From Spirochaeta sp. (GTDB taxonomy: Bacteria; Spirochaetota; Spirochaetia; Spirochaetales_E; Spirochaetaceae_B): 6,028 nucleotides of DNA. Location of the stretch: positions 1 through 6,028 of the forward strand of contig JAUUYD010000160.1 in the NCBI GenBank assembly GCA_030590585.1, read 5' to 3'. Position numbers and translations under genes: made by a program. Positions 1 through 6,028 of this stretch are shown here, piece after piece. The notes below the pieces were generated by a model, which saw only the letters and a list, made by a program, of their open reading frames with translations, did not search any database and was not told where the DNA came from. Positions within the stretch are counted from its first letter, which is position 1, and each line of letters starts with the position of its first letter.

Positions 1-251
1 ACTAGAGGAAAATTCTGAATCCACTTACGCTGTTCCATCAGCTTTTCAAAACCGCGATGCAGGTAACCCACATGTGTTTTGAGGTCAACAACTTCATCCC
101 CGGAAATTACAAGTTCCAGAGACATATTACCCGTAACACCGGGATGCTGAGGGCCCTGCCACACCTTCATGTAGCGCCCGCTCTCGAGGTTGAGTGTTTC
201 AACCCCTCCGGTATGAGCGGGGAATTTTTCGCGATCAGGCATACTTGTCAC
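1..251 (-). CDS. NuoD-like large (catalytic) subunit, N-terminal 83 codons only (EchE/MbhL/49 kDa family)
   Basis: The 3' part is missing at the window edge. The 83 residues present match the N-terminus of the complex I 49 kDa / group 4 hydrogenase large-subunit family: W-Q-G-P-Q-H-P-G-V-T-G (31-41), E-L-V-I-S-G-D-E-V-V-D (46-56), and T-H-V-G-Y-L-H-R-G-F-E-K-L-M-E (59-73) followed by W-I-Q-N-F-P-L (77-83). The G-P-Q-H-P and G-Y-L-H-x-G-F-E-K motifs are strong family marks and look closer to NuoD/Nqo4 than to a classic uptake hydrogenase. Where quinone-reducing enzymes read Q-H-P-S-T-H-G, this one reads Q-H-P-G-V-T-G, so the His that contacts quinone is Thr40. The sequence stops just before the place where hydrogenases carry the first C-x-x-C that binds nickel, so hydrogenase activity can be neither claimed nor excluded. 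The start chosen is GTG at 251 (GTGA overlap, GGAGG at 8 bases); ATG at 242 is the alternative. Confidence 0.9.
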   Translation of the reverse strand, partial: MTSMPDREKFPAHTGGVETLNLESGRYMKVWQGPQHPGVTGNMSLELVISGDEVVDLKTHVGYLHRGFEKLMEQRKWIQNFPL

Positions 252-793
252 AGATCGGCCCTCCCGGGATATTGAGTTTTCTTCATATGTTCCGCCGGAT
301 CGTTAGTTGTACGTCCCGACCTAGGATAGTAAGTTTCCTCTGAATATTTCCTTGTATCAAAATCACGTCTCATCGGCGGGGGGCCTTCCCAGCTTTCCAG
401 GGCAAAACTCTCATCAACGCCTGGAGAACCGGGGAAATCAATACCGAACATTTCATGTAATTCCTGCTGGTAAGTCGAGATGGCAGCCCAATGGTGATGC
501 ATGGACTCCATCACAGGGTTTTCCCGGTCAATTAATGTTTTTATTCCCAGATCGTGTTTTGTCTCATGGTTACGCAGCATGTAAATAAGTTCAAATTGAC
601 CTTCTTCTATATGATCAACGCAGGTAAGGAAGCTCAGATGAACATAACCTTGATGATCTCTCAGATATGCCACGGCATCAGGTACATCAATCTGCCCGCA
701 TTTCAGAAATGCAAGATCATCCCGTTGTTCCAGCAATTTCTCTACTTGGTATCTCTTTTGGAGTTCAGCCTGAAGGGTCTTAATATCGTTCAT
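248..793 (-). CDS. NuoC-like 30 kDa subunit (EchD/MbhK family)
   Basis: A 181-residue soluble protein of the complex I 30 kDa family, which carries no cofactor and clamps the NuoB/NuoD-like pair in the peripheral arm. The centre has the expected pattern: Y-V-H-L-S-F-L-T-C-V-D (50-60) with F-E-L-I-Y-M-L (67-73), the paired strands of the fold; then Y-Q-Q-E-L-H-E-M-F-G-I-D-F-P-G-S-P (108-124), matching the family signature E-R-E-x-x-D-x-F-G-I-x-F-x-G-H-P; then W-E-G-P-P-P-M-R-R-D-F (135-145), matching P-L-R-K-D-F. The family His in G-H-P is Ser here, and the loop from 125 to 133 is less basic than the usual L-R-R segment. The start is ATG at 793, backed by AAGGG 8 bases ahead; GTG at 802 would add V/M-V-D. 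It begins 11 bases after the NuoB-like stop, and its stop overlaps the likely GTG of the NuoD-like gene. In some relatives NuoC is fused to NuoD; here they are separate. Confidence 0.92.
   Translation of the reverse strand: MNDIKTLQAELQKRYQVEKLLEQRDDLAFLKCGQIDVPDAVAYLRDHQGYVHLSFLTCVDHIEEGQFELIYMLRNHETKHDLGIKTLIDRENPVMESMHHHWAAISTYQQELHEMFGIDFPGSPGVDESFALESWEGPPPMRRDFDTRKYSEETYYPRSGRTTNDPAEHMKKTQYPGRADL
260..264 (-). promoter_or_regulatory. Shine-Dalgarno site setting a GTG start for the NuoD-like gene
   Basis: GGAGG within the last codons of the NuoC-like gene is 8 bases ahead of a GTG (251-249) that overlaps the NuoC stop as GTGA. This repeats the layout at the start of the fused antiporter gene. 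It favours this GTG over the in-frame ATG at 242-240, which would have a 17-base spacing. Confidence 0.7.
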
Positions 794-801
794 ATCCACC
801 A

Positions 802-806
802 CCCTT
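802..806 (-). promoter_or_regulatory. Shine-Dalgarno site favouring the inner ATG of the NuoC-like gene
   Basis: AAGGG, beginning in the stop codon of the NuoB-like gene, lies 8 bases ahead of the ATG at 793-791. The two in-frame GTG codons just upstream (802-800 and 799-797) overlap or directly abut this site, so they are poor starts. Confidence 0.6.
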
Positions 807-1437
807 ACCAGTTGTAATCCGGCATATTCCAGTCCTTGATAATCTTCTTCTGGTTTGCTTTATACCAGTCGAAATTCCGCGCGTAATCGTTGGCACCTTC
901 CGCCTCTCCGTCCATAATTCTCTTTTGAAGTGTTTTAATCCCGGACAGCAGGGCTTCAGGACGGGGCATACATCCGGCAATATAAACGTCGACGGGAATA
1001 TAGTAATCAAGGCGATTGATGGTGTTGTATGAATCCCAGTACATTCCGCCGTTTACAGTACAGCTCCCCAGACCCAGGACAAATTTCGGTCCCTGCATCT
1101 GCTCATAACTGCGGACGATACGCTTCATGGTTTTCACCGATGCGTAGCCGCCGATAATGAATAAGCCGGACTGCCTGGGGGTTGGCCGGGGCTGTATTCC
1201 GAAACGGTACATATCGTAACGGCTTGTCATCAGCGGCCGGAGTTCGATGGCTCCGCAGCCGGTTCCGAATCCCAGTATCCACAGACTGTTGGCCCGGGCC
1301 CAACTCATAAAGTTCTCCCAGATACCTTTTACCGGCTCAGCTGCCTCGGGGCGTGCATCGCAGAAGTAGCCTCTGTCGGAAGCAGGTAAATCAAGGTTTG
1401 GAAGTACAGGTTTATCTGTTTTCGTTTTCGTCTTCAT
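805..1437 (-). CDS. NuoB-like small redox subunit (EchC/MbhJ family) with altered cluster motif
   Basis: A 210-residue soluble iron-sulfur protein of the NuoB / small-hydrogenase-subunit family, which holds the [4Fe-4S] cluster nearest the catalytic or quinone site and packs against the NuoD- and NuoH-like subunits. Recognisable: S-W-A-R-A-N-S-L-W (45-53), matching the N-W-G-R-K-N-S-I-W segment of E. coli NuoB; F-G-T-G-C-G-A-I-E (57-65); S-R-Y-D-M-Y-R-F-G (72-80); T-P-R-Q-S (86-90); G-S-C (124-126); P-V-D-V-Y-I-A-G-C-M-P-R-P-E-A (148-162). Cysteines are at 26, 61, 126 and 156. The canonical tandem Cys-Cys is Cys61-Gly62, so one of four expected cluster ligands is missing; Cys26 lies far upstream and is an uncertain substitute. 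The start is the ATG after a 16-base gap; AGGAG lies over the preceding stop at a long 13-base spacing. The frame is open further upstream to an ATG at 1557, but that stretch encodes unrelated residues inside the nuoH-like gene. The N-terminus is a short K-T-K-T-K-T run. Confidence 0.93.
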   Translation of the reverse strand: MKTKTKTDKPVLPNLDLPASDRGYFCDARPEAAEPVKGIWENFMSWARANSLWILGFGTGCGAIELRPLMTSRYDMYRFGIQPRPTPRQSGLFIIGGYASVKTMKRIVRSYEQMQGPKFVLGLGSCTVNGGMYWDSYNTINRLDYYIPVDVYIAGCMPRPEALLSGIKTLQKRIMDGEAEGANDYARNFDWYKANQKKIIKDWNMPDYNW

Positions 1438-1453
1438 CTTATCTCTATAGCTC

Positions 1454-2437
1454 CTATATCCTTGCCAGGATAAGACCGGCAAGTCCGATGAGTGTGGGTA
1501 CAAGGAGAAAAAACCGAATGGACTGATCCGTCCGGAACCGGGGGAACGAGACTCCAACGAATACGGTAATGAAATACAAAAGGAATGTTTTTACCACCAT
1601 GGTGATAACTCCTGAGGTAACTCCAAGCCATATGGGAACCATGGGTAGAATCGCATCAAAAATAGAATAAAGAGCACCTCCTGTTGCAGAGGCGCCTCCG
1701 AAGAATAAATTCACATACAGTATCAGCTTGGCGGCATTGAAAATAGCACGGTTTGTAATGAGCATGCCGAGCATGCTGCTCTGGTATTCTGTTGGGGGCC
1801 CGATGGGGATTTCCTGAGGTGCAATAACAACGCTGAAGGGATTATGCATCGACATACCCAGAAACGCGATTACCGCGGCAATTACGGCAAGTGGATTGGT
1901 AACCATCGTCCAATTGGCAATACCGCCCTGCTGAACCTGAACAATGGTTGTTATTGAGAGAGTGTTATGCTTCACAGCCAATGCCAGAACAGAGAGGATA
2001 AACGGCAGCTCGAAAGCCGACATCTGTGCCAGTCCCCGGCTGACGCCTATGGGGCTGTAGGGGTGTCCGGATTGCCCCGCTCCCAGGGCCATTCCCAACT
2101 GACCGAAAAAGATAAAATACATGACCAGAAGAAGGTCTCCGGAGAAACTGAAGTTTTCAAAAAGCGGTGCTCCAAAAACTGCCGGGATGAACAGGAATGT
2201 ACCCAATCCACCGGCGAGTCTGAAAACAGGCCCAAGAAAGAACATCACACCGTGATGAATGGAAGTCCTTCTGGCATTATTCTTGATGACATCAATGTAC
2301 GGCTGATAGACCGGTTGCCCTATCCGCCCCTGAACACGGGCTCTGATCCGGGCCATGCTGCCCATCAACAGAAATCCATAATTTATGAAAATGAAGACCG
2401 ACAGGGCGGCTGCCCCTATTTGACCCCAGATTGTCAT
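1454..2437 (-). CDS. NuoH-like membrane anchor subunit (EchB/MbhM/complex I subunit 1 family)
   Basis: A 327-residue membrane protein of the complex I subunit 1 family, which links the redox arm to the antiporter arm and, in complex I, forms the quinone chamber. Seen in order: a first helix (about 6-28); the cytoplasmic loop R-I-R-A-R-V-Q-G-R-I-G-Q-P (30-42) then Y-Q-P-Y-I-D-V-I-K (44-52), the counterpart of the NuoH Q-x-R-x-G-P...Q-P-x-A-D-x-x-K motif; S-P-I-G-V-S-R-G-L-A-Q-M-S-A-F-E-L-P (128-145) with Glu143; the loop P-Q-E-I-P-I-G-P-P-T-E-Y (207-218) with Glu209 and Glu217; and S-F-P-R-F-R-T-D-Q-S-I-R-F-F (297-310). Length is normal. The first loop starts A-R-I rather than the E-R-K of quinone-type NuoH, more like hydrogenase versions. 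The ATG overlaps the preceding TGA by 4 bases, with a G-rich GGGGG 7 bases ahead instead of a classic AGGAG. It directly follows the antiporter gene, as echB follows echA. Confidence 0.94.
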   Translation of the reverse strand: MTIWGQIGAAALSVFIFINYGFLLMGSMARIRARVQGRIGQPVYQPYIDVIKNNARRTSIHHGVMFFLGPVFRLAGGLGTFLFIPAVFGAPLFENFSFSGDLLLVMYFIFFGQLGMALGAGQSGHPYSPIGVSRGLAQMSAFELPFILSVLALAVKHNTLSITTIVQVQQGGIANWTMVTNPLAVIAAVIAFLGMSMHNPFSVVIAPQEIPIGPPTEYQSSMLGMLITNRAIFNAAKLILYVNLFFGGASATGGALYSIFDAILPMVPIWLGVTSGVITMVVKTFLLYFITVFVGVSFPRFRTDQSIRFFLLVPTLIGLAGLILARI

Positions 2438-5400
2438 GCGAAAACCCCCGCAAAAAGAGCCACAGCCATCGTAAAGAGAACGATGTGCAGGGCGTATGTC
2501 TGTCCGTTACCTGTGTATAAGCGGCGGAATGCTGATGAAACAGCAGTGACAGTTCCGGCACTGCCTTCCCAGAATTTTCTCCCTGTCGGTTTAATCAGAA
2601 AGCCCAGGGCCTTTCGGTAAGGAGCAAAGAAATTATGGGCGTAATGAGTGGTTTCCGGCCGATGAGGGCGCTCAGCGGCAAAAACAATATTAAACTGTTT
2701 AACTTTTCGAATTTTACCTCGAGAACCGATGAGCAGGGAAACCAGAGGAATCATAAAAACACCCATAGTGACATACATCACCCAGCTGCCGTTCCAATAT
2801 CCGAGAACACTCATAAGCGTGGAGCCCTCAAAGCCGATTGCTGCCGGCATCCACTCGCCGACAGCCGCAATAATAGGCTTGAGAATGAGGGATGGAAACG
2901 AACTTATGGCCATTAAAACAGCCATGAGTATTACCTGAGGCAGTATGAGCCAGAAAGGAGCTTCTTTGATTCCGGCAGAATCATCTTTTCTCTGTCCCAG
3001 AAAGATGGAATGAATTAGCCGGTAAAGATATAGAAAAGCAATCCCGCTGGCGAACATGACCATGGCGGCCTGTATCGGCCGGTCTCCTTGAATTAAAGCG
3101 GAATAAACAAGCCATTTACCTCCGAAACCTGAAAGAGGGGGTACACCGGAGAGGGCTATAATCGCCATCAGAACAGTGATGAAAGTGATAGGCATGGGCG
3201 CGATCAGCCCGCCCATTTTATACATCAGTCGAGTTTTTACTCTGTAAATTACACCGGTAACCGCAAGGAACAACATGGCTTTGAAGATAAAATGATTTAT
3301 GGAAAGATATATGGCGGTGGTCCATCCGAAGTGATCGAAGAGACTGAAGGCAAGAATGATATAACCCAGCTGACCAATGGAACTCCAGGCCAGAGTGTAT
3401 TTGATATCTTCCTGAAATACCGCAATAACAGTTGCAGCCAGAGCTGTCAGAGCACCAATCCATCCAAGAATAACGGATAAAAAGGCAAACGGACCGCTGT
3501 TGAAAGCCTGCAGCCACAATTCAGGGCCATCAAGTCCATACATGCCGGGTAGAACCCTGATACTGAAAATCATCATGGCCCATATTCCGGCTTTGCCTAT
3601 TACTGAGGAAAGGAGACTTGATGCATCATCATCAGCCTCAGCATAGGAGCCGGGTAACCATATATGGAGTCCCAGTGAGCCGCTCTTGGCAAGAAAGGCA
3701 ATGACAACAAGTATGGCTACTATTGCCGGTGCCAGTGTCATTCCGGTTCCAATCGACATGAGAACGGTCATCAGCAGATATCCGCCTCCCATTGCAAAGA
3801 GGATACCTGTTCTTGCCGGTCCTGCGGCCCTTCGCCCCTGAAGAACTATCAGTACGGCCCCAACGGACATCACTTCCCATCCAATAAATATTTCAAGAGG
3901 AGTTGTTGCGAGAATCACTGCTCCGAGGGAGAGTACCGTCATTAATGAAAAAGCCCAGTAACCCGGTCTTCGATCCTTTCTGTACAGCCCCGCAAACAGG
4001 TTCAGGGAACCGCCGCCTAGAAAAAGCATGGCAAAGATTTGATCGATACCTTCAGTTCGCGGCCATATCCACCATGCGGCGGCAGCAGTTATGGCGACTG
4101 CCAGCAGACCGCGGATTCTACCGGGAAGAAATGAGAAAATAAGCATAAAAAGGGCGGCAGCAAAAGGTGCCATGACTACGGGATTGAGAACTCCGGCCAT
4201 ATCAGCCCATAAAGCCGAGAGCCCCGCAAGTACCAGTCCGGGAACTAAAACCCAGAGGGCTTCCGCATTACTCATCAAACTGCCGGATTTAAGAGTCGGC
4301 GCATCGGTAAGAATATCCGGGCCGGATCTTTTTCCGACGACCAGACTGTCACCGTTGATAAGTTCAGCTCCACCATCGGCACATTCAGCCTTTGTTTTCC
4401 TGACAAGCCAGCTGAACATATAAGCTGCTTCAAAAAGTGATCCGAGGAAAAGCGCCGTCAAGATCCACCAGGCACCGCTGCTTATCAGCAGTTTCACCAG
4501 TTCCATCTTTGCAAAAAAGGAGGGAAAAGGGGGAAGTGCCATCAATGAAAGAACAAAGATTCCCGCAAGAGCGGAAGGGAGTATTCGATGAAGAGAGCCA
4601 TTACCACCCTCTTTTTTACTTCGGTCGGCAAGACCTGACATCCAGAACAATCCTGATTTGGCAAAGAGATGGGTTAATAAAAGACCGCCGACAATGAACC
4701 ATGCAGTACTTTCAGGGAGTCCGGCCTTCTGAACTGTAAACCAGGAAAAAATAACGAGTCCGATCTGCCCGGTGGATGAATATCCGAACATTCTCTTTTC
4801 ATCTTTCTGACGTATACCCATCAGGTTGGCAAAAAAGAAGGTGAGTATTCCGACTCCACCGAGAACAGCCCCGAGACGTTCGCCGAATAATGGACTTATT
4901 TTTGTGAATGCAATAAAAACGGCAGAAGCCTGGGCAGATGACAGTAATGCACCAATTCCGGAGGGAGCTTCCTGATAGGCATCCAGGGCCCATCCGTTAG
5001 CGGGAAACGGCTTCAGTTCGATAATCATGGAAATCGCCAGAATGAAGACAGCAGATGCTGCGGCTGCTCCTGACAGGTTTCCCGAAGCGGCAATCGCTGC
5101 CATACCATCAATATTGAGAGTACCTGTCAGTCTATATAGAAATATTGTACCTATCAGAAATAATACAGAAGATATTCCACCGGCAATCATGTACTTGAAT
5201 CCGGCCTGTAGAGAACGATCACCGCCTCGCCCGATAAGTCCGTAAACACCGATAGAGCTGATTTCCAGAAATACAAACAGATTGAACAAGTCACGGGTCA
5301 GTATCAGTCCCGTTATACCCAGAGCAAGAACAAGGTAGAGCATTCGATCGTACATACCGTCTTTTTCACGGCGTATCATATAGGCTGCGCCGATAAGGAG

Positions 5401-5664
5401 TACCAGGGATGAGGCGGTCCAAACAACAGCTTCCCCCAGACCGATTCTGAAATTTATGGAGAGCGGCGGTTTGAAACCGGCAGTTGTGACTTCGATATCG
5501 GCAGCGCCGTTTATCAGTTCCGCCAGAATACCGCCTGATATAATTAAAAGCAGTCCGAGAGCTGAGAGAAAGAACAGCTGGGCCAGCTTGACACCGGCCT
5601 TTTCAATCAGGGGCATGGTGAATGCAGTGCCCAGCAGCACTGCCAGGGCAATCAATGGATTCAC
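2434..5664 (-). CDS. Double antiporter-like subunit: two fused NuoL/M/N (MrpD)-type modules
   Basis: A 1076-residue polytopic membrane protein with two complete proton-conducting (Proton_antipo_M) modules in one chain, roughly twice the length of MrpD, NuoM or NuoN. Module 1 (about 1-420) keeps the ion-path residues: Glu134 in the L-F-V-F-L-E-I-S-S helix, Lys218 in E-L-K-P-F-P-A-N-G-W, Lys255, His332/Lys336 and Lys386. A polar linker follows (about 421-466). Module 2 (about 467-980) keeps Glu597 (I-G-W-E-V-M-S), Lys660 (A-K-S-G-S-L-G-L-H-I-W-L-P), Lys691, His791/Lys795 (I-N-H-F-I-F-K-A) and Lys850 (S-G-F-G-G-K). The tail (983-1076) has a soluble stretch and a last helix after L-Y-T-G-N-G-Q-T-Y-A-L (1049-1059), as in the large subunits of group 4 hydrogenases (MbhH, HyfB, EchA, CooM type). 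Both modules therefore look competent to move ions. The start is GTG with AAGGAG 8 bases ahead; the stop overlaps the next ATG (ATGA). Homology is certain; whether the ion is H+ or Na+ is unknown. CooM of CO-dependent hydrogenase is a known oversized relative. Confidence 0.93.
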   Translation of the reverse strand: MNPLIALAVLLGTAFTMPLIEKAGVKLAQLFFLSALGLLLIISGGILAELINGAADIEVTTAGFKPPLSINFRIGLGEAVVWTASSLVLLIGAAYMIRREKDGMYDRMLYLVLALGITGLILTRDLFNLFVFLEISSIGVYGLIGRGGDRSLQAGFKYMIAGGISSVLFLIGTIFLYRLTGTLNIDGMAAIAASGNLSGAAAASAVFILAISMIIELKPFPANGWALDAYQEAPSGIGALLSSAQASAVFIAFTKISPLFGERLGAVLGGVGILTFFFANLMGIRQKDEKRMFGYSSTGQIGLVIFSWFTVQKAGLPESTAWFIVGGLLLTHLFAKSGLFWMSGLADRSKKEGGNGSLHRILPSALAGIFVLSLMALPPFPSFFAKMELVKLLISSGAWWILTALFLGSLFEAAYMFSWLVRKTKAECADGGAELINGDSLVVGKRSGPDILTDAPTLKSGSLMSNAEALWVLVPGLVLAGLSALWADMAGVLNPVVMAPFAAALFMLIFSFLPGRIRGLLAVAITAAAAWWIWPRTEGIDQIFAMLFLGGGSLNLFAGLYRKDRRPGYWAFSLMTVLSLGAVILATTPLEIFIGWEVMSVGAVLIVLQGRRAAGPARTGILFAMGGGYLLMTVLMSIGTGMTLAPAIVAILVVIAFLAKSGSLGLHIWLPGSYAEADDDASSLLSSVIGKAGIWAMMIFSIRVLPGMYGLDGPELWLQAFNSGPFAFLSVILGWIGALTALAATVIAVFQEDIKYTLAWSSIGQLGYIILAFSLFDHFGWTTAIYLSINHFIFKAMLFLAVTGVIYRVKTRLMYKMGGLIAPMPITFITVLMAIIALSGVPPLSGFGGKWLVYSALIQGDRPIQAAMVMFASGIAFLYLYRLIHSIFLGQRKDDSAGIKEAPFWLILPQVILMAVLMAISSFPSLILKPIIAAVGEWMPAAIGFEGSTLMSVLGYWNGSWVMYVTMGVFMIPLVSLLIGSRGKIRKVKQFNIVFAAERPHRPETTHYAHNFFAPYRKALGFLIKPTGRKFWEGSAGTVTAVSSAFRRLYTGNGQTYALHIVLFTMAVALFAGVFA

Positions 5665-6011
5665 AGAGCATTCTCCTTGAAATCGTCAATAACTGCTGTT
5701 CCCCGTGAAGTGTAGAGTCTCACCGCATAGGCCAGCATCAGAGCCGTTACAGCCAACCCGATAACAATAGCCGTCAGTACAAGAGCAGAGGGAACAGGGT
5801 CAACAAATTGAGTACCTGATGTCACTGAAGAATCGAGTATCGGTGCGGTAGCCCCATTACGATAACCCAGACCTACAATGATGATATGAGTTCCCGTATC
5901 CATGATGGAAAATCCGAGAATCATCTTGATGAGATTACGTCTTGTGAGTAAGCCCCAGAGTCCGATTAGAACCAGTAAGGCGCCTGTGGATATGACAAGT
6001 GTAATAATCAT
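5661..6011 (-). CDS. mrpC: MrpC/MnhC-type (NuoK-like) cation antiporter subunit
   Basis: A 116-residue, three-helix membrane protein homologous to the C subunit of Mrp Na+/H+ antiporters and to NuoK of complex I. It sits beside the large antiporter subunits and helps form the ion path. Visible family marks are an N-terminal hydrophobic helix (about 3-22), the R-R-N-L-I-K-M-I-L-G-F segment at 24-34 opening helix 2 with Asp38 inside it, the A-P-I loop at 56-58, and D-P-V-P-S-A-L-V-L-T-A-I-V-I-G at 71-85 opening helix 3, the most typical MrpC/NuoK signature. Length matches MrpC (about 110-125). The loop at 59-69 is rich in Ser and Thr. The ATG overlaps the upstream stop (ATGA); only a weak GAGAGA lies 7 bases before it, so translation is probably coupled. 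The 3' end carries the AAGGAG for the next gene. The family is clear; whether it belongs to a free Mrp antiporter or to a redox complex is inferred from the genes that follow, which favour the latter. Confidence 0.88.
   Translation of the reverse strand: MIITLVISTGALLVLIGLWGLLTRRNLIKMILGFSIMDTGTHIIIVGLGYRNGATAPILDSSVTSGTQFVDPVPSALVLTAIVIGLAVTALMLAYAVRLYTSRGTAVIDDFKENAL
5673..5678 (-). promoter_or_regulatory. Shine-Dalgarno site setting a GTG start for the fused antiporter gene
   Basis: A perfect AAGGAG inside the last codons of the mrpC-like gene lies 8 bases before a GTG (5664-5662) that overlaps the mrpC TGA as GTGA. No ATG start at this junction is as well placed, so the site decides the start. 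Confidence 0.8.
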
Positions 6012-6028
6012 GCAGCAGTCTCTCTCAT
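6008..6028 (-). CDS. 3' end of an upstream operon gene (possibly an MrpB-type subunit), partial
   Basis: Only the last six codons (M-R-E-T-A-A in this frame) and a TGA stop lie in the window. The TGA overlaps the ATG of the next gene in an ATGA arrangement, the same 4-base coupling seen elsewhere in this operon, which is why I read it as a real gene end rather than chance. Nothing in six residues identifies the product. In Mrp operons and the Mrp-derived half of mbh/mbx operons the gene just before the C subunit encodes an MrpB-type membrane protein, so that is the best guess, made from context alone. Confidence 0.5.
   Translation of the reverse strand: MRETAA

What the first reader, a model, noticed from the sequence alone, without database searches (positions are those of the whole stretch)
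1249..1266. NuoB-like subunit has Cys-Gly where the tandem Cys-Cys cluster motif is expected
Residues 57-65 (F-G-T-G-C-G-A-I-E) line up without gaps with E. coli NuoB F-G-L-S-C-C-Y-V-E, and the flanking S-W-A-R-A-N-S-L-W supports the register. The first Cys is kept (Cys61) and the second is Gly62, encoded GGA, which is more than one base away from a Cys codon and so unlikely to be a single read error. G-S-C (Cys126) and A-G-C (Cys156) are kept. The C-x-x-C variant of Ech/Mbh hydrogenases is absent too. The cluster that serves as N2 or proximal cluster would have three protein ligands, an unusual fourth ligand, or altered nuclearity or potential. Neighbouring family residues differ as well: P-R-Q-S-G for P-R-Q-A-D, and G-C-M-P for G-C-P-P.
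Basis: partly seen in the sequence, partly recalled or inferred. Interest (0 to 1): 0.72.

Follow-up and report, generated by a model that had tools for sequence, protein, structure and literature searches.

The report
Open-cluster subunit of bacterial MBS complex
The missing cysteine is real and is shared by the close relatives examined; it is the known mark of sulfur-reducing cousins of respiratory complex I, where an iron-sulfur cluster is left with one open iron, so the motif itself is not new, although the bacterial complex around it seems to have extra parts that deserve a test.

Summary
In detail: in the NuoB-like gene (window 805-1437, minus strand) Cys61 is followed by Gly62 (GGA, 1252-1254). 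It is neither error nor decay: Gly62 is in 120 of 120 proteins and 80 of 80 loci, written with all four Gly codons, under strong purifying selection. Nor is it new. The closest solved relative is MbsJ of Pyrococcus furiosus membrane-bound sulfane reductase (MBS; 6u8y_J, E 6.8e-66), with the same Cys-Gly; its proximal [4Fe-4S] cluster has three Cys ligands and an open iron proposed to cleave polysulfide (PMC7684303). Most neighbouring genes, the missing quinone His and a tree agree; the NuoC-like gene does not discriminate. Differences from P. furiosus: the spare Cys25 is Gly too (200 of 200); the two antiporter subunits are fused; and in relatives the MbsN-like subunit is fused to an NfnB/GltD-like NAD(P)H-FAD module (60 of 66 loci with a hit), suggesting NAD(P)H-linked sulfane reduction. 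That module lies outside the window, and no activity was tested.

The parts
805..1437 (-). MbsJ/MbxJ-like (NuoB-like) small subunit, 210 aa, start ATG at 1435-1437, stop at 805-807
   Evidence: best PDB match 6u8y_J E 6.8e-66
1255..1257 (-). Cys61, inferred cluster ligand (MbsJ C28 equivalent)
1252..1254 (-). Gly62 (GGA), where complex I has the second Cys; MbsJ has Gly too
1264..1266 (-). Gly58, at the place of non-ligand MbsJ C25
1060..1062 (-). Cys126, inferred cluster ligand (MbsJ C93 equivalent)
970..972 (-). Cys156, inferred cluster ligand (MbsJ C123 equivalent), followed by Met157 (GCMP)
1360..1362 (-). Cys26, considered and rejected as a regular fourth ligand
   Evidence: not Cys in 27 of 200 relatives
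248..802 (-). NuoC/MbsK-like 30 kDa subunit
   Evidence: matches 6u8y_K and mitochondrial complex I about equally
1..251 (-). first 83 aa of MbsL/NuoD-like large subunit; Thr40 (132-134) stands where Nqo4 has quinone-binding His38
1454..2437 (-). MbsM/NuoH-like membrane anchor
   Evidence: best PDB match 6u8y_M E 1.8e-39
2434..5664 (-). fused double antiporter subunit (MbsH + MbsH' like), 1076 aa
   Evidence: best PDB matches 6u8y_H and 6u8y_X
5661..6011 (-). MnhC-like small antiporter subunit

Best explanation
The protein is the J subunit of a bacterial MBS/MBX-type respiratory complex. Its Cys61, Cys126 and Cys156 hold three irons of the proximal [4Fe-4S] cluster; Gly62 and Gly58 leave the fourth iron without a Cys. 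The open iron faces the chamber between subunits J, L and M and is where a sulfane (polysulfide) substrate is bound and cleaved; the energy drives ion pumping by the H/H' antiporter arm. Shown here: the sequence, its conservation, its family and gene neighbourhood, and loss of the quinone His. Inferred from P. furiosus MBS: three-ligand geometry, open iron, sulfane chemistry, pumping. Inferred from relatives only: electrons enter through an MbsN-like subunit fused to an NfnB/GltD-like FAD and NAD(P)H module, so the donor may be NAD(P)H, alone or with ferredoxin.
For: Best sequence match 6u8y_J at 225 bits against 137 for the best complex I-type chain and 85 for MbhJ; best fold match 6u8y_J, E 9.6e-16, next 2.7e-11 (model pLDDT 74). 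MbsJ has the same Cys-Gly, and its cluster was seen with three Cys; the C25A mutant kept activity, and ferricyanide removal of the open iron lost about 98% of activity, restored by iron. All 200 relatives counted share Cys61-Gly62 with Gly58. Tree of 35 rows: window, 27 loci, MbsJ and a second MBX copy fall together against complex I-like and Ech-like rows, 99/95, with a long-branch warning. Controls from relatives' genomes: two complex I-like copies read CC, an Ech-like copy reads CxxC. Large subunit: quinone His38 place is Thr and Tyr87 place is Val in 65 of 65 loci; only the Thr lies in the window. Antiporter and anchor subunits match MBS best, as does the full large subunit of L001. N-NfnB fusion in 60 of 66 loci with a hit.
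Against: No activity, EPR or structure for any protein of this clade. MbsJ keeps a Cys at position 25, absent here, so the geometry is not proven equal. The large-subunit fragment in the window scores higher with Nqo4 of complex I (50 bits) than with 6u8y_L (37 bits), and the NuoC-like subunit does not separate MBS from complex I. The MbsL Cys385 place is Tyr in 42 of 65 loci (not catalytic in P. furiosus). The branch that joins window and MbsJ against complex I was flagged as a possible long-branch join. The NAD(P)H module has no counterpart in P. furiosus MbsN as solved (208 residues), so the physiological reaction may differ. Some relatives are in organisms not known to me as sulfur respirers (Prolixibacter).
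Confidence: 0.72

Rival explanations
1. The fourth iron is held by a Cys of the large subunit: relatives have an extra Cys (L001 numbering Cys85, motif FPLVCRICVPEP) three residues before the Cys that matches MbsL C85, so the cluster is complete but bridged between subunits.
For: Cys in 60 of 65 loci and in 3 more shifted by one residue; also in the second MBX copy; Leu in P. furiosus MbsL. From recall, the neighbouring Arg (Nqo4 R84 place) lies near N2.
Against: Two of 65 have neither (L057 Asn, L078 Val); P. furiosus works without it; MbsL C85 itself is about 12 A from the cluster. The residue lies beyond the window end, and no distance could be measured.
Confidence: 0.13
2. The complex does not reduce sulfur; it couples ferredoxin and NAD(P)H through the fused NfnB-like module to ion pumping, and the altered cluster is only an electron relay or serves another acceptor.
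For: NfnB/GltD-like module fused in relatives; one paper cites P. furiosus Mbx as a ferredoxin:NADP oxidoreductase.
Against: Later work assigned sulfane reduction to the P. furiosus complex, and mbxA of Thermotoga maritima rose 4.36-fold with sulfur. An all-Cys cluster would be expected if only a relay were needed (my inference).
Confidence: 0.14
3. It is a quinone-reducing complex I with an altered N2 cluster.
For: Generic annotation as NADH-quinone oxidoreductase subunit B, passing of two NCBIfam NuoB cut-offs, and a better score of the short large-subunit fragment with Nqo4 than with MbsL.
Against: MBS chains match best for J, the antiporter, the anchor and the full L of L001; quinone His38 and Tyr87 replaced; separate branch in the tree; in two genomes a further copy reads CC.
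Confidence: 0.02
4. Sequencing error or gene decay.
For: None found.
Against: Gly62 in 200 of 200 relatives, all four Gly codons, dN/dS about 0.02 against L001 and 0.03 against L002.
Confidence: 0.005

Closest known systems
P. furiosus MBS (membrane-bound sulfane reductase, PDB 6u8y), subunit MbsJ
   Same: Cys-Gly motif, GCMP motif, three Cys that align with the solved ligands, gene partners like K, L, M and H/H', absent quinone residues
   Different: C25 of MbsJ is Gly here; longer N-terminus with Cys26; H and H' fused; in relatives MbsN fused to an NfnB/GltD-like module and an extra Cys in L
Bacterial MBX/MBS (Thermotoga maritima; strain 3DAC; putative Mrp-Mbx of the Riftia symbiont)
   Same: named in print as bacterial homologues with a proposed role in sulfur reduction (passages)
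   Different: their sequences were not compared here; the passages seen do not say whether they carry the N-NfnB fusion
Complex I NuoB/Nqo6
   Same: fold and three of four cluster Cys
   Different: tandem CC in complex I; quinone-binding His38 and Tyr87 of Nqo4 lost here
Nfn transhydrogenase large subunit (NfnB/NfnL) and GltD
   Same: C-terminal part of the N subunit in relatives (5jca_L E 5.5e-82)
   Different: fused behind an MbsN-like domain; I made no search for an NfnA partner; the gene after N in L001 is rubrerythrin-like

Membership tests
MBS/MBX | J subunit with Cys-Gly and three cluster Cys | tested here: met
MBS/MBX | J sequence groups with MbsJ against complex I and hydrogenase | tested here: met
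   branch 99/95 but with a long-branch warning
MBS/MBX | two antiporter subunits H and H' plus Mrp-type small subunits | tested here: met
   H and H' fused in one chain; of the small subunits only the MnhC-like one lies in the window
MBS/MBX | large subunit without the NiFe ligand set and without quinone His38/Tyr87 | tested here: met
   His38 place is Thr in the window and in 65 of 65 loci, Tyr87 place Val in 65 of 65; at the two places where MbsL keeps Cys, Cys in 44 and 23 of 65. Only the His38 place lies in the window
MBS/MBX | spare Cys25 in J | tested here: not met
   Gly in 200 of 200; not essential in P. furiosus, so I do not count it as defining
MBS/MBX | MbsN with two [4Fe-4S] clusters as electron entry | tested here: inconclusive
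   not in the window; in relatives present but fused to an NfnB-like module
MBS/MBX | sulfane reductase activity with an open iron | not testable with these tools
   needs purified complex
Complex I (Nuo) | tandem Cys-Cys at N2 | tested here: not met
Complex I (Nuo) | quinone-binding His38 in NuoD | tested here: not met
   Thr40 of the partial large subunit
Mbh/Ech hydrogenase | CxxC in the small subunit | tested here: not met
   Gly58 instead of Cys; Ech-like control has CxxC
Nfn bifurcating transhydrogenase | NfnA partner with [2Fe-2S] and second FAD | not tested
   no search for NfnA was made

The most novel reading that the evidence does not exclude
This clade is an MBS variant in which the ferredoxin-side subunit has become an NAD(P)H-FAD-FeS arm of Nfn type, so that NAD(P)H, possibly together with ferredoxin by flavin-based confurcation, feeds an open three-Cys cluster that reduces sulfane sulfur and drives ion pumping; fused genes were seen in loci whose record titles span eight bacterial phyla. 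The extra Cys of subunit L may act as a switchable ligand of the open iron.
Probability: 0.3. Interest if true: 0.62.

Novelty: new member of a known kind. Interest (0 to 1): 0.33.

Why it matters
It explains a puzzling motif and corrects a misleading annotation (NADH-quinone oxidoreductase subunit B) that many listed relatives carry. It also gives natural support to a mutant result in P. furiosus: this clade lives without the Cys25 that was shown not to matter. If the NAD(P)H module in relatives works as its domains suggest, there is a bacterial pump that would link NAD(P)H to sulfane sulfur, testable in cultured strains that carry it, such as Prolixibacter (L069).

Tried and rejected
Sequencing error or decay: rejected. 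Cys26 as fourth ligand: rejected as a rule, since 27 of 200 relatives have Ser (19), Ala (6), Glu (1) or Leu (1) there (2 of 120 proteins and 25 of 80 loci); the alignment there is less sure in rows with short N-termini. CxxC hydrogenase reading: rejected. Complex I reading: rejected. The AlphaFold model returned no coordinates, so no Cys-Cys distance was measured; residues 1-12 and 127-131 have pLDDT under 50. Paper searches that could have shown the N-NfnB fusion in MBX listed no title that I recognised as describing it; only listings and the passages named in the report were seen, one earlier MBS paper was not held, and most subscription papers are not in the library, so I make no claim that it is unpublished. 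I made no attempt to fetch Thermotoga maritima MBX sequences by name; the tools used here list organisms only as they come up in hits.

Full report
OBSERVATION. The window carries, all on the minus strand, a gene run reading from high to low coordinates: MnhC-like (5661-6011), a 1076-aa double antiporter subunit (2434-5664), NuoH-like anchor (1454-2437), the NuoB-like subunit (805-1437), NuoC-like (248-802) and the first 83 residues of a NuoD-like subunit (1-251). In the NuoB-like protein Cys61 (1255-1257) is followed by Gly62, codon GGA (1252-1254); Cys126 and Cys156 are present and position 58 is Gly.

NOT AN ERROR. Among the best 120 of 2554 protein hits and the best 80 of 569 loci position 62 is Gly in 120 of 120 and 80 of 80, position 58 is Gly in the same 200, and Cys61, Cys126, Cys156 and Met157 are also 200 of 200. 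The two sets may overlap. The 80 loci use all four Gly codons at 62 (GGA 25, GGT 23, GGC 20, GGG 12). Against L001 the gene has dN 0.035 and dS 1.49, against L002 dN 0.042 and dS 1.30. The motif is fixed in what was examined and under selection.

WHAT IT IS. The best solved relative is chain J of the P. furiosus membrane-bound sulfane reductase, 6u8y, E 6.8e-66 and 225 bits, ahead of complex I-type chains (best 137 bits) and MbhJ (85 bits). The alignment pairs window FGTGCGAIE with FCTGCGGIE of MbsJ. The anchor matches 6u8y_M (E 1.8e-39 against 1.7e-14 for the next), the antiporter matches 6u8y_H and 6u8y_X first, and the full large subunit of the close relative L001 matches 6u8y_L first (E 1.1e-98 against 1e-65). 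Against this reading, the short large-subunit fragment in the window scores higher with Nqo4 (50 bits) than with 6u8y_L (37 bits, eleventh row), and the NuoC-like subunit matches mitochondrial complex I and 6u8y_K about equally. An AlphaFold2 model of the J protein (mean pLDDT 74.1) has 6u8y_J as its best fold match (E 9.6e-16; next, human complex I, 2.7e-11).

In a 35-row tree (window, 27 of the 80 loci, MbsJ, two NdhK chains and four proteins from relatives' genomes) the window, the loci, MbsJ and a second MBX copy stand together against complex I-like and Ech-like rows with support 99/95; the loci clade itself has only 79/74, and the tool warns that long branches meet at these joins, which may be false whatever their support. 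Five genomes of relatives were searched; their further copies give natural controls: two complex I-like copies (so called because they fall with NdhK, 93/70) read TSCCAIE and LACCAVE, an Ech-like copy, whose neighbouring large subunit reads RICGIC, reads GSCNNCDIE, and the second MBX copy in the genome of L001 reads YCTGCGAVE, which keeps the spare Cys.

HOW IT WORKS IN THE KNOWN RELATIVE. In PMC7684303 (abstract, passages, and sections 10 and 11 read) the proximal cluster of MBS is held by only C28, C93 and C123 of MbsJ; C25 is too far to bind; C25A keeps comparable activity; ferricyanide, which removes the non-Cys iron, removes about 98% of activity and iron restores it. The authors propose that the open iron binds and cleaves polysulfide. 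The three ligands align with Cys61, Cys126 and Cys156 here. That the present cluster is built alike is inference from alignment.

QUINONE AND NICKEL SITES. In the large subunit the place of Nqo4 His38 is Thr in the window (Thr40 of the fragment) and in 65 of 65 loci; the place of Tyr87 is Val in 65 of 65; the MbsL C85 place is Cys in 44, Ala in 19, Thr in 2; the MbsL C385 place is Tyr in 42 and Cys in 23. The other 15 of the 80 loci had no large-subunit hit (8) or a gene cut at its 3' end (7) and were left out. So the usual quinone residues are absent, and at most part of the nickel ligand set remains.

POSSIBLE FOURTH LIGANDS. Cys26 is Cys in 118 of 120 proteins but in only 55 of 80 loci; 27 of 200 have another residue, so it is not a required ligand. 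In L, a Cys three residues before the MbsL C85 place is present in 60 of 65 loci, and one residue earlier in 3 more; it is Leu in MbsL. The two remaining loci, L057 and L078, have Asn and Val. That the neighbouring Arg lies near the cluster is recalled from complex I work and comes from no call. The distance could not be measured; this stays open.

A DIFFERENCE THAT MAY MATTER. Beyond the window, in relatives, the gene after the large subunit is about 600 aa long. In L001 its residues 11-128 match MbsN (6u8y_N, E 2.6e-21) and residues from about 152 to 595 match Nfn alpha/large subunits (5jca_L E 5.5e-82) and related GltD-like domains (4ylf_B E 1e-82) (Pfam Fer4_20 and Pyr_redox_2). The match spans the whole fusion in 60 of 66 loci with a hit; of the other six, four are cut by the contig end, in L022 the best hit stops half way, and in L010 the hit is a separate gene away from the cluster; the 14 loci without a hit end before this gene. 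In 8 of the 60 the aligned stretch holds a stop sign; I did not follow these up one by one. In 39 of the 60 a YRR motif follows the second nucleotide-binding glycines, in 21 it does not; that YRR marks NADPH is recalled, not tested. A second search with the N subunit of the second MBX copy (best 120 of 7827 hits listed, candidates capped at 8000) lists long fused proteins whose source names include spirochaetes, Halanaerobiales, Bacillota and Bacteroidales; their gene neighbours were not seen. The window organism's own N gene was not seen; L001, with 93% identity in J, is the nearest proxy.

WHAT IS KNOWN. T. maritima MBX is described as a homologue of MBS with mbxA raised 4.36-fold by sulfur (PMC9431562, passages); a bacterial MBS is described in strain 3DAC (PMC10356935, passages); a putative Mrp-Mbx complex is named in the Riftia symbiont (PMC11636981, passages); an older assignment of P. 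furiosus Mbx as ferredoxin:NADP oxidoreductase is cited in PMC6349859 (passages). PMC12361115 (passages) reports Nuo subunits mostly lacking in Spirochaetota, which fits an MBX rather than complex I in the spirochaete relatives. PMC6405883 and PMC6085437 (passages) describe Nfn fusions and paralogues, but the passages seen do not mention a fusion with an MbsN-like domain. PMC11129491 (passages) gave nothing useful.

VERDICT. The finding is a correct observation of a family signature already explained by a solved relative. The J subunit is a member of the MBS/MBX kind in sequence; its function is by analogy. The bacterial clade has features not present in P. furiosus MBS, of which the NAD(P)H module and the Cys in L are the ones worth testing.

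Noticed in passing
window 2434-5664 (-): The N-terminal antiporter half lacks the central Lys of MbsH K250 (Ser here; Thr 24, Ala 21, Ser 6, Gly 3, Val 1 in 55 sequences with the window), while the C-terminal half has Lys in 55 of 55. One of the two channels may work differently. The MbsH H330 place fell on a gap in the N-half alignment and could not be judged.
   Followed up: partly
window 2434-5664 (-): Fusion of the two antiporter subunits looks like the rule in this clade: 54 complete frames of 1041-1210 aa (stop to stop) in related loci; 21 more loci have a frame cut by the contig end and 5 have no hit.
   Followed up: yes
L001:12347-14137, L012:12474-14252, L069:12313-14106: MbsN-like domain fused to an NfnB/GltD-like NAD(P)H-FAD module directly after the large subunit.
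   Followed up: partly
L086 and L095 (genome of L001): A second MBX copy with the spare Cys kept (YCTGCGAVE) and a 748-residue open frame for its own N-NfnB fusion.
   Followed up: partly
L001:11176-12354: Extra Cys85 in the large subunit, Cys in 60 of 65 loci, absent from P. furiosus MbsL.
   Followed up: partly
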